Part shown: piece after piece, positions 1-64,000 of the stretch
Layout of the letters: each line of letters begins with the position of its first letter
Position numbering within the stretch: position 1 is the first letter of the stretch
Assembly: GCA_900095875.1 (NCBI GenBank)
Contig: LT608311.1
Span: 1,302,001 to 1,366,000 of the forward strand
DNA length: 64,000 nt
Direction of reading: 5' to 3'
Origin: Caecibacter massiliensis
GTDB taxonomy: Bacteria > Bacillota > Negativicutes > Veillonellales > Megasphaeraceae
Notes under the pieces: generated by a model
What the model saw: only the letters and a program-made list of their open reading frames with translations
The model's database searches: none
What the model was told of the DNA's origin: nothing
Program-made: the position numbers and the translations under genes

Positions 1-455
1 CCATGCATTATGTCAACGACCCGGAAACGATTCGTCAGCTGGACCATTTCGTTTCCATCAATGGCTGCATTGCCTGCGACCTCTACGGCCAGGTCAGCTC
101 CGAATCGGCGGGGACGCGGCAGATCAGTGGGACCGGCGGCCAGCTTGATTTTGTCACCGGTGCCTATACGGCAGAACACGGCCGGACCTTCCTGGCCATG
201 GCGTCGAGCCGGGTGGACAAGAAAGGCGTCCGCCATTCCAATATCGTACCATGCTTTACCGGCGGTGACATCATCACGACGCCGCGGGCACAGACCATGT
301 ACATCGTCACCGAATACGGGGCGGTCAATCTGGCCGGACTTACGACGTGGCAACGGGCAGAAAAACTGATTGGTATCGCTCATCCCGATTTCCGGGACGA
401 ACTCATCAAAGCCGCAGAACAACAGAAAATCTGGAGGAACAGTAACAAGAAATGA
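1..455 (+). CDS. Acetyl-CoA hydrolase/transferase family CoA-transferase, C-terminal part (5' cut by window edge)
   Basis: The reading frame is open at the window start, so about 150 C-terminal residues are seen. They contain the family's conserved patch with LYGQV, ESAG, ISGTGG and LDF, then IVTEYG and the tail [16 protein letters not shown]. The family (butyryl-CoA:acetate or 4-hydroxybutyrate CoA-transferase type) moves CoA between acyl-CoA and a free acid through a glutamyl-CoA thioester. It is clearly paralogous to the complete gene at 35748-37106 and to the decayed tail at 6918-7040. The stop overlaps the next start (ATGA), so the two genes are probably translationally coupled. Nearby iorAB makes acyl-CoA from 2-oxoacids, so recycling CoA from those products is a reasonable inference. 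Substrate unknown. Confidence 0.9.
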
Positions 456-1159
456 AATTTATCGTAGAAGACCGCATTTTTGAAAACGTACCTGATTTAT
501 ATATCGGTGTCGTCGCCGTTAAAGGCGTAGATAACAGCAAATCCTATCCGCAGATCGAAGCCATGCTGGACGAATCCATCGCTGCAGCACAGCAGAAATT
601 CGACGGTGTCAAAGTCAAGACATCGCCGGACATCGTGCCCTATCGCGAAGCGTTCCGCACGCTGGGCCTCAACCCAAACCGCTTCCCCTGCTCTGTCGAA
701 GCCATGTTCAACCGCATCAGCAAAGGCAAGGGGATGCCCCATATCAATCCGCTGGTGGACCTGAACAATGCCCTGTCCCTGAAATATACCATCCCCATGG
801 GGACCCATGACCTGGGCCGGTCGCCGGAAGATATGGAAATGCGTTACGCCCGGGAAGGCGACCATTTCCTGCCTTTCGGGGAAACGGAAGAAGAAGCGCC
901 CGGTGAAGACGAAGTCGTCTACGCCGTCGGCCATGAAGTCCGCACGCGCCGCTGGACCTGGCGCCAGAGCGAACACGGAAAAATCACGGCTGATACGAGC
1001 TATGTGTTCTTCCCTATCGACGGATTCGTCGATTTCAATAAAGACCGGGTTGATGCGGTCATCGCCGAACTGTCGGACATCCTGAAAAACGTCTTCGGAT
1101 GCCCTGTCGTAAGCGGCGTCGTCACCAAAGACCACCCGTCTGTTGATGTGACCTTATAA
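452..1159 (+). CDS. B3/B4 domain protein (PheRS beta-subunit editing-domain fold)
   Basis: This 235-residue protein has the stand-alone B3/4 layout: an N-terminal strand-rich part, [19 protein letters not shown] near residues 67-86, a central [15 protein letters not shown] segment, and a C-terminal part ending in a [11 protein letters not shown] motif. B3/4 domains occur in the phenylalanyl-tRNA synthetase beta chain, where they hydrolyse mischarged tRNA. Stand-alone versions are widespread and their role is poorly defined. The start overlaps the CoA-transferase stop by 4 bases, which suggests one transcript, and a strong terminator follows at 1178-1222. No signal peptide or membrane segment is visible. 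A tRNA-editing or amino-acid-binding role is only inference. Confidence 0.85.
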
Positions 1160-1177
1160 TTTGTCCATTTAGATAGG

Positions 1178-1222
1178 ACGGCCAGCAGAATGCCTGTCAG
1201 AGGCCTGCTGGCCGTTTTTTTT
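1178..1222 (+). terminator. Rho-independent terminator after CoA-transferase/B3-B4 operon
   Basis: A perfect 11-bp stem (ACGGCCAGCAG at 1178-1188 with CTGCTGGCCGT at 1205-1215) is followed by a T run through 1222. Confidence 0.9.
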
Positions 1223-1320
1223 GTCAAAGAGAGCAAAAAAATTTTACATATTATGGTATGGAGCGGCGGGAATACAAACCAGAAAGAGGATACTACTCCC
1301 GATTGTGTCGGTTTTATATT

Positions 1321-1340
1321 TTGGCATAACTGTTTCGTAT
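1321..1340 (+). promoter_or_regulatory. Candidate sigma-54 (-24/-12) promoter of the decayed iorA copy
   Basis: The sequence TTGGCATAACTGTTTCGTAT keeps the GG and TTnC elements at sigma-54 spacing (TGG at 1322, TTTC at 1333). It aligns with the candidate promoter of intact iorA at 7170-7186, and the similarity continues downstream (TATA, TTG, TGAT, CA). It lies about 35 bases before the remnant coding tail. Confidence 0.45.
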
Positions 1341-1358
1341 ACTTGAAATGATACATAG

Positions 1359-1442
1359 CATTACCTGATATACGATTGCGCCGCCTGCTTCCTGTGCGCC
1401 CAGGTCTGCCCGGTCAGAGCTATCGTTACAAAAGAATGGTAA
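1359..1442 (+). pseudogene. Remnant C-terminal ferredoxin segment of an iorA-like gene
   Basis: From 1374 the frame reads DCAACFLCAQVCPVRAIV and then KEW before a TAA at 1440-1442. This matches the last [4Fe-4S] motif of the intact IorA at 7247-9028 (DCVGCRVCAQVCPVKAIS). An in-frame stop (1356-1358) lies just upstream and nothing of the roughly 570 preceding residues remains, while an upstream segment resembling the iorA promoter is kept at 1321-1340. The pattern fits an internal deletion of about 1.7 kb in a second iorA copy. A terminator follows at 1455-1498. Confidence 0.75.
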
Positions 1443-1454
1443 ACCCATAGAAAA

Positions 1455-1498
1455 ATGACTCCTGTCATGGTACTCTTATAGGCAGGAGTTATTTTTTT
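1455..1498 (+). terminator. Terminator after the iorA remnant
   Basis: The stem ACTCCTG (1458-1464) pairs with CAGGAGT (1483-1489), extended by A/T pairs, and is followed by seven T. It separates the remnant from the activator gene whose RBS (GGGAGG) starts at 1502. Confidence 0.8.
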
Positions 1499-1516
1499 AC
1501 TGGGAGGTAAGGCTGT

Positions 1517-3472
1517 ATGGATAATGAACAACGGAAACGAATCTGGCAGCGGTTCATGGAAGACGGGACCCTGGACCCGCGCCTGCCGCCTCTTGTCGCC
1601 CGGTCATGGCAGGAATGCCGGTGCCGCGGTGTCGATCCCTGGCGGCGCAGCAGTACGACCGCCGATCCGGGGAAATGGCAGCAGATCCTGCAGCGCAGCC
1701 GTCTCCTTCTGCAGACGGCTGGTCCCATCATGCAGTCCGTCCATGAAATTATCCGCGATTCCCATTTCCTGCTGGCACTGACCGATGAAGAAGGCTATGT
1801 CCTGTCTACCATCGGCGATGATGCCATCCTGGCCCGTTCAGAAAATATCCTCTTCCGCCGGGGCTCGGTGTGGCGCAACGATCAGGTAGGGACTAATGCG
1901 CCGGGCATCGCCCTGGAATATAATCAGCCCGTCCAGCTCATCGGTGCCGAACATTACTGTGCCGACCAGCACGGCTGGACCTGCTCGGCTGCCCCTATCC
2001 ACGGCGTAGACGGAGCGGTCATCGGCAGCCTCGACTTATCGGGCAGTGCCGGAGCCGCCCATCCTCATACGCTGGCACTGGTCGTAGCCTGCGCGTTCAG
2101 TATCGAACGGACGCTCATCAGCTACCATCAGAGTCATTTCATGCGGGCCGCTGCTAACGGTATCCGCGAATCGATTCTGCTGCTGAATGACAAACTGGAA
2201 CTGCGCTGGGCCAATGCCACGGCCCAGCGGGAACTGGGCTTGTCCCAGGCCCGTCTGGCCGGACTCGACTTCCATCAGGTTATGCCCCAGGTCGATTGGG
2301 ACATGACCGATGATGCCCACCGCCATGCCCCGCTGTATATTGATGACCTGCGCGTCGTCCTGCCCGGAAATGTACGCCGGTTCAGTGCGACCATCTCCCA
2401 GACTGCCGACGCGACAGGCCGGACCTATACGGTTATCCTGCGACGGCAGGAACACCTCTTCCGTTCAGTCAACCGCGTGTCGGGCAATCAGGCCGCCTAT
2501 ACCTTTGGCGATATCTATGCGGCCGATCCCCTGATGAAACAGGTCATCGACCGGGCGCGCCAGTATGCCCGCTATGATGGCAGCGTCCTCATCGAAGGCG
2601 AAAGCGGTACGGGCAAAGAACTGTTTGCCCAGGCCATCCACTCGGGCAGCAGCCGGGCTGACGGCCCCTTTGTCGCCGTCAACTGTGCTTCCCTGCCGCG
2701 GGATCTCATGGAAAGCGAACTGTTCGGTTATGAAAAAGGCGCCTTTACCGGAGCTCTCCGGGAGGGAAATCCGGGAAAATTCGAGCTGGCCGACCATGGC
2801 ACCCTGTTTCTCGACGAAATCGGGGAAATGCCTATCGAATTCCAGGCCAAACTGCTGCGTGCCGTAGAGACATTGCGCATCCGCCGTATCGGCGGTAAAG
2901 AAGAGAAAAAACTGGATGTACGGGTCATTGCAGCGACAAACCGCCATCTCGAACAGGAAGTAGGACGGGGAGCCTTCCGGGGCGATCTCTACTACCGGCT
3001 CAACGTCCTGCGTCTCGACATCCCGCCCCTGCGCCAGCGGCCCGGCGATATCGCCTGTTGTACAGACCGTTTCCTGGCCCGGTTTAACAAACGATATCCC
3101 AGCCGGCAGCGCCACCTGGCTCCCGATGCCATGCCGGCGCTTTTGGCCTATGACTGGCCTGGTAACGTGCGGGAATTGCAGAATGCCCTGGAACGAGCCT
3201 TTTATACCAGCAGTGGCCCGGCTATTACGGCATCAGACTTTCATCTGCCTTCATCACAGCATGATGCCCTATCGCCATCGTCTCCCCTTTCTCCGGAATC
3301 TCCGGCGGAAGCTGCTTCGTATGAACGAGCCGAATGCCTGCACTATCTCGAAGAAGCCCGGGGCTGCGTCGAACAGGCGGCGTCTGCCATGGGCGTCAGC
3401 CGGGCCACCTTTTACCGCCTGTGCCGTCACTATGGCATCGTGCCGAAACAGATCCGCCGGCAATTTCACTAA
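1517..3472 (+). CDS. Sigma-54-dependent transcriptional activator, AcoR type (GAF-PAS-AAA-Fis)
   Basis: This 651-residue enhancer-binding protein activates RNA polymerase carrying sigma-54. The N-terminal 60-200 region fits the GAF sensor of AcoR-like regulators (NQVGTNAPG-like and GWTCSAAPI segments). A PAS-like region lies at about 205-310. The AAA+ domain carries a Walker A GESGTGKE at 361-368, an intact GAFTGA loop at 408-413 that contacts sigma-54, and a LDEIGEMP Walker B. A Fis-type helix-turn-helix ends the protein (GVSRATFYRLC). There is no receiver domain, so it probably senses a small molecule directly. The ATG at 1517 has GGGAGG 8 bases upstream. It lies just before the FucO-like gene, which has -24/-12-like sequences, and rpoN is 11 kb away, so local control is inferred. 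Confidence 0.93.
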   Translation: MDNEQRKRIWQRFMEDGTLDPRLPPLVARSWQECRCRGVDPWRRSSTTADPGKWQQILQRSRLLLQTAGPIMQSVHEIIRDSHFLLALTDEEGYVLSTIGDDAILARSENILFRRGSVWRNDQVGTNAPGIALEYNQPVQLIGAEHYCADQHGWTCSAAPIHGVDGAVIGSLDLSGSAGAAHPHTLALVVACAFSIERTLISYHQSHFMRAAANGIRESILLLNDKLELRWANATAQRELGLSQARLAGLDFHQVMPQVDWDMTDDAHRHAPLYIDDLRVVLPGNVRRFSATISQTADATGRTYTVILRRQEHLFRSVNRVSGNQAAYTFGDIYAADPLMKQVIDRARQYARYDGSVLIEGESGTGKELFAQAIHSGSSRADGPFVAVNCASLPRDLMESELFGYEKGAFTGALREGNPGKFELADHGTLFLDEIGEMPIEFQAKLLRAVETLRIRRIGGKEEKKLDVRVIAATNRHLEQEVGRGAFRGDLYYRLNVLRLDIPPLRQRPGDIACCTDRFLARFNKRYPSRQRHLAPDAMPALLAYDWPGNVRELQNALERAFYTSSGPAITASDFHLPSSQHDALSPSSPLSPESPAEAASYERAECLHYLEEARGCVEQAASAMGVSRATFYRLCRHYGIVPKQIRRQFH

Positions 3473-3544
3473 GTATCAAAAATCTCATTTATATCAAAAT
3501 ATATCACTGGTTTCTTGAGAAAAATAAGAATAATGAGACAAAAT

Positions 3545-3586
3545 AACCTCGCAGGGTTCGCGTATTCACCTGACGAGGTTTTTTTG
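3545..3586 (+). terminator. Rho-independent terminator after the activator gene
   Basis: AACCTCG (3545-3551) pairs with CGAGGTT (3574-3580), with an inner CAGG/CCTG pair and a following T run. Confidence 0.85.
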
Positions 3587-3627
3587 CAGACTCTTCAACG
3601 CCGCCAATAGGGCATCCTTCCGGGATA

Positions 3628-3674
3628 TGGCAGACAGATGGCTCCTAATTTCTTTATTTGGCATAGAGATTCCA
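3628..3674 (+). promoter_or_regulatory. Candidate sigma-54 promoter region upstream of the alcohol dehydrogenase
   Basis: Two overlapping matches to TGGCAC-N5-TTGC are visible. TGGCAGACAGATGGCT (3628-3643) keeps GG and GC at the right spacing. TGGCATAGAGATTCCA (3659-3674) shares the TTnCATAT ending with the iorA promoter at 7170-7190. No good -35/-10 pair is evident. Two short TATCAAAA direct repeats (3474 and 3492) could be activator sites but this is speculative. Confidence 0.4.
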
Positions 3675-3727
3675 TATAAATAAGCAAAATCTGGTATTAC
3701 CTATGTTAAAAGGAGGAACAACTTATT

Positions 3728-4879
3728 ATGGCAAATAAGATTACATTGAATGAAACATCGTATTTTGGCAAAGGTGCCATTAACGAAATCGTAACAGAAG
3801 TCAAAAACCGCGGCTGCCAGCATGTCGTCGTCATCACCGACAAGGACCTCATGAAATTTAAAGTAGCGACGAAAATCACAGACCTGTTCGATGGGGCCGG
3901 CATTGCCTATACCGTTTACGATCATATCAAACCGAACCCGACCATCCAGAATGTACAGGAAGGCGTCGAATTCTGCAAGCAGGCTAAAGCCGATATTATC
4001 GTAGCCGTCGGCGGCGGTGCTGCCATGGATACATCCAAGGCCATTGCCATCATCCTCACCAATCCGGAATTTGCCGACGTACGCAGCCTCGAAGGGGCAT
4101 CGCCGACGAAAAACAAATGTCTGCCCATCATTGCCGTTTCTACGACCAGCGGCACGGCAGCCGAAGTAACCATCAACTACGTCATTACTGACCCGGAAAA
4201 ACACCGTAAATTCGTCTGCTGTGACCCCCACGATATCCCTATCGTAGCCGTCATCGACCCTGATATGGTCGCATCGATGCCGAAGAAACTCTGTGCCGCT
4301 ACTGGCATGGACGCTCTCGTACACGCTATCGAAGGCTATATTACAAAGAACGCCTGGGAAATGACCGATATGATGCATCTCAAAGCCATTGAAATCATCA
4401 GCAAATGGCTTCGTAAATCCGTCGAAGGCGACATGAAAGCCCGTGAAGAAATGGCCCTCGGCCAGTATATCGCCGGCATGGGATTCTCCAACGTCGGCCT
4501 CGGCATCGATCACTCCATGGCCCATCCCCTCAGTGCCTTCTATGACATTCCTCACGGTGTAGCTTGTGCTATCCTCCTGGCACCGGTCCTCACCTTCAAT
4601 GCTGAAGCAACGGGCGAACGCTACCGTGAAGTAGCCCGTGCCATGGGCGTCGCCGGTGTCGATGACATGAGCCAGGAAGAATACCGCAAGGCTGCTATCG
4701 ATGCCTGCCAGAAACTGGCCGATGATGTCGGAATTCCCCGTAAATTATCTGACCTGGGCGTACAGGAAAAAGACATCGACTTCCTTGCCGACTCTGCCAT
4801 GGCCGATGCCTGCACACCGGGCAATCCTCGTGATGTAGAAAAATCCCAGATCGTCGCTCTCTACAAATCCATTCTTTAA
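3728..4879 (+). CDS. fucO: Iron-containing (group III) alcohol dehydrogenase, lactaldehyde reductase (FucO)-like
   Basis: This 383-residue protein has an NAD-binding half with GGGAAMDTSKA near residues 97-107 and a metal-binding half. The metal ligands appear in MDALVHAIEGY (Asp, His) and in the paired histidines of IDHSMAHPL and DIPHGVA. Long stretches agree with E. coli FucO (NPEFADVRSLEG, GTAAEVTINYVITD, KFVCVDPHDIP-like, MGFSNVGLG), so lactaldehyde/1,2-propanediol oxidoreductase is the closest named role. No fucose genes lie nearby, and the flanking sigma-54 activators and iorAB suggest an aldehyde/alcohol role in amino-acid or diol fermentation. RBS AGGAGG is 8 bases before the ATG. Confidence 0.88.
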   Translation: MANKITLNETSYFGKGAINEIVTEVKNRGCQHVVVITDKDLMKFKVATKITDLFDGAGIAYTVYDHIKPNPTIQNVQEGVEFCKQAKADIIVAVGGGAAMDTSKAIAIILTNPEFADVRSLEGASPTKNKCLPIIAVSTTSGTAAEVTINYVITDPEKHRKFVCCDPHDIPIVAVIDPDMVASMPKKLCAATGMDALVHAIEGYITKNAWEMTDMMHLKAIEIISKWLRKSVEGDMKAREEMALGQYIAGMGFSNVGLGIDHSMAHPLSAFYDIPHGVACAILLAPVLTFNAEATGERYREVARAMGVAGVDDMSQEEYRKAAIDACQKLADDVGIPRKLSDLGVQEKDIDFLADSAMADACTPGNPRDVEKSQIVALYKSIL

Positions 4880-4890
4880 TGAATCAGCTA

Positions 4891-4931
4891 AAAAAGCCGC
4901 CCTGCATGTATCGCGTGCAGGGCGGTTTTTG
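4891..4931. terminator. Bidirectional terminator between convergent genes
   Basis: The GC-rich stem GCCGCCCTGCA (4896-4906) pairs with TGCAGGGCGGT (4916-4926). A run on the left and T run on the right serve both converging genes. Confidence 0.9.
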
Positions 4932-4935
4932 ACTG

Positions 4936-6810
4936 TCATTTCTTCATCTTGTTGAATACGGTCTGGCGGGAGACGTTCAGGAGTCTGGCTATGTCTGTCT
5001 GGGTATAGCCTTTGTCGGATAGTTCCTGTATGAGGATTTGTTCGATGGTCGTTTCCAGGTTTTTCATATTGAGGGACAGGGAACCCGTATCAAGGAGCTG
5101 CGGTGTCTGTTCTTCCTCTGTCGTGTCGAACAGGTATTGGTAGGACGAATCACCGGTATCGCCATAGATATGGTATCGCAGGGCTACGCTGTACAGTTCC
5201 CGGATATTTCCCCACCAGTGATGATGGGTGAGTATTTTTTTCAGTGTCTGTGGGACCGGGACCGAGGTGCCGGAGATGGTATTGAGAAAATAGGAGAACA
5301 GGTACGGGATATCCGATGGTCTGTCGTTGAGGGGGGGCAGGGTCAGGCGCAGGGTGTTGATGCGGAAGAAGAGGTCCCGCCGGAATGTCCCCTTGCGGAC
5401 CGACTGGATGATATCGGCATTGCTGGCCGAGATGATGCGGATGTCGAGGGGAATGACGTAGTCTGACCCCAGGCGCATGACCTGTTTTGTTTCCAGGACG
5501 CGCAGCAGTTTGGACTGGATGTCCTGAGGCATGCTGTTGATTTCATCGAGGAAAATCGTGCCATTGTGGGCGATTTCAAAGAGGCCGGCCTTACCTTCTT
5601 TGCGGGCTCCTGTGAAGGTGCCTCCTACGTAGCCGAACAGTTCACTTTCGAGGATATCCGGTGGCAGGGCGGCACAGTTGATGGCGACGAAGGGGCCGTT
5701 GCGCCGGGGACTGGCGTTGTGGATGCTCTGGGCGAAGAGTTCCTTTCCTGTGCCGCTTTCACCCTGTATGAGAATCGGCGCATTGTAAGAAGCCATAGTG
5801 GCAGCCCGGCGGATCAGAGTCTGGAGGGCCGGGTCCATAGTCTTGATATCGGAGAAATGATGGCTGGCCGTGAGGCCTGTCCGGGAGAGTTTGTAACGGA
5901 TATTTTTTTCCATCCGCTGCAGTTCGGTCACGTCACGCAGAGTGAGGATATACTGTTTTTCCTTATCCATGAGGAATACGTCCGAATTGGCTACCAGGGT
6001 ATAAGGCGGCCGCTGGATGATTTTTTCTTTGAACGATGGCTGGCTCCCCTCCTGCCAGTCCGGGAAAATATCGCGTATGTTCCGCGTATTGGGCGGCAGG
6101 GACAGGAAAGCCCGGGCCTGACGGTTGATATGAGAAATGACGCCTCCTGTGGAATACAGGATGATGCCGTCGGTCACGTGGGACAGGATGGAGGCCAGGA
6201 GAGAAAGCTGGCGGCGGTCTTTCTTATTGAAGGCAATGAGTTCCAGGGCATACTGGTATACGGACAGGATGGTCGATTCGCTGGGCCGGATGGGATAAAT
6301 CGGCATGGGGCTGTTCCGGGCAATCTGGGGCAGCAGAGTGCAGCCGACGATGGCCGTATCGGGCGTCACCGGCAGGCTTTGCACCATTTTCAGCAGTTTG
6401 TGGTAAGTCGGTTCGATTCCGTACGGTGGATGGACAATCAGGCGCTGGCGTACATCCGGCGGGCAGGCGTTGATATTGAAGATGAAATGTTTATTCAGGA
6501 ACAAATGGATTTTCTGGCAGTGGATATCCCGGAGAGTATACAGGACATCATTTGTCGAGCTGTACAGGCAGAGAATGGGGACTTCGTCGATGGCATTGGA
6601 CAATATCTGATAGGACCCGCTGTTGGTGATGATGACCCGGGCTCCTTTGCGGATCATAGCGCGGGCCTGGTCCGGCAGACGGGGGAAATCGATGATTTCA
6701 ATCCTGATGGCGACGTGATGCGTATTGAAGCTCTCCTGATAGGACCACAAGGTCTGTTCTATCATGCGTTCCTGCACGGTATCGGCGATTAAAAAATAGA
6801 TGGTATCCAT
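4936..6810 (-). CDS. Sigma-54-dependent activator, PrpR type (PrpR_N-PAS-AAA-Fis)
   Basis: This 624-residue protein opens with a PrpR_N-like sensor (about 1-190, including ARVIITNSGSY), a fold that binds organic acids or acyl ligands in PrpR. A PAS region follows at about 210-300 (HVTDGIILYS, LRDVTELQRMEKNI). The AAA+ domain has Walker A GESGTGKE from residue 350. Its sigma-54-contact loop reads GTFTGA (397-402) instead of the canonical GAFTGA. The protein ends in a Fis-type helix-turn-helix (YTQTDIARLLNVSRQTVFNKM). RBS AGGAGG precedes the ATG. It is divergent from iorAB across a 436-base region holding a candidate sigma-54 promoter, so it is the obvious candidate regulator of iorAB. Confidence 0.93.
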   Translation of the reverse strand: MDTIYFLIADTVQERMIEQTLWSYQESFNTHHVAIRIEIIDFPRLPDQARAMIRKGARVIITNSGSYQILSNAIDEVPILCLYSSTNDVLYTLRDIHCQKIHLFLNKHFIFNINACPPDVRQRLIVHPPYGIEPTYHKLLKMVQSLPVTPDTAIVGCTLLPQIARNSPMPIYPIRPSESTILSVYQYALELIAFNKKDRRQLSLLASILSHVTDGIILYSTGGVISHINRQARAFLSLPPNTRNIRDIFPDWQEGSQPSFKEKIIQRPPYTLVANSDVFLMDKEKQYILTLRDVTELQRMEKNIRYKLSRTGLTASHHFSDIKTMDPALQTLIRRAATMASYNAPILIQGESGTGKELFAQSIHNASPRRNGPFVAINCAALPPDILESELFGYVGGTFTGARKEGKAGLFEIAHNGTIFLDEINSMPQDIQSKLLRVLETKQVMRLGSDYVIPLDIRIISASNADIIQSVRKGTFRRDLFFRINTLRLTLPPLNDRPSDIPYLFSYFLNTISGTSVPVPQTLKKILTHHHWWGNIRELYSVALRYHIYGDTGDSSYQYLFDTTEEEQTPQLLDTGSLSLNMKNLETTIEQILIQELSDKGYTQTDIARLLNVSRQTVFNKMKK

Positions 6811-6917
6811 AGTCGCCCTCCTTTTCTTTGTACCAGTGTATAACGGAATAGAACAACTGTAAATATCTGATGTAAAGAAGGTAAAAAAATATATACAAAT
6901 GAGGATGCGGCGCTTCC

Positions 6918-7040
6918 GGACACCGGGCGGAAAAATTGATCGGTGTCGCCCATCCCGGTTTCCGGGAAGACTTCATCGAGGCCGCAGAGGCACAGTATAT
7001 CTGGCGGCGGAGCTATAAGAAGCAGTGCTGTGATGCCTGA
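6918..7040 (+). pseudogene. Remnant C-terminal tail of a CoA-transferase
   Basis: The frame reads GH, then [20 protein letters not shown], then AEAQYIW and ends at TGA 7038-7040. This is the C-terminal tail of the CoA-transferase family and is close to the first gene of the window ([20 protein letters not shown]). Nothing of the upstream roughly 410 residues remains and a stop precedes it at 6900. It lies between the PrpR-type activator and iorA and mirrors the iorA tail found after the intact CoA-transferase. This points to an old duplication with complementary deletions. Confidence 0.8.
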
Positions 7041-7156
7041 GAGTGAAGCTGCCGGGTGAATATAAAAGGTGGTGTAAAGGATGACAAAGAAATTTTACGT
7101 CTTGTGAAATGAGCGGAAAATCCAGTACGGAAAAAACGCATGGCTAAGGCATTTTG

Positions 7157-7173
7157 CCAGATACGATATCTGG
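7157..7173. promoter_or_regulatory. 17-bp perfect palindrome upstream of iorA
   Basis: CCAGATA-CGA-TATCTGG is a perfect 7-3-7 inverted repeat. Its right arm overlaps the CTGG of the candidate -24 element, so a protein bound here would block rather than enhance that promoter. No second copy was found near the other candidates. Confidence 0.5.
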
Positions 7174-7186
7174 TACGGTTATTTCA
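7170..7186 (+). promoter_or_regulatory. Candidate sigma-54 (-24/-12) promoter of iorAB
   Basis: CTGGTACGGTTATTTCA matches the consensus YTGGCACG-N4-TTGCW at all but two positions, with correct GG-to-TTnC spacing. It lies about 60 bases before iorA. The PrpR-type activator is divergently transcribed next door. The rest of the 6811-7246 gap holds the CoA-transferase remnant and no other gene. Confidence 0.5.
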
Positions 7187-7246
7187 TATATAGTTGTGTG
7201 ATGCAGTCATTTAGTTTACGTTCTAAAAAGGACGGGAGGTCTATAC

Positions 7247-9028
7247 ATGAAAAAATTACTTTCTGGTAATGAAGCGATTGCCCGCGGGCTCTATGAAGCA
7301 GGCGTCAGCTTTGCATCAGCTTACCCGGGTACGCCGAGTACAGAAATCCTGGAAAACGTAGCCAGGTACGATGAAATCTACTCCGAATGGGCACCGAATG
7401 AAAAGGTTGCCGTCGAAGCGGCTATCGGGGCATCCATGGGCGGTGTCCGGTCGTTTGCAGCCATGAAGATGGTCGGCCTCAACGTAGCGGCTGATCCGAT
7501 GTTTACTTTTGCCTATCAGGGAATCAACGGCGGCATGGCCTTCGTCAATGCCGATGACCCGGGCATGCATTCCTCACAGAACGAACAGGATAACCGCCGC
7601 TATGCCAAGGCGATGAAAATTTGTATGCTCGAACCGGCTGATTCACAGGAATGTCTCGATATGACCCGGGCAGCTTATGAAATCAGCGAAAAATACGGAT
7701 CGCCGGTCATGATCCGCCTGACGACCCGGGTGGACCATTCCAAGAGCCTGGTCGAACTGGGTGAACGGAAGGAAGTCCCAGCTGTTCCCTATGTCAAACA
7801 ACGGGACCGCCTCGATGATGTGCCGGCCGTTTCCAAGCAGCGCCGCTATGTCATTGAAGAACGGGAAAAACAGCTGAAAGAATATTCGGAAAATTCTCCT
7901 TTTAACTATGAAGAAATGCACGATACGAAAATCGGGATCGTCGCATCCGGCGTGGCTTATATGTATGCCAAAGAAGTGCTGGGAGACAAGGCGTCGTACC
8001 TGAAAATCGGCTTTTCCTATCCTCTGCCGATTGAAAAAATCCGTGCTTTTTCCAAAAAAGTAGATACATTGTATGTCGTCGAAGAACTGGATCCGGTCAT
8101 GGAAGAACAGATAAAAGCGGCCGGCATCAACTGTCACGGCAAGGATGTCATCCCAAATATTGATGAACTCAATCCCAATATCGTGGCTACGGGCATCCTG
8201 GGTAAGGGTTTCCCCAGCAAGACTGTTCCCGATGGCCTGTTTGTCCCCCGTCCGCCTGCTCTTTGTGCTGGCTGTCCTCACCGGGGATTCTTCTATGAAC
8301 TGGGCAAGCGCAAAGATACGGTCATGGTCGGCGATATCGGCTGTTATGCCCTGGGCGGGTCGGAACCGCTCAATGCCAAGGATCTAGGTGGCTGCATGGG
8401 CAGTGCCTTCTCTATCGGCCACGGCATGAGCCACGCCTTCTCCAAGAGCGGCCAGCAGAAACGGGTCGTCGCCTGCATGGGCGATTCTACCTTTTTCCAT
8501 ACGGGCATCAATTCTCTCACGGAAGTATCGTACAATAAATCCAATACAATCTGCGTCATTCTCGATAACCGGATTACCGGCATGACCGGGCACCAGGACA
8601 ACCCCGGTTCGGGCTACAATATCAAAGGCGAACCGACGACGCTCATCGATGTGGAACGGGTCGTCCACGCCTTGGGACTGAAGAACGTCCGCACGGTCAA
8701 TCCCAACAACCTGGCCGATATGAAAGCAACCCTCGACTGGGCCTATTCTCTGGAAAATGAACCGGTAGTCATCATCACCAGATGGCCGTGTGTACTCAAG
8801 AAATTCTCCCAGGAAGATGCGGAAGAATTCAATCTGGATCATACGCCGTGCGTCGTCGATGAAGAAAAATGCATCGGCTGCAAGAAGTGCATGACCACAG
8901 GCTGTCCGGCACTGCGCTTCAATCTGAAAGATAAGAAATCGGAAATCGTCGAAAGCGACTGCGTTGGCTGCCGCGTATGCGCACAGGTCTGCCCGGTCAA
9001 GGCTATCAGCAGAAAGGGGTATAAATAA
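7247..9028 (+). CDS. iorA: Indolepyruvate ferredoxin oxidoreductase, alpha subunit
   Basis: This 593-residue subunit carries the pyrimidine-binding N-terminal domain (AYPGTPSTEI), a central linker domain and the TPP/Mg-binding domain (GDIGCYALGG near 361, GDSTFFHTG near 415). Two C-terminal [4Fe-4S] motifs start at Cys542 (CIGCKKCMTTGCP) and Cys572 (CVGCRVCAQVCP). With IorB it oxidatively decarboxylates aryl-pyruvates (from Trp, Phe, Tyr) to acyl-CoA, reducing ferredoxin in the cytoplasm. The ATG has GGGAGG 8 bases upstream. The stop overlaps iorB (TAATG). Sigma-54 control is inferred from the upstream element at 7170 and the divergent activator. Confidence 0.95.
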   Translation: MKKLLSGNEAIARGLYEAGVSFASAYPGTPSTEILENVARYDEIYSEWAPNEKVAVEAAIGASMGGVRSFAAMKMVGLNVAADPMFTFAYQGINGGMAFVNADDPGMHSSQNEQDNRRYAKAMKICMLEPADSQECLDMTRAAYEISEKYGSPVMIRLTTRVDHSKSLVELGERKEVPAVPYVKQRDRLDDVPAVSKQRRYVIEEREKQLKEYSENSPFNYEEMHDTKIGIVASGVAYMYAKEVLGDKASYLKIGFSYPLPIEKIRAFSKKVDTLYVVEELDPVMEEQIKAAGINCHGKDVIPNIDELNPNIVATGILGKGFPSKTVPDGLFVPRPPALCAGCPHRGFFYELGKRKDTVMVGDIGCYALGGSEPLNAKDLGGCMGSAFSIGHGMSHAFSKSGQQKRVVACMGDSTFFHTGINSLTEVSYNKSNTICVILDNRITGMTGHQDNPGSGYNIKGEPTTLIDVERVVHALGLKNVRTVNPNNLADMKATLDWAYSLENEPVVIITRWPCVLKKFSQEDAEEFNLDHTPCVVDEEKCIGCKKCMTTGCPALRFNLKDKKSEIVESDCVGCRVCAQVCPVKAISRKGYK

Positions 9029-9618
9029 TGAGTGATGTAACGAATGTACTGCTCGTCGGTGTCGGCGGACAAGGAACTATTCTGGCCAGTAAAATCCTGA
9101 CCATGGGTCTCATAGAAAACGGATATGATGTAAAAATGTCGGAAGTACATGGCATGAGCCAGCGTGGCGGCAGCGTCAGCACTCAGGTCCGCTTCGGGAA
9201 AAAGGTCTATTCTCCGATTATCGGGGAAGGCATGGCAGATATCCTCGTCGCCTTTGAAGAAATGGAAGCGGCCCGCTATGCCAAATTCCTGAAACCCGAT
9301 GGCAAGATGGTCATCAACCGGCTCTGCATCCCGTCCCTGCCGGTCCTCTCCGGTCAGGTTGCCTATCCGGAACACATTATTGAATCACTGAAAAAAGATT
9401 TCCCTGTACTCGACCTCGATGCTACCCGCATTGCTACGGAAATCGGCAATCCCAAGAGTGCCAACGTCGTACTCCTGGGGGCTCTCGTCCAGGCACTGGG
9501 CCTGACCAACCTGGACTGGTCGGACTTCATTTCCCGTACGGTCAAACCGAAATTCGTCGATGTCAATCTCAAGGCCTTCCAGAAAGGCCGCGAAGCCGTC
9601 GCAGGCGGGGAAAGATAG
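9028..9618 (+). CDS. iorB: Indolepyruvate ferredoxin oxidoreductase, beta subunit
   Basis: This 196-residue gamma-type subunit of the 2-oxoacid:ferredoxin oxidoreductase family has the CoA-binding fold signature VGVGGQGTILASKIL near the N-terminus and MSQRGGSVSTQVRFG at about 43-57. It pairs with IorA in a single coupled transcript (start overlaps the iorA stop by one base). Length is normal for IorB. A strong terminator follows at 9673. Confidence 0.95.
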   Translation: MSDVTNVLLVGVGGQGTILASKILTMGLIENGYDVKMSEVHGMSQRGGSVSTQVRFGKKVYSPIIGEGMADILVAFEEMEAARYAKFLKPDGKMVINRLCIPSLPVLSGQVAYPEHIIESLKKDFPVLDLDATRIATEIGNPKSANVVLLGALVQALGLTNLDWSDFISRTVKPKFVDVNLKAFQKGREAVAGGER

Positions 9619-9672
9619 TGACCAGTAATTAGTTTGCAGGGAAAATAATCCGGCAGTGTCAGATCAGAGACA

Positions 9673-9722
9673 GGGGCTGTACCCCAATGGCTGAAAAGCT
9701 CATTAGGGTACAGCCCCGTTTT
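9673..9722 (+). terminator. Terminator after iorAB
   Basis: GGGGCTGTACCC (9673-9684) pairs perfectly with GGGTACAGCCCC (9706-9717) and is followed by GTTTT. Confidence 0.85.
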
Positions 9723-9753
9723 ACGCGCAGAAACGGCAAAGCCCTACTGACCA

Positions 9754-9800
9754 CCAGCCGTTAGCTGCTGACTGCTAACGGCTGGCCTTCCCCGGCCAGC
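9754..9800. repeat. Two overlapping, mutually exclusive hairpins
   Basis: CCAGCCGTTAGC (9754-9765) pairs perfectly with GCTAACGGCTGG (9774-9785). GCTGGCC (9781-9787) also pairs with GGCCAGC (9794-9800). The two stems share GCTGG, so only one can form. Flanking AGTTTGCAG (9631) and CTGCAAACT copies (9811, 9827) are inverted to each other. This looks like an intergenic repeat element between iorB and the M20 peptidase gene. Confidence 0.5.
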
Positions 9801-9893
9801 GGTCTTTCCTCTGCAAACTCGGGACTGCAAACTATCTTTTTCCGGACCTTGTGCTATGATATAGGGGAACATGGTATAAAGGAGTGATATACA

Positions 9894-11051
9894 ATGGAAG
9901 ATATACGGAAACAGATTGCTGTCTATATAGATGGGCACCGCGACGCCATGATAGATTTCTGGCGGCAGCTGGTACAGATAGAAAGCGGTTCAGCCAATAA
10001 GGCCGGTGTCGATGCCGTGGCGCACCGGGTACAGGAAGAACTGGATACGATTGGGGTCCATACGGAAATCCACGAAATGAAACGGGCCGGCAATATGCTC
10101 GTGTCGGTCCTGAATGAAGACGTACCGGAAGCCCCGGTTCTCCTCTTGGGACACATGGATACGGTATTCCCTGATGGTACCGTAGCAGCCCGGCCGTTTA
10201 CCCTGCGGGATGGCAAGGCCTATGGTCCCGGTGTCCTCGATATGAAAGGCGGCGTAACCATTGCCGTATTTGCCATGAAAGCATTGAAAGAAGCGGGCTG
10301 GGCCAAACGACCGGTCCGCCTCGTCCTGGCCGGTGATGAAGAGGTAGGTCACTGCGATTCTGACTGCGACCAGCAGATCATGGAACAAGCCCGGGGAGCC
10401 GTAGCTGCCTTTAACTGCGAAAGCGGCCGTCTGGGAAATGAAGTCGTCGTCCAGCGCAAAGGGGCACTGACCTATCGCATGGATGTCACCGGTATTGCGG
10501 CTCATGCAGGAAATGAACCGGAAAAAGGCCGCAGTGCTATCCTGGAAGTGGCTCACAAGGTCATTGCTATCCAGAATCTGACGGATTGGCAACAGGGAAC
10601 GACCTATAATGTAGGTGTCATTTCCGGCGGTACCGTAGCCAATGCCGTTCCGGATACGGCATCTATCCTCATCGATGTCCGCTATCTCAAGAACGATTAT
10701 GTTCCAGATATAGAAGCGAAATTACAGGACGTGGCCCATACGACCTATGTCGATGGCACAAAGACATCTCTGACACGGCTTTCGTGCTGCATCCCCATGG
10801 AACGGATGGCAGAAACCGATGGCCTGCTGGCCAAAGTCCAGGACGCGTATGCATCCTTTGGCATGCCCCGTCCCAGTGGCATCACCGTCGGTGGTGGATC
10901 CGACTCGGCCTATACCGTAGCGGCCGGCGTGCCGACCATCTGCGCTATGGGTGTCGAAGGCAGCCGTCATCACAGTCCGGAAGAATACGCCAGCGTAGAA
11001 TCACTGTATGCCCGCGCCAAAGCCCTGGCATACGTCGTGACCATGGTCTGA
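9894..11051 (+). CDS. M20-family metallopeptidase (glutamate carboxypeptidase/CPG2-like)
   Basis: This 385-residue cytoplasmic zinc peptidase shows the family's metal and catalytic motifs in order: LLGHMDTVFPDG (His, Asp), YGPGVLDMKGG (bridging Asp), LAGDEEVG (catalytic Glu plus ligand Glu), a dimerisation insert with AAHAGNEPEKG, and a C-terminal SRHHSPEEY (last His ligand). The order and DTVFPDG motif favour the CPG2/ArgE-like subfamily that cleaves C-terminal glutamate or acyl-amino acids. RBS AAAGGAG precedes the ATG by 8 bases. It is separated from iorB by hairpins, so it is likely its own unit. Substrate not identifiable. Confidence 0.9.
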   Translation: MEDIRKQIAVYIDGHRDAMIDFWRQLVQIESGSANKAGVDAVAHRVQEELDTIGVHTEIHEMKRAGNMLVSVLNEDVPEAPVLLLGHMDTVFPDGTVAARPFTLRDGKAYGPGVLDMKGGVTIAVFAMKALKEAGWAKRPVRLVLAGDEEVGHCDSDCDQQIMEQARGAVAAFNCESGRLGNEVVVQRKGALTYRMDVTGIAAHAGNEPEKGRSAILEVAHKVIAIQNLTDWQQGTTYNVGVISGGTVANAVPDTASILIDVRYLKNDYVPDIEAKLQDVAHTTYVDGTKTSLTRLSCCIPMERMAETDGLLAKVQDAYASFGMPRPSGITVGGGSDSAYTVAAGVPTICAMGVEGSRHHSPEEYASVESLYARAKALAYVVTMV

Positions 11052-11092
11052 TAATGTAGTTTACATAAGGGAAAAAACGACATTTCAACACA

Positions 11093-11173
11093 CACCTTAA
11101 TACACCCTAACGCACATATGCGTTAGGGTGTATTAATTCTAACGCACGTGTGCGTTAAACGTCTGTTAAGGTG
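11093..11173. repeat. Complex palindromic cluster between convergent genes
   Basis: TTAATACACCCTAACGCA (11097-11114) pairs perfectly with its complement at 11119-11136. TAACGCA/TGCGTTA recur as a second hairpin at 11140-11157, and an outer CACCTTAA (11093) pairs with TTAAGGTG (11166). Four alternating TAACGCA half-sites result. There is no clear T run, so this is not an ordinary terminator, though it may end both converging transcripts. Confidence 0.65.
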
Positions 11174-11175
11174 CA

Positions 11176-12573
11176 TCAGGTAAAAGCGATGGGTTCCTGA
11201 TTGTTCATGGAATAGCCGTCGTTATGTGGATCATCCAGTTCGGAAAGGGTGATGTCTTCTTTTGTTTTCAGTGGTTTGATGAGGCCCGGCGGATTGTGGA
11301 GGGACAAGGTCTTACCTTTGCCGGACAGAATCCAGAATACTTTATAGCCTCCCGGTTTGACTTCCAGACGCTCTTCTCCCTGTCCGTCGGTAAAATAGAT
11401 GAGCAGATCGATTTTATGTTTATTGGCATAGGCAAAGACCGGGGAAAAGGCCGTTCCACCCCGATAGGGATAGCGTTCCTGCAAGTCGCGGACAGAACGG
11501 ACGTGATAGACTTTTTTTATCTGATCATCGCATTCGATGACCGTGATTTCTACGCGCTGGGTCTGGACGATATGCAATACTTCTTCCATGGCCTGATGGA
11601 ACTCGGCATCACTGATGCTGCCGCTCACGTCGAGGGCGACGAGGATGCGCGCCTTATAATGATGGAGTTCTCCCCGCAGGTCGAGGCGGTACGGCTGGCG
11701 GCGGCTGAGCCGGGCCGTCGTGTGTTTGGTGCCGCACGACAACGTGCCGGCCATGCGGCGCAGGTACCAGTCCCAGGGCAGGGCCGGGTTTTCGCTTTTG
11801 ATAGCGGCGATGGCACTGCTGAGATGAGATGGCAGATTGCCCTTATCGGCTTCGTCGAGATACTTTTCCGTAAATTTGACCATGGTCTGCGGATCGGAGG
11901 CGTCTGCCGTTTCCCACAAATCGTGGGCGTGGGCCGGGTCGAACTGGGGCTTGTCCGAATCGGTGACCTGGTCGGTCGTAGTCGTCTGGCTCTTTTTCTT
12001 CCATTCGAGGCCATGCTGGATTTGTTCGGCGTAATTTTCCAGTGTATCGTATGGCGTCAGATAGAGCTGATATTGGCCGTTGATGCGTTCAATTGTCACG
12101 CCGTCAGCCGGGACCGGGTCGAGGTACGTGTTGACGATGGCATCCATGGCCAGGTTGAGGGCTAGTTTGCTGTACGAACTGCGAAGGTCCCGGGCGCGCA
12201 GGAGATGGCGGAATACGATGTGCAGGATTTCGTGACGGATGGAACTGAGCATCTGGTCCGGTGTCTGTTCCAGAAACAGGAAGGGCTGGAAAAAAAGAAC
12301 GTATTTTGTACCCCGGAAGGTGACTCCTGTAGGAGCCCGGAGCGTCAGATCCAGTTCTTTTCCCATCTGGAAGAAGAAATAACCGAAGAAATTATCTTCA
12401 TCTTCCATGAGGGCGACGCTGAGGTGGCTGAGAAAGGTAAAAAATTCGGCTTTGAGAGGCGCCGGAAGTTCCGTAGCCCGGTCTTTGGGGTCAGGTAGAA
12501 AATAATAATCGTTGGCCCAGATTTCCAGACGTCTGCGCAGGGTGAATGCCTGGTCTGCCAGTGTTGTATCCAT
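11176..12573 (-). CDS. DUF2201 protein: metallopeptidase-like domain plus VWA-like domain
   Basis: This 465-residue protein has an N-terminal part with HEILHIVFRH (HExxH zinc-peptidase motif near residue 114) and a C-terminal VWA-like domain starting LVALDVSGSIS (MIDAS DxSxS) with IYFTDGQGE later. This is the DUF2201_N/DUF2201 arrangement usually partnered with a MoxR-type AAA+ ATPase that may act as a chaperone for metal or cofactor insertion. Here no MoxR gene is adjacent. Instead its start overlaps (TAATG) the stop of an upstream repeat protein, implying translational coupling. No signal peptide is seen, so it is probably cytoplasmic. Confidence 0.85.
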   Translation of the reverse strand: MDTTLADQAFTLRRRLEIWANDYYFLPDPKDRATELPAPLKAEFFTFLSHLSVALMEDEDNFFGYFFFQMGKELDLTLRAPTGVTFRGTKYVLFFQPFLFLEQTPDQMLSSIRHEILHIVFRHLLRARDLRSSYSKLALNLAMDAIVNTYLDPVPADGVTIERINGQYQLYLTPYDTLENYAEQIQHGLEWKKKSQTTTTDQVTDSDKPQFDPAHAHDLWETADASDPQTMVKFTEKYLDEADKGNLPSHLSSAIAAIKSENPALPWDWYLRRMAGTLSCGTKHTTARLSRRQPYRLDLRGELHHYKARILVALDVSGSISDAEFHQAMEEVLHIVQTQRVEITVIECDDQIKKVYHVRSVRDLQERYPYRGGTAFSPVFAYANKHKIDLLIYFTDGQGEERLEVKPGGYKVFWILSGKGKTLSLHNPPGLIKPLKTKEDITLSELDDPHNDGYSMNNQEPIAFT

Positions 12574-13400
12574 TACGATTCCTCCCGGTTCTGTTTAAAA
12601 CGAAGCCGTTCATCGACGGCAATCTGTTTAGCCCGGCAGCTGCCCTTGTGATAGATGAGGCGCAGTACATCGGCCGGCGTCCAGTGATAGAGCTGCTTCA
12701 GCGCGCGGCAGCCGATGAGATTGCGGACGTATTTTTCCGGTACATCAGTCCGGGCGAGGACCTGACTGAGTACAGACCGGCATTCGTCTTCGCTGATGTG
12801 GATGGACGGTGGCAGCGTGGCCAGTACAGACACGTTGATACCCAGGAAATGCAAGGCCTGGTCATGGGTCAGATGCATTATAAAGCGCAGCGTCCGCGCG
12901 TCGCTGCCAATAGCCTGATCGGCGGCTTCAGTCGTAGGAAACTCCATATAGCGCAACGCTTCCGGATTCTGTCGTACGGCAGCCAGCTGCACAGCTGGCG
13001 TGGGGTCCTTGATATACTGCAGTGCTTCCCAGTTTTTTTCGATAGCGGCCAGTTGCAGTTCTTCGCTGGGATTTTTTGCGTAGCGGATAGCCCAGGCCGA
13101 CTGTTTCAGTGCCAGACGGACCAGCGATTCTGGCGGATTCTTGATATAACTCAGATTATACCAGTTGGCTTTGATGGCCTTTTCGGCCAGTCCCGGAATG
13201 GGCTGGCGGATATAGCGGATAGCTTCAGGCTTATTGGCGATGGCGGCCTCTTGGATGGAGGCATCGGGCTGATCTATATACTGTATCATGAGGCCGTTTC
13301 CTTCTACGGCAGCCAGTTGCAGGCGCCGTGACGGATGGTCAATGTGGCGGATGGTCAGCGGATTTATTTTGATGAGTTCTAAATATTTTTCTTCGTCCAT
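12573..13400 (-). CDS. Protein of seven 22-residue helical repeats (DUF4116-like)
   Basis: This 275-residue protein consists, from about residue 22 to 178, of seven consecutive repeats of about 22 residues. The pattern is P-x-x-x-LQLAAVExNxxAIQYIxx, resembling DUF4116-type or HEAT-like helical repeats. A less repetitive C-terminal 90 residues ends in a basic tail. Such repeats usually make protein-binding surfaces. It is the first gene of a two-gene unit with the DUF2201 protein, so it probably acts with it. The RBS is weak (ACAGGTAC). No enzyme motif is visible and the function is unknown. Confidence 0.75.
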   Translation of the reverse strand: MDEEKYLELIKINPLTIRHIDHPSRRLQLAAVEGNGLMIQYIDQPDASIQEAAIANKPEAIRYIRQPIPGLAEKAIKANWYNLSYIKNPPESLVRLALKQSAWAIRYAKNPSEELQLAAIEKNWEALQYIKDPTPAVQLAAVRQNPEALRYMEFPTTEAADQAIGSDARTLRFIMHLTHDQALHFLGINVSVLATLPPSIHISEDECRSVLSQVLARTDVPEKYVRNLIGCRALKQLYHWTPADVLRLIYHKGSCRAKQIAVDERLRFKQNREES

Positions 13401-13611
13401 AATGTACCTGTCTGTAAAATAAAGATTTCATGCAGTACTATTATTGTACGAGGATTCTCCCTGTATTTCAAATACTTGGACCATCTTTTTGAAGTTCTGT
13501 TGTGCATAGTGGGTATTTGATTTTTTCAAGACTGGGCTGAGAGATAACAGGTGACCGGAAATATGCTATAGTAATATTCAGAGAATACCAGGCGGGACAG
13601 GAGTGATGGAA

Positions 13612-14370
13612 ATGTTGATTCTGATAACGTTATTCGTTTTAGGGTTCCTATTGGGACTGACCGGGGCTGGCGGAGCCGGTGTGGTCATTGCCGTGTTGAC
13701 GGCAGCCTTTGGTGTGCCCATTCATCTGGCTCTGGGGACGAGTCTCAGTGCCATGACCTTTACGACCCTGTCCGGGGCGGTCAGTCATTTCCGCGAAGGA
13801 AATGTCCGCATCCGCACCGGAGCTGCTGTCGGTGTATTCGGTGCGGCCGGCGCGTTTACGGGTGCTAAAATCGCGGCTATGATTCCGGCGGCTGATTTGC
13901 ACTGGTTCACTGGTGGCATGATGCTCCTCTCTATGGCACTCATGTACTTGCGCCTCTATCATCCCCAGTCCGGGCCGTTTGCCTATGTGGGCACGACTGA
14001 ACTAGAGGGGGGCTCTCGATTCTGGCTGACCGCAGTGCCGGCCGGATTCGTCGTCGGTTGTCTGTCCGGCACGTTCGGCATTGGGGCGACGCCCTTCATC
14101 CAGCTCGTGCTGCTCATCTTATTTGGGCTGCCCCTTCCCGTAGCTATTGGCACGACGATGATGGTCATCCTGCCCATTACCGTGTTTGGCGGTCTGGGTT
14201 ATCTGCTGGAAGGCAATCTCGATTTCACCTTGTTCATCCAGGTCGTTGCCGGCCTCATGACTGGTGCCTACATAGGAGCTAAATTTACCCGGCGCATTCC
14301 CCAGAAGGTTTTGAAAGTCGTCATGACCATCATTCCCGGTATCGGGGCATTGGTGCTCTTTTTAGAATAA
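13612..14370 (+). CDS. TSUP-family membrane transporter (TauE/SafE-like)
   Basis: This 252-residue integral membrane protein has about eight hydrophobic segments and two family repeats, each with the glycine-rich pattern LGLTGAGGAG (N-half) and SGTFGIGATP (C-half). TSUP proteins export or import small organosulfur or organic anions such as sulfite, sulfoacetate or taurine. AGGAG at 13598-13602 fits the ATG at 13612 (spacing 9) better than the in-frame ATG at 13606 or GTG at 13603. It is a monocistronic unit with a terminator at 14376. Substrate unknown. Confidence 0.85.
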   Translation: MLILITLFVLGFLLGLTGAGGAGVVIAVLTAAFGVPIHLALGTSLSAMTFTTLSGAVSHFREGNVRIRTGAAVGVFGAAGAFTGAKIAAMIPAADLHWFTGGMMLLSMALMYLRLYHPQSGPFAYVGTTELEGGSRFWLTAVPAGFVVGCLSGTFGIGATPFIQLVLLILFGLPLPVAIGTTMMVILPITVFGGLGYLLEGNLDFTLFIQVVAGLMTGAYIGAKFTRRIPQKVLKVVMTIIPGIGALVLFLE

Positions 14371-14375
14371 TGTCA

Positions 14376-14416
14376 GCAGTCCCATGATAACAGAAATTAT
14401 GGTGGGACTGCTTTTT
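14376..14416 (+). terminator. Terminator after TSUP gene
   Basis: GCAGTCCCA (14376-14384) pairs with TGGGACTGC (14403-14411), followed by five T. Confidence 0.9.
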
Positions 14417-14427
14417 GCCGCTTATCA

Positions 14428-14436
14428 TGGTATAAT
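14428..14436 (+). promoter_or_regulatory. Extended -10 promoter of rpoN
   Basis: TGGTATAAT is an extended -10 (TGnTATAAT) 30 bases before the rpoN start; no convincing -35 is present, as is usual for extended -10 promoters. Confidence 0.5.
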
Positions 14437-14466
14437 AATTTCATACAGGCAAAAGGACGTGATAGT

Positions 14467-15753
14467 ATGGCAAAGATAGCACTTAAACTGGAACAGAAAA
14501 CAAAATTGTCCCAGATACAGCGGCTGACCATTCAGATGCTGACCCTTCATTCACAAGATCTGACCGATTTCCTCCATGAACAGGTGACCGATAATCCCCT
14601 CCTCGATATCCGGTATAAAGATGTCCGTTCCAGCAGCGGAGACGGCAAGGAAAAACCCATTGACAATATCAAGAACCGCGGGGATTCACTGGAAACGGGG
14701 CTCATGAAACAACTGCGGGTACAAAACGTTCCGAAACCGGTTATGCTGGCTGCCGGCCTTATCATCCGCTCCCTTGATGAAAAAGGTTTCTTTGCCGGTG
14801 ATCTTGACCTTCTGGGCCAGGATTATGCCCTGTCGCTGGAAGATATGGAAAAAGGACTGGCTCTGGTGCAATCCTTTGATCCGCCGGGCATCGGGGCCCG
14901 TTCTATCTGTGAAGCCCTGCTTATCCAGACCCGGCGCCATGACGATGCCCCGCCGCGGACGGAAGAACTCCTGCAGGACCATTATCAGGAATTCCTCACG
15001 GGGAAATGGCAGAAGCTGCAGAAAGAAATGGAACTCAGCAATACGGATCTTCAGGCTATACGGGATTTTCTGAAGACGCTGGCTCTGCAGCCTGCCGGAC
15101 AGGCTGAGACGGAAACGGAGTTCGTCCGCCCCGATGTAGAAATCTATACCGATGAATCGGGCCATCTGGCGGTCCGTTCTCTGGAAGAACTGCCGGAAGT
15201 GTTTTTTCGTGAAGACCTTTATAAGGAATATGAAGAACAAGGCGACAAAAAGACGCGGACCTATATCCACAAGGCACGGAGGGCTTTCCTCGACCTCCAG
15301 TCGGCTCTGGCCTATCGCTGGCAGTCTATTTTTACGGTCATGGATTGTATCATACGCCATCAGGAGGGTCATTTCCTCTATGGCGATACGCTGCAGCCCC
15401 TGCGCCAGAAAGATATAGCTGTCGAAACGGGACTAAGCACGGCGACAGTGAGCCGTGTCTGTCATGGCAGATATGTTCTCTTTGACCGCCGGACCTATGC
15501 CATACAGGATTTCTTTGCCCAGTCCTACCGGAGAGACAGCGGGGCTGAAGGGGAAATTTCTGATCAGGCCATCCGGCAGAAAATGGCTGAGCTGATTAAG
15601 GAAGAAGATGCAGCTCACCCCTATTCCGATCAGGAACTGGCCGACCGCTTCGCCGCCGCCGATATCCATATTGCCCGCCGGACCATAACGAAATTCCGCC
15701 TGAAAATGCATATCCCCAACAGCAGTATCCGCCGGAGACTGAAAAACGGATGA
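14467..15753 (+). CDS. rpoN: RNA polymerase sigma-54 factor
   Basis: This 428-residue sigma-54 has the glutamine/leucine-rich activator-response region I at the start (LEQKTKLSQIQRLTIQMLTL), a core-binding region, a helix-turn-helix region (VETGLSTATVSRVCHGRYV) and the near-C-terminal RpoN box ARRTITKFR that reads the -24 element. The length is typical of short Firmicutes versions. It is monocistronic with its own extended -10 promoter and RBS AAAGGAC. Two sigma-54 activators and three -24/-12-like sequences in the first 7.3 kb are its likely local partners. Confidence 0.96.
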   Translation: MAKIALKLEQKTKLSQIQRLTIQMLTLHSQDLTDFLHEQVTDNPLLDIRYKDVRSSSGDGKEKPIDNIKNRGDSLETGLMKQLRVQNVPKPVMLAAGLIIRSLDEKGFFAGDLDLLGQDYALSLEDMEKGLALVQSFDPPGIGARSICEALLIQTRRHDDAPPRTEELLQDHYQEFLTGKWQKLQKEMELSNTDLQAIRDFLKTLALQPAGQAETETEFVRPDVEIYTDESGHLAVRSLEELPEVFFREDLYKEYEEQGDKKTRTYIHKARRAFLDLQSALAYRWQSIFTVMDCIIRHQEGHFLYGDTLQPLRQKDIAVETGLSTATVSRVCHGRYVLFDRRTYAIQDFFAQSYRRDSGAEGEISDQAIRQKMAELIKEEDAAHPYSDQELADRFAAADIHIARRTITKFRLKMHIPNSSIRRRLKNG

Positions 15754-15792
15754 TTGTGAAAAAAATAATTAATAGAGAATTATTATTTCTTA

Positions 15793-15821
15793 TTGACAAG
15801 TAGACTCTTTTGGTATACAAT
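15793..15821 (+). promoter_or_regulatory. Sigma-70-type promoter of the superoxide reductase gene
   Basis: TTGACA (15793-15798), a 17-base spacer, then TACAAT (15816-15821). Just downstream AATCA-AAAA-TGATT (15830-15843) is a small inverted repeat that could be an operator near the start site. Confidence 0.7.
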
Positions 15822-15930
15822 TAGCTTGCAATCAAAAATGATTATTCACTAGTAAATAAATTCCACTTAAATACATCAATACATCACATTAAATATATCC
15901 ATTTCGTTCCCGTCAAAGGAGGAAACTATT

Positions 15931-16383
15931 ATGAAACGTGTAGAATTTTATCGTAACAATATAGATGGCAAGGTATTAGTACTCACGGGAGGACAAGCTC
16001 CGGACAGCGTTATCTATGATGGTCAGGAACTGACTCACCTCGTCGCTGGCTCTATCGATGCGGCACAGGAAAAACACGTACCGTCTTTCCAGAAAATTGA
16101 TGGACACCTGGAGGTCCACGTTGGATCCGTTACCCATCCCATGGAAGAAAAGCATTACATCGAATGGATTGCCCTGGTTGATGACAGCGGCGTCCACTTC
16201 CACTACCTGAAGCCGGGTGAAGAACCGAAAGCTTTGTTTGAAACAGGCGATGCTGGTGAAATTTACGCCTACTGCAATCTCCATGGCCTGTGGAAGGAAA
16301 GTTTTGAAACGGGCGATGCCGACGTTCTCGATGGCGCTGCCTGCTCTCCCGAATTTGGCGGCTGCCGGATCCATGAATTATAA
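15931..16383 (+). CDS. Superoxide reductase (desulfoferrodoxin/neelaredoxin family)
   Basis: This 150-residue protein reduces superoxide to peroxide at a His4-Cys iron centre (center II). The family's EKH motif is at 73-75 in a THPMEEKHYIEW stretch, and the last ligands lie in YCNLHG (Cys115, His118). The N-terminal segment of about 35 residues corresponds to the desulforedoxin domain of 2Fe forms but lacks its four cysteines, so center I is absent (class III-like). A GPx-like gene follows 15 bases after the stop, and its product could remove the peroxide formed. Its own strong promoter lies 110 bases upstream. Confidence 0.9.
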   Translation: MKRVEFYRNNIDGKVLVLTGGQAPDSVIYDGQELTHLVAGSIDAAQEKHVPSFQKIDGHLEVHVGSVTHPMEEKHYIEWIALVDDSGVHFHYLKPGEEPKALFETGDAGEIYAYCNLHGLWKESFETGDADVLDGAACSPEFGGCRIHEL

Positions 16384-16398
16384 TAGGAGGCCCTGATC

Positions 16399-16947
16399 AT
16401 GAGCGTATACGATTACACCGTCAAAGATATCCGGGGCAATGACGTGCCCCTGAGCCAGTATAAGGGCAGCGTTCTTCTCATCGTCAATACGGCCAGTAAA
16501 TGCGGTTTTACGCCGCAATATGATGGCCTGGAAGCCTTATATCAGAAATATAAAGATAAAGGTCTGGTCATTCTCGGTTTCCCTTCTAACCAGTTTCTCG
16601 AACAGGAACCGGCTGATAATGACAGTATCGAAACGTTCTGCCGCATCAACCATGGCGTGACATTCCCCTTATTTGCCAAAGTAGACGTACGTGGCGGACA
16701 GGCTATTCCTCTCTATCAGTACCTGACGGAAGCAGCACCCTTTGCCGGTTATGAACTGGATAAAGAAAGCGGCCGCCTTATCAAACAGGTCGTCGCCCAG
16801 TATTATCCGGAAAATGCCGATGGCAACGGCGTAAAATGGAATTTTACGAAATTCCTCGTCAGCCGCGACGGCTCACAGGTTCAGCGATTTGAACCGAGCA
16901 CGACACCGGAAGAACTCGATCCGGTTATTGCCCAAGCTCTTTCCTAA
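16399..16947 (+). CDS. Glutathione peroxidase family (thiol peroxidase)
   Basis: This 182-residue protein has the family's peroxidatic Cys at position 35 (NTASKCGFTPQ), the second signature GFPSNQFLEQEP, and the WNFTKFLV segment holding the catalytic Trp/Asn pair. It is a cysteine rather than selenocysteine form, and bacterial members mostly use thioredoxin. It shares a transcript with superoxide reductase, forming a two-step superoxide-to-peroxide-to-water defence in this anaerobe. A terminator follows at 17038. Confidence 0.92.
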   Translation: MSVYDYTVKDIRGNDVPLSQYKGSVLLIVNTASKCGFTPQYDGLEALYQKYKDKGLVILGFPSNQFLEQEPADNDSIETFCRINHGVTFPLFAKVDVRGGQAIPLYQYLTEAAPFAGYELDKESGRLIKQVVAQYYPENADGNGVKWNFTKFLVSRDGSQVQRFEPSTTPEELDPVIAQALS

Positions 16948-17037
16948 AGCACTTCCACCTATCATTACACCTCTTCCCTTCTAAAGATAATACCTCTTCC
17001 ATTCTAACGATACGTACGTTACACACATCAGAAACAG

Positions 17038-17084
17038 GCAGCCCCATGAAGCGGATTAAACTTCATGGGGCTGCTTGTTCATTT
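17038..17084 (+). terminator. Terminator of the superoxide reductase/peroxidase operon
   Basis: A 14-bp stem GCAGCCCCATGAAG (17038-17051) pairs with CTTCATGGGGCTGC (17061-17074), then TTGTTCATTTT. Confidence 0.85.
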
Positions 17085-17144
17085 TGCTATCATAGTACAA
17101 CTCTTTGCCAGGGAAGTAAAAAATATATTTTTTAACAAAATCCC

Positions 17145-17173
17145 TTGACAATAGCAACGCGATTTGGTATTAT
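17145..17173 (+). promoter_or_regulatory. Upstream sigma-70 promoter of the tRNA array
   Basis: TTGACA (17145-17150), 17 bases, TATTAT (17168-17173). Confidence 0.55.
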
Positions 17174-17236
17174 AATTAAGCGTTCCGATGAACGCACCTG
17201 ATAAAAAGCCCGGTATTCAATACATAAAATAATGTG

Positions 17237-17265
17237 TTGACAAGCTAGTGCGAATGTGGTAAAAT
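17237..17265 (+). promoter_or_regulatory. Proximal sigma-70 promoter of the tRNA array
   Basis: TTGACA (17237-17242), a 17-base spacer, TAAAAT (17260-17265), ending 12 bases before the first tRNA. Tandem promoters are common for tRNA operons. Confidence 0.7.
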
Positions 17266-17277
17266 ATCTTTTGTCAT

Positions 17278-17352
17278 GCGGAAGTAGCTCAGTGGTAGAG
17301 CATCACCTTGCCAAGGTGGGGGTCGCGAGTTCGAGCCTCGTTTTCCGCTCCA
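17278..17352 (+). tRNA. tRNA-Gly (anticodon GCC)
   Basis: Cloverleaf with acceptor GCGGAAG/TTTCCGC, anticodon loop TTGCCAA and encoded CCA end. First of six tRNAs in one array. Confidence 0.95.
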
Positions 17353-17357
17353 TTTAT

Positions 17358-17433
17358 TCCTCAATAGCTCAGTCGGTAGAGCAATCGGCTGTTAACCGAT
17401 TTGTCGTAGGTTCGAGTCCTACTTGAGGAGCCA
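17358..17433 (+). tRNA. tRNA-Asn (anticodon GTT)
   Basis: Acceptor TCCTCAA/TTGAGGA, anticodon loop CTGTTAA, T-loop TTCGAGT, encoded CCA. Confidence 0.95.
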
Positions 17434-17436
17434 TAC

Positions 17437-17511
17437 AGGGGTATCGCCAAGCGGTAAGGCAACGGACTCTGACTCCGTCATCCGTAGGTTCGAATCCTAC
17501 TACCCCTGCCA
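17437..17511 (+). tRNA. tRNA-Gln (anticodon CTG)
   Basis: Acceptor AGGGGTA/TACCCCT, anticodon loop CTCTGAC giving CTG, encoded CCA. Confidence 0.93.
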
Positions 17512-17516
17512 AATAT

Positions 17517-17592
17517 GATCCACTAGCTCAGTTGGCAGAGCACCTGACTTTTAATCAGGGTGTCCCGAGTTCGAATCTCGGGTGGATCACCA
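17517..17592 (+). tRNA. tRNA-Lys (anticodon TTT)
   Basis: Acceptor GATCCAC/GTGGATC, anticodon loop CTTTTAA, encoded CCA. Confidence 0.95.
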
Positions 17593-17608
17593 TAATTTTC
17601 CTTTGCAT

Positions 17609-17683
17609 GGCCCCTTGGTCAAGTGGTTAAGACACCGCCCTTTCACGGCGTGAACGTGGGTTCAAATCCCGCAGGGGTCACCA
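17609..17683 (+). tRNA. tRNA-Glu (anticodon TTC)
   Basis: Acceptor GGCCCCT/AGGGGTC, anticodon loop CTTTCAC, encoded CCA. Confidence 0.95.
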
Positions 17684-17690
17684 TTTTTAT

Positions 17691-17766
17691 GGGCGATTAG
17701 CTCAGCTGGGAGAGCGCCTGCCTTACAAGCAGGATGTCAGCGGTTCAAGCCCGTTATCGCCCACCA
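17691..17766 (+). tRNA. tRNA-Val (anticodon TAC)
   Basis: Acceptor GGGCGAT/ATCGCCC, anticodon loop CTTACAA, encoded CCA. Last tRNA of the array. Confidence 0.95.
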
Positions 17767-17837
17767 GGTTACAGCACATCCGGCAGGATGTGCTGTTTTG
17801 CTATATATACGGACACCATGACGTTAGGAGAGATGAT

Positions 17838-18296
17838 ATGAGAACAGAAACCGGGGTAGTAGAAAAGATACTGCCAGACCATATGGTACTAATTAAAGCA
17901 AGCCGGACGAGCCTTTTTTCGCGCCATGCGTCGTCTATTGGCAATGCCACGGCTCCCATTGAGGTACGCAATGAAATCGGAGCTGAAAAAGGAGATTTCG
18001 TCGAATTCGCCCTGCCGGAACGAAATATCGCCCTCGGTGGATTTATCGGCTTTGGCATCCCCATGCTGATCGTCCTCCTGAGCATTATTGTCCTGTATAC
18101 CCAGGGCCCGTCGTGGGGATTATCGGAAAATGGTTCGGCTGCAGCCGGATTCATTGGCGGCCTTATCCTGGCATTCATTATTATGAAAATTCTGAATAAA
18201 GCCTGGAAAGGACACCGTTCAGAAGCCTCCATTCTCCGTATCATCCGCCCTGATGCGGAAGAAGAACAGGGGGAAGGAGAATCTCCGCAGGGGTAA
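17838..18296 (+). CDS. RseC/MucC-like membrane protein lacking the usual cysteines
   Basis: This 152-residue protein opens with TETGVVEKILPDHMVLIKA, the usual start of RseC/MucC proteins. Two adjacent hydrophobic helices follow (about 73-95 and 108-126), then an acidic tail. RseC proteins act with Rnf-type electron transfer and SoxR reduction and normally have a cysteine cluster between the N-terminal strand and the helices. Here that stretch (ASRTSLFSRHASS) has no cysteine, so redox chemistry is unlikely. The start at 17838 has TAGGAGAG at proper distance; an upstream in-frame ATG at 17790 lies only 23 bases after the tRNA and lacks an RBS. It follows the tRNA array with no obvious terminator between. 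Confidence 0.7.
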   Translation: MRTETGVVEKILPDHMVLIKASRTSLFSRHASSIGNATAPIEVRNEIGAEKGDFVEFALPERNIALGGFIGFGIPMLIVLLSIIVLYTQGPSWGLSENGSAAAGFIGGLILAFIIMKILNKAWKGHRSEASILRIIRPDAEEEQGEGESPQG

Positions 18297-18343
18297 GCTG
18301 CTTTTAGCGATATAAAAATAATTTTCGATACTTTAAAAAGGGA

Positions 18344-18389
18344 AAAATGCTCACAAAGCCTATTCTGGAAGGCTTTGTGAGCATTTTTT
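18344..18389 (+). terminator. Terminator after the RseC-like gene
   Basis: AATGCTCACAAAGCCT pairs with AGGCTTTGTGAGCATT around an 8-base loop, ending in six T. Both flanks are A/T rich and it may work in both directions. The following 18390-18607 is AT-rich with no gene, only a possible promoter (TTGCAA 18470, TATAAG 18493). Confidence 0.85.
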
Positions 18390-18621
18390 GTTTGGCTTTC
18401 ATACGTGCTATATTTTTCTCATCTAACTAATTCATTACCTTTTGACTTCTTATTGCACCTTCTTTTTTATTGCAATGGTTATTTAAATATTGTATAAGCG
18501 TTATTTGCATCTTAGTGTAAACTAACCCTTTTTGCATTGAGCTTGATGGGATGACAAATATAACGTTAAAATAAAAAATAGTAAAAATATTCCAATGTAG
18601 TCACTATAGGAGGGAAGAGGG

Positions 18622-20110
18622 CTGGATATCAATGACTTCAAAGGAATAGAGGCCAGTTTTTTTAGACTATAAAGTTTCGTTAGAAGCAAACAAACCTAAA
18701 AGTTGGCTAAAATCAGTTTCTGCATTTGCCAATACTAAAGGAGGGCATATTTTATTTGGAATAACTGACGGTGACCATGAAGCAATTGGCTTAGATGATG
18801 CTCAAGGAACTGCCAGCAAGATTTCGGAATTTCTTTCAACTCGGATTAGCCCTATGGTTAATTATACATTAATAACATTTTCTAGCCATCGAGAAGGTAA
18901 ATATTGTCTTGATTTGGCTATCTTTCCAGGACCCAATTATCCGTACTATTATATTCACGAGCATACAAGAGAATGCTATGTCCGACGTGGCGATAGATCT
19001 GAATTGGCAACTACTTTAGAACTTAATACCCTGATTCTAAAGGGAATGAATCAAACTTATGATGCGTTGCCTACTTCTTATCAAGTGAGTGATGTTAGTT
19101 TTACTTTACTAGGAGCGACTTTAAAAAGAGAGACGGGCGAAGAATTTAATTTATCTCAAGATCCTATTTCTATGGGATTAATGACGGAAGCTGGTAAAGT
19201 GACAAATGCTGGATTATTGCTTTGTGATCAAGGAATTTTAAAACAATCGCGTGTTGTTTGTACTCATTGGAAAGGGATAACAAAAGGGTCTGTTGAAGGT
19301 GATGCACTAGATGATGAAGAATTTTCTGGAGCGAGTCTAATTACTCTTCTTAACAATGCAGAATCATTTATACGAAATAATTCGAAAAATCCTTGGACAA
19401 TACGGGGAATGCATAGGGAAGAGAAGAGTGATTATCCGTTTAAAGCGGTTCGTGAAGTTTTAGTTAATGCCTTGATTCATCGGGACTATCAAAATATCGG
19501 TTCGGAAATACATGTCGATATGTATGATGATCGACTGGATATCTCTTCCCCTGGAGGAATGATGAATGGAAGTCGTATTCAAGATTTAGATTTAAAAATG
19601 ATTCCGTCCATGAGAAGAAATGAAATTATATCTGATATTTTTGGCCGACTGCATTATATGGATCGCAGAGGTAGTGGCATACGCCGGGTTATGAATTCAT
19701 ATGCAGATTTTGATATAAAGCCAATATTTTATTCCAATGAATATTTTTTCCTTGTTTCACTGCCTAACAGGGGAAATGAGTTGCGAAGTGGAATGAAATC
19801 AAATAAAACGCAACTTACTCCGGATAAAACGCAACTTACCGACTTAAAAATCATTATACAAACAAGAGCGGCTAAAAGCTTTCGAAAAGACACGTTAAAA
19901 AAGATTATCAATTTATTGGAAATTTATGAATTCGCCTACCCTTTTAACCGGCAGATTGTGGCAACTCAATTTGGAATCAGTCAAAATGCGGCATCACGGA
20001 TTTTAAAGAAGGCGATGGAGTGTGGCATCATTAGAAAAGAAAGGAGAGGAATATATTATTTTAGAGAAGCATTAGTAAATAAAGATTCATGCTACAGTCA
20101 GGAAAAATAG
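18622..20110 (+). pseudogene. AlbA_2/RecG-like ATPase-fold regulator, frameshifted in a T7 run
   Basis: The full product would be about 495 residues. An N-terminal AlbA_2 (Schlafen-type) domain (FLDYKVSLEANKPKSWLKSV, FANTKGGHILFGI) precedes an HATPase_c_4 region with VREVLVNALIHRDY and SSPGGM. A C-terminal winged helix follows (QIVATQFGISQNAASRILKK). COG2865 proteins of this type are putative transcription regulators, often in defence or mobile contexts. The first codons (LDINDFKGIEASF) lie in another frame from FLDYK; removing one T from the T7 run at 18657-18663 restores it. AGGAGG at 18608 suits a start at CTG 18622, where ATG would be expected. The shortest uninterrupted frame starts at ATG 18854. 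Base composition is clearly AT-richer than the neighbours and it sits after a tRNA array, suggesting transfer. Confidence 0.8.
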
Positions 20111-20116
20111 TTTAAT

Positions 20117-20228
20117 AAAAAATCACCTCTTATATTAGTACATGGTGTACTGCCCCCAAAAAAAGTTAGACCTAAAAATCTAACGATGGTAGGTCAGTAC
20201 ATGTACTGAATCATAGAGGTGATTTTTT
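20117..20228. terminator. Bidirectional terminator split by a small insertion
   Basis: AAAAAATCACCTCT (20117-20130) pairs with AGAGGTGATTTTTT (20215-20228). The 84-base loop is far longer than normal and contains the mini-element at 20146-20201. It serves the convergent AlbA_2 and C39-like genes. Confidence 0.7.
20146..20201. mobile_element. 56-bp IS-end-like mini-element inside a terminator loop
   Basis: The ends are inverted (TGTACTG at 20146, CAGTACA at 20195-20201). The left end continues CCCCCAAAAAAAGTTAGACC, the type of terminus seen in IS3-family (IS150-group) elements. An inner GTTAGA/TCTAAC pair closes a hairpin. A related but longer version lies at 32808-32926. No transposase is encoded, so it would be a remnant or MITE. 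Confidence 0.5.
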
Positions 20229-20238
20229 GATTTATTTA

Positions 20239-21048
20239 TTACTTTTTATCCGGAATGGGTACTAAGAAAAGCTGGTTGCTGCCGCCTTCTGATTCGGGGA
20301 ACTGATTGTACATGGAGAACATCGATTGGAACCGCTGCCAGGAGTAGATTCCGTACCCGTCCTGGTTATGGTCGGTAGTATCATATGGGTCAGCGACGAT
20401 GATGACGTCGTCGGCTTCATTGGCTGTACCCATATCATCATAACCAATGATAGCCTGCCAATGGCCACTCCAGTCTATCCAGCAGATTAGGATGGGATGG
20501 CCTTCTTTCAGAAATTTTCGTACATCGCTGGCAGAAAGTGTTTTGCCTTCCTTTTGATAGTCACTGCTGGAGATGTAATGAAAGCCTCCGACGCCATCAA
20601 ATATATCCTTCATCTGGCGCAGTGTCGTTCCCGGATAACCATTGGGAAAACCGGGGACGGTCACGTCCTTTAGAGGATGACGCAGGGCGGCCAGTTTTTG
20701 CTCGTTCCATCCGTCTGTCCGGCCATACCATTGCAGTACGGTCAGGGCGGCTGCCGGTCCGCAGGACCATTCGCTCGTCTGTTGGAAGGTCTGGTATCCG
20801 CTGAGAATGGTCCGCGATGCCGTAGATTTCATGTGGTAGAAATCGGGATGAGCGTAATACGGGGAATCGGGATGGTCGTACTGCCGTTCAATGGAGGCAG
20901 CTCCTTCATTAGGCGTCAGCCGGGCAGATACGGTCAGTTTCATATCGTTCGTAAAATCGGAAGCGGCATAAGCTGCTCCTGCTGCACCTATCAGTATAGT
21001 CGTACATAACAAGGAACACAGCCGTTGTTTCAGTTTATTCATAGGCAT
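20239..21048 (-). CDS. Secreted C39-like cysteine peptidase
   Basis: This 269-residue protein has a signal peptide (basic start, hydrophobic 11-26, cleavage after AYA at about 29). A papain-like C39_2 domain follows: catalytic Cys96 in QQTSEWSCGPAA, His196 in SGHWQAIIGYDD and Asp220 in VADPYD. Members without an ABC transporter act outside the membrane on peptides or have been adapted to other substrates. No bacteriocin or transporter gene is adjacent, so bacteriocin processing is not supported. The start is either this ATG or the one 6 bases further in; the RBS is weak for both. Confidence 0.82.
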   Translation of the reverse strand: MPMNKLKQRLCSLLCTTILIGAAGAAYAASDFTNDMKLTVSARLTPNEGAASIERQYDHPDSPYYAHPDFYHMKSTASRTILSGYQTFQQTSEWSCGPAAALTVLQWYGRTDGWNEQKLAALRHPLKDVTVPGFPNGYPGTTLRQMKDIFDGVGGFHYISSSDYQKEGKTLSASDVRKFLKEGHPILICWIDWSGHWQAIIGYDDMGTANEADDVIIVADPYDTTDHNQDGYGIYSWQRFQSMFSMYNQFPESEGGSNQLFLVPIPDKK

Positions 21049-21066
21049 TCTTTATTTGATGAACAA

Positions 21067-22302
21067 TCAGTCGAAATGACGGTCGAAGAGGTCGCTCTTT
21101 TCCAGAAATTCTTCTACGGTAGCAAATCCCAGGTGTTTGAGCAGTTCGATGACGTAGGGATTTTCTACAGGCGTCCGGCTCTGGGCTTCCTGCCCGTAGG
21201 CCTGTACGCAGGCTTTGCCTTCTTCTTTTTTGATGATGGCCCGGGGACCGCCGACACAGCCGCCGATGCAGCCCATGCCTTCAAAGAAATTGCCATCGCG
21301 ATTGCCGGCGAGAATGTCATTGATCATGGCTTTGCAGCCGGGGACACCGTCGGCTTTGCGGGTCTTGATGGGCACCTTGCGGTCCGGGTCCAGCTGGGCG
21401 ACGGTCATGGCTACGGCGTCGGCAACCCCGCCGGCACAGGCATAGCCGATACCGGATGATGAGGCGTGGGGGACGTTTTCTTCTTCCATTTTTTCCAGGT
21501 CCATATTGGTGACGGAAAACAGATCACGCAGTTCCTGATAGGTCAGGACATAATCGATGGCACCGGCGATATCCGGTTCTTTCCGTTCGGCTTTTTTGGC
21601 AAGACAGGGACCGATGAATACAGTTTTGGCATTGGGATGCAGTGCCTTTACCGTGCGGCCTCCGGCAATCATAGGGGAAACGGAGCCGGGGACATTGGGA
21701 AGCAGCTGGTGATAGAGCTTCTTGATCATGGCAATCCACATAGGACAGCAGCAGCTCGTCAGCTGGAACTGTTCTTCTGTATGGACGTTTTTATCAAATT
21801 CTAACGCTTCTTTCATGGTCAGGATATCGGCAAATATGGCGACTTCCAGCATGCCGGTAAATCCCAGGTGTTTCAGGGCCGTGCGCATCTTCCCCATGGT
21901 GACGTTAGGGCCGAATTGGCCGGAGATAGCCGGTGCTACCAGTGCGTAGACCGGGCCATCGTAGTCATGCAGTTCCTGGACGACGGGGATGATATCTTTA
22001 CTCGTTTTGAGACTTTCCAGTTTGCAGGCATCGACACAGGCCTGACAGCCGACACATTCTGCATCGTCGATTATCATCCCTTTGCCATCGGGAGACGGTT
22101 TGATAGCGCCCCAGGAACAGGCTTCCTGGCAGGGATGTTTTTCATCAGGCGGACAGACGCAGGGTTTTACCCGCCAGATCAGTGGATGGTCGTCCGGATG
22201 GGCCAGACAGTCAATGAGCTTCGGGTCTCCATCGACATCGACCGGTTTACCATCAGCGGCCTGCCGGAGCATCTGATGATATAGTTCATCTAATGTTTTC
22301 AT
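21067..22302 (-). CDS. [FeFe]-hydrogenase family protein with two [4Fe-4S] clusters
   Basis: This 411-residue protein has an N-terminal ferredoxin-like part (Cys50/58/62 region and CVGCQACVDAC at 83-93). The C-terminal hydrogenase large-subunit domain carries the H-cluster motifs L1 TSCCCPMW (183-189), L2 GPCLAKKAE (231-239) and L3 EGMGCIGGCVGG (341-352). All four H-cluster cysteines appear present, so catalysis or H2 sensing is plausible. L2 begins GPCLAKK rather than the MPCxxK of classic HydA, which fits the less-studied groups. No PAS or phosphatase domain is attached. RBS AAAGGAGG is strong. HydF, needed for H-cluster maturation, lies at 44269. Confidence 0.85.
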   Translation of the reverse strand: MKTLDELYHQMLRQAADGKPVDVDGDPKLIDCLAHPDDHPLIWRVKPCVCPPDEKHPCQEACSWGAIKPSPDGKGMIIDDAECVGCQACVDACKLESLKTSKDIIPVVQELHDYDGPVYALVAPAISGQFGPNVTMGKMRTALKHLGFTGMLEVAIFADILTMKEALEFDKNVHTEEQFQLTSCCCPMWIAMIKKLYHQLLPNVPGSVSPMIAGGRTVKALHPNAKTVFIGPCLAKKAERKEPDIAGAIDYVLTYQELRDLFSVTNMDLEKMEEENVPHASSSGIGYACAGGVADAVAMTVAQLDPDRKVPIKTRKADGVPGCKAMINDILAGNRDGNFFEGMGCIGGCVGGPRAIIKKEEGKACVQAYGQEAQSRTPVENPYVIELLKHLGFATVEEFLEKSDLFDRHFD

Positions 22303-22410
22303 AAGGAACCTCCTTTATAAGTATCCGTTAAAATAGAATGATGCAACTTTATTTTAACAGATTTTTTGAAATTGCCATAGCTTTATCGTAATTTAACATT
22401 TCCCGATAAA

Positions 22411-22452
22411 CAAATACTCTTTGCCCACCGGGGAGTGAACAAAGAGTATTTG
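22411..22452 (-). terminator. Terminator of the FprA flavoprotein gene
   Basis: CAAATACTCTTTG (22411-22423) pairs with CAAAGAGTATTTG (22440-22452); a T-rich stretch follows on the minus strand. Confidence 0.75.
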
Positions 22453-22526
22453 CTTAGCTAAAAACAAGAATATACATTTTAAAAATATCTCTGACAGAAA
22501 AACATATAACTCAACTATCTTTTTTA

Positions 22527-23858
22527 TTAGCCGGCATAACCGCCTTTGACGCCTTCACGGGCATCTCTTTCCCAATCTTCAAAATGTTCTTTTGCAGCCT
22601 GGCCGATCTGTTCGTCGTTGTTGTAATCGCCGAGTTCTGTCGGTACGTCATCTTCCGGACTTTCTGAAACGCCGACGGCTTTTGCAAATTCCCGGCCGTA
22701 TTCACGGCACGTTTCCTGTGTTTCCTGGTCCGGATTCCACTGGCAGCGGAGCCCATCATTTACGACATCGAAACCGGCTCCCTGCAGAAGGGCTGTAATC
22801 TGTTTGACTGCTTCGCCGCTCCAGCCATAGCTGCCGAAGGCAGCGGCTTTCTTATTCTTGAATTTCAAGCCACGGATCATTTCCATAATGCCGCCGATGG
22901 AGAAGAGATAGCCATAATTGATAGTAGGCGAACCGACGAGGATAGCTTTGGATTTGAAGACTTCTGTTACGATGTCGTTCTTGTCATCCACTGCGGAATT
23001 GAAAAGCTTTACTGTCACTGTCGGATCGGCTTCGCGCAGGCCTTCGGCAATGCATTCAGCCATACGGCGTGTCGAGTTCCACATGGTGTCATAGATGATG
23101 GTAATCTGGTTTTCCTGGTACGCTTTTGCCCATTCCTGGTATTTGGCAACAATCCGCATCGGGTTATCACGCCAGATGACGCCGTGGCTGGGGCAGATCA
23201 TCGATACGGGGACATTCATGTTCAGGATTTCATCGATTTTGCGGGTGACCATGGGGCTGTACAGGTTCAGGATGTTGGCATAGTACTTCATGGCTTCCTG
23301 ATAGAGTTCAGCCTGATCGACGCAGTCATTGTACATCTTTTCGCTGGCATAGTGCTGGCCGAATCCGTCATTGCTGAAGAGGATGTTTTCACCGGTCATA
23401 TAGGTGAACATCGTATCGGGCCAGTGCAGCATCGGTGCTTCGATGAAGACGAGCTGGCTGCTTCCGAGGTCCAGCGTATCGCCGGTCTTGACATTGACGA
23501 AGTTCCAGTCCTGGTGATACAGGCCGCGCAGGATGGCTTCCCCTTTCTTCGTGCAGTAAATCGGCGTGTCCGGGATTTCACGCATCAGGGCCGGCAGGGC
23601 GCCGCTGTGATCGTTTTCATTATGGTTCATGACGATATAGTCGATGTCCTTGAGGTCGATTTCGCGCTTTAAGTTAGCGACAAATTCTTCATCGAAGGGT
23701 TTCCATACGGTATCCATCAAAACAGTCTTTGTATCGCGGATCAGGTACGAGTTGTAGGAAGATCCCTTTTCTGTAGAATATTCATGTCCATGAAATTCGT
23801 TCAGTTCCCAATCGATTTTCCCTACCCAGGTTACTTTATCTGTCAGTTTTTTTCCCAT
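22527..23858 (-). CDS. fprA: A-type flavoprotein (FprA; O2/NO reductase)
   Basis: This 443-residue protein has an N-terminal metallo-beta-lactamase-like diiron domain with HNENDHSG (His79, Glu81, Asp83, His84), further ligands in MLHWPDTM, SNDGFGQH and CPSHGVIW, and a flavodoxin domain from about residue 253 (IYDTMWNSTRRMAE). Such flavodiiron proteins reduce O2 to water or NO to N2O in anaerobes. There is no rubredoxin domain, but an acidic C-terminal extension of about 45 residues is present, so electrons must come from a separate rubredoxin or similar carrier. Together with superoxide reductase it forms the oxygen-defence set here. RBS AAAGGAG precedes the ATG. Confidence 0.92.
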   Translation of the reverse strand: MGKKLTDKVTWVGKIDWELNEFHGHEYSTEKGSSYNSYLIRDTKTVLMDTVWKPFDEEFVANLKREIDLKDIDYIVMNHNENDHSGALPALMREIPDTPIYCTKKGEAILRGLYHQDWNFVNVKTGDTLDLGSSQLVFIEAPMLHWPDTMFTYMTGENILFSNDGFGQHYASEKMYNDCVDQAELYQEAMKYYANILNLYSPMVTRKIDEILNMNVPVSMICPSHGVIWRDNPMRIVAKYQEWAKAYQENQITIIYDTMWNSTRRMAECIAEGLREADPTVTVKLFNSAVDDKNDIVTEVFKSKAILVGSPTINYGYLFSIGGIMEMIRGLKFKNKKAAAFGSYGWSGEAVKQITALLQGAGFDVVNDGLRCQWNPDQETQETCREYGREFAKAVGVSESPEDDVPTELGDYNNDEQIGQAAKEHFEDWERDAREGVKGGYAG

Positions 23859-23948
23859 GTCTATCGTCTCCTTTTATGTAGCTATTGAAATCTGACTTGG
23901 TTCATCGTTCTTACAAGACTAGTATAATTGGGAAGGCGTTACAAAGCA

Positions 23949-23962
23949 GTTGCATTTGCAAC
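23949..23962. promoter_or_regulatory. Palindrome in the divergent promoter region of fprA
   Basis: GTTGCA-TT-TGCAAC lies between fprA (minus) and the SWIM gene (plus), near a possible minus-strand -10 (TATACT, complement at 23921-23926). It may be an operator. Confidence 0.4.
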
Positions 23963-24052
23963 GGGTGAAGCCTTTTTGGAAAATCCAGACAAAAATATGA
24001 TGCTGGCAGGGGAGACCATGGTATAATGAAAAAAATGGCTAAGGGAATGGAG

Positions 24053-24804
24053 ATGACAATTTTGGCAAAATTGGAACTGGGAGACTGTCAGCAGCTATTT
24101 TCAGACAGAATCTATGAACGGGGTCTGGTGTATTATGAAGATGAGGCTGTACATGATATAGAAAGGACAGGAAATAAGATTACGGCGGCCGTAGATGGCT
24201 CTGAGACGTATACGGTGACGCTATATGTCAAAGCGGATGCTGTCTATAATATGACCTGCACCTGCCCGTATGCTGTGAAGGGAGAACATTGCAAGCATAT
24301 GGTAGCGGTATTGCTGGCTTTGGAGGATGGACAGCTGCAGGAAGAGCCGGAAACGGATGGCCGGGAACGGACGTGGAAGGATATCCTGCAATCTATGCCG
24401 GAACAAGAGGTGCGGTCATTGCTGTTTCAATTACTGGAACGTGATCCGGAAAAGCAGCAGTCTCTCGTTTTAATCTATTCTAAAGGCATGCTTTCCAAAA
24501 AAGAGATGCAAAAACTTCTCCGCCAGGCAAAGGCTCTGTGCCGGCCGTATGAGCGGGAGGGATTTGTGGACTACTGCGGCCACTTTATGAGGAGAAAATA
24601 CGGGATAGGTATGTCTGGTACGTAAAAGGACTCATGCCTGATTCCCGCCATCGCAGTCAGTATCGCAATTGTATCCAATATTTAAAGAAAATTTGTCAGT
24701 ATCCGGGAGGAGAAGAAATCGTACATAACCTGGCCCGGGATTGGAAACAGACCTATACAACCCGCCGGGTTATGAAGGAAGAATTGGAACAGGCAGGGTT
24801 TTGA
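24053..24804 (+). pseudogene. SWIM zinc-finger protein with a frameshifted C-terminus
   Basis: The product has the SWIM motif CTCPYAVKGEHCKH (Cys-x-Cys ... Cys-x-His) after an N-terminal stretch with FSDRIYERGLVYYEDEAV, typical of SWIM proteins that bind nucleic acids or proteins. The frame ends early at 24625. Another frame continues from about 24583 to TGA 24802 and encodes KIRDRYVWYVKGLMPDSRHR and finally RRVMKEELEQAG, the usual end of these proteins. A one-base change in about 24560-24600 would join them. The upstream ATG at 24026 sits within TGGTATAATG, which is the likely -10, so the start at 24053 with AAGGGA is preferred. Confidence 0.7.
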
Positions 24805-24841
24805 GCCGTTATTGTAATGCGAAAGTCAGGAGGGACATCTG

Positions 24842-25681
24842 ATGATGAAGAAAACATGGATGAGAAAAGTATTGCAGATTCTGAGCGTTTGTTGTTTGTC
24901 CAGTGTGCTGGTGCAGGCCGCTGAACCGGCGGATACATTTCAGCAGCTGGAACCGCAATTTGTCCTCAAGGAACAGGTGCCGGTCCACTTTACAAGTAGT
25001 GATGCGGACGATTATGTCCTGAGCGGATATGTGAAGGGTGCCGGTTATGGACCGTCTCATGTAGCGGCCGTCATGACCTATGATGACGTGCAGAAGAGAT
25101 GGACTCCTGTCTATCAAAGTGAGCGGAAATATGCCCCGCTACACGTTCTTTCGGGGAATCTGCTGAACAATAAACGGGATCAGCTGGTATTGTATAAACA
25201 CGAAGGAAGCGGTGCGTTCCTGAGCTATGATGTGCTGGCCTGGCTGAATGAAAGACCGCAGGTATTGTTGAGCCGGTCGGCTATCTTCCAGGGAAATGTA
25301 GAAATCAAAAATGGCCAGCTCATCGAACACATGGGCCATCAGGATACGGTATACCGCTGGAAGGGCAAGCGCATGATGGCAAAAGAACTGCCGGAAGAAA
25401 TTGCTGTCCCGGCAGGATATACCATATCATTTGCCATAGGAAATAACGGTGTCGTATACACATCCCAGCAGTCACTGACCATGAAAGCAGGCGAAACGAT
25501 GCAGCTGCGCCGGCTGAACCGGGGGATGAGGGAACGAGTTTTGTACGATGGGCAGGGACCGCTGACCTGCAAAGATGACCTGTTTACGGCAAACAAACCG
25601 GGGACGTCAACGATTACCATCATCCCGGACGGATATAACTGGGACAAAGCCGTCAAAATCGTCGTCCGCGTCATCGCTTAG
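24842..25681 (+). CDS. Secreted protein of unknown function
   Basis: This 279-residue protein has a basic start (MMKKTWMRK), a hydrophobic core and a likely cleavage after VQA at about 26, so it is exported. The mature part is beta-rich and ends in a segment resembling a bacterial Ig-like strand pattern (FTANKPGTSTITIIPDGY). I recognise no catalytic motif. The RBS is modest (AGGAGGGACATCTG). It stands alone between the broken SWIM gene and another small exported protein. Confidence 0.75.
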   Translation: MMKKTWMRKVLQILSVCCLSSVLVQAAEPADTFQQLEPQFVLKEQVPVHFTSSDADDYVLSGYVKGAGYGPSHVAAVMTYDDVQKRWTPVYQSERKYAPLHVLSGNLLNNKRDQLVLYKHEGSGAFLSYDVLAWLNERPQVLLSRSAIFQGNVEIKNGQLIEHMGHQDTVYRWKGKRMMAKELPEEIAVPAGYTISFAIGNNGVVYTSQQSLTMKAGETMQLRRLNRGMRERVLYDGQGPLTCKDDLFTANKPGTSTITIIPDGYNWDKAVKIVVRVIA

Positions 25682-25812
25682 CCATAAGGACAGTTATATG
25701 GAAGGGGAATTATGTTCTCTTTCGATTCCTTCGTGACATAGTTGCTTTTTTGATATCTGATATAAAATAGGGGTTGCTGGAAATCCATATTATTTTATGA
25801 TAGAATAGTAGT

Positions 25813-25827
25813 GGATAATAATTATCC
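25813..25827. promoter_or_regulatory. Fur-box-like 7-1-7 inverted repeat
   Basis: GGATAAT-A-ATTATCC is a perfect dyad that agrees with the 7-1-7 Fur consensus TGATAAT-N-ATTATCA at all but the two outermost bases. It lies 26 bases upstream of the next gene and just after a -10-like TAGAAT at 25801. Confidence 0.55.
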
Positions 25828-25852
25828 AAATTAAAGAGGAGTGTGAACTACG

Positions 25853-26320
25853 ATGAAAAAATGGACAATAGTTGTTTCGGCAACTCTCTTGACACTGGCT
25901 GCTTCGGCCGCATTGGCATCGGTACCGCAGGAATCCCTGTATCTGGGTGGCATCGGGTACGGCAATGATGGTTCGTACGTACGGCAGATATATGGTGCAC
26001 CGACGGAGATTGAACGGGAGTATACGTCGTCCGTTCCGTCCGGGTCGGTCGTCGAGTATGAATATGGTGATTCGGTATCCATTCATCTGGCAGATGAAAT
26101 CGTATACCGTGTAGAATCTTCGGCTAATAATGGCTGGCAGACGCCGGAAGGCATCCATGTAGGGATGGACGCGTCGGTGTTGCAGCAGACGTATGGTGCG
26201 CCCGATGTGATTCATGGTGATAAGTTTATTTACACAGCCGTAGGAACCCCTGATGTAGGAATGGTCTTTGAAATCGAAAAAGGCAAAATCGACGAGATAG
26301 AAATAGGAAAAATTAAGTAA
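25853..26320 (+). CDS. Small secreted protein with two BamE/SmpA-like repeats
   Basis: This 155-residue protein has a clear signal peptide (KKWTIVVSATLLTLAASAALA). Two similar halves follow, each with a glycine start, then VRQIYGAPTEIE (first half) or VLQQTYGAPDVI (second half) and a hydrophobic beta strand. This resembles the SmpA/BamE-like outer-membrane-associated fold, which suits a Negativicute with an outer membrane. RBS AAGAGGAG is good. The Fur-box-like dyad 26 bases upstream suggests iron-repressed expression. Function unknown. Confidence 0.7.
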   Translation: MKKWTIVVSATLLTLAASAALASVPQESLYLGGIGYGNDGSYVRQIYGAPTEIEREYTSSVPSGSVVEYEYGDSVSIHLADEIVYRVESSANNGWQTPEGIHVGMDASVLQQTYGAPDVIHGDKFIYTAVGTPDVGMVFEIEKGKIDEIEIGKIK

Positions 26321-26334
26321 TAGGCTAATGGAAG

Positions 26335-26390
26335 AGGACTGCCTGATCGGACGGAAATTCGTACGGTCAGGCAGTCCTTGTTTACATATA
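26335..26390 (+). terminator. Terminator after the BamE-like gene
   Basis: AGGACTGCCTGA (26335-26346) pairs with TCAGGCAGTCCT (26367-26378), followed by a T-rich stretch. Confidence 0.8.
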
Positions 26391-26416
26391 TTTTTCTATT
26401 CCTTTGCCGTAATTAG

Positions 26417-26893
26417 ATACATTTCTTTTATGATGAGGGTGTTCATAAAAGTGAGTGGATGGCCTGGCTGGATCAGACTCTTTCGGAAAACAGTCAGTAT
26501 CCCACTATTATATTTTGTCATGCACCTCTTTCCGGGACAGCGCTTCCTGCTGACGATGAATCGGCCCGGCCGGTACGCCGTAATGCCGTACAGCCGGCAG
26601 ACGCGTTGGAACGAATCCTGCTGGCTCATCCACAAGTCCGGCTCTGGGTGTCCGGCCATACCCATACGCGCCCCAAAGATGGAGATTTCATGACCGATGC
26701 TAATTGTTACCACGGATGCATTCTCAATGTATATAATGCCGATTGGGATAACGGATCTGATATCTATACTAATTCCCTGTATCTGTTTGAAGATAAAATC
26801 GTCATCCGGACGTACAGTCACCGGCAGCATGCGTGGTTGCCGCAGTTTGACCGGGTGATACCGGCAGCCGCGTATCTGTCTAAGGCAGCGTAG
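26417..26893 (+). pseudogene. Truncated metallophosphoesterase (C-terminal half)
   Basis: The frame gives a C-terminal calcineurin-like phosphoesterase part: IIFCHAPL, then RLWVSGHTHTRP with the last metal-binding histidines. The N-terminal half, which carries the DxH and GNHD ligands, is missing. The frame is closed by a stop at 26414-26416 with no start or RBS before the first ATG at 26459. Without the first metal site it cannot be active. Its stop codon directly abuts the stop of the convergent phytase gene, consistent with a deletion junction nearby. Confidence 0.7.
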
Positions 26894-27913
26894 CTATTTC
26901 TCTGTTTCGTGAACCTTGAGCCATGAGCTCCAGGAACGAGCGAAGTTTGTCTGGTAATTTTCCTGTACATACTGGTAGAAGAGCCGTATCATACGGCTCT
27001 TTTCATTATAATAGGGGCCTTTCCAGTCAGACGGTGAAGGATGAAAAACGGTATGAGCCGTATAATTCCCTCCGATTTCATATTCTCTGTAGAGAATGTC
27101 TTTCAGGGGAACGGAGGGATTTTTCATCATATCGTACATATTCATAAAAGCCGTTGTCCGGCCCATGCCGGCTTCGCAATGAAAATGCAGCCAGGCCTGA
27201 GGCGGCAGGGATTGGACAAAGCGGACGAACCGGTCTATCGTTTCCGGACGGGGCCAGAGATGGTCTGTGGCTGTGATGCGGTAGTAGTGAAGGCCCGCTT
27301 CCTGTACGAGTTCCTTTTCCGTTTGGACCCTGTTGACCATCAGAGTCTGCACGGGCAGGAGGGCATCGTCTTTTCCCTGCTGATATAAGGTGATGGCCTG
27401 TCCTATCGTGTGATGGAGACGGTCCTTTTCGTCCCGGAGGACGGCATGGCGGTTTTTTCCTATATTACCCCAGTCCCTCGGCCCGTACCAGCTGATGGGG
27501 ATCCCATTGGCAAACCCATGGGACTCCTGCCGTAGGTCTACGATATACACTGGCCCGGTGGCCTTTTTGGTTAATACGTCAGCCAATGCCTGCAGCTGCT
27601 TTTCCGTGAATTGTGCTGATCCGGAAGCGTGTAATTGGGACAGTCCCTGCCGGGACGGAATATAGGCAGCATCGATTTCCTGTAGGTATTTTTTTTCGAC
27701 AGGACGGAAGGTCATATCGGTCGTACGGAAATTGCGGGGCAGTGCCGTCACATCGGTGGCATCGAGACGCCAGACCCTGCCTTCGTAGGAATCCCGGGAT
27801 TTTTCTACAAGGGCCGGGCTCTGAGGAGACGGTGAGGCCGGCGGGGTCTGCCCGTACGACATGATGGGGCAGGCAAGTAGTGCAAACAGAAATACGATGG
27901 CAACGTTTTTCAT
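26894..27913 (-). CDS. Cysteine (PTP-like) phytase, secreted
   Basis: This 339-residue protein with signal peptide (hydrophobic 4-16, cleavage near residue 20) has the active-site P-loop HCEAGMGRT at 245-253 (Cys246) and the general-acid loop TATDHLWP (Asp218). These are the features of protein-tyrosine-phosphatase-like inositol polyphosphatases described in Selenomonas and Megasphaera. They remove phosphates stepwise from inositol hexakisphosphate outside the cytoplasmic membrane. The frame could extend to 28123, but AAAGGAC before 27913 and the signal peptide fix the start, and the extension would overlap tRNA-Ala. It is monocistronic and convergent with a dead phosphoesterase. Confidence 0.9.
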   Translation of the reverse strand: MKNVAIVFLFALLACPIMSYGQTPPASPSPQSPALVEKSRDSYEGRVWRLDATDVTALPRNFRTTDMTFRPVEKKYLQEIDAAYIPSRQGLSQLHASGSAQFTEKQLQALADVLTKKATGPVYIVDLRQESHGFANGIPISWYGPRDWGNIGKNRHAVLRDEKDRLHHTIGQAITLYQQGKDDALLPVQTLMVNRVQTEKELVQEAGLHYYRITATDHLWPRPETIDRFVRFVQSLPPQAWLHFHCEAGMGRTTAFMNMYDMMKNPSVPLKDILYREYEIGGNYTAHTVFHPSPSDWKGPYYNEKSRMIRLFYQYVQENYQTNFARSWSSWLKVHETEK

Positions 27914-28030
27914 AGGAGTCCTTTCTTGCCGGACGGAGCGCTCTATAGAGCCGGCCGGCAATAAAAAAGGAATTGCGGCATGGTTCACATTTCCCTTGGG
28001 GCAATTCCTGTTATGGTATTCAAAAGGCAA

Positions 28031-28068
28031 AATAAAAACAGAGACCGTTTTTGGTGGACGGCCTCTGT
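28031..28068 (-). terminator. Terminator of tRNA-Ala
   Basis: On the minus strand ACAGAGGCCGT pairs with ACGGTCTCTGT (one mismatch), followed by TTTTTATT. Confidence 0.8.
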
Positions 28069-28072
28069 CCTT

Positions 28073-28148
28073 TGGTGGAGATGAAGAGGATTGAACTCTC
28101 GACCTTACGGATGCGAACCGCACGCTCTCCCAGCTGAGCTACATCCCC
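28073..28148 (-). tRNA. tRNA-Ala (anticodon CGC)
   Basis: The minus strand gives acceptor GGGGATG/CATCTCC, D-arm GCTC...GAGC, anticodon loop TTCGCAT, T-loop TTCAATC and encoded CCA. It reads GCG codons. Confidence 0.9.
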
Positions 28149-28360
28149 ATGAACTGATAGTATTATCCTAAATCAATTTTGGGAATTTCGCAAGTCCTGA
28201 TTTAAAAAATTTATCGTAATTTTACCAGAAGACTCTTTACCTGTAGGCAAGAGCTGAATGGTGATGGATTCCACAGTTGCTGCAGCTCTATTAAGCTTTT
28301 TTCTTTACTCTTAGGCAACTTCCTGCCATAATATAAGTAAAAAACGCAGGAGGCATATGT

Positions 28361-28633
28361 ATGAAACACGATGATGACATGACGTTTTCACCGGATGAAT
28401 TGGATACGCTCAACATATGGCAGCAGAAGGAAGAGTTTTATGATCAAGGAGTCTCTACTACAGAAGTATGGCAGGCTGGCTGGAGCGAAGGCTGGCAGGA
28501 TGGAGCCAGGGATCAGACGCGTAAAATCGTACAGAATTTATTGAAACTGGGAGTTGGGACTGAAATCATTGCTCAGGCAGCAGGATGGTCTTCTCACGAT
28601 GTAGAAGCAGAGCGGGATTCTTTAAAAAAATAA
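28361..28633 (+). CDS. Small hypothetical protein (90 aa)
   Basis: This 90-residue acidic protein has AGGAGG 8 bases before the ATG and its own terminator, so it is probably real. A middle segment with AGWSEGWQDGARDQTRKIVQ and an end IIAQAAGWSSHDVEAE resemble the C-terminal linker seen in Rpn/PDDEXK transposase-like proteins (EGRxEGxxEGK, then a short helix pair). No nuclease domain is present. Function unknown. Confidence 0.6.
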   Translation: MKHDDDMTFSPDELDTLNIWQQKEEFYDQGVSTTEVWQAGWSEGWQDGARDQTRKIVQNLLKLGVGTEIIAQAAGWSSHDVEAERDSLKK

Positions 28634-28666
28634 TATTTCTATTTTCTATCCACTTTCTCTATTTGG

Positions 28667-28703
28667 ACAGGTCTTGCAAATTATGAGGGCAAGACCTGTT
28701 TTC
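28667..28703 (+). terminator. Terminator after the 90-aa gene
   Basis: ACAGGTCTTGC (28667-28677) pairs with GCAAGACCTGT (28689-28699), followed by TTTTC. Confidence 0.85.
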
Positions 28704-28802
28704 TATACATAAACGGCATATATCTTATCTTTTTTGCGAAAAGCAATACATTATGGCCTATAACGTGTTATAATAATCGTAGCAAATGAAACTCGGGGGA
28801 TT

Positions 28803-28883
28803 ATGTATAGCAGGAGCAATGGCAGTAGCCCCTGCATTTTATATATAGGTGGTTGCTTCGTATGCTGCAGAGAGAAGGTGTAG
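28803..28883 (+). CDS. Possible 26-residue leader peptide before the XRE gene
   Basis: ATG at 28803 preceded by CGGGGGATT opens a 26-codon frame containing CILYIGGCFVCC. Its TAG (28881-28883) ends one base before the ATG of the regulator, so ribosomes could re-initiate. An extended -10 (TGTTATAAT, 28766-28774) lies upstream. It may be a chance frame. Confidence 0.25.
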   Translation: MYSRSNGSSPCILYIGGCFVCCREKV

Positions 28884-28884
28884 T

Positions 28885-29133
28885 ATGCAGGAATATGGCA
28901 GATTGAGGGAATTGCGGTATGAAGCCCGGTTATCACAACAGGAAGTGGCAAACATGCTTCATTGTACGCAGGTAGCGTATAGTCTGTACGAATCGGGGAA
29001 ACGGAAAATTTCTATAGCCAGGCTGGTAATTCTGGCACGTTTCTACGAGACATCTATTGATTATATAGTCGGTCTTGTAGATGAACGGAAGCCGGCCGGC
29101 CCGTATGTAAAGAACTGGAAAGAAATTCATTAA
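28885..29133 (+). CDS. XRE-family transcriptional regulator
   Basis: This 82-residue protein is essentially one Cro/CI helix-turn-helix domain: LRELRYEARLSQQEVANML, then VAYSLYESGKRKIS and a stabilising helix ILARFYETSIDYIVGL. It fits a DNA-binding repressor or antitoxin-size regulator. The ATG at 28885 with AGAAGG is preferred over an upstream GTG at 28849. No toxin gene is adjacent. A terminator at 29137 isolates it from the minus-strand genes. Confidence 0.88.
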   Translation: MQEYGRLRELRYEARLSQQEVANMLHCTQVAYSLYESGKRKISIARLVILARFYETSIDYIVGLVDERKPAGPYVKNWKEIH

Positions 29134-29136
29134 ACG

Positions 29137-29178
29137 AAAGGACTGCAAAGAAGCAGGGGCTTCTAGGGCAGTCCTTTT
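29137..29178. terminator. Terminator between the XRE gene and the dehydratase gene
   Basis: AAAGGACTGC (29137-29146) pairs with GCAGTCCTTT (29168-29177), with an inner AGAAGC/GGCTTCT stem; A and T runs on both sides fit the convergent genes. Confidence 0.85.
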
Positions 29179-29189
29179 GTTATTTTCTG

Positions 29190-30851
29190 TTATTCGATAA
29201 TGGCACCGTAATGCGCTGATTTTACCAGACGGGCATAGATGGACAGGTAACCCTCTTTGATTTTAGGTTCCGGCGCCTGCCAGTTTTTCAGTCTCTTATC
29301 GATTTCTTCCGGAGAAACCAGGAGATCAAGACGGCGGTTGGGAATATCGATACGGATGCGGTCTCCATCTTCAACGATAGCCAGGGGGCCTCCTTCGGCT
29401 GCTTCCGGAGAAATGTGGCCTACGAAGCCGCCCTTGTTGGAACCGGAGAAGCGGCCGTCGGTGATAAGAAAGACATCTTCGGCAAGACCGTATCCAAGTA
29501 GTAATTCCAGCGGCGTAAACATTTCCCTCATGCCAGGGCCTCCTTTGGGGCCTTCGTAGCGGACGACGATGATGTCTCCTTTTTCGATTTTATTATCGTA
29601 GATGGCCTGAGTTAATTCTTCCTCGCTGTCGTACACTTTAGCCGGACCTTCAAAGGTATGATGTTCTACTGGAATGGCGGCAGGTTTGCAGACACCGGAA
29701 AGGGGAGCCAGATTTCCTTTGATGATGGCCAGACCTCCGTCGGGGCGGAACGGATTTTCCAGCGGATGGATGACTTCCGGGCGCAGGATGCGGGCGTCCT
29801 GTAGATTTTCCTTCATCGTCCGCCCGGTTACTGTGAGAGCATCCCCATGAAGCAGGGACAGGATTTCGTGCATAACGGCCGGTACCGCACCGGCCTCATA
29901 GAAATCGACCATATCGTACTGGCTGGCTGTCATAAGCCGGGCAATCTGCGGTGTTGTGCGACTCAGTTCTTCATAATCATCAATGGTAAAAGGAACCTTT
30001 GCTTCATGGGCAATAGCCAGGATATGCATGATGAGATTAGTCGAGCCGCCGATAGCCATGCCGAGGCGGACGGCATTTTCAATGGATTTGCGGGTGATAA
30101 TGTCGCGGGGGCGTAAGCCTTCTTTGACCATATCGACGATGCGGCGTCCCGACTGGCGGGCAATGTCCATGCGTTTTTTATCTACTGTAGGAATCATGGC
30201 AGAACCGGTGAGGGACATGCCCAGTCCTTCAGCCAGACAACTCATGGTATTGGCGGTACCGATCATCTGGCAGGAGCCCGGTGTCGGGCAGGCTTCGCGT
30301 TCGACCGTTTCGAATTCTTCCCGGCTGCACTGGCCGGACCGGTACTTCCCGGCGTATACGGCTGTTTCATTGACGTCGATGTCTTTTCCGTTATGATGAC
30401 CGGGATACATGGGGCCACCATTTACGACGATGGCGGGCAGATTGAGACGGGCTGCAGCCATGAGGATGCCCGGCACGATTTTATCACACGAACCGAGGAG
30501 GACCATTCCGTCCAGCATGTGGGCCTGAACCATGATTTCGATGCTGGCGGCAATGATTTCGCGGGACGGGAGAATATAATGCATGCCGTCGTGGCCCTGG
30601 GCGATGCCGTCACAGCCACCGATGGTGCCGAATTCACAAGGCGTGCCGCCGTTTTCCTCAATCCCGGCACGGACGTATCCGGCAATGCGTTTTAGATTAT
30701 ACTGTCCCGGGCAGATATCATTCCAGGTGTTTACAATAGCGATGAATGGCTTTTTAAAATTTTCGTCGTTATAGCCCATAGAACGGTACAGGCCGCGGGC
30801 CAGGGCTCCCTTGTCCGGGTCGCCAATAAACGATGCACTTCTCCATGTCAT
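29190..30851 (-). CDS. IlvD/Edd-family dehydratase, probably acting on a sugar acid
   Basis: This 553-residue protein shows the family Fe-S cysteines: DICPGQYN (Cys47), GSCDKIVPG (Cys122) and PGSCQMIGTANTM (about Cys194). It differs from the true dihydroxy-acid dehydratase of this window (37192-38844): CPTPGSCQMIG replaces [11 protein letters not shown], and a cysteine appears at the ICPG site as in sugar-acid dehydratases. The gene sits next to a GntR/FCD regulator and an HpcH/HpaI aldolase, not in the ilv operon. A role making a 2-keto-3-deoxy acid from a sugar acid is therefore inferred. A 14-bp palindrome lies in its promoter. RBS GGAGTGC precedes the ATG. Confidence 0.85.
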   Translation of the reverse strand: MTWRSASFIGDPDKGALARGLYRSMGYNDENFKKPFIAIVNTWNDICPGQYNLKRIAGYVRAGIEENGGTPCEFGTIGGCDGIAQGHDGMHYILPSREIIAASIEIMVQAHMLDGMVLLGSCDKIVPGILMAAARLNLPAIVVNGGPMYPGHHNGKDIDVNETAVYAGKYRSGQCSREEFETVEREACPTPGSCQMIGTANTMSCLAEGLGMSLTGSAMIPTVDKKRMDIARQSGRRIVDMVKEGLRPRDIITRKSIENAVRLGMAIGGSTNLIMHILAIAHEAKVPFTIDDYEELSRTTPQIARLMTASQYDMVDFYEAGAVPAVMHEILSLLHGDALTVTGRTMKENLQDARILRPEVIHPLENPFRPDGGLAIIKGNLAPLSGVCKPAAIPVEHHTFEGPAKVYDSEEELTQAIYDNKIEKGDIIVVRYEGPKGGPGMREMFTPLELLLGYGLAEDVFLITDGRFSGSNKGGFVGHISPEAAEGGPLAIVEDGDRIRIDIPNRRLDLLVSPEEIDKRLKNWQAPEPKIKEGYLSIYARLVKSAHYGAIIE

Positions 30852-30887
30852 ATAGATGCACTCCTTTTCTTGTATCCTAGTATTCGT

Positions 30888-30901
30888 TTTATGTACATAA
30901 A
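30888..30901. promoter_or_regulatory. 14-bp perfect palindrome, candidate GntR operator
   Basis: TTTATGTACATAAA lies 37 bases upstream of the dehydratase start. The neighbouring FadR-type GntR regulator is the natural candidate to bind it. Confidence 0.55.
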
Positions 30902-31005
30902 GTATACGTTTTCTTTCTCATAGGTGTCAATGAAGAAAGAGGAGATCCTGTCTAGTATGAATAATCTATATGCTTTATAGAGAATACATGTGTCCTGTGC
31001 ATACA

Positions 31006-31035
31006 AAAACCGGCCCTGTCATGGACAAGGCCGGA
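31006..31035 (-). terminator. Terminator of the GntR gene
   Basis: On the minus strand CCGGCC...GGCCGG with an inner TGTCC/ACA extension is followed by TTTTTG. It separates the regulator from the dehydratase. Confidence 0.8.
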
Positions 31036-31057
31036 TCCGGCGGTGCGATATGAAGTC

Positions 31058-31747
31058 TCAGGCAAAGTAGGTGGGATAAAACTCCTTCAGACCTTTGAGC
31101 AGGGGGAGGACACGGACGACATGAGGTCCCATTACATGCAGAGCTGCTTCTTCGTCCTGTTTTTTGATGGCTTCCACAATCTGGCGATGCTGATCGAGTA
31201 CGATTTCCATCTGATTGACCCGCGACATGGTGACCAGCACGCGGGCGCGGAGATAATTGAGGTCCGTTTTGGTGAGGTAATCCCAGATGCGGCTGCGATG
31301 ACAGCCATCGAAAATAGTCTTATGCAGTACTTCGTCCAGCTTGAACAAGGTGGTATTATCTGATTTGGCAATGGCCTGCTGCTCCCAGATCAGGTTATTT
31401 TCCAGGCGTTTCAGGTGTGTCTTAGGGAATTTTTTGCATGCCTGATTGATAATCGCACATTCCACGGCCTGGCGCATAAAACAGGAATCGTCGAGCTGTT
31501 CTGTCTGAATCCGCGATACGGTCGTTTTGCGCTGGGGAACGATATCGAGCAGTTTCAGCTGGGCCAGGCGCACGAAGGCATCACGTACAGGTGTGCGGCT
31601 GATATCGAGCTGGGAGGAAATGTCTTGTTCCGAAATAGCTGTACCGGGAGCGAGCTGGAAGGACATGATATTGCCGTACATCATGCGGAAAACATATTCC
31701 CGGCTGTTTTCCCTTGGTTTTTTAGGTGATAGTTTTAGTTCTGCCAT
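31058..31747 (-). CDS. GntR-family (FadR/FCD subfamily) transcriptional regulator
   Basis: This 229-residue regulator has an N-terminal winged helix (LAPGTAISEQDISSQLDISR, TPVRDAFVRL) and a C-terminal all-helical FCD ligand domain. Conserved metal/ligand residues include the Asp and His in LDEVLHKTIF and the His in GPHVVRV. Such proteins usually repress adjacent catabolic genes and are released by a pathway acid. It is divergent from the aldolase and upstream of the dehydratase. An 8-bp inverted repeat ATGCTATA-N6-TATAGCAT lies 30 bases upstream of its start. Confidence 0.9.
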   Translation of the reverse strand: MAELKLSPKKPRENSREYVFRMMYGNIMSFQLAPGTAISEQDISSQLDISRTPVRDAFVRLAQLKLLDIVPQRKTTVSRIQTEQLDDSCFMRQAVECAIINQACKKFPKTHLKRLENNLIWEQQAIAKSDNTTLFKLDEVLHKTIFDGCHRSRIWDYLTKTDLNYLRARVLVTMSRVNQMEIVLDQHRQIVEAIKKQDEEAALHVMGPHVVRVLPLLKGLKEFYPTYFA

Positions 31748-31776
31748 AGTTAATCCTCTGTAAACGTTATAGATCC

Positions 31777-31798
31777 ATGCTATAGGTTATTATAGCAT
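31777..31798. promoter_or_regulatory. Inverted repeat in the GntR-aldolase divergent region
   Basis: ATGCTATA (31777-31784) and TATAGCAT (31791-31798) form a perfect 8-6-8 repeat; partial copies (TGCTATG, TAGATGACG) follow. A likely autoregulatory or activator site. Confidence 0.5.
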
Positions 31799-32006
31799 AG
31801 ATGACGTATGTTTTGCTATGTATGTCAAAATATTCAAAGGATTTAATCATATTTCAACAATGTCGGAAAAAACGATGGCGGAGGCGCGTTTCAGGTATGA
31901 TTGAAGGTGATGATATGCTCTGTTGCTATTACGAACTTGCATTTTGATTCAATGTGAAACGTGTTATGATTATAAATAGGGAGTTTCTTACAGAGGAGTG
32001 GTATGT

Positions 32007-32768
32007 ATGAATCAATTCAAGGAAAAAATTCAAAAGGGAGAAGCATTACTGGGGACATTCATTGAACTGAATAATCCGGCTATTGCCCAGATTGCCGGGC
32101 TGGCAGGATATGATTTCGTCATTCTCGATGGAGAACACGGTGAAATCGCCGTTGAAGATGCAGCTAATCTGGCACGGGCAGCAAAACTGGCAGGGACTGC
32201 CGCTATTTTCCGCGTCAATACGAATGATCCGACCCTCATTGGCAAAGTACTCGATACAGGCGCTGACGGTGTAGAAATTCCGGAAATCGGCTCTGCTGAA
32301 GAAGCGGAACGGGCTATCAAAGGCGCAAAATTCACACCGGAAGGCGAACGGGGATGCAACCGCTTTGTCCATGCCGGCGAATATGGCCGCATGACAAGTG
32401 AACAGTTTTTTGGCCAGTCTAACGCCAATACCATTGTCGTGCTTCAGGTAGAAGGACAGGACGGAGCCAGAAATATTTCAGACATCCTGAAAGTCAAAGG
32501 CGTCGATGTCGTATTCATCGGGCCGTACGACCTTTCGGCATCTCTCGGCATTCCGGGACAGACGGAACATCCCAAGGTCCTGGCCCAGATTGATGAAATT
32601 TTGAAATTGGGCAAGGAAAACGGCGTAGCCATCGGTCTGTATGTAGACAGCATCGAATCGGCCATCAACTGGAAAAAGAGAGGCGTACAGTATCTGGCCC
32701 TCCAGACGGATACAGTCAGCCTGTATCAGCATTTCCAGGCCAATACAGATGCCTTCCACGCAGAATAA
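32007..32768 (+). CDS. HpcH/HpaI-family 2-keto-acid aldolase
   Basis: This 253-residue class II (metal-dependent) aldolase shows the family's active-site residues: DGEHGEI near the N-terminus, VEGQDGARN (metal Glu) and FIGPYDLSASLG (metal Asp). The family cleaves 4-hydroxy-2-ketoheptanedioate, 2-keto-3-deoxy-sugar acids or citramalyl-type substrates to pyruvate plus an aldehyde. The dehydratase and GntR genes next door favour a 2-keto-3-deoxy-sugar-acid substrate. GAGGAG 8 bases before ATG 32007 decides the start over the in-frame GTG at 31998. Confidence 0.88.
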   Translation: MNQFKEKIQKGEALLGTFIELNNPAIAQIAGLAGYDFVILDGEHGEIAVEDAANLARAAKLAGTAAIFRVNTNDPTLIGKVLDTGADGVEIPEIGSAEEAERAIKGAKFTPEGERGCNRFVHAGEYGRMTSEQFFGQSNANTIVVLQVEGQDGARNISDILKVKGVDVVFIGPYDLSASLGIPGQTEHPKVLAQIDEILKLGKENGVAIGLYVDSIESAINWKKRGVQYLALQTDTVSLYQHFQANTDAFHAE

Positions 32769-32791
32769 GACTATAGGTGCACACATATAAA

Positions 32792-32949
32792 AATGGGACT
32801 GTCTTCATGAGCTGCCCCCCAATTGTTAGACCTAACATCTAACGATTGGGGGGCAGCTCATAACTGAGTCCCTTTTTTAGAAGAGGCTATTATGTTATAG
32901 CCCCAAGGTCTAACTTTTTGGGGTCACATCATCGGGCAGTCCCATTTTT
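32792..32949. terminator. Aldolase terminator with an insertion in its loop
   Basis: AATGGGACTG (32792-32801) and CAGTCCCATT (32938-32947) with a following T run form the arms of a normal terminator, but they are separated by 136 bases that hold the hairpin element at 32808-32926. Confidence 0.6.
32808..32926. mobile_element. IS-end-like hairpin element in a terminator loop
   Basis: The left part is a near-perfect hairpin (ATGAGCTGCCCCCCAAT and GTTAGA, complementary to 32838-32861). The right end on the minus strand reads TGACCCCAAAAAGTTAGACC, an IS3-family-type terminus. Both ends share GTTAGACC with the element at 20146-20201. No transposase is present; target duplications are not obvious. 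Confidence 0.5.
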
Positions 32950-33039
32950 TTTATATAGTGGTTTGCCGGTGTGATACCGGTGACGTCCTTCTCCAGATTA
33001 GGCAATCTATGGTATGATAGGATAGTATAGGAGAGGAGG

Positions 33040-33129
33040 ATGGCTGTGAATATGATGCAGATGGGGATGCTGGTCGTCGTGGCTTTTGTCATTTTTGTCA
33101 TACTGGCATCTATGGGCGTGATACATTAA
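33040..33129 (+). CDS. 29-residue single-span membrane peptide
   Basis: GGAGAGGAGG is placed directly before ATG 33040, and the frame encodes MAVNMMQMGM followed by one hydrophobic helix (LVVVAFVIFVILASMGV) and ends IH. An extended -10 (TGGTATGAT, 33009-33017) precedes it. It lies 103 bases upstream of the DUF819 transporter and may be an accessory peptide of it. No homologue is recognised. Confidence 0.5.
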   Translation: MAVNMMQMGMLVVVAFVIFVILASMGVIH

Positions 33130-33232
33130 TATGCGAGGCAAATGAAAGAATAGAGGGTAGATAATTGGCGGAAATCGGGTATAATTTACCTATACCTCTG
33201 GTGGTAACAATTATCGGTAAGGGGGATTTTGT

Positions 33233-34444
33233 ATGGCAACTTTGGTGAGTTCGCAGAATACGTGGATGCTCATGACGATTATGTGTGGAGCCGTAGCGGT
33301 TTCCATCTATCTGGAACAAAAATATACCTGGGCTTCCCGGATTTCCGGTGCCGTCATCGCGCTGGTCATGGCCTTGGTTCTGGTTAATACGGGGATTATT
33401 CCTACGAGTGCGCCCCTTTATGACGATGTCGTCTGGGGCTATGCGGTGCCACTGGCTATCCCGCTCCTTCTGCTGCAGGCAAATCTGCAGAAAATATGGA
33501 GGGAAACGGGACGGCTGCTCTTTATTTTTTTGATCGGGTCTGTCGGTACGGTCTGTGGAGCCGTCCTGGGAACCTGGCTGTTGGGGCCGTTCGTACCGGG
33601 ACTCCCCAAAGTCGCGGCCATGATGACCGGTTCGTATATTGGCGGCGGCGTGAATTTTACGGCCCTGGCCGATGCATTCAAGGCTGGCGGTACTCTCGTT
33701 TCTTCGGCGACAGTTGCCGATAATCTCAATATGGCAGTCTATTTCCTGGTACTGCTGGCTATTGCCGGCAATGCCTTTTTCCGCCGGGTCTATACACATC
33801 CCCATATTGATGCCGTATTGCAGAACGGCGTATCGGAAGAAGGAAAGACGCTGGCTGCGGCCTACTGGGGGAGAAAAGATATTTCCCTCAAGGATATTGC
33901 CATTGATCTGGCCTACGCAGTCATTGTCGTAACGATTTCCAAACTGATTGCGGCAGGACTGGCCGGTATCATTCCAAAGGGAAACTGGTTCCTCGATATG
34001 TGCAATACCTTCTTTGGCAGTCAGTATGTGTGGATTACGGTCATTTCCATGGTGTATGCGACGTTTTTTGCCAAAAAGGCAGCTACTATGCATGGCGCTC
34101 AGGAAGTGGGTACTTATTTCATCTATCTCTTTTTCTTTGTTATCGGTGTGCCCGCATCGATTATGGAAATCCTGCGTAATGCACCGCTGTTGTTTGTCTT
34201 CTGTTTCCTCATGGTTGTCATCAATATGGCTTTCTGCTTTATCGGTGGCAAATTGTTCCATTTCGATCTGGAAGATATCATTCTGGCATCCAATGCCAAT
34301 ATCGGCGGGCCGACGACGGCTGCCGGTATGGCTATTTCCCAGGGGTGGACCCGGCTGGTCGGTCCTTCCATGCTGGTAGGTACCTTCGGCTACGTCATTG
34401 GCACCTACCTGGGTATTATCGTCGGCAGTTTGCTGGGAGCCTGA
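33233..34444 (+). CDS. DUF819-family membrane transporter (YjcL-like)
   Basis: This 403-residue integral membrane protein has about 11 hydrophobic segments. Family landmarks are GSYIGGGVNFTAL near 140-152, ATVADNLNMAVYF near 160 and LASNANIGGPTTAAGMA near 354-370, which are pseudo-repeats of the transport core. The family is poorly characterised and related to sodium/organic anion carriers. It lies downstream of the sugar-acid module and may import its substrate, but has its own start and terminator. RBS AAGGGGGA precedes the ATG. Confidence 0.85.
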   Translation: MATLVSSQNTWMLMTIMCGAVAVSIYLEQKYTWASRISGAVIALVMALVLVNTGIIPTSAPLYDDVVWGYAVPLAIPLLLLQANLQKIWRETGRLLFIFLIGSVGTVCGAVLGTWLLGPFVPGLPKVAAMMTGSYIGGGVNFTALADAFKAGGTLVSSATVADNLNMAVYFLVLLAIAGNAFFRRVYTHPHIDAVLQNGVSEEGKTLAAAYWGRKDISLKDIAIDLAYAVIVVTISKLIAAGLAGIIPKGNWFLDMCNTFFGSQYVWITVISMVYATFFAKKAATMHGAQEVGTYFIYLFFFVIGVPASIMEILRNAPLLFVFCFLMVVINMAFCFIGGKLFHFDLEDIILASNANIGGPTTAAGMAISQGWTRLVGPSMLVGTFGYVIGTYLGIIVGSLLGA

Positions 34445-34460
34445 TTACGAAAAATTTGTT

Positions 34461-34516
34461 AAAACGGAGTTGTACTAAGATGAACGTCAGTTTATTTTCG
34501 TACGGCTCCGTTTTTG
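34461..34516 (+). terminator. Terminator after DUF819
   Basis: AAAACGGAG (34461-34469) pairs with CTCCGTTTT (34506-34514), with an inner GTAC/GTAC pair and a T run. Confidence 0.8.
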
Positions 34517-34602
34517 TTATATGATATTGACAAAAATGAACACTTTTTCTTGCTCATGAGGTATAATAAACATATATACAGTGAATAAGGAGGCGCGGAT
34601 TC

Positions 34603-35508
34603 ATGAATATTGAACGATATCGTGTCAAAGAAGGTGAAAAGGTAGACCTCAGCCAGTATGCCACGGCGTGTGACGTAGACATTGACAAGAAAAAGGTAAA
34701 AAAAGAGTGGATGCCCCGCGTGATGGAAGAACTGAACGGATGGCAGGAAAAGCTGTATGCCGATAACCATTATGGAGTCCTCATTGTATTGCAGGCTATG
34801 GATGCAGCAGGAAAAGATGGTACGGTCAAACATGTCTTTGCCCAGCTGGATCCGGCAGGTGTACATGTGACCAGTTTCAAACAGCCCAGTGTCGAAGAAA
34901 AAGATCACGACTATATGTGGCGGATTAATAAAGCCCTGCCCAGCCGCGGTGAAATAGGTATATTTAATCGTTCCCACTATGAAGATGTCGTCGTGACTCA
35001 TATCCACAACCTGATCAAGAGTGACGGCATGCCGGAAAAATTGATTGGCAAGGATATATGGGAACGCCGCTACCGCCAGATTAGGGACTGGGAACGGTAT
35101 TTGGCGGAAAATGGATTTCCTATGGTCAAGATTTTCCTTCACGTGTCCAAGGATGAACAGAAAAAACGCCTCATAGACCGGATCGTGACTAAACAGAAGA
35201 ACTGGAAATTTTCCATGTCCGATATCAACGAACGGAAATATTGGAACCGCTACCAGAAAATATACGGGGAAGTCCTGAGTGCAACATCGACTAAGTATGC
35301 GCCGTGGTATATTGTACCGGCTGATGATAAATGGTATACCCGGTACGTCGTAGCTCAGATTGTCCTGGAAAAGCTGCGGGCTATCAAACCGGATTTTCCC
35401 AAACTGGCGCCGGAGGTGGAAAAACAGCTGGCACAATTCCGCATGCTGCTCAAGGAAGTCAACCTGGACGATCTTAAAAATATCAAGACTATTATTGAAA
35501 AGAAATAA
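34603..35508 (+). CDS. ppk2: Polyphosphate kinase 2 family (PPK2) nucleotide phosphotransferase
   Basis: This 301-residue cytoplasmic kinase has the PPK2 Walker A MDAAGKDG at 66-73, the lid and Walker B segment GEIGIFNRSHYEDV (about 124-137) and basic residues for polyphosphate binding (ERRYRQIRDWERYL). PPK2 enzymes use polyphosphate to phosphorylate AMP, ADP or GDP. The length and single domain fit class I or III, the latter able to raise AMP to ATP. A TATAAT lies at 34562-34567. It is monocistronic with RBS AGGAGG. Confidence 0.93.
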   Translation: MNIERYRVKEGEKVDLSQYATACDVDIDKKKVKKEWMPRVMEELNGWQEKLYADNHYGVLIVLQAMDAAGKDGTVKHVFAQLDPAGVHVTSFKQPSVEEKDHDYMWRINKALPSRGEIGIFNRSHYEDVVVTHIHNLIKSDGMPEKLIGKDIWERRYRQIRDWERYLAENGFPMVKIFLHVSKDEQKKRLIDRIVTKQKNWKFSMSDINERKYWNRYQKIYGEVLSATSTKYAPWYIVPADDKWYTRYVVAQIVLEKLRAIKPDFPKLAPEVEKQLAQFRMLLKEVNLDDLKNIKTIIEKK

Positions 35509-35581
35509 AATAGTAGTCATGACAGAAATACGAAATAATCATGTATACAAGATGTTTTTCTCATGAGTAAAGCGTTTGACC

Positions 35582-35611
35582 TTGACTTATTTTTCACAAA
35601 TTTCGTATAAT
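35582..35611 (+). promoter_or_regulatory. Sigma-70 promoter of the complete CoA-transferase gene
   Basis: TTGACT (35582-35587), 18 bases, TATAAT (35606-35611). The 130-base leader ends with a small TCCGG/CCGGA hairpin followed by GGGTTTTT (35702-35725). Confidence 0.7.
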
Positions 35612-35747
35612 AAAAAAGAACAAAACTTCTTTATTTATCTTAATAAATTTATGGGTAACAGGAACCTGATACCGCTGGACAGGGATGCATCGGCGGATTT
35701 ATCCGGCATGACCGGACGGGTTTTTGCATAAGGAGGTAACAACAGAT

Positions 35748-37106
35748 ATGTACAAACTTTCACAAATTGCAGAAGAGTACCAAAAGAAACTCGTGACGCC
35801 GCAGGAAGCGGCAGCTGTCGTCAAAAGCGGAGACCGTGTATCGTACGGCCTTGGCTGTTCGGCACCGTATGATACGGATAAAGCGCTGGCCGACCATATC
35901 AATAAGGATGGCTTGAAAGATGTGGAAATCATCGATGCGACGCTGATTCAGGATCATCCGTTCTTTACCTATACGGAAACGGAATCCAACGATCAGGTCC
36001 GTTTCGTATCGGGCCATTTCAATGGATTCGACCGCAAGATGAATAAAGCCGGCCGCTGCTGGTTCATGCCGCTCCTCTTTAATGAACTGCCGAAATACTG
36101 GAGCCATAAAAAAGTGGATGTCGCCATTTTCCAGGTACATCCGATGGATAAATGGGGCAACTTCAATCTGGGGCCTCAGGTAGCCGATTTAAGGGGCATT
36201 CTCAAATCGGCGGATAAGGTCATCGTAGAAGTCAATCAGAAAATGCCGAAGGCACTGGGCTATGAAACGGAACTGAATATTGCCGATGTCGATTTCATCG
36301 TCGAAGGGTCCAACCCGGATATGCCGATTGTCCCGAATAAACCGTCGACCCCGGTCGATGATAAAATTGCCAACTTCGTCGTACCGATGATCAAAGATGG
36401 CAGTACGCTGCAGCTCGGTATCGGCGGGATTCCGTCCGCTATTGGCCATAAACTGGCAGAATCGGATGTCAAAGACCTGAGCGGTCATACGGAAATGCTG
36501 GTAGATCCCTATGTCGAATTGTACGAAGCCGGGAAAATTACCGGTAAAAAGAATCGCGACAGAGGTAAAATCATGTATACCTTCGCCGGTGGCACACAGC
36601 GTCTGTATGATTTTATCGATGACAACCAGATCGTGTTCAATGCACCGGTCAACTATGTCAACAATATCAATGTCGTTGCCAGCATTGACAACTTTGTTTC
36701 TATCAACAGCTGCATCAACCTTGACCTTTATGGTCAGGTCTGCGCCGAATCGGCAGGTTACCGCCATATCAGTGGTACCGGCGGTGCGCTGGACTTCGCA
36801 CAGGGAGCCTATCTTTCCGAAGGTGGCCAGGGCTTCATCTGCGTCCATTCGACGCGTAAACTGAAAGATGGCAGTCTGGAATCGCTGATCCGCCCGACTC
36901 TGACTCCGGGATCTGTCGTCACGACACCGCGTTCGGCCGTTCACTACATCGTTACCGAATACGGCGTAGCCCTCCTCAAAGGCCAGTCCACATGGCAGCG
37001 GGCAGAAGCGCTGATTAATATTGCTCATCCTGATTTCCGGGAAGAACTCATTAAAGAAGCAGAAAAAATGGGCATCTGGACGAAGACGAGCAAGACAGAA
37101 TACTGA
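35748..37106 (+). CDS. Butyryl-CoA:acetate-type CoA-transferase (acetyl-CoA hydrolase/transferase family)
   Basis: This 452-residue enzyme has both family domains: an N-terminal half with SGDRVSYGLGCSAP and HPMDKWGNFNLG, and a C-terminal half with LQLGIGGIPSAIG (CoA loop), LYGQVCAESAG (catalytic Glu) and HISGTGGALDF. It swaps CoA between acyl-CoA and acetate, a step that releases butyrate, propionate or similar end products in this kind of fermenter. AAGGAGG at 35730 and the ATG at 35748 define the start. It has a sigma-70 promoter, unlike the suspected sigma-54 setting of its paralogue at the window start. Confidence 0.93.
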   Translation: MYKLSQIAEEYQKKLVTPQEAAAVVKSGDRVSYGLGCSAPYDTDKALADHINKDGLKDVEIIDATLIQDHPFFTYTETESNDQVRFVSGHFNGFDRKMNKAGRCWFMPLLFNELPKYWSHKKVDVAIFQVHPMDKWGNFNLGPQVADLRGILKSADKVIVEVNQKMPKALGYETELNIADVDFIVEGSNPDMPIVPNKPSTPVDDKIANFVVPMIKDGSTLQLGIGGIPSAIGHKLAESDVKDLSGHTEMLVDPYVELYEAGKITGKKNRDRGKIMYTFAGGTQRLYDFIDDNQIVFNAPVNYVNNINVVASIDNFVSINSCINLDLYGQVCAESAGYRHISGTGGALDFAQGAYLSEGGQGFICVHSTRKLKDGSLESLIRPTLTPGSVVTTPRSAVHYIVTEYGVALLKGQSTWQRAEALINIAHPDFREELIKEAEKMGIWTKTSKTEY

Positions 37107-37133
37107 TCCTGATACGGATATTTGCATAAAGAC

Positions 37134-37182
37134 GGGGCCGCATCCCATGGGTATACACTCATGGGATGCGGCCCCACTTTTT
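37134..37182. terminator. Terminator between CoA-transferase and ilvD
   Basis: GGGGCCGCATCCCATG (37134-37149) pairs perfectly with CATGGGATGCGGCCCC (37160-37175), followed by ACTTTTT; it lies between convergent units. Confidence 0.9.
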
Positions 37183-37191
37183 GTTTCTCTT

Positions 37192-38844
37192 TTATTTCAG
37201 TACGGCACCCGTATTGGCCGATGTGACCAGCCGGGCATAACGGGACAGGTAGCCTGTTTTGACTTTCGGTTCCGGTTGTTTCCAGGCCGCTTTGCGGGCG
37301 GCCAGTTCTTCATCGCTGACGCAGAGTTCCAGCTTGCGTTGTGGGATGTCGATGGAAATGATATCCCCGTCGTGGATGAGGGCGATAGGGCCGCCTTCCA
37401 TGGCTTCCGGTGAAATATGGCCGATGCAGGCTCCGCGACTGGCACCGCTGAAACGGCCGTCTGTCAGAAGGGCGACTTTAAGCCCCATGCCGGTGATGAC
37501 GGCTGTCGGGTTGAGCATTTCTCTCATGCCCGGCCCGCCCTTAGGCCCTTCATAGCGGATGACGACCACATCTCCTTCGTGGATTTTACCGCCGATGATG
37601 GCTTCGATGGCATCTTCTTCGGCATCAAAACAGCGTGCCGTTCCTTTGTAGACGAGGAGATCCCGGTCTACGGCGCTTTCCTTGATGACCGAGCCGTCGG
37701 GAGCCAGATTACCCGTCAGGATAGCGATGCCGCCTTTATGCATATAGGCGTTTTCCACACCGTGGATGACTTCATGGTTCAGGATTTCTGCATGTTCGAT
37801 GCGGCTGGCAATGGTGCCGGTGACCGTCTGCGCTCCCGTATGGATGAGTCCCAGTTTGGTCAGTTCCTTCATGACGGCGCTGATACCGCCGGCTTCATCC
37901 AGGTCCTGCATATGGTACGTACCGCCCGGGCTCATCTTCGTGATATAAGCTGATTTACGGCTGATTTCATCGAACACGCGGAGCGGCAGGTCTACACCCG
38001 CTTCGTGGGCGATGGCGGGCAGGTGGAGCGCCGTGTTGGTCGAACCGCCAATGGCCATATCGACGGCGATGGCATTTTCAAAGGCTTCGCGGGTCATAAT
38101 GTCGCGGGGGCGTATATCGCGGCGCACGAGATCCATGATGACTTCGCCGGCTTTTTTGGCCAGCATGCGGCGCCGTCCGAAATAGGCAGCCGGAATCGTG
38201 CCGTTGCCGGGAAGACCCATGCCCAGTACTTCTGTAAGGCAGTTCATGGTATTGGCTGTGAACAGACCGGCACAGGAGCCACAACCCGGACAGGCCCGTT
38301 CTTCCATGTCTTCCAGCTCGTCTGGCGTAATCTGGCCCGATTCCACTTTACCGGCGGCTTCGAACATGGTGCTGACGCTGATATCGCGTCCCTGGTAACG
38401 GCCAGCCAGCATAGGTCCTCCGCTGACGACGACGGCAGGAATATTCAGGCGGCCGGCAGCCATGAGCATAGCCGGTACGATTTTATCGCAGTTGGGAATG
38501 AGGACCAATCCGTCGAAGGCGTGGGCGGTGGCTACGGCTTCGATGGAATCACAAATCAGTTCACGGCTGGACAGGGAAAATTTCATGCCGTCATGGCCCA
38601 TGGCGATGCCATCACAGACGCCGATGGCGGGAAATTCAATCGGCGTGCCTCCGGCCGCGGCTACGCCGAGTTTGACGGCCTGGGCGATTTCCCGGAGATG
38701 GATATGGCCGGGGATGATTTCGTTAAACGCGTTAACGACGCCGATCAGCGGTTTGGACAAGTCTTCATTGGAATAGCCCATGGCATGGAATAACGTACGA
38801 TGAGCCGTACGGGTACTGCCTTTTTTTACGATATCACTACGCAT
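37192..38844 (-). CDS. ilvD: Dihydroxy-acid dehydratase
   Basis: This 550-residue Fe-S enzyme of valine/isoleucine synthesis converts dihydroxy-acids to 2-keto acids. Cluster cysteines are Cys119 ([11 protein letters not shown]) and Cys191 in [25 protein letters not shown] at the first site marks the oxygen-labile [4Fe-4S] type. It is the last gene of the T-box-controlled ilv operon, after the DUF815 ATPase gene (47-base gap). RBS AAAGGAGG is strong. The sequence differs clearly from the dehydratase at 29190. Confidence 0.95.
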
Positions 38845-38891
38845 AAGGTACCTCCTTTATGAGTATATGCATTATATCTAATATATGATAG

Positions 38892-40151
38892 TCAGGCATT
38901 GCGTGTCGCAGCCTGTTTTAGTCCTTGCTGTCCCAGATACCAGGTGACGAACTGATGGGCGATGCGGCCGTTGCGTCCGGAATGCTCGTGCTCCCAGCGT
39001 ACGCCGAGAATCCGCAGTGTTTCTTTATCGAGAGAAATGCCGGATTTTTCCAGTTCATGGCCAATCATAGCCAGATATTCGTCCTGGGTGGGCTGGGTAT
39101 AATGCAGGATGAGGCCGAACCGGTCTGACAGGGAGATAGATTCGTTGGCACTGTCCTGCATGTAGATATCATCGATCTGGTCGCTGCGGTCCTGCCAGGA
39201 TTCCCGCAGGAGATGGCGGCGGTTGCTGGTCGCGTAAATGAGGACATTGTCCGGCTGGGGTGTCACCCCGCCGTCGATGACCGATTTCAGGTATTTGTAC
39301 TCCGTTTCCCCTTCGTCAAAGGACAAGTCGTCGAAAAAGAGGATGAATTTCAGATTTTTACTGGCACATAGCCGTTCCATAACGGCTGACAGCTGCGATA
39401 ACTGGCCACGGGCAATTTGTACCAGGCGCAGTCCACTGTCCCGGTAACGGCTTACCAGTGCTTTGACGGCGGTCGATTTGCCTGTGCCGCGTGCCCCTGC
39501 AAGGAGTACGTTGTTGGCCCGGTGACCGGCGATAAATGCCTGTGTGTTGGCTAGCAGCTTTTCTTTCTGCCGCTGGTAGGCAATGAGGTCGTCCCAGTCA
39601 TATACGGGAAAATCGCGGATTCCCGTAAGGCGGCCTGATGAAGAAAGGCGGAATGCCGTAAACCGGGCCAGAGAACCACTGCCATGGGTCTTATAATGGT
39701 CTAACAGTATCTGTGCTGCCCATCCGGGAGATTCTGCCTGTATGAGTGCTTTCATCAGATCATCCCGTTCATGAGAGCGGATTGGGACAGCCGGCACATA
39801 GGAAGACAGAAAGTCACGACCGGTGAGTTCCCGTGTATCGATGCGCAGCCAGGGCAGTAATACAGCCATATCCGAGGCCAGGGCCGCCATGAGGCCGGGG
39901 CCGTACGTACCATTCTGTTCCAGCGTCCGCGAGGCCGTATTGTCGCCCCAGATGAGCTGATAGGTCAGATAGGCTGGCAGCAGGTTTCCTGAAAGTCCCA
40001 GTTGTTCAGCTTTTTCAATGAGCTGGGCAGCCAGACGGGATTGCAGGCTCTCTGATTCCGGGGATTGCTGCAGGGACTGCAGTGTCTGGATGAGAGAATC
40101 TGTCAGCAAGTCACGACAGACGAGGAGTTGTTGCAAATCGGGACAAATCAT
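38892..40151 (-). CDS. DUF815-family AAA+ ATPase
   Basis: This 419-residue protein has a helical N-terminal half of about 190 residues and a C-terminal P-loop ATPase: Walker A GARGTGKST near 220-228, Walker B FILFFDDLSF near 270-279, a sensor-1 like VLIYATSNRRHL and sensor-2 region. DUF815 ATPases are widespread in Firmicutes and their targets are unknown. It sits between ilvN (12-base gap) and ilvD, so it is co-transcribed with branched-chain amino-acid synthesis. A chaperone or assembly role for one of those enzymes is only speculation. Confidence 0.88.
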   Translation of the reverse strand: MICPDLQQLLVCRDLLTDSLIQTLQSLQQSPESESLQSRLAAQLIEKAEQLGLSGNLLPAYLTYQLIWGDNTASRTLEQNGTYGPGLMAALASDMAVLLPWLRIDTRELTGRDFLSSYVPAVPIRSHERDDLMKALIQAESPGWAAQILLDHYKTHGSGSLARFTAFRLSSSGRLTGIRDFPVYDWDDLIAYQRQKEKLLANTQAFIAGHRANNVLLAGARGTGKSTAVKALVSRYRDSGLRLVQIARGQLSQLSAVMERLCASKNLKFILFFDDLSFDEGETEYKYLKSVIDGGVTPQPDNVLIYATSNRRHLLRESWQDRSDQIDDIYMQDSANESISLSDRFGLILHYTQPTQDEYLAMIGHELEKSGISLDKETLRILGVRWEHEHSGRNGRIAHQFVTWYLGQQGLKQAATRNA

Positions 40152-40163
40152 AATGTCTCCTTC

Positions 40164-40670
40164 CTACGTTTCCATATGCTTGACCGCATCTTTTCCGCGT
40201 GACAGGCTGATAGAACCAGTGCGGGCGATTTCCAGTATTTCATAATACTGCAGCATATTCAGCATGGCATCGATATGATCCTCCCGGCCGGCGAGACGGA
40301 AAATCAGGGATTGTTTGTCCACGTCTACGATTTTGGCATGGAACAGTTCCGCCAGATTACTCAGTTCAATCCGGTCTTTCGCCGTGATGTACCGGATTTT
40401 AATCAGGGCCAGGTCATAGCTGACGAATGGCTTGTCATCGAGAATGACGATTTTGATGACATTGATTAGTTTGGCCAGCTGGTTGACGGCCTGATCCAGT
40501 TCCCAGTGATCTTTTACTTCTACGATGATATTGATGCGCGTAATATCGGCGTCTTCGGTATAGCCGGCATTGATAGCTTCGATGTTGATGCCACGGCGGC
40601 TGATGAGGCCGGCGACATGGGTCAGGACGCCAGGTTTATTATCTACGAGCAGAGCCAGATGTTGTCTCAT
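40164..40670 (-). CDS. ilvN: Acetolactate synthase small (regulatory) subunit
   Basis: This 168-residue subunit begins with the ACT domain that binds valine (LLVDNKPGVLTHVAGLISRR, then GINIEAINAG) and continues with the second ferredoxin-like regulatory domain. It stimulates IlvB and confers feedback inhibition. The start overlaps the ilvB stop by 4 bases, giving coupled synthesis of the two subunits. Confidence 0.95.
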   Translation of the reverse strand: MRQHLALLVDNKPGVLTHVAGLISRRGINIEAINAGYTEDADITRINIIVEVKDHWELDQAVNQLAKLINVIKIVILDDKPFVSYDLALIKIRYITAKDRIELSNLAELFHAKIVDVDKQSLIFRLAGREDHIDAMLNMLQYYEILEIARTGSISLSRGKDAVKHMET

Positions 40671-42367
40671 GTACGGCTGCCTCCTTCCAGAATCATTTCG
40701 TTCAGACGTTTACCGCCGGGTACCATGGGATAGACGTTTTCATCGGCGGGGATGCGGACTTCCAGAAGAGCCGGTCCCGGAACGGACAGGAATTTTTCTA
40801 TGGCTTCATCCAACGTATCCGGCGTTGTGGCCGTAAAGCCGGGAACTCCCATGGCTTCTGAAATAGCGGGAATGCGGTTTCCTTTTTTCAGGAGAGATGC
40901 TGCGTAGCGGCGGTGATAAAACATGCGCTGCCACTGATTTACCATGCCTAGGACACTGTTGCAGAGAACGACGGTCTTGACAGCAATGCCGTTATCGGCC
41001 AGCGTGGCAAATTCCTGACAATTCATCATGATGCTGCCATCGCCGCTCAACAGGAGAACCGTCTGCCCGGGACAGGCGAGTTTGGCTCCCATGGCAGCCG
41101 GGAGTCCGTATCCCATCGTTCCCAGCCCGCCGGAAGTAATGAAATGGCGGGGCTTTTCCGTGTCGTAAAACTGGGCGGCCCACATCTGGTGCTGGCCTAC
41201 GTCAGTGACGACAATGGTATCATCATCCAGACGCTGGTTCAGTTTTTTAATCAGCACTTCTGGGGAAATTTGATTTTCCAGATGTCGGCAGGCAAATGGA
41301 TGATCTTTCTTCATTGCCAGAACGTGATTGCGCCATTCCTGATATTGTTTTTTGTACGGTGTCCGCCCTTGTTGCACCTGATTGGCCAGCAGTGGCAGGG
41401 ACCAGCGGAGATCGCCGCCGACACTGATATCAGCGTGGACGATTTTATTGATTTCCACCTTATCGATATCGAAATGGACAATCCGGGCATTTGGTGCAAA
41501 ATTTTCGGCATCGCCGGTCACGCGGTCGTCGAAACGGCTGCCGATGGCCAGCAGCAGGTCGCATTCCATGACGGCCATGTTAGCTGCATATGATCCGTGC
41601 ATACCGACCATTCCCAGGTGATTGGCATAGCTGTCTGGTACGGCTCCTTTGCCCATCAGCGTCGTGATGACCGGAATCTGCGTTTTTTCTACAAAGGAAC
41701 GCAGATAGCCGGACGTATTGGAAAGGATGACGCCACCACCGGCCAGAAGCAGCGGCTTGTGTGCGGCAGCCAGTGCTTCTACGGCCTGGGTGACATGGTC
41801 TTCCTGACCGATATAGCGGCCGCTGTACCCCCGCAGATGGACCGTTTTAGGATATTTGAAATTCAGTGTAGCATCGAATACATCTTTAGCGATATCGATC
41901 AGGACAGGACCAGGCCGGCCCGTCGAGGCGATGTAAAAGGCTTCTTTCAGGATATGAGGCAATTCTTCCACGTCTTTTATCAAGTAATTATGCTTGGTAA
42001 TCGGCGTCGTTATGCCGGAAATGTCGGCTTCCTGGAAGGAATCACGGCCAATCAGGCTGGTGGTGACCTGACCGCTGATGATGACCAGCGGAACGGAATC
42101 CATGTTGGCTGTCGCAATGCCCGTAACCATGTTGCAGACACCGGGACCAGATGTAGCAAAGCAGACTCCTGTTTTTCCCGTCGCCCGGGCATAGCCATCG
42201 GCTGCATGGATAGCACCTTGTTCATGACCAGTAAGAATGTGCGGAAATTCTGCTTTATACAATTCATCGTATAACGTCAGTACGGTGCCGCCGGGATAAC
42301 CGAATACGACAGACACGCCTTCTTTTTTCAGGCATTCGATAATTGCCTGTGCACCATTGATGTTCAT
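40667..42367 (-). CDS. ilvB: Acetolactate synthase large (catalytic) subunit
   Basis: This 566-residue TPP enzyme condenses two pyruvates, or pyruvate and 2-oxobutyrate. Its N-terminal pyrimidine domain has VFGYPGGTVLTLYDEL and the catalytic Glu in LTGHEQGAIHAA. The central domain and the C-terminal TPP/Mg motif GDGSIMMNCQEFATL with QHQMWAAQFY are complete. Second gene of the ilv operon, 21 bases after ilvC. Confidence 0.96.
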   Translation of the reverse strand: MNINGAQAIIECLKKEGVSVVFGYPGGTVLTLYDELYKAEFPHILTGHEQGAIHAADGYARATGKTGVCFATSGPGVCNMVTGIATANMDSVPLVIISGQVTTSLIGRDSFQEADISGITTPITKHNYLIKDVEELPHILKEAFYIASTGRPGPVLIDIAKDVFDATLNFKYPKTVHLRGYSGRYIGQEDHVTQAVEALAAAHKPLLLAGGGVILSNTSGYLRSFVEKTQIPVITTLMGKGAVPDSYANHLGMVGMHGSYAANMAVMECDLLLAIGSRFDDRVTGDAENFAPNARIVHFDIDKVEINKIVHADISVGGDLRWSLPLLANQVQQGRTPYKKQYQEWRNHVLAMKKDHPFACRHLENQISPEVLIKKLNQRLDDDTIVVTDVGQHQMWAAQFYDTEKPRHFITSGGLGTMGYGLPAAMGAKLACPGQTVLLLSGDGSIMMNCQEFATLADNGIAVKTVVLCNSVLGMVNQWQRMFYHRRYAASLLKKGNRIPAISEAMGVPGFTATTPDTLDEAIEKFLSVPGPALLEVRIPADENVYPMVPGGKRLNEMILEGGSRT

Positions 42368-42388
42368 TGCCCCATCCCCTCTCTCGTA

Positions 42389-43396
42389 TTATTCTGGTTT
42401 TTCTTCGTTCAGCCAGGACATCATCTTGCGCAGTTTGGCACCGACTTCTTCAATAGGATGTTCGGCGTGCTGACGGCGCATAGCCAGGAAATGGGCCCGG
42501 CCGGCAGCCTTGTTTTCCAGGAGCCAGTCTTTGGCAAAGGTTCCGTCCTGGATATCGTGCAGTACGTCTTTCATCGCCTGTTTCGATGCATCGCTGATGA
42601 CCCGCGGACCGGCCGTGTAATCGCCGTATTCTGCCGTATCGCTGATGGAATAGCGCATCTTGGCCATGCCGCCTTCGTACATGAGGTCTACGATCATCTT
42701 CATTTCGTGGAATGTTTCAAAATAGGCGATTTCCGGCTGATAGCCTGCTTCGCACAGCGTTTCGAATCCGTTGGTGATGAGCTGGCAGATACCCCCGCAG
42801 AGGACGGCCTGTTCGCCGAAGAGGTCCGTTTCCGTTTCTTCCTGGAACGTCGTCTGGATGACGCCGGCCCGGGTGCCGCCGATGCCGCGGGCATAGGCCA
42901 GGGCGATGTCAAAAGCCTGACCGGAAGCATCCTGTCCGACGGCAAAGACATCGGGGACGCCGCTGCCTTCAACGAACTGGCGGCGTACGATATGGCCCGG
43001 GCCTTTGGGGGCTACCATGAAGACATCGACGTCGTCGGGCGGGATGATCTGCTTGAAGTGGATATTGAAGCCGTGGGCAAAGGCCAGGGCACTGCCTGGT
43101 CTGAGGTTATCCCGGATTTCGTTTTTATATACGTCGGCCTGTTTTTCATCGGGAATGAGGACCATGGTGATGTCCGCACCGGCGACGGCTTCGGCGACGG
43201 TCTGGACGGTAAGACCGGCTTTACGGGCTTTTTCTGCCGATTTGCTCCCTTTATAGAGGCCAATGGTGACATCGATCCCGCTGTCGCGGAGGTTGAGCGC
43301 ATGGGCGTGGCCCTGGCTGCCGTAGCCGATGATAGCGACTTTCTTTCCTTCCATAGCTTCCCAATTGACATCCTGATCATAAAACACTTTTGCCAT
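42389..43396 (-). CDS. ilvC: Ketol-acid reductoisomerase (class I)
   Basis: This 335-residue enzyme isomerises and reduces acetolactate. The Rossmann motif [17 protein letters not shown] with following LYKGSKS fits NADPH preference, and the knotted domain has the metal ligands in [12 protein letters not shown] and [10 protein letters not shown]. The frame extends upstream to 43483 but the family start [12 protein letters not shown] with AGGGGGAAA fixes 43396. It is the first gene after the T-box leader. Confidence 0.96.
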
Positions 43397-43431
43397 ATTA
43401 ATTTCCCCCTTAATGCTTTTTCTGATAAAGA

Positions 43432-43735
43432 ATAAAAAAAATCCGTCCCTTATAAGGGACGGATTGTATATCCGCGTTACCACCCAAATTCTTCACTACG
43501 GTGAAGCTCCTCACAACGTACCAACATACGCGTTTCCAGTAACGTGGAAATACCGTTGATGCTTAATACATTCAGCATCACTCTTCAGGGAGGATTTTCG
43601 TCTGTCTTGTATTACCGGCTTGCACCAAGTGCCGGCTCTCTGTAAATACCAAGGGCAGAGTACTCGTTCCCGTCATCAGATTTAGCCTTTATGTGCTTGC
43701 TCCCTGAGGACTCCTGTCCCTTGAGAGAAGTTGTG
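43432..43735 (-). promoter_or_regulatory. T-box riboswitch leader of the ilv operon
   Basis: On the minus strand the leader contains the T-box sequence TTGGGTGGTAACGCGGATA (near 43470-43490), a stem I with AGAGAGCCGG...AAGCCGG, and a specifier region reading GAAAAUCCUCCCUGA in which AUC (Ile) is the best specifier candidate. The leader ends in a terminator (AATCCGTCCCTT / AAGGGACGGATT, 43440-43465, then T run). Uncharged tRNA binding would allow the antiterminator and switch on ilvCBN-DUF815-ilvD when the amino acid is scarce. Confidence 0.9.
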
Positions 43736-43738
43736 AAC

Positions 43739-43767
43739 ATTGTAACGGAACTATTCCTGTTTGTCAA
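43739..43767 (-). promoter_or_regulatory. Sigma-70 promoter of the ilv operon
   Basis: On the minus strand TTGACA (complement 43762-43767), 17 bases, TACAAT (43739-43744), ending just before the T-box leader. Confidence 0.85.
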
Positions 43768-43942
43768 TAGAAAATATAACCCGGAGGAATAGAACGAAAC
43801 GGTGGTTTCGAATAATTAAGGGCAAACAAAACATGTTTTATAAAAACGACATTAAAAATTAGTATATTAATAAAATACATTATAAAAACAAAAATAAATT
43901 AATGGGTCTGCTTTTACATCCCCTGGAGTAAAGGGGCGGATA

Positions 43943-44140
43943 TCAGGCAAATACCTTCCAAAGACCGATGAGTACCAGGGCCATGATGATGATGAAACTT
44001 ATCATGCGGGTTTTGGAAAAGATTTTGGGATCATTGACCGTTCCTGGCGTCGGTTTGGGGGCTTCTACCTGCTGGGTACCGCAGATCGGGCACATCCGTA
44101 CGCCATCGCGCAGTTCAGTGCCGCATTTTTTACAAATCAT
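43943..44140 (-). CDS. Small zinc-ribbon membrane protein
   Basis: This 65-residue protein has an N-terminal zinc ribbon (CKKCGTEL and CPICGTQ), a proline-rich linker and one C-terminal transmembrane helix (ISFIIIMALVLIGLWKVFA). The in-frame ATG at 44149 would leave no space after AGGAG, so 44140 is chosen. It is divergent from hydF. Function unknown. Confidence 0.8.
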   Translation of the reverse strand: MICKKCGTELRDGVRMCPICGTQQVEAPKPTPGTVNDPKIFSKTRMISFIIIMALVLIGLWKVFA

Positions 44141-44268
44141 ATATGTCATCTCCTGAAACGTTGTTTTATATTTCCACCTGTATCATACCATGAGCGGAAG
44201 GGTCTTGCTAGTGTGCATTCCGGCATTTGTGATATAATGGAGCAAAAAGAAAAAGAGGGGGAACTGCT

Positions 44269-45468
44269 ATGGGAATGAATGATACACCTTCTGGTGAACG
44301 CGTACATATTGGCTTTTTTGGCCGCCGCAATGCCGGTAAATCCAGTGTTGTCAACGCTGTGACCGGACAGAATCTGGCTATTGTGTCGGATACGAAGGGG
44401 ACGACGACTGATCCGGTGTATAAGGCCATGGAACTTTTGCCGCTGGGACCGGTACTGATCATTGATACACCGGGTTTTGATGATACAGGGGCTTTGGGGG
44501 AACTGCGCGTGGCGCGGACACGGCAGGTGCTCAATAAAACGGATATAGCGGTCCTGGTCATCGATGCAGCAGAAGGAATGCAGCAGAGCGACAAAGAGAC
44601 GCTGGACCTGATCCGGGAAAAACAACTTCCCTATATTATCGTTTATAATAAGAGTGATTTAACTACTGTACCCAATCAGATTCCCGATGATGTTTTATAT
44701 GTCAGTGCCAGAAACAATACGGGCATTCATGAATTAAAAGAACGGATGGCCCGGCTGAAACCGCAGGATACGGGAGTTCCTATCGTGCGGGATATGGTAC
44801 ATCGGGGAGATTTTTTTGTACTCGTCGTACCTGTCGATTCGGCGGCTCCGAAAGGGCGGCTGATCCTGCCCCAGCAGCAGACTATACGGGATATACTCGA
44901 TGCAGACGGGACGGCCATCGTCGTCAAGGAAACGGGGCTGAAAGATACCCTGTATCGTCTGGGCCAGAAGCCACAGATGGTCATTACCGACAGTCAGGCT
45001 TTTAAGCGGGTGTCAGCCGATACGCCGGATGACATTACGCTGACTTCTTTTTCCATTCTCATGGCACGCCACAAAGGCTTCCTGGATATTGCCATAGAAG
45101 GGGTGAGAGCCCTGAAACAACTCCAGGACGGCGATACGGTGCTTATTTCAGAAGGATGTACCCATCATAGGCAGTGTGACGATATCGGGACTGTCAAAAT
45201 TCCCCGCTGGCTGCAGCAGTATACGGGGAAAAAACTGGTCATTGAAACGTCTTCCGGACGGGATTTCCCTATGGATCTGACAAGATATGCCATGGTCATT
45301 CACTGCGGTGGATGCATGTTGAATGAACGGGAAGTGGCAGCACGAATGCAGCGGGCACAAAGACAGCATGTACCCATTACAAATTATGGGATTTTTATTG
45401 CCTGCATCCATGGGATACTGAAACGCAGCCTGGCACCATTTCCCGATTTACAGAAACAGGTCCCGTAG
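44269..45468 (+). CDS. hydF: [FeFe]-hydrogenase H-cluster maturation GTPase
   Basis: This 399-residue HydF has an N-terminal Era/TrmE-type GTPase domain: P-loop GRRNAGKSS at 18-26, switch DTKGTTTDP, DTPGFDD and NKSDL. A dimerisation domain follows, then the Fe-S scaffold domain with Cys297 (EGCTHH) and HCGGC at 345-349. HydF carries the [2Fe] precursor made by HydE/HydG and delivers it to the hydrogenase. HydE and HydG are not in the window; a hydrogenase-family protein is at 21067. A TATAAT at 44233 is the likely -10. It shares a transcript with the PAP2 gene. Confidence 0.95.
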   Translation: MGMNDTPSGERVHIGFFGRRNAGKSSVVNAVTGQNLAIVSDTKGTTTDPVYKAMELLPLGPVLIIDTPGFDDTGALGELRVARTRQVLNKTDIAVLVIDAAEGMQQSDKETLDLIREKQLPYIIVYNKSDLTTVPNQIPDDVLYVSARNNTGIHELKERMARLKPQDTGVPIVRDMVHRGDFFVLVVPVDSAAPKGRLILPQQQTIRDILDADGTAIVVKETGLKDTLYRLGQKPQMVITDSQAFKRVSADTPDDITLTSFSILMARHKGFLDIAIEGVRALKQLQDGDTVLISEGCTHHRQCDDIGTVKIPRWLQQYTGKKLVIETSSGRDFPMDLTRYAMVIHCGGCMLNEREVAARMQRAQRQHVPITNYGIFIACIHGILKRSLAPFPDLQKQVP

Positions 45469-45479
45469 AGGAGAGAACG

Positions 45480-46046
45480 ATGGAACGCTGGCTTATTTTG
45501 AAAATACAATCGGTTTTATTCCATAATCCCGCCGCAAGGGAGAGCGTCGTCGGGATGGCCCGCTGGGGATTCTGGGCGTATATCCTCTATGGCCTTGTGC
45601 AATGGTTCCGCCCGGGAAATCTGCCGCAGCAGATCCGGCGCCGGCAATCAATGACAGAGGCCCTGTTTTCCGTGGGAATCAGTTCTTTCTTTTCCTTTCT
45701 CATATCGCTCATATGGCGGCGTCAGCGTCCCTTTGCCGCCCATGGTTCCGTAAGGCAGGCGGTCATACATAAAAATAACGCGTCCTTTCCCAGTAACCAT
45801 ACGATGAATGCAGCAGCTGCAGCACTGACGGTATTTCGTTATCAAAAGAGGTCAGGGACGGTGCTCCTGATATGGAGTATACTAATTGGCGCATCGCGGA
45901 TTGCCTGCGGTGTACATTATGTGACAGATATTTTAGGCGGAATGATTCTGGGATATATGAGCAGCCGCATTGCCGGACGGAGCAGGCTGGTTCGTCTGGT
46001 ATCTTTTTTGGTGCCAGTGGTTTTGAAAATAGGCAGAAAAAGATAA
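45480..46046 (+). CDS. PAP2-family membrane phosphatase (undecaprenyl-diphosphatase-like)
   Basis: This 188-residue integral membrane protein has the three acid-phosphatase motifs: RRQRPF (KxxxxxxRP type), PSNHTMN, and SRIACGVHYVTDILGG with the catalytic His. Members of this size usually dephosphorylate undecaprenyl diphosphate or phosphatidic acids facing the periplasm. It begins 11 bases after hydF, with RBS GAGGAGAG, so it is co-transcribed, though no functional link to hydrogenase maturation is evident. Confidence 0.9.
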   Translation: MERWLILKIQSVLFHNPAARESVVGMARWGFWAYILYGLVQWFRPGNLPQQIRRRQSMTEALFSVGISSFFSFLISLIWRRQRPFAAHGSVRQAVIHKNNASFPSNHTMNAAAAALTVFRYQKRSGTVLLIWSILIGASRIACGVHYVTDILGGMILGYMSSRIAGRSRLVRLVSFLVPVVLKIGRKR

Positions 46047-46148
46047 AATAATTAGGGATGTATTGACGAATAAATTCGAAAATACGTTCAAATTAAAACG
46101 TAATTATTGATATTTAAAATAGCGTACTATAAACACGTGGTGGTATAC

Positions 46149-46214
46149 AGCTGGCACATAATAATGTGCCAGCTTTTTATGAGCCCGCAAATGCGATATA
46201 TAAGGCATTTGCGG
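46149..46214 (+). terminator. Tandem hairpins after the hydF-PAP2 unit
   Basis: AGCTGGCACAT/ATGTGCCAGCT (46149-46174) with a T5 run is a clear terminator; CCGCAAATGC/GCATTTGCGG (46185-46214) follows. The remaining AT-rich stretch to 46373 holds only the PFOR promoter. Confidence 0.88.
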
Positions 46215-46267
46215 ACTTTATTAAAATTAGATTAAAAAATAAATAAAACATAATGATGTTGCTTTTC

Positions 46268-46296
46268 TTGTAAAAATACATTATTTAGCATACAAT
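46268..46296 (+). promoter_or_regulatory. Sigma-70 promoter of the PFOR gene
   Basis: TTGTAA (46268-46273), 17 bases, TACAAT (46291-46296), with A/T-rich upstream DNA. Confidence 0.65.
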
Positions 46297-46373
46297 AAAT
46301 TTGTCAATAAGAGTACGGCAACGTACTTGAGGATACCGCTTATAAATCACAAGAGAGAGGAGAGTAACACATT

Positions 46374-49300
46374 ATGGCAAAGAAAATTTTTAAAACAATG
46401 GACGGTAATGAAGCGGCTGCATACATAGCGTATGCCTTTACAGAAATCGCTTCTATTTTCCCGATCACACCGTCATCCCCTATGGCTGAACACGTAGATG
46501 AATGGGCAGCCCATGGTCGGAAGAACTTGTTCGGGACGACAGTCCAGGTACAGGAAATGCAGTCTGAAAAAGGTGCAGCCGGTGCAATGCATGGCGCATT
46601 GAATGCCGGTGCGCTGACGACGACCTTTACTTCGTCCCAGGGCATGATGATCATGCTTTCCAACATGTTCAAGATTTCCAGTGAACTCCTTCCGGGTGTA
46701 TTCCATGTAGCGTCCCGTACGGTTGCTACCAATGGTTATACTATTTTTGCCGGTCATGATGATGCCATGGCTATGCGTGGCACGGGCATCAGCATGATGT
46801 GTGAATCGAGCGTGCAGGAAGTCATGGATCTGGCTGCTGTTGTCCATGCTACGGCTATTTCCTGTCGTATTCCTATCCTCAATTTCTTCGATGGGTTCCG
46901 AACGTCTCACGAAATCCAGAAAATCGAAGTCATCCCTTATGAAGAACTCCGCCCGCTGCTGGATATGGAAGCCGTCAAGGCGTTCCGTGCCCGTGGCATG
47001 AACCCGGATGATCCGGAAGCCATTTCCTTCTGCGAACCGGCAGAAACGTATATGCAGCATCGTGAATCGTTGAATAAATTCTATGACCGCGTACCGGATG
47101 TAGCCGAAAGCTATATGAAGAAAATCAGCGAAATCACCGGCCGGGAATATCACCTCTTCAACTATACAGGTGCACCGGATGCAGAATTCGTCCTGGTAGC
47201 TATGGGGTCTGGCGCACAGACCATTGAAGAAACGGTCAAGATGATGGTTGAAAAAGGCGAAAAAGTAGGCTGTATCAACGTCCACATGTTCCGTCCGTGG
47301 TCGGAAAAGCATTTCCTGTCCGTCCTGCCGAATACGGTCAAGAAGATTGCCGTCCTGGACCGCACGAAAGAAACCGGCGCCAACGGGGAACCGTTATACC
47401 ACAGCGTCGCCGCTACTTTTGCCGCTGCTGACCGGTCGCCGAAGATTTATCATGGCCGGTATGGTATTGCTTCCAAGGAATTCCTGCCGGGCGATGTCGT
47501 AGCTGCCTTTGAAAACCTGAAAGCCTTTGAACCGAAGAATGATTTCACACTGAGCATCGTCGATGATGTGACCTATAAATCCCTGCCCCGTGTGGAAGGT
47601 GTCCATACAGGCGGTAAAGGCCTCAAAGCATGTAAGTTCTGGGGCTTCGGGTCTGATGGCACAGTCGGCGCCAATAAGAGCGCTATTAAGATCATTGGTG
47701 ATAACACGGACATGTATGCCCAGGCATATTTTGCCTATGATTCCAAGAAATCAGGCGGCGTTACCGTATCGCACCTGCGCTTTGGTGATACGCCGATAAA
47801 GATGCCGTATCTGATCAATAACGCCGATTTTATTGCCTGCCACCGTCAGTCGTACGTACATGGTTTTGACCTCCTGAGAGGCATTAAAAAAGGTGGTACG
47901 TTCCTGCTCAACACCGTCTGGAAACCAGAAGAACTGAGCGAAAAGCTGCCGGCAAGATTAAAACGGGATATTGCCCGCAATAATGTACAGTTCTACATTA
48001 TCGATGCTGTAGGTATTGCCCAGAAGATTGGCCTCGGCGGCCGTATCAACATGATTATGCAGTCGGCCTTCTTCAAACTGTCCGAAGTCATTCCTGTAGA
48101 CCTGGCTATTGATAAACTGAAAGAATCGGTCGTCAAATCTTATGGTAAGAAGGGCCAGAAAGTTGTCGATATGAATAATGCAGCAATCGATGAAGGCCTG
48201 AAGAATATTGTGAAGATCGACGTACCGGCCGACTGGGCTGATGCACAGGACGAACCGGTTGACCTTTCGAAGCACACGAAATTCTTCCGCGAATTCTCAA
48301 TCCCTGTCAATGCCCTGGAAGGCGACGACCTGCCAGTCAGCGCATACAACGGCATGGAAGACGGCAGATGGCCGACCGGTACATGCGCAGAAGAAAAACG
48401 CGGCGTAGCCATGTTCGTGCCGAGCTGGGATGCAGAAAAATGTATCGGTTGTAACCAGTGTTCCTTCGTCTGCCCGCACGCCGCTATTCGTCCGTTCCTC
48501 CTGACGCCGGATGAAGCCGCTAAAGCACCGGAAGGCTATCAGGATAAAGAAATCAAAGTAGCTCCGGGATACAAATTCAACATTGTCGTATCGGTCATGG
48601 ACTGCCTGGGCTGCGGCAGCTGTACTCATGTCTGCCCGAAGGAAGCCCTGACCATGAAACCGTTCGACGACGAAGAATACAAAGCTGCACTGTGGGATTA
48701 TGTCATTGCCCTGCCACAGAAGAAGAACCCCATGAAGAAAGATACGGTCATCGGCAGCCAGTTCGAACAGCCGCTGCTTGAATTTACCGGTGCCTGCGCT
48801 GGTTGTGCTGAAACGCCATACTGCAAAGTCGTTACCCAGCTTTTCGGCGACCGCATGATGGTTGCTAACGCTCACGGCTGTTCTTCTGTATGGGGCGGCA
48901 GTGCTCCGGACTGCGGCTATACGAAGAATGCCCAGGGTCACGGGCCGGCCTGGTCGACATCACTGTTTGAAGATAATGCCGAATATGGCTTTGGCATGAT
49001 GCTGGCAGAACAGGCAGAACGCAAACTGCTCGAAAAATATATTGACGATGCCATGGATGTTGCCAGCCCGCAGCTGCAGGAAGCATTCAAGGACTGGAAA
49101 GAACATAAACTGGAAGGCGAAGGCTCGCGTCAGCGTTCGGATACCATCATCGCTCTGCTGGAACAGGAAAAAGAAGGCAAGCCAGCTCTGGAACAGATCT
49201 ATGAAATGAAGAAGTTCCTCGTCAAACGCAGCCAGTGGATCTTCGGCGGCGATGGCTGGGCTTACGATATCGGTTACGGCGGCCTGGATCACGTGCTGGC

Positions 49301-49886
49301 CCAGGGTCAGGATATCAACGTCCTCGTATTCGATACGGAAGTATATTCCAACACGGGCGGCCAGGCTTCCAAAGCAACGCCGACCGCAGCTGTTGCCCAG
49401 TTCGCAGCTTCTGGTAAGAAGACGAAGAAGAAAGACCTGGGCATGATGGAAGCCCAGTACGGATACATCTACGTCGCACAGGTAGCTATGGGTGCCGATA
49501 AGAATCAGTTCCTGAAAGCCCTGAAAGAAGCAGAAGCTTATAAAGGCCCGTCTCTCATTATCGGCTATGCACCGTGCATCAACCATGGCCTGAAAGTAGG
49601 CCAGGGACAGAGCCAGCTGGAAGAAAAACGGGCTGTCGAAGCCGGATACTGGCATCTGTGGAGATACAATCCGGAACTCAAGAAACAGGGCAAGAACCCG
49701 TTCACACTCGATTCGAAACCGCCAACAGCAAACTTCCGCGATTTCCTCATGGGCGAAACACGGTTCGCTTCCTTGAAACGCACCTTCCCGGATACGGCAG
49801 AAGCTCTGTTTGAAAAGACGGAACAGGATGCCAAAGAACGGTATGAAGGATATGTACGCCTGACGAAAGCCTATGATGAAAAATAA
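46374..49886 (+). CDS. nifJ: Pyruvate:ferredoxin (flavodoxin) oxidoreductase, single-chain
   Basis: This 1170-residue homodimeric PFOR has all domains in order: pyrimidine domain with FPITPSSPMAE, CoA-binding and gamma-like domains, two [4Fe-4S] motifs at Cys690 (CIGCNQCSFVCP) and Cys744 (CLGCGSCTHVCP), and the TPP domain with CAGCAETPYCK and GDGWAYDIG at 959. It converts pyruvate to acetyl-CoA, CO2 and reduced ferredoxin, the central step in this fermentation. RBS AGAGAGGAG and a strong promoter precede it. Codon use is biased to preferred codons, consistent with high expression. Confidence 0.97.
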   Translation: MAKKIFKTMDGNEAAAYIAYAFTEIASIFPITPSSPMAEHVDEWAAHGRKNLFGTTVQVQEMQSEKGAAGAMHGALNAGALTTTFTSSQGMMIMLSNMFKISSELLPGVFHVASRTVATNGYTIFAGHDDAMAMRGTGISMMCESSVQEVMDLAAVVHATAISCRIPILNFFDGFRTSHEIQKIEVIPYEELRPLLDMEAVKAFRARGMNPDDPEAISFCEPAETYMQHRESLNKFYDRVPDVAESYMKKISEITGREYHLFNYTGAPDAEFVLVAMGSGAQTIEETVKMMVEKGEKVGCINVHMFRPWSEKHFLSVLPNTVKKIAVLDRTKETGANGEPLYHSVAATFAAADRSPKIYHGRYGIASKEFLPGDVVAAFENLKAFEPKNDFTLSIVDDVTYKSLPRVEGVHTGGKGLKACKFWGFGSDGTVGANKSAIKIIGDNTDMYAQAYFAYDSKKSGGVTVSHLRFGDTPIKMPYLINNADFIACHRQSYVHGFDLLRGIKKGGTFLLNTVWKPEELSEKLPARLKRDIARNNVQFYIIDAVGIAQKIGLGGRINMIMQSAFFKLSEVIPVDLAIDKLKESVVKSYGKKGQKVVDMNNAAIDEGLKNIVKIDVPADWADAQDEPVDLSKHTKFFREFSIPVNALEGDDLPVSAYNGMEDGRWPTGTCAEEKRGVAMFVPSWDAEKCIGCNQCSFVCPHAAIRPFLLTPDEAAKAPEGYQDKEIKVAPGYKFNIVVSVMDCLGCGSCTHVCPKEALTMKPFDDEEYKAALWDYVIALPQKKNPMKKDTVIGSQFEQPLLEFTGACAGCAETPYCKVVTQLFGDRMMVANAHGCSSVWGGSAPDCGYTKNAQGHGPAWSTSLFEDNAEYGFGMMLAEQAERKLLEKYIDDAMDVASPQLQEAFKDWKEHKLEGEGSRQRSDTIIALLEQEKEGKPALEQIYEMKKFLVKRSQWIFGGDGWAYDIGYGGLDHVLAQGQDINVLVFDTEVYSNTGGQASKATPTAAVAQFAASGKKTKKKDLGMMEAQYGYIYVAQVAMGADKNQFLKALKEAEAYKGPSLIIGYAPCINHGLKVGQGQSQLEEKRAVEAGYWHLWRYNPELKKQGKNPFTLDSKPPTANFRDFLMGETRFASLKRTFPDTAEALFEKTEQDAKERYEGYVRLTKAYDEK

Positions 49887-49943
49887 CACAGGCGTCATGA
49901 GCTGTAAAGCTTAATGATACATACACTCTTGTGTTTATGAGCA

Positions 49944-49977
49944 CAGATACCCCCGGGGAAATCCCCGGGGGTATCTG
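49944..49977. terminator. Hairpin terminator after PFOR
   Basis: CAGATACCCCCGGGG pairs perfectly with CCCCGGGGGTATCTG around a 4-base loop. The T content after it is modest, but it lies between convergent genes. Confidence 0.75.
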
Positions 49978-50001
49978 CTATATTGGATTGATTCTTTCAG
50001 C

Positions 50002-50442
50002 CTACCCTTTGATCCGCTGGCGTTTGTTACCTACGACGAGGTAGCGGCTGATACTGCGGTAGACCATGAAGGTAAAGAAGAAGAAACCGAACAGGAATAC
50101 CAGAGCGTAATCCAGTGTGAGCGGTTCGTCCTGTACGTAGTACCAGGCACAGATGAGGGTCAGTATAAGGCTGCCGTACATGGATATAAGGACACTGACC
50201 GTCCGCTGTCCGCGGTCGCGCATGGAAAAGAATTCTTTGTAATGGATATAAAAACCGATAGTCGAGAGGATAAGCGCTGCCGTGACGATGCCGATGGCGA
50301 GAACGCTCAGCTGGAAGTAAAGTGAGACGAGCAGCAGTACCATGAGGAAGAGAGTGCACAGGAAAATGCCTTCCTGCCGGCGGATGTCCTGTTTGTCTTC
50401 TTCTTCGTAGGTACGGGCGTCCCGGTTGCGATGACGTGCCAT
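50002..50442 (-). CDS. Membrane protein of unknown function
   Basis: This 146-residue protein has a charged N-terminus (RHRNRDARTYEEEDKQD), four predicted transmembrane segments (about 27-45, 47-66, 84-103, 110-128) and a basic C-terminus. RBS AAAGGAGG is well placed. I recognise no family. It is a single gene convergent with PFOR. Confidence 0.75.
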   Translation of the reverse strand: MARHRNRDARTYEEEDKQDIRRQEGIFLCTLFLMVLLLVSLYFQLSVLAIGIVTAALILSTIGFYIHYKEFFSMRDRGQRTVSVLISMYGSLILTLICAWYYVQDEPLTLDYALVFLFGFFFFTFMVYRSISRYLVVGNKRQRIKG

Positions 50443-50552
50443 GGAATCACCTCCTTTAAGTTCTTTCTTATTATAGCATATTTACCTTTTGCCGCCATCT
50501 CTGGCGATGGGCAGATTTTTTTGCCGGACGGCAGGCAGACGGGCTGCGTTTA

Positions 50553-50581
50553 TTGACATCGGCTCTCCTATATGGTACGCT
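50553..50581 (+). promoter_or_regulatory. Sigma-70 promoter upstream of the FAD protein
   Basis: TTGACA (50553-50558), 17 bases, TACGCT (50576-50581). Confidence 0.55.
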
Positions 50582-50610
50582 GAACGAGGATAACTTATAC
50601 CGAATTCATG

Positions 50611-50646
50611 ACGCCCTGACGGTCATCCCGTGAGGGCGTTTTTATT
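50611..50646 (+). terminator. Terminator-like hairpin in the leader of the FAD protein gene
   Basis: ACGCCCT (50611-50617) pairs with AGGGCGT (50633-50639), with inner ACGG/CCGT, then a T run. It lies between the promoter at 50553 and the start at 50662, so it could act as an attenuator. Confidence 0.6.
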
Positions 50647-50661
50647 TGGGAGGCGGAATCG

Positions 50662-52053
50662 ATGAAAGCTGTAAAAAATTATGATGTCATTATTATCGGG
50701 GCCGGACCGGCCGGGATTTTTACGGCTCTGGAGCTGGCAGATAAAGGGTACCGGATCCTTATGGTGGAAAAGGGGCAGGATATCCGCGAACGGATCGCCA
50801 CGAGCCGTAATCCGCAGGCCCTGGCCAAGGATAAGGTGCGCAATGTCGTCTGCGGCTGGGGCGGTGCCGGTGCGTTCAGTGATGGCAAACTGACGCTGAC
50901 GACGGAGTTTGGTGGCAATCTCGACGACTATATGTCCCAAGCGGAACTGGCGGAAAAAATCCGCTATGTCGATTCAGTGTACTGCCGGTTCGGCGGGGCC
51001 GACCGCAAGGTGTACGGTGATGAAAATCCTGAAGAAATCCGCCGCATCCAGCGCCGGGCAGCTGCGGCCGACCTGCGCTTCATCCCGGCCCGGATCCGTC
51101 ATCTTGGAACGGACGTCAACGCCCAGATCCTGACGAATATGCGCGATTTCCTCGATGGCAAGGCGGATATCCTGTCCGATACGGCGGTGGAACACATCGT
51201 CGTTGAAGACGGCACAGTACGGGGCGTCATCATCGACGGCCAGCTCTACGGCTGCCAGTACCTCGTAGCCGCGCCGGGCCGGGAAGGGTCGGAATGGTTC
51301 GTCGGCGAAGTAGAACAGATGGGCCTGTCCCTGACATCCAATGCCGTCGATATCGGCGTCCGCGTCGAAATGCCGGCGGAAATCTTTGAACCCATCACGA
51401 ATATCGTCTACGAATCGAAACTCATATATTTCAGCAAGTCCTTTGATGACCGCATCCGGACGTTCTGCATGAATCCCTATGGCTTTGTCGTCACGGAAAA
51501 CAACGACGGCCTTTTGACGGTCAATGGCCACAGCTATGCTCACAAGCGCAGTGAAAACACGAATTTCGCCATTCTCGTTTCCAAGAAATTCACTGAACCG
51601 TTCCACGAACCGATCCGCTACGGCAAGTACATCGCCCGCCTGGCCAATATCCTTGGCGGCGGCGTCATCGTACAGCGTCTGGGCGATTTCCTCGACGGCC
51701 GCCGCTCGACGCCGGAACGGATCCGCCGCGGTCTCGTGCGGCCGACCATGCCCAGCGCGACACCGGGCGATTTGTCTCTGGTCCTGCCGTACCGCCATAT
51801 GCTGGATATCAAGGAAATGTTCGAAGCCCTGGATAAGGTAGCGCCGGGAGCTAATTCCCGCCACACACTCTTGTACGGCGTGGAAGTGAAATTCTATTCT
51901 AACCGCCTGGAACTGAACAATAAACTGGAAACGAAGATTCCTAATTTCTTTGCCATCGGCGACGGGGCCGGTATCACGCGTGGCCTCGTACAGGCATCGG
52001 CAGCTGGTGTCACCGTAGGCCAGGAAATCCTGTCGCGCACGCGGCATCATTGA
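50662..52053 (+). CDS. FAD-dependent dehydrogenase-like protein (COG2509)
   Basis: This 463-residue flavoprotein has an N-terminal dinucleotide-binding motif IIGAGPAGIFTALELADKG, a second region VCGWGGAGAFSDGKLTL typical of COG2509, and a C-terminal FAIGDGAGITRGLVQASAAG closing the FAD site. The family is widespread in anaerobes and lacks an assigned reaction. It is followed by proS and purB on the same strand. Expression may be attenuated by the leader hairpin. Confidence 0.88.
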   Translation: MKAVKNYDVIIIGAGPAGIFTALELADKGYRILMVEKGQDIRERIATSRNPQALAKDKVRNVVCGWGGAGAFSDGKLTLTTEFGGNLDDYMSQAELAEKIRYVDSVYCRFGGADRKVYGDENPEEIRRIQRRAAAADLRFIPARIRHLGTDVNAQILTNMRDFLDGKADILSDTAVEHIVVEDGTVRGVIIDGQLYGCQYLVAAPGREGSEWFVGEVEQMGLSLTSNAVDIGVRVEMPAEIFEPITNIVYESKLIYFSKSFDDRIRTFCMNPYGFVVTENNDGLLTVNGHSYAHKRSENTNFAILVSKKFTEPFHEPIRYGKYIARLANILGGGVIVQRLGDFLDGRRSTPERIRRGLVRPTMPSATPGDLSLVLPYRHMLDIKEMFEALDKVAPGANSRHTLLYGVEVKFYSNRLELNNKLETKIPNFFAIGDGAGITRGLVQASAAGVTVGQEILSRTRHH

Positions 52054-52125
52054 CGCGGCGCCAGAGAGACGATACAATGAAAAGATAGAGATTTTGATCT
52101 ATACCATACGAGGAGGATGTTATTC

Positions 52126-53859
52126 ATGTTAGCATCGAAGTTATATTGCCCGACGCTGCGCGAAATTCCTGCAGAAGCAGAAATCGCCAGCCATCAGTAT
52201 ATGTTAAAAGCCGGTATGATCCGCAAGAACGGCGGCGGTTTGTATTCGTTCCTGCCCCTGGGACGGCGGGTCGAGCTGAAAATCGAAGCCATTGTCCGCG
52301 AAGAAATGGACGGAATCGGCGCACAGGAAATCATGATGCCCATCATGCAGCCGGCAGAAATCTGGCATGAATCGGGACGCTGGAACGCCTACGGACCGGA
52401 AATGTTCAAGCTGGAAGACCGTCATGGCAATCATTTCTGTCTGGGACCGACCCACGAAGAACTGATTACGACGCTGGTCCGCAACGAACTGCGCTCGTAC
52501 AAGCAGCTGCCGGTCACCCTCTGGCAGATGCAGAATAAGTACCGCGATGAAATCCGTCCCCGCTTCGGCCTCATGCGCAGCCGGGAATTTGTCATGAAAG
52601 ACGCTTATTCCTTTGATGTCGATGCCGAAGGCCTGCACAAGAGCTATCAGGATGAATACGATGCCTACACGCGTATCTTTACCCGCTGTGGCCTGAACTT
52701 CAAGCCTGTCGAAGCCGACAGCGGACAAATCGGCGGCAGCCATACCCACGAATTCATGGCTCTGGCCGAAGCAGGGGAAGCGGAAGTCGTATCGTGCCCG
52801 AAGTGCGAATACGCGGCAGATATTGAAAAGGCTGAACCGGCAGCCCTTGCGATGGCAGCAGAAGACGCAAAGGATATGGAACTCATCGAAACGCCGGGCT
52901 GCTCTACCATTGAAGAATTGGCAGCCTTTATGAAGATTCCCGTAGAAAAGACTATCAAGGCTGTAGCCTTCACTATCGACGGCGAAAAGACGGTCCTCTG
53001 CATGGTCCGCGGCGATCACGAAGTCAACGATGTAGCCGTCCAGAACTTCGTTGGCGGTAATGCCATCGAACCTGCAACGGAAGACGAATTGAAGGCCCAT
53101 GGCCTGCAGCCGGGCTATATGAGTCCTATCGGCGCTGATACACCCGATAATGAAACGTTCTTCGTCCTCGTCGATCCGACGGCTATGAATGTGCCTAACG
53201 GCGTTACCGGTGCCAATAAAGCCGGGTATCATTACCAGAATGTCAATCCGGACCGGGATTTCAAAAACGTCACGGTGGCCACTATCCGCCTGATGGTCGA
53301 AGGCGATGCCTGCCCGCACTGCGGCGCGCCGGTTCACATCATGCGCGGCATCGAAGTCGGCCAGGTATTTGAATTGGGGACCAAGTATTCCGAATCCCTC
53401 CACGCTACCTTCCTCGACCAGGACGGCAAGGCCAAACCGTTCTACATGGGCTGCTACGGCATCGGCGTCACCCGCACCATTGCCGCTGCCATCGAACAGT
53501 TCCACGATGATAAAGGCATCATGTGGCCGGTAGCCATTGCTCCGTATGAAGTAGTCATCCTGCCGCTCAACATGAAAGATGAAGAACTGGCCGGTTACGC
53601 ACAGGATTTGTACCAACAGTTTATGGCCGTTTCCTCTGACGTCGTTCTCGATGACCGCAAGGAACGGGCCGGTGTCAAATTCAACGACGCAGACCTCATC
53701 GGCTACCCTGTCCAGGTCGTCATCGGCAAAGATACGAAGAATAACGGCACGGTCGAAATCAAGGTCCGCCGGACAGGCGAAAAAGAAGTCGTAGCCAAGG
53801 AACAGGCCCTGACACGGGTACAGGAAATCCTTTCGGATCTGCGCAGCAAAAACATGTAA
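52126..53859 (+). CDS. proS: Prolyl-tRNA synthetase (bacterial type)
   Basis: This 577-residue class II synthetase charges tRNA-Pro. Motif 1 to 3 regions are visible (GLYSFLPLGRRV, QNKYRDEIRPRFGLMRSREFVMKD, GCYGIGVTR). The YbaK-like editing insertion at about 225-400 removes Ala-tRNA-Pro, and a C-terminal anticodon-binding domain follows. AGGAGG directly abuts an ATG at 52117, so the ATG at 52126 (9-base spacing) is the start. Confidence 0.95.
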   Translation: MLASKLYCPTLREIPAEAEIASHQYMLKAGMIRKNGGGLYSFLPLGRRVELKIEAIVREEMDGIGAQEIMMPIMQPAEIWHESGRWNAYGPEMFKLEDRHGNHFCLGPTHEELITTLVRNELRSYKQLPVTLWQMQNKYRDEIRPRFGLMRSREFVMKDAYSFDVDAEGLHKSYQDEYDAYTRIFTRCGLNFKPVEADSGQIGGSHTHEFMALAEAGEAEVVSCPKCEYAADIEKAEPAALAMAAEDAKDMELIETPGCSTIEELAAFMKIPVEKTIKAVAFTIDGEKTVLCMVRGDHEVNDVAVQNFVGGNAIEPATEDELKAHGLQPGYMSPIGADTPDNETFFVLVDPTAMNVPNGVTGANKAGYHYQNVNPDRDFKNVTVATIRLMVEGDACPHCGAPVHIMRGIEVGQVFELGTKYSESLHATFLDQDGKAKPFYMGCYGIGVTRTIAAAIEQFHDDKGIMWPVAIAPYEVVILPLNMKDEELAGYAQDLYQQFMAVSSDVVLDDRKERAGVKFNDADLIGYPVQVVIGKDTKNNGTVEIKVRRTGEKEVVAKEQALTRVQEILSDLRSKNM

Positions 53860-53964
53860 GAACTGCTGTTCCTGCGCTATTTCCTATGGCTCTGGCGGCA
53901 GGGATGGTGTATAATAAAGCGTAAGCTTATTTCCAATATACATCTGTTCAAAGGAGAGATACTC

Positions 53965-55257
53965 GTGATAGAACGTTATACAAAAGAAGAAATGGGTAAG
54001 ATCTGGGCTGAATACAATGAATGGAATACTATGAAAGAAGTAGAAATCCTGGCCAGCGAAGCCCAGGCTGAACTGGGGAACGTCCCAAAGGAAGCGGCGA
54101 AGGAAATCCGCGAAAAAGCTGCTTTTACGGTAGAACGCATCCATGAAATCGAAGCTGAAACCCATCATGACATTGCCGCTTTTGTATCCACGTTGTCTGA
54201 AAATATCGGCGAAGCCGGCAAGTATGTCCATCTCGGCCTGACATCGACCGATGTCAAAGATACGGCACTGGGCTACATGCTCAAACAGGCATCGGATATC
54301 CTCATCAAGGACCTGGAAAACTTCCATGCCGTCCTGCGCCGCCGTGCCGTCGAATTCAAATACACTCCCTGTATCGGCCGTACTCATGGAATCCATGCCG
54401 AAGCGACTACGTTCGGCCTGAAATTATGCAACTGGATGGCTGAAATCGAACGGGATATCGACCGCATGAAACATGCCAAAAAGACCATCGCCGTCGGCAA
54501 GATTTCCGGCGCCGTCGGCACCTATGCCGATATCGACCCGTTCGTTGAAAAATACGTCTGCGAACACCTGGGCATCGAAGCTTCTCCGATTTCTTCCCAG
54601 ACTTTGCAGCGTGACCGCCATGCTGAATACGTGACGACTCTGGCCGTCATCGCCAGCTCCATCGACAAGATGGCAACGGAAATCCGTCATCTCCAACGGA
54701 CAGAAGTACGGGAAGCAGAAGAATATTTCAGCCCCAAACAGAAGGGCTCGTCCATCATGCCCCACAAGCGCAATCCCATTACGTGTGAACGCATGTGCGG
54801 CCTGGCCCGCGTCATCCGCGGCAATGCCCAGGCAGCCCTGGAAGATGTCGCTCTCTGGCATGAACGGGATATCTCCCATTCGTCCGTCGAACGGGTTATC
54901 CTGCCGGACAGCACCATTGCCCTGGACTACATGCTCCAGACCTTTACCCGCGTCATCGACCGTCTCCTCGTATATCCTGACAAGATGATGAAGGACCTCA
55001 ACCTGACCGGCGGCCTTATCTACAGCCCGATCATTCTCAACACGCTCGTAGAAAAAGGCGCCGTCCGCGAACAGGCGTATCGCTGGGTACAGCGCAATGC
55101 CATGAAACGCTGGCTCGAAGGGGAAGATTTCCTGGAAAACCTGAAGAAAGACGAAGACGTAAAGAAATATATGACGGCAGAAGAAATCGAAGGCTGCTTC
55201 GACGTCAACAAGATGCTCCGCCATGTCGATACTATCTTCGCCCGCTTCGGCATCTGA
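53965..55257 (+). CDS. purB: Adenylosuccinate lyase
   Basis: This 430-residue fumarase/aspartase superfamily enzyme of purine synthesis splits SAICAR and adenylosuccinate. Motifs include GRTHGIHAEATTFG (catalytic His), SGAVGTYA and the signature GSSIMPHKRNPITCER. It starts at GTG 53965 with AAGGAGAG 7 bases upstream; no better ATG exists. A terminator follows at 55293. Confidence 0.95.
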   Translation: MIERYTKEEMGKIWAEYNEWNTMKEVEILASEAQAELGNVPKEAAKEIREKAAFTVERIHEIEAETHHDIAAFVSTLSENIGEAGKYVHLGLTSTDVKDTALGYMLKQASDILIKDLENFHAVLRRRAVEFKYTPCIGRTHGIHAEATTFGLKLCNWMAEIERDIDRMKHAKKTIAVGKISGAVGTYADIDPFVEKYVCEHLGIEASPISSQTLQRDRHAEYVTTLAVIASSIDKMATEIRHLQRTEVREAEEYFSPKQKGSSIMPHKRNPITCERMCGLARVIRGNAQAALEDVALWHERDISHSSVERVILPDSTIALDYMLQTFTRVIDRLLVYPDKMMKDLNLTGGLIYSPIILNTLVEKGAVREQAYRWVQRNAMKRWLEGEDFLENLKKDEDVKKYMTAEEIEGCFDVNKMLRHVDTIFARFGI

Positions 55258-55292
55258 TCCAGCCGGCTATAGACGATACAATATAAGAAAGA

Positions 55293-55336
55293 GGGGAGCT
55301 GCAGCATGTTACAGATGCCGGCAGCTCCCCGTTTTT
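55293..55336 (+). terminator. Terminator after purB
   Basis: GGGGAGCTGC (55293-55302) pairs with GCAGCTCCCC (55321-55330), followed by GTTTTT. Confidence 0.88.
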
Positions 55337-55398
55337 GTATAAAAAAGAGAGGCCGCCAGACGAACTGGTTTAACAGCCTGCGAACGGCAGTTTCTTCG

Positions 55399-55425
55399 TC
55401 AAACATCAAACATCAAACATCAAAC
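55399..55425. repeat. Short tandem repeat (7-bp unit)
   Basis: TCAAACA is repeated three times with a partial fourth unit just upstream of the next gene. Confidence 0.7.
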
Positions 55426-55446
55426 TATCTATCCCGGAGGTGTACT

Positions 55447-56592
55447 ATGTACTATTTTGACAATGCGGCTACGACGGTACAGAAGCCGCCGGCTGTTGCT
55501 GAGGCGGTGTACGAAGTGCTTCATAGCGGCCTGTATGGCAATCCGTCCCGTGGCGCCCACGGGTATTCCCTGCGGGCGTATGAACTGGTGCTGGAGGCCA
55601 AAGAGCAGGTAAAAAGCCTGTTTTCTGCCGGGCAGGATTATGAGGTGGCCTTTACGCACAACTCGACGACGGCGCTCAATCTGGTCCTCAAGGGACTGGT
55701 GCGTCCGGGAGACCACGTGCTGACGACGATGTGGGAACATAATGCCGTCCTGCGCCCGTTGTACCAGCTGGAGAAAGAAGGTGCCACCGTAGATTTTATC
55801 GGCAGTGATGCCCGCACGGGGCAGCTCCGTTATGAGGAACTGGAGCAGAAACTCCGGCTGGAAACGAAGCTGGTCGTATGCAATCATGCGTCCAATGTGA
55901 CGGGAAATGTGCTGGATATATCCCGCATACGGGCTTTCTGTAAAGCCCATGGCCTGTTTCTCGTCATCGATGCATCCCAGTCGGCTGGCGTCGTTCCCAT
56001 CGATGTGTCGGACGGGACGATAACGGCTATCTGCTTTACGGGTCATAAATCACTCTACGGACCGGGAGGAACGGGCGGTGTCTGCATCCGCCGCGATGCA
56101 CCGGTCCGGCCGGTCCTGACCGGTGGCGATGGCGTCCATGCCTTTGACCACGACCAGCCCGGCGGTGTCCCTGCCATACTGGAAGCGGGGACGGCCAATG
56201 TCGCCGGCATTGCCGGCCTGAGTGCCGGCATGTCCTATATACGGGAACACTGGCAGGAGCTGCAGCGGAAGCAGGCGGTTCTGAGTGACTATTTTCTCCA
56301 GGGACTACAGCAGATTCCGGATCTAGTACTCTATGGCGATGTTTCCGGTCCGCGCGTCCCTGTCTTTGCCGTCAATTTCCCCGGTGCTGAATCAACCGTC
56401 GTCAGTGATATACTCTGGGAGACCTATGGCATCGCTACGCGGCCGGGATTTCACTGTGCTCCCCTCCTGCATGAATCTTTGGGAACAAAAGAGCAGGGAG
56501 CCGTGCGCTTTTCCCTTTCATCCTTTACGACACGGGATGACCTGGACGCAGCCCTTGTCGCCCTGAAAAAGATAAGTGCCCTGCAAAGATGA
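55447..56592 (+). CDS. Cysteine desulfurase-family aminotransferase class V protein
   Basis: This 381-residue PLP enzyme opens MYYFDNAATTVQKPP, has the lysine motif CFTGHKSLYGPGGTGG near 198-213 and the C-terminal RPGFHCAPLLHE with a candidate catalytic Cys, then GAVRFSLSSFTT. It fits the cysteine-desulfurase-like subfamily often found beside selenium genes. SelD, YedF and DUF3343 lie 3-5 kb downstream, so a selenocysteine-lyase or persulfide-donor role is plausible. GGAGG at 55436 fixes the start at 55447, not the upstream ATG at 55306, which lies inside the purB terminator. Confidence 0.88.
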   Translation: MYYFDNAATTVQKPPAVAEAVYEVLHSGLYGNPSRGAHGYSLRAYELVLEAKEQVKSLFSAGQDYEVAFTHNSTTALNLVLKGLVRPGDHVLTTMWEHNAVLRPLYQLEKEGATVDFIGSDARTGQLRYEELEQKLRLETKLVVCNHASNVTGNVLDISRIRAFCKAHGLFLVIDASQSAGVVPIDVSDGTITAICFTGHKSLYGPGGTGGVCIRRDAPVRPVLTGGDGVHAFDHDQPGGVPAILEAGTANVAGIAGLSAGMSYIREHWQELQRKQAVLSDYFLQGLQQIPDLVLYGDVSGPRVPVFAVNFPGAESTVVSDILWETYGIATRPGFHCAPLLHESLGTKEQGAVRFSLSSFTTRDDLDAALVALKKISALQR

Positions 56593-56636
56593 ACGAAATG
56601 CATAACAAATATGATATGTCTGTTTCTAATGGACGC

Positions 56637-56665
56637 TTGACTATTTAGAGTGGAAATAGTATCGT
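56637..56665 (+). promoter_or_regulatory. Sigma-70 promoter of the M20 deacylase gene
   Basis: TTGACT (56637-56642), 17 bases, TATCGT (56660-56665). Confidence 0.55.
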
Positions 56666-56726
56666 ATAGTACAGGCGTGTGGTATACGTAACGTCCTCAT
56701 TTCTTGGGAAAGAAAAGGGGAATATC

Positions 56727-56758
56727 TGTCCCGGTCCGCCACCGGGACATATTTTATT
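56727..56758 (+). terminator. Terminator-like hairpin in the M20 leader
   Basis: TGTCCCGGT (56727-56735) pairs with ACCGGGACA (56741-56749), followed by TATTTTATT and then directly the RBS. It could act as an attenuator or as a terminator for upstream readthrough. Confidence 0.6.
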
Positions 56759-56773
56759 GGAGGCGTGAGTATC

Positions 56774-57940
56774 ATGAACGAAACGATTGCATCAGCTCTC
56801 AGTAATGAGGAAGTAAAAGACATCCTGACCAAATTTGTTCAGACTAATACGGTCAACCCGCCGGGTAATGAAAAAGTTCTGGCTCAGTGGATTGCCGATG
56901 ATTTCAAAAAAGCCGGCATTGAAGCCGAAGTGCGCGATATGGGCGACGGCCGGGCTAACGTCGTGGCGCGGATCAAAGGCAGCGGTGAACGGAAAGCCCT
57001 GCTTTTCGACGGCCATCTCGACACGGTTCCGCCGGGAAACTGGGCGGAAGACCCCTGGGGGGCTGTCGTCAAAGACGGCAAACTCTATGGCTTGGGGGCA
57101 TCGGACATGAAAGGCGGTCTGGCTGCGATGATGCATGTCGTTAAAGCCATCAAGAAATCGGGAGCCGCTCTTAAAGGGGACCTCGTATTTGCCGCTTCCA
57201 TCGATGAAGAAACGGACAGTCTCGGCGCCTGGGACCTGCTGAAATCAGGTGGACTTGACGGCGTAGGTGCCATCGTCATCGGCGAACCGAATTACAACGA
57301 AATCACTATTTGTGAAAAAGGCGCTCTCTGGTTGAAAGTGACGACCCACGGGCAGACCTCCCACGGAGCGATGCCGGAAAAAGGCGTCAACGCCGTAATT
57401 CACATGAATAAATTCCTGGATAAACTGCTGCAGTACCAGTTCCAGTATACGGAAAGCCCTATCCTGGGGAAACCGACCATGAATATTGCCACGCTGCACG
57501 GTGGTTTTAAGACTAATGTCGTACCCGACCGCTGCGAACTGACCGTCGATATCCGCACGGTCCCCGGCCAGGTGCATAAGGATATCATCGCCGATTTCCA
57601 GCGCATGTGCGATGAAGTCAAACAAGAAATACCGGAATTTATGGCCGATATTGAAGTCCTGAGCGACCGGGCTGCCGTAGAAACTAAGGCCGGCGACGAC
57701 TTCGTCCGCCTCTGCCGTGATGTGCAGCAGGACGTGACGGGCCGCAATCCCGAACCGAACGGCTTTATGTGTTATACAGACGCGGCCGTATTCCTGCCTC
57801 ACACTCATATTCCTCTCATCGTGTACGGACCGGGGGAACAGCATATGGCACATCAGCCGGATGAATATATCCGACTCGACCGCCTGTATGAATCGGTGCG
57901 GTTCTATGCCGAACTGGCAGAAAAATATCTGATCGACTAA
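56774..57940 (+). CDS. M20-family deacylase (ArgE/DapE type)
   Basis: This 388-residue zinc hydrolase has FDGHLDTVPPGNW (His, Asp), LGASDMKGG (bridging Asp), SIDEETDSLGA (catalytic and ligand Glu), IGEPNYN, a lid domain with QTSHGAMPEKG, and the last ligand in GEQHMAHQPDEY. It fits acetylornithine deacetylase/succinyl-diaminopimelate desuccinylase relatives acting on N-acyl amino acids. GGAGG at 56759 supports the ATG at 56774 over the GTG at 56765. An MFS transporter follows 72 bases later and may import its substrate. Confidence 0.9.
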   Translation: MNETIASALSNEEVKDILTKFVQTNTVNPPGNEKVLAQWIADDFKKAGIEAEVRDMGDGRANVVARIKGSGERKALLFDGHLDTVPPGNWAEDPWGAVVKDGKLYGLGASDMKGGLAAMMHVVKAIKKSGAALKGDLVFAASIDEETDSLGAWDLLKSGGLDGVGAIVIGEPNYNEITICEKGALWLKVTTHGQTSHGAMPEKGVNAVIHMNKFLDKLLQYQFQYTESPILGKPTMNIATLHGGFKTNVVPDRCELTVDIRTVPGQVHKDIIADFQRMCDEVKQEIPEFMADIEVLSDRAAVETKAGDDFVRLCRDVQQDVTGRNPEPNGFMCYTDAAVFLPHTHIPLIVYGPGEQHMAHQPDEYIRLDRLYESVRFYAELAEKYLID

Positions 57941-58012
57941 CGAATACTAAATCCGTGGGATAGGAGATGCCGTCGAGGGGAGTATGACGGCATCCCGGCA
58001 AGGGGGAGAATC

Positions 58013-59284
58013 ATGGCAAACAGCAATGGTGGCTGGAAGCACCGCAATACGGTAGTTATCATTTTGTTTATTATATGGGTTACAGCCTATCTGGACCGCA
58101 TGGTCATGGCTACGGCTATTCCTTACATTTCTGATGAATTCGGGCTGACACCGGTCGCTATGGGCGGCGTCATGAGTGCCTTTTTCGTAGGCTATGCGCT
58201 CTGTCAGATTCCCGGCGGCCTTCTGGCAGACCGCTTCGGCGCTCAGAAGGTAATGTTTTCCGGCATCGCTTGGTGGTCCGTATTTACGGCTATTACGGGC
58301 TTTGCCAATAATCTCGTCCACATGCTCCTGGTCCGCGTTGCCTTTGGCGTCGGTGAAGGAATTTTCCCGGCCGCGTCGTACCGGACGATTTCCAACTGGT
58401 TCCCGGCCAAAGACCGCGGCACGGCGACGGGGCTCATGATGTCGTCCAATGCCTTCGGGCCGGCACTGGCACCGCTGTTCGTCGTTGCTATCATGGCTGC
58501 CTGGGGCTGGCGCATGGTCTTTTATTCGCTGTTCATCCCGGGCATCATTATGTGCCTGCTGATTAAGTTCTTTATTCCCGACAATCCGGCTGACAGCAAG
58601 GGCATCAGCCAGGCCGAACTGGATGAACTCAAAGAAGACCATACGGAACAGACGGCACAGGCAAAAATCTCCTTCTGGCAGATTATCAAGGTACCGGCCG
58701 TATGGCGGACCTTCGTCAGCTTTTTCTTCTTTGATATCACTCTTTGGGGCTTCTTGTCCTGGCTGCCCAGCTATCTCGTCAAAGCCCGGGGTTTTGAAAT
58801 GACCAAGATGGGCATCACAGCGTCCATGCCGTTCTTTGCCGGTACGGCTGGCGTCATCCTGTTCTGCTGGCTGTCGGACAAGTATTTTACGCACAACCGG
58901 AAAATGCCGGTTATCATCACCCAGATTCCCGGCGCGATTTTCCTGTATCTGACCTTTGCCGTACCCGATGCGACTATGGCCATCATCTGTGAAACCCTGA
59001 GCGGCTTCTTCCTATATGGGGCCTTTGGCGCCCTGATGGCACTGCCTATGAGTTCCATTTCCAGTGAAATCACCGGCCGGGCTATGGGATTTGTCAATAT
59101 GGCCGGTCAGATTGCCGGCTTCCTTTCGCCAATCATCATCGGTTATCTCATCCAGCTCGCCGGAGGTAGTTTCGGCACCAGCTTTGCCTGCCTGGTCGGT
59201 GCCACCGTCGTGTCCGTTCTGGTGACCATGACTATTAAAGAAAACGCCAATACAAAAGAAACGCATACAGAAACGGCGGCGTAA
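58013..59284 (+). CDS. MFS transporter (ACS family-like)
   Basis: This 423-residue protein has 12 predicted transmembrane segments and the MFS loop 2-3 motif GGLLADRFGAQKV. TAYLDRMVMATAIPYI in helix 1 and the NWFPAKDRGTATGL segment are characteristic of the anion:cation symporter family that takes up organic acids such as sugar acids. A central loop of about 35 charged residues separates the halves. RBS GGGGGAG is adjacent. It likely forms a unit with the upstream M20 deacylase. Confidence 0.88.
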   Translation: MANSNGGWKHRNTVVIILFIIWVTAYLDRMVMATAIPYISDEFGLTPVAMGGVMSAFFVGYALCQIPGGLLADRFGAQKVMFSGIAWWSVFTAITGFANNLVHMLLVRVAFGVGEGIFPAASYRTISNWFPAKDRGTATGLMMSSNAFGPALAPLFVVAIMAAWGWRMVFYSLFIPGIIMCLLIKFFIPDNPADSKGISQAELDELKEDHTEQTAQAKISFWQIIKVPAVWRTFVSFFFFDITLWGFLSWLPSYLVKARGFEMTKMGITASMPFFAGTAGVILFCWLSDKYFTHNRKMPVIITQIPGAIFLYLTFAVPDATMAIICETLSGFFLYGAFGALMALPMSSISSEITGRAMGFVNMAGQIAGFLSPIIIGYLIQLAGGSFGTSFACLVGATVVSVLVTMTIKENANTKETHTETAA

Positions 59285-59304
59285 ATACGGGCCGCTTCCT
59301 GACA

Positions 59305-59352
59305 AAAGGGACTGTACATGAAAGCCTATGCTATCATGCACAGTTCTTTTTT
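59305..59352 (+). terminator. Probable terminator after the MFS gene
   Basis: An imperfect stem (GGGACTGTACATGA with TCATGCACAGTTCT) followed by TTTTTTA. Confidence 0.6.
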
Positions 59353-59456
59353 AAATTCCCTCCCAACACTGCATTGTCTCTTTTCTTTGCAGGGAGTATA
59401 ATGAAAAGAAAGAAAGAAAAATAATTAGGGAAGCTAAAAAAAATGGAGGCGATACG

Positions 59457-60480
59457 ATGGATACGAATCAGCTCGTCGTCTGTGGCGGCTGTAATGCCAA
59501 GATAGGGGCAGGTAATCTGAGGCCACTGCTCCAGGACCTTCCGCGCCGGGAGAGCCCGGATCTGCTTGTCGGGTTTGATGGGTCTGATGATGCGGCTGTC
59601 ATCCGTCTGCGGGATGACCTGGCCCTCATCCAGACGGTGGATTTTTTCCCGCCTATGGTAACCGATCCTTACCTTTTTGGCCAGATTGGTGCGGCTAATG
59701 CACTGAGTGACGTTTATGCCATGGGCGGCCGGGTCCTTTCGGCTCTCAATATCGTCGCCTTTCCGGAAGAACAGGATTTCGCTATTCTCCGGGAGATTCT
59801 GCGTGGTGGGGCGGAAAAGGTTAAGGAAGCTGGCGGACTCCTGTCGGGGGGGCCATTCCATTCACGACCGGACGGTGAAATACGGCCTGGCTGTGAATGG
59901 TACCGTCCATCCGGACCGTATCCTGCGCAACGATGCCTGTGTGGCCGGCGATCATCTCATTCTCACCAAGCCCCTGGGAGTCAGTATCCTGACCATTGGA
60001 TACAGTGCCGGTGAAATCAGTAAAGAAGGTTTCCAGCAGGCCGTAGACAGTATGTGTACGCTCAATGCCTATGCCATGGATATCATCCGCGATGCCGCCG
60101 GTGTGCACGGCTGTACCGATGTGACGGGATTCGGCCTCTGCGGCCATCTTCATGAAATGCTTCACGGTGCCTGCTCGGCCCGCATCGATACGTCCCGTCT
60201 GCCGTACTTTGAGGAAGCCTACTGGGGAGCCGGACACTTCATCTTCACGGCAGGAGGACAGCGGAACCGCGATTTTCTGGAAGACAAGGTGGCCTTTGAA
60301 CGACAGGACTTCGCCCTGGAAGAAATCGTCTTCGATCCCCAGACATCGGGAGGCCTGCTCGTATCCTGTGAGGCCGGTCAGGCGCCGATGTTGGTAGCGC
60401 GCCTTCAGGCCGGTCATATTCCGGCGTCGGATATCGGCGTCGTCACGGAAAAGAAGGAAAAAGAAATCTATATTGGATGA
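59457..60480 (+). pseudogene. selD: Selenide water dikinase, frameshifted at a G7 run
   Basis: SelD makes selenophosphate from selenide and ATP. The first frame (59457 onward) has [13 protein letters not shown] with the catalytic Cys and Lys, DDAAV and VDFFPPMV. It goes out of frame at the G7 run 59846-59852. The second frame continues with [34 protein letters not shown] and FDPQTSGGLLVS to 60480. Six G would give one continuous protein of about 341 residues, the normal SelD length. It may be a true frameshift, programmed slippage or a sequencing error. RBS GGAGG precedes it; yedF follows directly. Confidence 0.9.
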
Positions 60481-60492
60481 GGAGTGAAGGAT

Positions 60493-61089
60493 ATGTTTCA
60501 AGTAAATGCTCTGGGCAAAGCCTGCCCGCTGCCGGTCATTGAGACCCGCAAGGCACTGAAGGAACACGATGCCGTACAGACATTGGTCGATAACAGGATA
60601 GCTACAGAAAACCTGCAGAAAATGGCCCGTCAGCTGGGCTGCTCGTGCAGCGTAACCGAAGATGGCCCGGCCCATTATACGGTGGTCATCACGAAAGGAG
60701 AGGCGGCAGAAGCTGTTCCGGAACCGGTTGCGCAAACTACAGCTGTACGGGACGATTCATACATCGTCGTCATCAATTCTCCGACTATGGGGACGGGTGA
60801 CGAAACGTTTGGCCGGACGCTGCTCAAAAATTTTATTTACACTCTGAAGGAACAAGATGTACTGCCCGATATGATGTTGTTCTACAACGGTGGTGTACCC
60901 CTGGTGACGGATACGTCGGAGTCTCTGGCTGATCTGCAGGAACTGGCTGCGGCCGGTGTGCAGATTTATGCCTGCGGAGCCTGCCTCAATTACTACGATT
61001 TGACGGAGAAAGTGGCCGTTGGGGAGATTACCAATCTCTACCGTATCATTGAAATCCTGCGTACGGCCAACCGCGTCGTACGACCATGA
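60493..61089 (+). CDS. yedF: Selenium metabolism protein YedF (TusA-like + DsrE-like)
   Basis: This 198-residue protein has an N-terminal TusA-like domain with CPLPVIETRKAL (the CPxP motif) and a C-terminal DsrE/F-like domain from about residue 93 (YIVVINSPTMGTGDETFGRTL) with a YACGACLNYY cysteine pair near 160. YedF of this form travels with selD and is thought to carry or deliver selenium or sulfur. GAGGAG at 60479 gives ATG 60493 as the start; it is 12 bases after selD and overlaps DUF3343 (ATGA). Confidence 0.92.
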   Translation: MFQVNALGKACPLPVIETRKALKEHDAVQTLVDNRIATENLQKMARQLGCSCSVTEDGPAHYTVVITKGEAAEAVPEPVAQTTAVRDDSYIVVINSPTMGTGDETFGRTLLKNFIYTLKEQDVLPDMMLFYNGGVPLVTDTSESLADLQELAAAGVQIYACGACLNYYDLTEKVAVGEITNLYRIIEILRTANRVVRP

Positions 61090-61349
61090 CGGAACGGTAT
61101 GGTCTGATCCTGTTCCCCGAAACGCGGGAGGCCATGACAGCAGAAAAGGAAGGAAGGGCTCACGGCCTTTCCGTTCGCATCGTACCGACGCCGGGAAAAC
61201 TAGTTGCCTCGTGCGGCTTTTCTCTGCGCTATGACCTGACCGGGGAAGACGAGTTATACCAGTTCCTGCAGCATCTCTCCGTCCGCACCGACGGCTGGTA
61301 CCACGCCAGCCGTCAGGGGCTCCGCACGGACTACGAGAGATGGAAATGA
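61086..61349 (+). CDS. DUF3343 protein (putative Se/S carrier)
   Basis: This 87-residue protein has the family's pattern: an N-terminal strand YGLILFPETREAMTAEK, then RIVPTPGKLVASCGFSLRY with a conserved cysteine. DUF3343 proteins accompany selD/yedF and are proposed selenium or sulfur carriers. The start overlaps the yedF stop, so the three genes form one coupled unit. Confidence 0.9.
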   Translation: MTERYGLILFPETREAMTAEKEGRAHGLSVRIVPTPGKLVASCGFSLRYDLTGEDELYQFLQHLSVRTDGWYHASRQGLRTDYERWK

Positions 61350-61420
61350 AAGTAAAAAAATTTTCTTATGGATCTTCCTGTTATGGAATTGATGGATATA
61401 TCGTTACAAAATAAATATTT

Positions 61421-61469
61421 ATGCAAAAATGAACGGCGTTAAAGGTTTTATTTTAACGCCGTTCTGCAT
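61421..61469 (-). terminator. Terminator of the OPT transporter gene
   Basis: GAACGGCGTTAAA (61431-61443) pairs with TTTAACGCCGTTC (61452-61464); outer ATGCA/TGCAT extend it. On the minus strand it is followed by ATTTTTGC. It also lies after DUF3343. Confidence 0.8.
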
Positions 61470-61516
61470 AAACTTTAATCAAATTTTAATGTAATTCTAA
61501 TTTTATTTTAATGAAC

Positions 61517-63595
61517 TCATTTTTCCGGAGTAAATTTCGTCGTGACAATATGACGGACGAAAATAGCAATTGTCGCAATGAATGCGGCAAATCCAATGCC
61601 GTTTGCGATTGTTTCAAAGTCTTTGCCGACCAGTGCCAGCGGATTTTCACTGCCACCAGACGTAACAGATACGACGATGATCAGGGCAATAATGACGCCT
61701 ACGAGGCTTTCACCGACGATAAGGCCCGATGCAAAGAGGACGCCACGGTGATTGCAGGCTTCCACATCTTCTTCTTCATGACCAGGGCTGCGGAGCGCTG
61801 CACGCTGGTGCAGATAACGGTGGATGAACCAGCCCATGACAGAGCCGATGACCAGCGGAATTTCCAAAGTCGGCGGCAGATAAATACCCATGCCGATAGC
61901 CAGAGGTGGCAGGGCCAGGGATTTCGTATGACTCTTCAGGAGCATATCGACAATAATGGCAGCGATACCTACGACAATGCCAAACAAAATGTAATTCCAA
62001 TCGAGGCTGGCGCTGAAAATGCCCTGTGCAATCGTTGTCATCAGCGTTGCCTGGGGAGCGGCGAGGGCCTGGGACGGGTCCATGCCGGAACGGGGAAGGG
62101 CTCCCGTGAATCCATAAGCCTGATAGAGCAGATTCAGTACAGGCGCGATGGCGAAGGCACCGATGACAGAACCGAGAATCAGGGCTACCTGCTGTTTCCA
62201 AGGCGTGGCGCCGACGATATAACCGGTTTTGAGGTCCTGCAAGTTATCGTTGGAAATAGCGGCGATACTGACGATGACGGCTGTGATAAAGATGGCCAGT
62301 GCAGTAGCGAACTGAGTACCTTCTGGCGTGGCAAAGACGCCGAAGGATGAACCGATACCGAGGACAACCAGTGAAGAAACGATGATGCCCAGGATACCTA
62401 TGCCAGAAATCGGGCTGGCTGATGTACCGATGAGACCTGCCATATAGCCGCAGGCTGCGGCAACAAAGAATCCCATGAGCATGGCGACCAGGATACCAAC
62501 GACGATGTAAATAATGGTAACTGTCGTCGGGAGACCGGCGGCGCTGACGAACGAGTAGAATGTCACGAACAGTCCGGCCAGGATTACGAGGAATACAATG
62601 CCGACCGATTTGGGCGACATGTCGATATCCGTATGATGAAGGATCTGTTTTTCTTCCGTGTCATTGGCCCGGATAGCGTTGATGGACATTTTGATACCGT
62701 CAACGACCGGTTTGGCCAGACGAATCAGTGTCCAGATAGCAGCGATACCGATACAGCCGGCGCCGATGAAACGTACTTTCTGGGCCCAGATAGCCTAGGC
62801 AAAGGCGGCAGCACTCTGACCTTCTGCCGGAGAGATGACCGATGTCAGGTAGGGTACGAAGATGACCCAGGCCAGCAGTGTCCCCGTCAAAATAGCGATG
62901 CCACTGGCGATACCGATAAGGTAGCCGGCGCCGAGAAGCGCCATGGAAAAGCCCATGGGGAGCTGGGTGACCGCCTTGCCAATCTGTATCCAGTGACTGA
63001 ATTCAGAAGAAGCAATGTGCAGTCCGTTGGCACAGAAACTGAAGATACCGGCCATGCCAGTACCGAGAACGATATCTTTCATCCCTGTTTCTTTTTTGCT
63101 CGTATCTTCGCCGGCAGCTTCTTCGCGGCGGATTTCACTGCCTACTTTCAGGATTTCTGCTGCCGCCCGGCCTTCCGGATAGGGAAGGTCACTGTTGACG
63201 ACCATGGCGCGCCGCAGTGGTATAGTAAATAATACCCCTAATGAACCGCCGCATGCGCAGAGCAATAACGTTTGCCAGAATGGAAATCCCTGCCAGTATC
63301 CCAGCATGAGCAGACCAGGAAGAATAAAGATAATAGCTGATAAAGTGCCCGCGGCAGATGCCTGCGTCTGTACCATGTTATTTTCCAGAATATTGGAGTT
63401 TTTGAACATGCGCAGGATCGCCATGGAGATGACTGCCGCCGGAATAGATGACGAAAATGTCAGACCGACTTTGAGCCCCAGATAGACATTGGATGCCGTA
63501 AAGATAACGGTAATCAGCATGCCCAGGAACATGCCCCGGAATGTTAATTCCGGTAATGTGGGGGACGTGGCAGTCAGATTAAATTGACGTTTCAT
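61517..63595 (-). pseudogene. OPT-family oligopeptide transporter interrupted by an in-frame amber codon
   Basis: The product would be about 690 residues with some 15 transmembrane segments. The N-terminal part has SNVYLGLKVGLTFSSSIPAA and NNMVQTQASAAGT, hallmark OPT sequences; the C-terminal part has ISNDNLQDLKTGYIVGATPWKQQ and GMGIYLPPTLEIPL. A TAG at 62795-62797 splits it after SAAAFA, and translation in the same frame continues AIWAQKVRFIGAG. Trp (TGG) is the likely ancestral codon. A downstream ATG at 62689 exists but lacks an RBS. OPT carriers import peptides or metal chelates. RBS GGGAGG precedes 63595. Confidence 0.85.
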
Positions 63596-63790
63596 AATCA
63601 GACCTCCCGCATAAAAAATAAATAATTGGCCGTATAACAGCTAGCTTGTTTCACTATAGCATATTTTTTTTGAACTGTCATTCAAATCATAATGATTTAA
63701 AATATAACAAGAAACGGTTATATTATCTTTACTTATAGATAATTATGCAAGGAGAGAATAATAGCCGAGGTGTTTCTTTTGTATAAACGT

Positions 63791-63798
63791 GTTATAAT
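63791..63798 (+). promoter_or_regulatory. Extended -10 promoter of the PepD-like gene
   Basis: GTTATAAT within CGTGTTATAAT gives a TGnTATAAT extended -10, 43 bases before the gene. No clear -35. Confidence 0.5.
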
Positions 63799-63840
63799 AC
63801 TCGCGTATGGATATTTCTAGACATAAGGAGGAATTTCCAA

Positions 63841-64000
63841 TGGAAAATGAAAAGATTATTGAAGGCGTTTTGCAGGAATTTGCAGGCCTTGCCCGGCATC
63901 CCCGCAAATCAGGTCATGAAAAAGAAGTCAGTGACTATATTGCTGCCCGGCTTCGTCAACTCGGTGCTTCCGTTGTTCAGGATGAAGTCAACAACATCAT
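63841..64000 (+). CDS. PepD-like M20 dipeptidase, N-terminal part (3' cut by window edge)
   Basis: Only 53 residues are visible. LQEFAGLARHPRKSGHEKEV then SDYIAARLRQLGASVVQDE and NNII match the start of beta-Ala-His/Xaa-His dipeptidases (PepD, M20), where PRxSGHE is characteristic. AAGGAGG at 63827 precedes the ATG. The metal-binding residues lie beyond the window. It is divergent from the OPT peptide transporter, which fits peptide use. Confidence 0.75.

Follow-up and report, generated by a model that had tools for sequence, protein, structure and literature searches.

A CoA-transferase gene remnant before iorA in Caecibacter massiliensis, probably a fossil of operon duplication and partial deletion

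Introduction

The nearest described system to the operon considered here is the ZypR sigma-54 regulon tyrB-iorAB-butK, which was predicted by comparative genomics in Clostridioides, Clostridium, and Romboutsia. In the part of that study used here, its UAS motif is a TGT...ACA inverted repeat with 10–12 bp between the halves, and its promoter consensus is TTGGCAT-N5-TTGCT (PMC6615313). Another described case is HpdDEFG-HpdJ-HpdK, the tyrosine oxidation cluster of Clostridium scatologenes, in which, according to the main text of its description, a ferredoxin oxidoreductase takes arylpyruvate to acyl-CoA and energy is saved; Megasphaera is not named in that main text (PMC13285125).

Literature searches found no work combining indolepyruvate ferredoxin oxidoreductase, CoA-transferase, and phenylacetate, none combining Megasphaera, indolepyruvate, aminotransferase, and CoA transferase, and nothing related for any three of iorA, iorB, CoA-transferase, and Megasphaera. 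We take the gene names tyrB-iorAB-butK to stand for an aminotransferase, iorAB, and an enzyme for the acyl-CoA product. Partial gene remnants after tandem duplication and deletion are of a general kind in bacterial genomes. Here, we follow up an earlier note on a 64,000-nucleotide stretch of Caecibacter massiliensis DNA ("the window", meaning the whole stretch analyzed), which had reported the tail of a CoA-transferase gene directly before iorA.

Results

A CoA-transferase remnant without sign of function

The cluster contains the following features (window coordinates, strand; G000 is the window's own genome).

1..455 (+): 3' end of the intact CoA-transferase gene (CoAT; whole gene G000:C2:1301118-1302452 without stop, 445 aa; Pfam AcetylCoA_hydro, AcetylCoA_hyd_C)
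452..1159 (+): B3/4-domain protein, overlapping the CoAT stop
1180..1222 (+): terminator-like hairpin with T-run after B3/4 (fold z, terminator scan)
1222..1248 (no strand): UAS3, enhancer-like palindrome, 1 mismatch
1321..1337 (+): TTGGCAT-N5-TTTCG, resembling a sigma-54-type promoter, its start 99 bp after that of UAS3
1374..1442 (+): remnant of the iorA C-terminus, with a single 4Fe-4S motif and the stop
1444..1504 (+): strong hairpin with T-run, after the iorA remnant and before the activator gene (fold)
1517..3472 (+): sigma-54 activator with GAF domain, working label AcoR (domain search)
3728..4879 (+): iron alcohol dehydrogenase, lactaldehyde-reductase type, above the cut-offs of NF007911 and TIGR02638
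4936..6810 (-): PrpR_N-like sigma-54 activator divergent from iorA, working label PrpR_B (domain search)
6871..6897 (no strand): UAS1, enhancer-like palindrome, positioned as in relatives
6912..7040 (+): CoAT C-terminal remnant, the stump (homology)
7073..7099 (no strand): UAS2, enhancer-like palindrome (palindrome search, relatives' alignment)
7170..7186 (+): promoter-like element of the sigma-54 type before iorA_B, one mismatch from the pattern
7247..9028 (+): iorA_B, alpha subunit of indolepyruvate ferredoxin oxidoreductase (TIGR03336, 670.4 bits, cut-off 650.9)
9028..9618 (+): iorB_B, beta subunit (NF005325, 272.6, cut-off 230)

PrpR is a working label only, since the scores of PrpR_B for PrpR_N (26.7 against a cut-off of 29.1) and TIGR02329 (276.5 against 499.2) both fall below cut-off. 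The intact CoAT scores 514.6 bits against TIGR03948 (butyryl-CoA:acetate CoA-transferase), under the cut-off of 674.8 and within the same superfamily.

The CoAT tail before iorA is real. A search of the complete own genome with the C-terminal 150 aa of the intact CoAT recovered the stump (E 5.5e-9, 64% over 36 residues) inside a 45-aa open frame, and a 35-aa C-terminal piece recovered it at E 1.1e-10. It comprises about 33 homologous codons on the plus strand, followed by five unrelated codons and a stop, and matches the intact CoAT at 75 of 99 nucleotides and 23 of 33 amino acids when codon-aligned, or at 77 of 101 sites in a plain DNA alignment. Depending on the query, homology sets in somewhere from 6909 to 6924; it runs to about 7022, within a stretch (6909-7040) that translates into 43 residues; it covers one end of the intact gene only, residues ~409/412-445 of 445. 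The boundaries given before (6918-7040, 38 codons) are thus right to a few bases, but the last five of those codons (QCCDA) have no homology to CoAT. Assembly error is an unlikely source, since the stump and the intact CoAT differ at a quarter of their sites.

We found no sign of function for the stump in its start codons, in orphan matches across the genus, or in codon-position differences. Read by eye, the 45-codon frame holds neither ATG nor GTG and a single TTG without a clear ribosome site; it remains open through the stop codon. Differences from the own CoAT number 9, 3, and 12 at codon positions 1, 2, and 3, a count over only 33 codons that includes the own CoAT's branch. A search for CoAT tails in 15 genus genomes gave 56 matches, 43 of them with E up to 2.7e-8, and 42 of these 43 lay in frames of at least 390 aa, which leaves the stump as the lone orphan among strong matches and no strong orphan tail in the other 14 genomes. 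Among the 13 weaker matches, one in G001 (E 0.0056) lies in a short frame with stops. Likewise, only the window's own upstream region, among the 15 compared, held a CoAT remnant.

In DNA, the nearest gene to the stump is the intact CoAT of the cluster, with 24 differences in 99 sites; that of G001 follows (28), and three other CoATs of the own genome differ at 40, 35, and 39 sites. At the protein level the own, G001, G002, and G004 CoATs tie, and in a search with 122 query proteins the best E belonged to the CoAT of G002. How little 99 sites can resolve is seen in the own CoAT and its paralogue at window 35772-37094, which differ at only 23 of the same sites though the whole proteins are 45% identical. 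The phylogeny of the tail, which the earlier note had put forward as a check, shows no clear grouping with a distant lineage but gives no firm placement: p-AU was 0.548 with the own CoAT, 0.207 with the paralogue (ownP1), and 0.229 with the genus CoATs and the stump as one clade. Both the DNA comparison and this tree included only three other own CoATs, and the short ownP4 row, from a truncated copy of the ownP2 gene, was left out of the tree.

The operon and its order in the genus

The own genome (2 contigs, 2,650,542 bases) holds a second intact iorA, iorA_A, at G000:C2:1296149-1297921, ~4.1 kb before the window start and 69% identical to iorA_B. The cluster therefore extends beyond what the earlier note could see: iorAB_A is followed by a transporter (MFS), an aminotransferase, and the intact CoAT, which itself starts outside the window. 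From the left, the order is activator A (-), iorA_A, iorB_A, MFS transporter, aminotransferase, CoAT, B3/4, and the iorA remnant, then the GAF-type sigma-54 activator, iron alcohol dehydrogenase, activator B (-), the CoAT remnant, iorA_B, iorB_B, and an M20 peptidase. A row at L031 2150-10016, with two adjacent M20 amidohydrolase-like, three GntR-type regulator, and two cyclase-like genes (labels by eye), gives more signs of tandem duplication near the cluster.

Across the genus, iorA was detected at E 1e-50 in 12 of 15 genomes (own included) and CoAT at E 1e-100 in all 15. All 11 other iorA-bearing genomes have CoAT on the same strand as iorAB and no more than ~5 kb downstream, and in eight of these 11 an aminotransferase lies between them. 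The functional link drawn earlier between the two genes is therefore real even without the stump, and CoAT/iorA adjacency, the lack of which would have told against the earlier note's interpretation, is a feature of the relatives. The conserved order is, however, activator, then iorA-iorB-...-CoAT: an intact operon with CoAT before iorAB, for which the earlier note had proposed a synteny check, was not found, and CoAT ending directly upstream of iorA occurred neither in the genus loci nor among the best 80 loci of a search beyond the genus. In 12 of those 80 loci, many of which end at contig ends and for which neighbors with matches over 60 bits were considered, CoAT follows iorAB on the same strand; four of the 12 are Megasphaera records, and the order also occurs in Pyramidobacter, Lachnospiraceae, and Oscillospiraceae. 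Rumen-type Pyramidobacter bins (L059, L088, L123) carry an iorA 61–70% identical to the window's, in L059 in the order iorA-iorB-CoAT, which may reflect inter-phylum transfer or a binning error.

Parts of the downstream half recur as well. In G007 and G011, a GAF activator and an alcohol dehydrogenase follow CoAT, and G008, a 78% complete assembly, has CoAT, activator, and dehydrogenase and no iorA. For the B3/4 protein, matches at E 1e-10 were limited to the own genome and G011, two of the 15 in the genus. Among the 11 genomes above, G006 has a decayed operon (L045 7587-10793) in which activator and iorA are fragmented and an in-frame fusion links the front of iorB to the back of CoAT, so internal deletions do happen in the ior operon. 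An apparent insert in the iorA of G013 was rejected as a run of N. Two iorA genes were found in the own genome only, among the 15, and no tandem intermediate was found in these genomes.

In tree tests, copies A and B as sisters were not rejected for iorA (p-AU 0.113) or iorB (p-AU 0.253; Osc and Lachno rows were left out of both tests) and were rejected for the activators (p-AU 0.00057), so modules A and B are not simply recent twins. Proteins with <60% of a reference covered or <38% identity were dropped from the protein trees; of the own CoAT and aminotransferase, present in two overlapping loci, the CoAT double was dropped and the aminotransferase double kept.

The window's sigma-54 gene (14467-15753; Pfam Sigma54_DBD/CBD/AID) lies ~5 kb from iorA_B and has no other match to itself in the own genome at E 1e-10; in G001, G009, G012, and G013 a sigma-54 gene stands directly behind the ior-operon activator.

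Two control-region palindromes around the stump

Between the starts of activator and iorA there are 203–263 bp in nine relatives, against 436 bp in the window. These nine are what remains of 13 relatives' loci after G006, without an iorA start, and G014, G015, and G016, without an activator start (for which 450 bp upstream were taken). Each of the nine regions contains one TGTAAA-N15/16-TTTACA palindrome with ≤1 mismatch per half, and eight have a promoter-like GG-N10-(T/G)C ~90 bp past it. In the window the palindrome is present twice, as UAS1 and UAS2 with one mismatch each, and the CoAT stump lies between the copies. The stretch ATGACAAAGAAATTTTACG after the stump, which has the look of a B3/4 start (MKKF...), was rejected as such: it is the UAS2 palindrome, common to the relatives' iorA control regions.

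The flanks of the stump correspond to two sides of such regions. The left piece (6811-6912) resembles the activator side of some relatives, aligning with positions 11-84 in G002 and 8-105 in G011, and the right piece (7041-7246) resembles the iorA side, aligning with 60-226 in G013, 81-233 in G009, and 60-188 in G012. Since each of these ranges includes the relative's palindrome, the palindrome stretch is present twice, with the stump filling the gap. Against 200 dinucleotide shuffles, z was 9.7, 8.0, and 6.3 for the right piece with G013, G009, and G012, which form one close lineage and so limit this support, then 3.4 with G007, 3.1 with G015 and G016, 2.7 with G002, and ≤1.8 with the others (G001, G003, G004, G011, G014, and own A, -1.1 to 1.8, not above chance). 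For the left piece it was 7.0 with G011, 6.1 with G002, 3.8 with own A, 3.5 with G012, 2.7 with G013, and ≤1.8 with the others (G001, G003, G004, G007, G009, G014, G015, and G016, 0.3 to 1.8, not above chance). Because G015 and G016, which belong to the sister genus, score near 3 as well, only the high values count. Compared with one another, the left and right pieces scored no better than chance (z 0.6 and 1.1), which argues that they have long diverged.

UAS3, UAS1, and UAS2 are the sole one-mismatch N15 palindromes in the window. With up to two mismatches, six were found against 1.85 expected, a number reached in 1 of 100 shuffles, while the N16 form is at chance level there. When up to one mismatch is allowed, the whole own genome has nine N15 palindromes, three of them within these 6 kb; genome-wide the form is no commoner than a reversed control (9 vs 9 places). 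The sigma-54 promoter pattern is at chance in the window (5 found, 4.8 expected), so the promoter-like elements count only by their place. Two palindromes need not in themselves mean duplication, since the control region of G011 has an additional looser one with a longer gap and several UAS before one sigma-54 operon are said to be common in Clostridiales in the part of PMC6615313 used here.

The -12 element reads TTTC at the iorA promoters of G001, G003, G004, G007, G009, G012, and G013 and at window 1321 and 7170, and TTGC in G011; that study gives TTGC as the consensus in Clostridiales (PMC6615313, in part). TTTC may be a sigma-54 preference specific to the genus.

An iorA remnant after the intact CoA-transferase

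The second observation of the earlier note, an iorA tail after the intact CoAT, also holds. The frame from 1302 ends ...YDCAACFLCAQVCPVRAIVTKEW*, and its last 22 codons (1374-1442, plus strand) contain one 4Fe-4S motif and the stop. The best protein match is to the iorA of G014 (71% over 21 residues, E 1.7e-4 in the 38 kb searched), with 70% over 20 residues for iorA_A and 59% over 22 for iorA_B. Sequence alone does not set the remnant apart from generic ferredoxins (E 2.4e-4, versus 9.8e-5 elsewhere in the same genome), and we identify it as iorA by the iorA-type enhancer just upstream. In the search with 122 proteins, from which matches in annotated genes or outside cluster positions 9900-31000 were left out, 1374-1439 was the only other convincing remnant between cluster genes (best E 1.7e-4). 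At E 1 there were no further ones besides weak antisense iorA matches at 6829-6918 (E 0.22–0.37) and, beyond 11179, an annotated gene and three weak matches.

The hairpin region before UAS3 (1160-1235) has a fold z of -5.1; the terminator scan overall found seven candidates against 5.2 expected. The hairpin at 1444-1504 reaches -31 kcal/mol (z -6.2), its T-run pairs with an A-run in the fold, and it is absent from the terminator scan. UAS3 (1222), the sigma-54-type promoter, the iorA stump, and this very stable hairpin (1321-1504) form a possible transcription unit of ~170 nt before the GAF activator gene.

Discussion

Tandem duplication followed by partial deletion is our best reading of the stump, which we regard as a non-functional fossil of a second CoAT gene; we give the two jointly a probability of roughly 0.68. 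The duplicated segment would have begun shortly before the palindrome (left break) and ended directly behind CoAT (right break), producing activator, UAS-P-iorA...CoAT-UAS-P-iorA. A deletion that began some 10–25 bp beyond UAS1 and reached into the first CoAT as far as about codon 410 would then have left UAS1, the CoAT stump, and an intact second UAS-P-iorA_B-iorB_B. A similar but separate collapse may account for 1222-1442, where almost all of another iorA would have been lost, with UAS3, the promoter, and the last 22 codons remaining. This event would have had other breakpoints, since the B3/4 gene and the terminator-like hairpin stand between CoAT and UAS3. A CoAT-iorA junction is best made in this way because the conserved order is iorA-iorB-...-CoAT and no CoAT-iorA block was seen, and at the stump's junction a duplicated flank was found, with a UAS stretch to the left and to the right that in each case aligns with some relatives. 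The 15 genus genomes contained no intact tandem intermediate.

The model of the earlier note, spelled out with the parts described here, is instead that a single segment, CoAT-(B3/4)-UAS-promoter-iorA, was duplicated once, that the activators came to lie between the copies, and that opposite halves were lost. Its core stands, in that duplication and loss remain the best account and both stumps mark a past CoAT followed by an iorA promoter, but the ancestral CoAT-iorA block it assumed is present in no locus examined. In favor of one block, both places have CoAT and then UAS-promoter-iorA with no activator between, the first place is closest to the right-hand UAS piece (z 6.0; 33 of 45 sites), and both have a 27-nt palindrome 97–99 bp from the promoter, against 28 nt and 88 bp before iorA_A. 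The similarity of the first place extends, however, to the iorA_A control region (z 5.0) and to UAS1 (z 4.4), and extra steps would be needed for UAS1 and for iorA_A with its own activator. Nor are the two junctions, as they stand, copies of one block: the first has B3/4 and the terminator-like hairpin between CoAT and UAS, while the second has 32 bp and no B3/4 remnant (E 1). We therefore consider a single duplicated block unlikely.

A more elaborate proposal is that the collapse rewired control. The gene iorA_B would have gained two activator sites ~200 bp apart with the stump as spacer, and, in addition, the orphan UAS3-promoter-iorA stump (1222-1504) would make a short terminated RNA or leak into the GAF activator gene, giving an activator cascade. 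We think this combination quite improbable.

The stump might also be a stray insertion of ~130 bp, by illegitimate recombination or transposition, into the activator-iorA control region, with no tandem stage. This would fit the shortness of the piece and the fact that a tandem operon is not seen in relatives, but the piece would need to have landed exactly where an enhancer site is doubled, the sequence to its right would need to match, from the UAS onward, what lies between the two genes in relatives, and the donor is a gene normally part of the same operon, all of which makes it highly improbable. That the stump was kept for a purpose, as spacer DNA between enhancers or a short translated leader, is scarcely credible: both palindromes are retained with one mismatch each and the frame is open through its stop, but there is no ATG or GTG in frame (by eye), none of the other 14 genomes of the genus has a strong orphan match, and half of the differences from the own CoAT fall at codon positions 1 and 2.

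Under the duplication–deletion reading, the stump is ordinary genome wear with an unusually readable history, a scar left by operon duplication and decay in which the enhancer copies were retained; as far as is visible, it makes no change to the cell. What the comparison brought out is the genus-conserved operon itself, a sigma-54 activator, iorAB, often an aminotransferase, and a CoA-transferase, with a sigma-54 gene close by. The products of iorA_B and iorB_B score above curated cut-offs for indolepyruvate ferredoxin oxidoreductase, and, judging from the gene families, the probable role of the operon is to ferment aromatic or related amino acids oxidatively. The aminotransferase would act first, IorAB would then yield an acyl-CoA, and CoAT would pass the CoA to another acid. 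This offers a testable route for the fermentation of aromatic or branched-chain amino acids by these anaerobes.

Comparison with known systems

As in other remnants of tandem duplication and deletion, a truncated paralogue lies here beside intact copies, with a short flanking duplication; the one difference is that the duplicated flank is an identifiable regulatory site.

Like the HpdDEFG-HpdJ-HpdK cluster as its main text describes it, the operon would oxidize arylpyruvate via a ferredoxin oxidoreductase to an energy-conserving acyl-CoA, here by inference from families (PMC13285125). That oxidoreductase has four subunits and is nearer to VOR than to IOR, unlike the one here, and a phosphotransferase and kinase there have a CoA-transferase as their counterpart here (PMC13285125).

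With the ZypR regulon, as far as the part of the study used here describes it, the locus shares a sigma-54 activator over an operon with aminotransferase, iorAB, and an enzyme for the acyl-CoA product (PMC6615313). It differs in having a CoA-transferase in butK's place, 21 bp between TGT and ACA instead of 10–12 bp, and a -12 element that is mostly TTTC, and in that the operon here is partly doubled and decayed (PMC6615313).
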